Source of the DNA: JAFGIT01 sp016929465 [NCBI: Candidatus Coatesbacteria bacterium]
GTDB taxonomy: Bacteria; B130-G9
DNA length: 6,386 bases
NCBI GenBank assembly: GCA_016929465.1
Contig: JAFGIT010000134.1
Location: 1 to 6,386, forward strand
Direction: 5' to 3'
Shown in pieces: positions 1 through 6,386 of this stretch. The notes below the pieces were generated by a model. That model was not told the DNA's origin, ran no database searches, and worked only from the letters and a program-made list of their open reading frames with translations. The position numbers were made by a program, and so were the translations under genes. The stretch's first letter is position 1. Each line of letters starts with the position of its first letter.

Positions 1-1641
1 ATCAAGGAGAAATTCGACAACAAGAAGCTGTCCGCGTGCCTGGATGCGATCCTTGAGGATATCGTGGAGAACGTGAACGAGTTCAGATCGAGCGATGGGG
101 AGCATCCCGCCTCCGGAAGCGGATCAAAGGCCGGTGAGATAGACCCATTTCTGCGCTATCGCGTGAATGTGCTGCTGGATAACACCGGCAGAGATGACAC
201 CCCGATTATCGTCGAAACTGAGCCCACTGCGCGGAATCTATTCGGAGTTATCGACTTGGTGCCGGAGTCTCAGGGGCAATGGCGGACCGATTTCACGCAA
301 ATCAGGGGCGGTTCTCTCCTAATGGCCGACGGCGGTTTTCTGATTGTGACCGCGATGGACATCCTCGCGCAGCAGGGAGTCTGGGAGCAGCTGAAGCGAA
401 CGCTGAAGAACCAGCAGCTCAGAATATCCATTCCCGAGATGGGCTATCCATTCTCGCAGCATTCTATTCAGCCTGAGCCAATCGACATCAACGTAAAGGT
501 CATAATGATCGGCGACGCGATGATGTTCGAGATGCTCTACAGCCTCGACGATGACTTCAAGAAGATATTCAAGATAAAAGCCGAGTTCGACTCGCAGATG
601 CCGCTCGAGCCCAAGAACATCGCCCACTTCATGTCCGTCTTGTCGAAGATAGGCGGCGACAAGAAGCTCCTGCGATTTCAGAAGAACGCGCTTCTAAGGG
701 TGCTCGAATACGCGATTCGCAGGGCGGGCCGAAGAGACAGGATCTCCACTCGGTTCGGGGAAGTCTCTGACTTACTGAGCGAAGCGAACTTGATTGCCGA
801 GAACGATGGCGCGAAGTCCGTCTCTGAGAAGCATGTTCAGGCCGCGATCGATGCCGCTATAGAGCGGAATAGTCTGATCGAATCGAAGATGAAACGCATG
901 ATCACCAGTGGCTCCATCATCATCGATACCGACGGTGAGAAGGTTGGCCAGGTGAATGGCCTCTCGATTATTGCCACAGCGAACTATGCGTTTGGCCAGC
1001 CGAACAGGATCACCGCCACGACCGCGACAGGCGACAGCGGTATAATAAATATAGAGCGAGAGGCTGATCTATCTGGGAGCACCCACGACAAGGGGGTGCT
1101 CATACTCGCTGGCTTCCTGCGCCAGCGATTCGGCCAGGATAAGCCGCTGAATCTCTCCGCGAGCATCTGCTTCGAGCAGTCTTACTCCGGCATAGATGGT
1201 GACAGCGCCTCATCCACCGAGCTTTACTGCATTCTGTCGAGCCTCTCGGAAGTCCCGATAAAGCAGGGCATCGCCGTGACCGGTTCGGTCAACCAGATGG
1301 GCGAGGTGCAGCCGATTGGCGGGATCAATTTCAAGGTCGAGGGCTTCTTTGACATCTGTAAGGCGAAGGGACTCACGGGCGAGCAGGGCGTCATGATCCC
1401 TCGGCTCAACGTTGAATCGCTGATGCTCCGCCGTGACGTCGTGGATGCTGTGGCCAAGGGCAAATTCCACATCTATCCTGTGGAGACCATCGACGAAGGC
1501 ATCGAAGTGCTGACTGGCAAGCCTGCCGGAAAGCCCGATGCAAAGGGCAGATTCCCCAAGGGCTCGATCAATTACCTCGTGAACGAGAAGCTCGAATCGC
1601 TCGCGCACGCCCTCAAGGAGTTCTCAAAAGAGAAGGAATGA
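1..1641 (+). CDS. Lon-like ATP-dependent protease (AAA_32 / peptidase S16 family), 5' end outside window
   Basis: Cytoplasmic AAA+ serine protease of the Lon-related group that includes E. coli YcbZ; it would unfold and degrade proteins with ATP. The frame is open from base 1, so the gene begins to the left and the GTG at 64 is not the start. 546 residues are visible; the family usually has about 800. The visible N-terminal part matches the AAA_32 region: a Walker B-like strand GGFLIVTAMD (visible residues 111-120), then LDDDFKKIFKIKAEFD (182-197), which is highly characteristic of this family. The Lon protease domain follows, with catalytic Ser402 in DGDSASS and Lys445 in GGINFKVEGFF. They are 43 residues apart, the same spacing as Ser679-Lys722 in E. 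coli Lon. The Walker A motif is expected left of the window. The gene ends at TGA 1639-1641. No clear hairpin terminator follows. Family assignment is very secure; substrate and regulation are unknown. Confidence 0.95.
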   Translation: MKEKFDNKKLSACLDAILEDIVENVNEFRSSDGEHPASGSGSKAGEIDPFLRYRVNVLLDNTGRDDTPIIVETEPTARNLFGVIDLVPESQGQWRTDFTQIRGGSLLMADGGFLIVTAMDILAQQGVWEQLKRTLKNQQLRISIPEMGYPFSQHSIQPEPIDINVKVIMIGDAMMFEMLYSLDDDFKKIFKIKAEFDSQMPLEPKNIAHFMSVLSKIGGDKKLLRFQKNALLRVLEYAIRRAGRRDRISTRFGEVSDLLSEANLIAENDGAKSVSEKHVQAAIDAAIERNSLIESKMKRMITSGSIIIDTDGEKVGQVNGLSIIATANYAFGQPNRITATTATGDSGIINIEREADLSGSTHDKGVLILAGFLRQRFGQDKPLNLSASICFEQSYSGIDGDSASSTELYCILSSLSEVPIKQGIAVTGSVNQMGEVQPIGGINFKVEGFFDICKAKGLTGEQGVMIPRLNVESLMLRRDVVDAVAKGKFHIYPVETIDEGIEVLTGKPAGKPDAKGRFPKGSINYLVNEKLESLAHALKEFSKEKE

Positions 1642-1725
1642 TTGGAGGATCAGCGTCCGCCGAGAGAGGCCAGAATGCAATATGCCGCGGCGATCCCTGA
1701 TCGATTTGTGGGAGAATTGTGCGGT

Positions 1726-1743
1726 TCGAATCGGCCAATTCGA
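1726..1743. repeat. Small inverted repeat in the gap before the YfhO-family gene
   Basis: TCGAAT and ATTCGA are exact 6-base arms around the 6-base spacer CGGCCA. There is no T-run after it, so it is not a convincing intrinsic terminator for the upstream protease gene. It lies about 43 bases upstream of the TATAAT, where a regulator could bind. A chance occurrence is possible for arms this short. Confidence 0.3.
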
Positions 1744-1785
1744 TCTGTATATCGACCTTTCTGCCCCCTGAGGGTCAAATCTATG

Positions 1786-1791
1786 TATAAT
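1786..1791 (+). promoter_or_regulatory. Candidate -10 box upstream of the YfhO-family/GTPase operon
   Basis: A perfect TATAAT lies about 30 bases before the next gene's start. It is preceded directly by TG, but without the one-base gap of a true extended -10. No convincing -35 hexamer exists at 16-18 bases upstream, where the sequence is C-rich. A nine-base palindrome, CCCTGAGGG (1766-1774), occupies the region where a -35 would lie, which might mean activator dependence. This is a -10 match only; transcription start is inferred near 1798. Confidence 0.45.
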
Positions 1792-1822
1792 GACCGCTAT
1801 TAGCTTCATGGGGTGAGTGCAA

Positions 1823-4747
1823 TTGGGAAATAATCGCATGCTTGGCCTTCTCAATTCGAATAGGTCATTGGTCGCACAGGTGTGCCTGCTGTTGGTGCTC
1901 GTGTCGATATTCTTCGGGAATGCACTATTCTCTTACCGGCTGTACTTCTACTACGATACGATCATGCAGAACTTCCCGTTTGGGCAGTTCTTCGCTGAGG
2001 GCTTCAGGCAGTTCGAGCTCCGCCTGTGGTGTCCGCAGATATTCTCTGGATTCCCCCTTTTTGCTGAAGGCCAGGCGGGGGCGCTCTATCCGCTTTTTGC
2101 TCCGCTCCTCTTGCTAGCACCCTTCTGGGTGGTCTATAAGTACACCATAGCCCTTCACTCATTCCTTGCGGCTCTCTTCATGCTGCTCTTTTTGAGGCAG
2201 ATGAAGCTCAAGACCCAGAGCTGTTTGTTCGGGGCGGTCGCGTTCGGATTCAGCGGCTTTTTTGTGGCGCAGGTATCACACGCGAACATCATTCGTGGCT
2301 ACTGCTACTTGCCAGCCGTGCTGCTCGCAATCGAGGCGTTCAGGATCCGTGGCGCACGGCGCTGGTGGCTGCTCCCGGTTATATTCGGGACATTCATCCT
2401 CGGAACGCATCCCTACGTCGCCATATACGCCCTGATAGCCGTCGCTTTGTGGCTTCTCTTCGCTCTTCTCGAGAAGAGGAACGAGACGACTCCGCGCGGT
2501 GTCTCCTGGGCAAGATGGTTCGGCGCAATCGGAGGCATAGCCCTTGGATTCGGACTCGCCGCGTGTCAGCTCATTCCGAGCGCAGAGCTACTCGAGCACG
2601 CCAGCCGGGGCGAGGACGTGAGCCTGGAATTCCTGACGGCTGGCTCGCTGCCCATTCATAACTTGTTCACTTTTTTGCTGCCGAATTTCTTCGGCACTCC
2701 TGCTACGAATTGCTACTGGGGGCCGGGGGAGATCGGGCTCTTCGCGGAATTCTGCTGCTACGTTGGCGTCTTGACCCTTCTTCTCGCCGTGGTCGGACTG
2801 TTTTGCTACAGGAAGGGGAGGGTGATCTATTTCGGGGTCCTTCTCGCAGCGGGGACCTTGCTTGCCGTCGGCAACCAGACGCCGCTCTATTCGATTCTAG
2901 CAAAGGTGCCGATTCTGAATGCGACGAGGACCCCCTCCCGATTCATATACCTCGCGGTCTTTGCGTTCTCGGCATTGTCTGCCTATGGTGTTGAATACTT
3001 GCTCTCGATTTCTCAGAAAACGAGGGCGAAGGTCTGCGTCAGCATATTCTTGGCGGCTCTAATTGCTGGTTCTGGGCTTCTCGTCCATCAATTCGCGGAG
3101 CCCAATATCCGGTCATTGGAGGCAGAGAGCTCGCAGCCCGAAGCCAGCAGAGCGCTTGTCAGCGACGAGAGCCGCGCGTTTTTCGAGCACTACCGCGAGG
3201 CACTCGAGGACGACCTGACTCGGTTTTGGGCAATATTGTCGGTCTCAGCGCTGCTCCTGCTTGTGATCGTCATCGCACCCGCTATTTCGCGGCACGCGGC
3301 GTTTGTACTTCCCGTGGTTTTCTTTTTGGACCTTCTCTGGTTTGGGCACGGCTTCAATCCAATCGCAACCACGAAGGTTTATACGAAGCCCCGGAATATG
3401 ACGAAACTATTGCGAGCCGATACGGACACGTTCCGGACTTTGCGTTGGCGGGTCAACGAGATCTGGCATCCGAAGGCACATCTCGAGGAAGGGCAGAGAC
3501 GAGCCGATCCCTTTACTCCCGGCTGGTCCGTGCACCTCGAAAGATACCGCGACTGCACGATGTCGCAGGTGCCCAATACTAACATGCTCTACGACATCGA
3601 CAGCGTCGATGGATACACTTCATTCACACTCGCGAAGTACAACCGACTGCTCGGCGCACCAGGTAAATGCGCGCTGCCCCGGTTCTCGCCCTCGCCAGGG
3701 CTCATGTCGCTTCTGAACGTTAAATATGTCATATCGTCCGAAGCGATCGATCACGGCGCACTCGGACCGGTCTTCAATCAAGATGACCTCTACCTATACC
3801 GATATCGCGACTTCCTCCCGAGGTTCTTTCTGGTGGACAAGGCCATCGTTTTTCCCACCGAGGAAGACGTCCTGAAGGCGGTCTCTTCGGAGACTTTTTG
3901 GCCTCAATTCGGTGTCATATTGGACGCCGGTCAGCTGGAGAAGGCCGCCAGCTACAGCTTCGACTCAATGCTTCGCCATCTGGAGGATATGCTGAAACCA
4001 AAGGAGGACCTGGAGCGACCGGCAAGATGCCAAATTGACCGAATCCGCACACTTGAATACAAATCGGACGAGGTAATCGTTGAGGCCGATTCGGACCGCT
4101 CCGCCTTCCTCGTAATGTCAGATAACGACTATCCCGGCTGGAAGGTGTTTGTGAATGGGGAGCCGGCCCCCATCCTGCGCGCCTATGGCTTCCTGAAGGC
4201 GGTCGCCCTGGGGCCGGGAAAGAGCACGGTCAGATTCGTCTTCGAACCCGGGAGCTTCAGGATCGGCCTTTTGGTTACTCTCCTTTCCACCTTGATCGTT
4301 AGTTGCATAGCATTCGCGTTTCATCCGACCAAGAGAGCCGATACATCCTCCAATACTCCGTGCTACAGCAGGTGGACGACGACAATTGCATGGTTGATCA
4401 TCATCGCGGCAATTGGCACTCTGGTCGTGCCATATTCACTGCAGCTAATGAGAGGATCTGGGCCAGCAAGAATGCAATTCGGATCGGTCATCGCTGATGT
4501 TTACTGCGACGCTGCTGCAGGATCGCTCGTGCGAGGGGAGAATGAGTCGGCAAAATCTGCGGCCAATTCTGCCCTAATGGCCGATCTGGGCAATGTCAGG
4601 GCTCGATATATGCTGGGTGTGGCGCTATACAGGCTATCGGACCGGGCCAGCGCGCTCCAGGTCTGGCAAGACTGCCTGGCAATCGATCCCGGCTACAAGC
4701 CGGCGCTGAAAGCAATCGGTCAGGCAGGAAGAAGAGGGGGACAATAG
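1823..4747 (+). CDS. YfhO-family polytopic membrane protein (GT-C-like) with C-terminal TPR tail
   Basis: About 974 residues. The start is uncertain: TTG 1823 is chosen because GGGGTGA (1810-1816) sits 6 bases before it; GTG 1817 is too close to that site, and ATG 1838 has only a weak GGGA. Roughly a dozen hydrophobic segments fill residues 15-508. Family-like landmarks are Asp45 after TM1 (YYDTIM), GQAGALYP (83-90) and QLIPSAE (249-255). A soluble domain (about 509-810), probably on the outer face, contains LLNVKYVIS (630-638) and the typical YfhO ending with YPGWKVFVNG and a beta-rich stretch. Two more membrane spans (about 812-834, 855-875) precede a tail (about 887-970) with one clear TPR (RARYMLGVALYRL to CLAIDPGY) and probably a second, weaker one. 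Characterised YfhO relatives in Gram-positives act in glycosylating lipoteichoic acid from lipid-linked sugars; the acceptor here is unknown. It ends 4 bases before the GTPase gene. Family secure, reaction inferred. Confidence 0.88.
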   Translation: MGNNRMLGLLNSNRSLVAQVCLLLVLVSIFFGNALFSYRLYFYYDTIMQNFPFGQFFAEGFRQFELRLWCPQIFSGFPLFAEGQAGALYPLFAPLLLLAPFWVVYKYTIALHSFLAALFMLLFLRQMKLKTQSCLFGAVAFGFSGFFVAQVSHANIIRGYCYLPAVLLAIEAFRIRGARRWWLLPVIFGTFILGTHPYVAIYALIAVALWLLFALLEKRNETTPRGVSWARWFGAIGGIALGFGLAACQLIPSAELLEHASRGEDVSLEFLTAGSLPIHNLFTFLLPNFFGTPATNCYWGPGEIGLFAEFCCYVGVLTLLLAVVGLFCYRKGRVIYFGVLLAAGTLLAVGNQTPLYSILAKVPILNATRTPSRFIYLAVFAFSALSAYGVEYLLSISQKTRAKVCVSIFLAALIAGSGLLVHQFAEPNIRSLEAESSQPEASRALVSDESRAFFEHYREALEDDLTRFWAILSVSALLLLVIVIAPAISRHAAFVLPVVFFLDLLWFGHGFNPIATTKVYTKPRNMTKLLRADTDTFRTLRWRVNEIWHPKAHLEEGQRRADPFTPGWSVHLERYRDCTMSQVPNTNMLYDIDSVDGYTSFTLAKYNRLLGAPGKCALPRFSPSPGLMSLLNVKYVISSEAIDHGALGPVFNQDDLYLYRYRDFLPRFFLVDKAIVFPTEEDVLKAVSSETFWPQFGVILDAGQLEKAASYSFDSMLRHLEDMLKPKEDLERPARCQIDRIRTLEYKSDEVIVEADSDRSAFLVMSDNDYPGWKVFVNGEPAPILRAYGFLKAVALGPGKSTVRFVFEPGSFRIGLLVTLLSTLIVSCIAFAFHPTKRADTSSNTPCYSRWTTTIAWLIIIAAIGTLVVPYSLQLMRGSGPARMQFGSVIADVYCDAAAGSLVRGENESAKSAANSALMADLGNVRARYMLGVALYRLSDRASALQVWQDCLAIDPGYKPALKAIGQAGRRGGQ

Positions 4748-4751
4748 CAGG

Positions 4752-5333
4752 ATGTTCTATTCATCTCAGCGCAAAGCGGCGGTCTTCAGGGCTGCGATCT
4801 GGGGCATAGAAGGTGCCGGCAAGACGGAGACACTCGAGGGGCTTATCTCACAGCTGCCGCCGGAGGTCACCAGGGGGAACTGGCTCGGATATCATGGCAT
4901 CTCGGAGAGAGATAAAAGCTCATTCCTGGAATACGTCCCCATCAGGCTCGGCGAACAGGATGGCATAAACCTGATGCTGGAGCTGTTCTCGCCGCAACCG
5001 GACCAGCGGGCGTCCGAGACGTGGCTGGAGATCGTCTCGGGTGCGGATGGGATTATCGTCGTCGTCGATTCCCAGCTGTCCAGACTTACTGAGAACATCG
5101 ATCACCTGGCGGTGCTAAAGGACCTGCTCGCGAATTCGAACAGGTCGCTCATGCGAATTCCCGTCGTCTGCCAATTCAACAAGAGGGACCTTCCCGATAT
5201 CTTGCCATTCGAGGTGCTGGAGCGATTGATCGGATTAAGGACCGCCCCGGCCTTCGAGACGATCGCGTCACAGCAGCTCGGTGTTCTCGACGCAATTCGG
5301 GCGTTGAGAAAGCTCCTGATCCGTTCTCTCTGA
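4752..5333 (+). CDS. MglA-like small Ras-superfamily GTPase with divergent switch residues
   Basis: 193 residues, cytoplasmic, no membrane segment. The P-loop GIEGAGKT is at 18-25, the beta strand IIVVVDSQ at 101-108, the guanine-specifying NKRD at 143-146, and a G5-like AS at 172-173. The pattern VVVDSQ, then CQFNKRDLP, then FETIAS..LGVLDAI follows bacterial MglA (cell-polarity/gliding GTPase) closely, as does the length. Differences are visible: the MglA DRT of switch I (catalytic Arg53, Mg-contacting Thr54) aligns with DKS (54-56), and switch II PGQ aligns with PDQ (83-85) after a one-residue insertion, so the usual Gly is Asp. Slow or altered GTP hydrolysis is an inference. The gene starts 4 bases after the YfhO-family stop; a GAGGGGG (4734-4740) inside the upstream gene serves as Shine-Dalgarno with an 11-base spacer, so coupling is likely. 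No MglB/roadblock gene is visible. No terminator hairpin was found after the TGA. Confidence 0.88.
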   Translation: MFYSSQRKAAVFRAAIWGIEGAGKTETLEGLISQLPPEVTRGNWLGYHGISERDKSSFLEYVPIRLGEQDGINLMLELFSPQPDQRASETWLEIVSGADGIIVVVDSQLSRLTENIDHLAVLKDLLANSNRSLMRIPVVCQFNKRDLPDILPFEVLERLIGLRTAPAFETIASQQLGVLDAIRALRKLLIRSL

Positions 5334-5458
5334 CGGCAATCTATACAACCAGTAGTCATCCCTGCTCTCACTTACACAACTTGTGGGCGCCAGGCTCTGC
5401 GCTTGTGTGCGTGCATTGGCATGGGGACACAACATCTTGATGTAACGCCAATTTGGTC

Positions 5459-5488
5459 TTGACTCCACACAGATTGTGGGGCTATTAT
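5459..5488 (+). promoter_or_regulatory. Sigma70-type promoter of the CBS-domain gene
   Basis: TTGACT (5459-5464, five of six consensus bases) and TATTAT (5483-5488, five of six) are separated by 18 bases. Transcription would begin near 5495, giving a leader of about 60 bases before the GTG start of the CBS gene. This is the best promoter in the window and makes the CBS gene a separate unit from the upstream GTPase gene. Confidence 0.7.
5465..5479. promoter_or_regulatory. Operator-like inverted repeat within the -35/-10 spacer
   Basis: CCACA-CAGAT-TGTGG is a perfect 5-5-5 inverted repeat lying entirely between the -35 and -10 hexamers of the CBS gene promoter. A protein bound here would occlude RNA polymerase, the classical position for a repressor. 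Its right arm overlaps one of the TTGTG half-sites of the surrounding cluster. Arms are short, so binding is inferred, not shown. Confidence 0.4.
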
Positions 5489-5542
5489 CTTGTGCATCAA
5501 CCGCAATTACCTGTTATTTCTGAGTTTTTCAACTTAACGAAT

Positions 5543-5549
5543 GGGAGGG
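5543..5549 (+). promoter_or_regulatory. Shine-Dalgarno site that decides the CBS gene start
   Basis: GGGAGGG is a strong match to the ribosome-binding consensus. It lies 6 bases before GTG 5556 but overlaps the in-frame ATG at 5541, so it can only serve the GTG. The ATG at 5541 has no purine-rich site of its own; upstream is CAACTTAACGA. The protein therefore begins MKAQDIM, a typical CBS-protein start. Confidence 0.75.
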
Positions 5550-5555
5550 ACAGGA

Positions 5556-5939
5556 GTGAAGGCGCAGGACATTATGACCAAGAAGGTCGAGTTTATCGAC
5601 GGCTCGAAGACGGTCGCAGATGCCATCAAAATGATGAACGAGCACGGCGTGAGCAGCCTGATCGTGGATCATAGGGGCGTTGAAGATGCGTATGGGATCG
5701 TCACGAGAAAGGACGTCGTGAACAAGGTGGTCGCGACGGGAGACGACCCCCACAAGAAGACGGTTGCCGAGATTATGAGCAAACCACTCGTTTTTGCCTC
5801 ACCTGGGCTCGAGCACAAGTACGCGGCGAGATTGCTCGCTACCACGGGCTTCAGAAGGCTGCCAGTCTTTGACGGAAAGAACATAGTCGGAATGCTGTCA
5901 AATTCCGACATCTTCGCTGCATTTTCCAAGACAGTCTAG
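5556..5939 (+). CDS. Stand-alone two-CBS-domain protein (adenine-nucleotide sensor type)
   Basis: 127 residues from GTG 5556, chosen by the GGGAGGG site; ATG 5541 would add five residues that merely read through that site. Two tandem CBS domains make up the whole protein. CBS1 is about 1-60, with the opening AQDIMTKKVEFI and the end motif GIVTRKDVV (47-55). CBS2 is about 69-125, with VAEIMSKPLVFA and VGMLSNSDIF (111-120). The T-x-x-D (Thr50/Asp53) and S-x-x-D (Ser115/Asp118) pairs match the ribose/phosphate-binding positions used by CBS pairs that bind AMP, ATP or similar ligands; ligand identity here is inferred. No catalytic or DNA-binding domain is attached, so it probably acts by binding a partner or as a free sensor. 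It has its own promoter, a half-site-rich upstream region and an intrinsic terminator, so it is monocistronic. No partner is evident among the neighbours. Family call is secure, role unknown. Confidence 0.93.
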   Translation: MKAQDIMTKKVEFIDGSKTVADAIKMMNEHGVSSLIVDHRGVEDAYGIVTRKDVVNKVVATGDDPHKKTVAEIMSKPLVFASPGLEHKYAARLLATTGFRRLPVFDGKNIVGMLSNSDIFAAFSKTV

Positions 5940-5969
5940 TATAGCTGCTAGGTCTTCTTTCTCCTTTGT

Positions 5970-6010
5970 AAGGTCCCGCTATCTGCGTGTGGCGGGACCT
6001 TGACATTTTT
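5970..6010 (+). terminator. Rho-independent terminator of the CBS gene
   Basis: Perfect 10-base-pair stem: AAGGTCCCGC (5970-5979) pairs with GCGGGACCTT (5992-6001) across a 12-base loop. The T-run TTTTT (6006-6010) follows after GACA. It begins 30 bases after the CBS stop codon. On the opposite strand the stem is followed by ACAAAGG with no T-run, so it works only for plus-strand transcription and does not serve the convergent phosphoglycerate mutase gene. The gap of four bases between stem and T-run is slightly long. Confidence 0.85.
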
Positions 6011-6041
6011 ACCTCGTGCGATCGTGAGGAATGGCCTCTTA

Positions 6042-6097
6042 GGCGGCTTGTCCCCGCCCATCTACATCATCGGGCAGGCACAAGGCCAGCCCCTACA
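6042..6097. repeat. Paired palindromes resembling a dispersed intergenic repeat element
   Basis: Two hairpins lie side by side in the convergent gap. The first is GGCGG-CTTGTCC-CCGCC (6042-6058). The second is GGGCAGGC-ACAAG-GCCAGCCC (6072-6092), seven of eight pairs with one A-A mismatch, followed by CTACA. The two halves are also approximate inverted copies of one another (CTTGTCCCCGCCC against GGGCAGGCACAAG). This layout, a GC hairpin with a CAAG/CTTG loop and a flanking CCCCTACA, resembles short palindromic repeats scattered through intergenic DNA of several bacterial phyla. A degraded further half, CAAGGCCCAGCCCC, occurs at 6163-6176. Only one copy is in the window, so dispersal cannot be shown here. 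No other gene is seen between the terminator and 6198. Confidence 0.45.
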
Positions 6098-6198
6098 GGT
6101 GGTATGCATCGAGTCCGCGTCATTCGCCAATCCCCTGGCAAGATGGCCTGTGTTACAGCCTCCAAGGCCCAGCCCCAAATATGGCCTGCGCCGGATCC

Positions 6199-6386
6199 CT
6201 AAGACCCGTACCTGTAGGTGAAGCCCATGAAGTCCAGTAGAGTGAGGAGGAATTGATTGGCGGTCAGACGGCAGAGCCCTCCCCGCTGGCAGGACCTTTC
6301 CGAATATCCCGACACGTTGTCCGTCAGGACATCCGGCCCGTATATCGTCACCGGGACCGGGTCCGCAGTGTGGTCCCCTACCTCGC
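6199..6386 (-). CDS. apgM: 2,3-bisphosphoglycerate-independent phosphoglycerate mutase (archaeal ApgM type), C-terminal 61 residues
   Basis: Interconverts 3- and 2-phosphoglycerate in glycolysis and gluconeogenesis, in the cytoplasm; a metal-dependent member of the alkaline phosphatase superfamily. Reading the reverse complement from the right edge gives an open frame to TAG (6201-6199). It begins EVGDHTADPVPVTIYGPDV, continues with YSERSCQRGGLCRL and ends with ANQFLLTLLDFMGF and FRYG-like YRYGS. GDHTADPVP.-IYGP, the ERSC/A..GGL.R block and a final hydrophobic helix are the diagnostic ApgM C-terminus. About 61 of the family's roughly 400 residues are present; the core metal-binding residues should lie just outside. 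The small GGLCRL variation (often GGLGRI) is within what such families show. It converges with the CBS gene and has no visible terminator of its own. The segment has no start codon in the window and is easily overlooked. Confidence 0.88.
   Translation of the reverse strand, partial: EVGDHTADPVPVTIYGPDVLTDNVSGYSERSCQRGGLCRLTANQFLLTLLDFMGFTYRYGS

Follow-up and report, generated by a model that had tools for sequence, protein, structure and literature searches.

The window (the whole stretch of 6,386 nucleotides analyzed here), from an uncultured bacterium, carries a gene for a YfhO-family membrane protein followed, on the same strand, by a gene for an MglA-family small GTPase. Their adjacency is conserved and is seen in the phylum Coatesbacteria only, so that we describe a lineage-specific gene pair and not a recurrent system. 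The best explanation, in our judgment about equally apt to be right or wrong, is that the GTPase, a switch-degenerate and GAP-less MglA, acts as a nucleotide-bound scaffold and, in two genera, is expressed together with a GT-C glycosyltransferase.

The YfhO–GTPase Pair in Coatesbacteria

The TAG stop codon of the YfhO gene (4745-4747) is separated by 4 bases from the ATG of the GTPase gene, whose purine-rich, putative ribosome site lies inside the first gene of the pair (table 1). Given this tight spacing, the two genes are probably co-translated and would share one mRNA. The preliminary description of this DNA had reported the same two ORFs (a YfhO protein with TPR and an MglA-like GTPase), the same gap and overlapping ribosome site, and co-translation: the family names are borne out by profile, sequence, and fold comparisons, the positions agree, with the site itself remaining putative, and the spacing supports co-translation as probable. 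Candidate starts of the YfhO gene are GTG 1817, TTG 1823, and ATG 1838; the last, which aligns with an ATG of the orthologue in genome G003, appears more likely. Upstream of the pair lies a Lon-like gene, inside which the contig begins at base 1. Downstream, about 220 bases past the GTPase gene, a CBS-domain gene is kept beside the pair in genomes G001 and G003; it is a candidate operon member only.

Table 1. Features of the window; residue numbers of the YfhO extension are counted from the TTG at 1823.
Feature	Positions	Strand	Basis
YfhO-family (probably GT-C type) membrane protein with additional C-terminal TM and TPR extension	1823..4747	+	PF09586 match; start possibly ATG 1838
Extension of the YfhO protein: one additional TM helix (residues 849-876) followed by TPR helices (886-970), on the predicted outer side	4367..4744	+	Model helices, positive-inside count
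Likely ribosome site for the GTPase gene, within the YfhO gene	4733..4740	+	AGAGGGGG, ending 11 bases before ATG 4752; putative
MglA-family small GTPase, P-loop and NKRD intact, G2 and G3 degenerate	4752..5333	+	Sequence, motif, and fold comparison
Protein with two CBS domains, downstream neighbor	5556..5939	+	PF00571; synteny; ORF can start at 5541

Four genomes from three genera represented the phylum: the window genome (G000), G001, G002, and G003. The YfhO-then-GTPase order was found in three of these genomes and two of the genera; the pair thus extends, as the preliminary description had anticipated, beyond one assembly. G001 and G003, which belong to one genus, share this order with a 1-base gap, and their comparison indicates purifying selection on both genes (dN 0.08 and dS 0.39 for the GTPase; dN 0.09 and dS 0.51 for YfhO). 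We count the adjacency as conserved because it survives between G000 and G001/G003 at a GTPase dS of 1.3-1.4 and the gene preceding the pair is not the same (a Lon-like gene in the window, acetate kinase in G001; the G003 contig starts at the YfhO gene).

In G002, both genes are present and unlinked. The GTPase gene is there the last of a co-directional run comprising a bactofilin gene and genes for proteins of 114 and 195 aa (about 145 bases from the latter), and the YfhO gene, located elsewhere, is followed 5 bases on by an ORF whose product resembles periplasmic binding proteins. This layout speaks for a possible, if rather doubtful, alternative in which co-transcription is a matter of chance or housekeeping without any functional tie, the GTPase having the bactofilin block as its partner, as SofG may, and YfhO serving an unrelated envelope pathway. 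A bactofilin block also lies 5.6 kb from the GTPase gene in G001, on the opposite strand, and in Myxococcus xanthus the bactofilin BacP has been linked to the positioning of SofG, a Ras-like GTPase (PMC5703909). This alternative has to contend with the retention of the pair across two genera at dS >1 despite different upstream genes, and with a bactofilin neighbor to the GTPase in only one of the four genomes; the block stands on contigs other than that of the GTPase in G000, with different genes alongside, and in G003. Since PF00437 ATPases (type IV pili or type II secretion) are, like bactofilin, encoded in all four genomes, polar structures may exist in these bacteria.

Search outside the Phylum

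MglA-like and YfhO proteins are both encoded in at least 44 of 237 sampled genomes from outside the phylum, and in none of these 44 do detected members lie within 15 kb of each other, the nearest being 17.4 kb apart. The distances were computed from 71 MglA-like and 122 YfhO places, with repeat pieces of some YfhO genes omitted and with 17 of 23 YfhO candidates scored in G042 and 17 of 18 in G100; many of the outside genomes are fragmented, so that a pair whose members fall on two contigs would be overlooked. A YfhO profile run on 36 MglA-like loci, six of them flanked by no more than about 1.5 kb, detected a YfhO ORF at none. As a control, this profile recovered 18 of 18 outside YfhO loci (17 at E ≤ 2.3e-17, and one YfhO ORF at E 0.0012), and it overlooked two further YfhO matches in G001 (C179 and C20). 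The tabulation of YfhO neighbors of GTPase homologues for which the preliminary description had called therefore gave three of four genomes inside the phylum and nothing outside it, over these loci and genomes, and we rejected recurrence of the pair beyond Coatesbacteria. This outcome urges caution in inferring two-gene systems from adjacency on a single contig.

An MglA-Family GTPase with Degenerate Switch Motifs

By both sequence and fold, the nearest relatives of the 193-aa GTPase are MglA proteins, which places it in that family. In sequence it matches the MglA structure 6hjh_A (7e-23), and the 11 MglA entries head the fold comparison (Z 22.9-25.3, the next entry having a Z of 17.8), with 6izw_A as the best match (Z 25.3, 183 residues, rmsd 2.4). 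Pfam recognizes the protein barely above cut-off, as Arf (22.6 bits vs. 22.3), and no family was returned by NCBIfam or PHROGs. Each Coatesbacteria genome yielded a single match at E ≤ 1e-3, and the same was obtained with a profile at E ≤ 1e-8 in the four genomes.

The P-loop of G1 (GxxxxGKT) and the NKRD of G4 (NKxD) are kept in all four orthologues, from which we infer that guanine nucleotide is bound. At G2 the MglA family is defined by an Arg-Thr pair in Group 1 and by Thr-Thr in Groups 2-5 (PMC4316618), and none of the four orthologues has either. In ungapped register, the R53-T54 pair of 27 of 29 typical relatives is replaced by K-S in G000, T-E in G001, A-E in G003, and R-E in G002; the Thr is thus a Glu in three and a Ser in G000, and the Arg is retained in G002. 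The G3 motif (TVPGQ or GTPGQ) is likewise missing from all four, which lack G81, invariant in the 29 typical relatives, and, in ungapped register, Q82 (Gly and Gln occur together in 28 of the 29).

Three orthologues do have a Gln one residue beyond the Q82 position (PDQ, ADQ, or LDQ), which HMMER sets against Q82 through a one-residue gap, so that a shifted catalytic Gln is possible in these three. With it, or with catalytic residues supplied by a partner, the GTPase could be an active switch by a re-invented mechanism, in the way that a Gln in trans was speculated upon by Wuichet and Sogaard-Andersen for the Group 1 Rup GTPases (PMC4316618). We consider such a switch unlikely, as G002 has no Gln at that place, the G3 Gly is missing throughout, and the G2 Thr has mostly become Glu.

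In the tree, the four orthologues sit on one long branch (1.64). A group of Myxococcota MglA-like proteins with a WGIEGAGK P-loop (L033-L039) forms a separate clade, which may or may not be their true sister. Its G2 is also degenerate, with Pro at the Arg position in seven of seven, and at G3 the Gly is kept in five and the Gln in none of the seven. In the four loci scanned (L033, L034, L037, and L039), the downstream gene encodes a GAF or GAF-GGDEF protein; the YfhO profile detected no YfhO at the loci of this group.

No coupled MglB was found near the GTPase: the Roadblock family (PF03259) was detected in none of the four Coatesbacteria genomes, the control search being positive in 3 of 14 named genomes. 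Because the four genomes are 83-95% complete, an MglB could be overlooked, and the Roadblock Pfam model is itself reported to overlook some members (PMC4316618). According to the same source, MglB coupling is usual and not universal (390 of 449 MglA-family members). A 123-aa protein of the bactofilin block, considered as a hidden MglB, was rejected (hhalign probability of 7% against an MglB-candidate profile; no Pfam match).

Set against MglA of M. xanthus and Thermus thermophilus (Group 1), the GTPase is alike in length, sequence (7e-23), fold, P-loop, and NKRD, but lacks the G2 Arg-Thr, the PGQ of G3 (ungapped register), and any MglB/Roadblock found in our searches. SofG of M. xanthus, an orphan MglA-family GTPase tied to BacP and with no coupled MglB (PMC4316618), resembles it in this last respect and through the bactofilin neighbor in G002, whereas SofG is 239 aa long (PMC4316618) and the window contains no bactofilin.

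A YfhO Protein with a TPR Extension

The YfhO protein matches PF09586 with 86.3 bits (Pfam cut-off 28.5) and NCBIfam families, for example PgfM2, only far below their cut-offs. In Foldseek, the best PDB matches of its model are the GT-C enzymes AftD (2.4e-8) and PglB (1.9e-4), at query TM-scores of 0.37 (rmsd about 21) and 0.27, respectively. The modeled fold would thus be loosely GT-C, and the protein is probably a GT-C type glycosyltransferase with a putative catalytic activity. Asp45, the acidic residue of the first outer loop, is invariant in the 16 YfhO rows compared and is the putative catalytic residue. Among these rows, the C-terminal TM and TPR extension was seen in the four from Coatesbacteria, the same four that match TPR_2 and TPR_16. 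TPR_2 is above its Pfam cut-off in the orthologues of G001, G002, and G003, and the TPR matches of the window copy are below cut-off.

For the topology, TM helices were chosen by hand from the model, some being trimmed, joined, or omitted; the positive-inside count over loops of at most 70 residues then gave 14 K/R in 60 residues predicted inside and 11 in 213 predicted outside. On this topology, cytoplasmic loops have at most 16 residues, and the TPR part is predicted to lie on the extracytoplasmic side, a placement that depends on a single additional helix (12 K/R occur among the 98 residues of the tail). On the strength of this predicted position, we rejected the TPR as a docking site for the GTPase.

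YfhO of Bacillus subtilis, encoded in csbB-yfhO and associated with lipoteichoic acid glycosylation (PMC5836110), has in common with the window protein PF09586, many TM helices, a large outer loop ahead of the last canonical TM, and a proposed GT-C type. The window protein differs in its extra TM and TPR domain and in having a GTPase gene next to its own; no CsbB-type glycosyltransferase is encoded by any of the four window genes that were scanned.

Possible Roles of the Pair

The preliminary description had proposed a dedicated system for GTP-controlled surface glycosylation. The pairing itself stands within the phylum. The idea is weakly supported; GTP control is undermined by the loss of switch residues in all four orthologues, the lack of a detected Roadblock/MglB, and the predicted outer position of the TPR. 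More generally, a dedicated system in which the nucleotide state or position of the GTPase determines the site or timing of surface glycosylation by YfhO seems to us quite improbable. Tight spacing in three genomes, purifying selection on both genes, and the polar structures that may exist, given the pilus/secretion ATPases and bactofilin of all four genomes, would agree with it; against it stand the unlinked genes of G002, the absence of detected linkage in the 44 other genomes with both families, the predicted outer position of the TPR, the short cytoplasmic loops of YfhO, and the lost switch residues.

Under the scaffold explanation that we prefer, YfhO would use a lipid carrier as the donor for sugar transfer at the outer membrane face, and the TPR domain, on that same side, would probably hold an acceptor or partner. 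The GTPase, the only MglA-family protein detected in the four genomes, should still bind guanine nucleotide. Because the residues for MglA GTP hydrolysis and switching are lost and no MglB-type GAP was found, we infer a scaffold or localizer rather than a GTP timer; the protein would most likely be constitutively nucleotide bound in the cytoplasm, perhaps at the pole or at bactofilin or pilus structures. Co-translation would keep both products in step in two genera. Direct contact between GTPase and YfhO may occur but would be unnecessary to the proposal, and such a link is unproven. That a GAP-less pseudo-GTPase, always nucleotide loaded, forms a fixed positional anchor between the glycosyltransferase and polar or bactofilin structures, and so directs sugar to a defined cell site, strikes us as a long shot.

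If the scaffold explanation is true, a Ras-like bacterial polarity protein has neither a switch nor a visible GAP and is yet under selection in all four genomes sampled from the phylum. It would then separate MglA-type action by position from action by GTP hydrolysis, and provide a natural test case.

Our literature search found no paper combining YfhO and MglA; MglA and pseudoGTPase do co-occur in print. The terms MglA, glycosyltransferase, operon, small GTPase, and polarity also occur together in published work.

Conservation of the Gene Pair

The window is a complete contig (C263) of 6386 bases, from an assembly (G000) estimated to be 86% complete. It carries, all on the plus strand, genes for a Lon-like protease truncated at base 1 of the contig, for the YfhO-TPR protein, for the MglA-family GTPase, and for a CBS-domain protein. 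The YfhO-GTPase-CBS order is kept in three of the four Coatesbacteria genomes, namely G000, G001, and G003, with 4, 1, and 1 bases, respectively, between the first two genes. G001 and G003 belong to a single genus. In the fourth genome, G002, which represents a third genus, the two genes are on separate contigs: the YfhO-TPR gene (C236) is followed after 5 bases by a periplasmic-binding-protein-like ORF, whose start was assigned mechanically, and the GTPase gene (C162) is the last of a co-directional run encoding a bactofilin, a 114-aa protein, a 195-aa protein, and the GTPase. The adjacency reported in the preliminary description is real, and because it persists between two genera at dS > 1, a functional tie of some kind between YfhO and the GTPase is plausible.

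A recurrent YfhO neighbor of the GTPase beyond the phylum was not borne out. Among 241 sampled genomes, four of them Coatesbacteria, YfhO was found in 91 (E-value ≤ 1e-6; 87 of the 237 outside the phylum) and an MglA-like match in 93 (E-value ≤ 1e-8; 89 of 237), and 44 of the 237 outside genomes contain both families. The YfhO search was repeated in these 44 genomes (3 + 41), and in none did detected members of the two families lie within 15 kb of each other; the nearest pairs were 17.4 kb (G154), 28 and 45 kb (G170), and 48 kb (G152) apart. Likewise, a profile derived from the YfhO sequences of the four phylum members matched none of the 1673 ORFs at 36 MglA-like loci from elsewhere; used on control loci from outside, it recovered YfhO in 18/18, and it failed to find two weaker matches in G001. 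Co-occurrence of the two families in one genome is therefore common, and their adjacency was not seen outside the phylum.

The YfhO-TPR Protein

The YfhO-TPR protein matches PF09586 with 86.3 bits. Its AlphaFold2 model (16-row alignment, mean pLDDT 78) most closely resembled AftD (2.4e-8) and PglB (1.9e-4) in the PDB, followed by one chain from the map of a human translocon that contains OST (3.3e-4) and AftA (7.5e-3), all of which we take to be GT-C enzymes; these matches are loose, with query TM-scores of 0.27–0.37. All 16 YfhO rows share Asp45, a residue of the first outer loop. Past window residue 832, eleven of the 12 rows from outside the phylum have 0–18 residues and the twelfth, L099, has 177 with no TPR match; the four Coatesbacteria rows have 142–144, comprising one additional transmembrane helix and TPR helices. 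The account of Bacillus subtilis YfhO in PMC5836110 places a large extracellular loop between the last two transmembrane helices, which implies an inside C-terminus; with one extra helix, the TPR part would thus be outside. A topology count on the model (15 transmembrane helices with an inside N-terminus, counting loops up to 70 residues long) gave 14 K/R in 60 inside residues and 11 in 213 outside residues, which agrees with the predicted outer location of the TPR part. The longest predicted cytoplasmic stretch is at most 16 residues.

Switch Residues of the GTPase

The GTPase (193 aa) matched four solved sequences, all MglA, and 11 MglA entries headed the structural comparison (Z 22.9–25.3; following entry, 17.8). 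Its model has a mean pLDDT of 83.6, falling below 50 at residues 42–46, ahead of G2. Motifs were compared in a 40-sequence alignment (four phylum members, 29 typical relatives, and seven Myxococcota sequences counted separately), with Myxococcus xanthus numbering. All four Coatesbacteria proteins retain the P-loop GKT and NKRD. At R53-T54 they have K-S (G000), T-E (G001), A-E (G003), and R-E (G002), against R-T in 27 of the 29 typical relatives; the G81-Q82 sites hold P-D, A-D, L-D, and A-S, respectively, against G-Q in 28/29 relatives. In the Myxococcota sequences, the Arg is replaced by Pro (7/7), the Gly is kept in five, and the Gln in none. Unlike the ungapped register, a HMMER alignment with a one-residue gap sets Gln85 opposite Q82; Gln occupies this site in three of the four orthologs and is absent from G002. 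In the tests quoted from PMC3000849, M. xanthus MglA T54A was produced, and swarming and localization were like those of the deletion parent; the same text gives Q82A as undetectable and mentions a stable Q82L from another group. The Arg and TVPGQ are described as common to Group 1 MglA proteins in PMC4316618.

Each phylum genome has a single MglA-family match, and the Roadblock domain of MglB (PF03259) was detected in none of the four. As these genomes are 83–95% complete, each absence is weak by itself, the four combined less so. Every one of these genomes also encodes PF00437 ATPases of type IV pili or type II secretion (7–8 matches each, including one sub-cut-off match in G000, G001, and G003). 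The loss of switch residues with no visible MglB, absent from the preliminary description, is the most interesting part of these data.

The preliminary description had proposed a dedicated system for GTP- or spatially controlled surface glycosylation. This proposal is partly supported: the adjacency holds, but GTP-timed control of YfhO is disfavored by the different G002 neighbors, by the topology prediction, and by the loss of switch residues. The simplest account would have an MglA-family protein bind nucleotide without cycling and serve as a localizer, translated in two genera from the same mRNA as a glycosyltransferase. We regard the pair as a variation on known families, not as a new type of system.

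Genomic Neighborhoods

The block of bactofilin, 114–125-aa, and 195-aa proteins is present in all four phylum genomes; the bactofilin is Pfam-confirmed in each, and the two small proteins had no Pfam match where scanned. The nearer edge of the G001 block is 5.6 kb from the GTPase gene, on the opposite strand; the G000 block is on a different contig from the pair, flanked by different genes, and the G003 block is on a contig that ends shortly past it. The bactofilin neighbor of the GTPase in G002, one case only, is reminiscent of M. xanthus SofG and BacP (PMC5703909).

Coordinates of genes and blocks in the window and at the compared loci
Feature	Sequence	Position	Strand	Remark
Lon-like protease (AAA_32 and LonB lid domains)	window	1-1641	+	truncated by contig start
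YfhO-TPR gene	window	1823-4747	+	
GTPase gene	window	4752-5333	+	
~450 bases past CBS gene	window	5940-6386		just short overlapping ORFs on both strands; no obvious gene
Bactofilin block	L106	9266-11077		
Bactofilin block	L043	5100-6959		
Bactofilin block	L107	7739-9572		
Bactofilin block	L046	875-2868		

Five Myxococcota contigs (L033, L034, L035, L037, and L039) encode MglA-like proteins whose P-loop reads WGIEGAGK and whose G2/G3 motifs are degenerate. A GAF-domain protein gene lies downstream in L033, L034, and L037, where GGDEF was also matched, and in L039 (GAF only). Directly upstream in L033, L035, L037, and L039 is a gene for an uncharacterized 355–366-aa protein, preceded by an EF-G-like GTPase in L033, L037, and L039; in L035 no such GTPase was seen, and a type III pantothenate kinase is found there instead.
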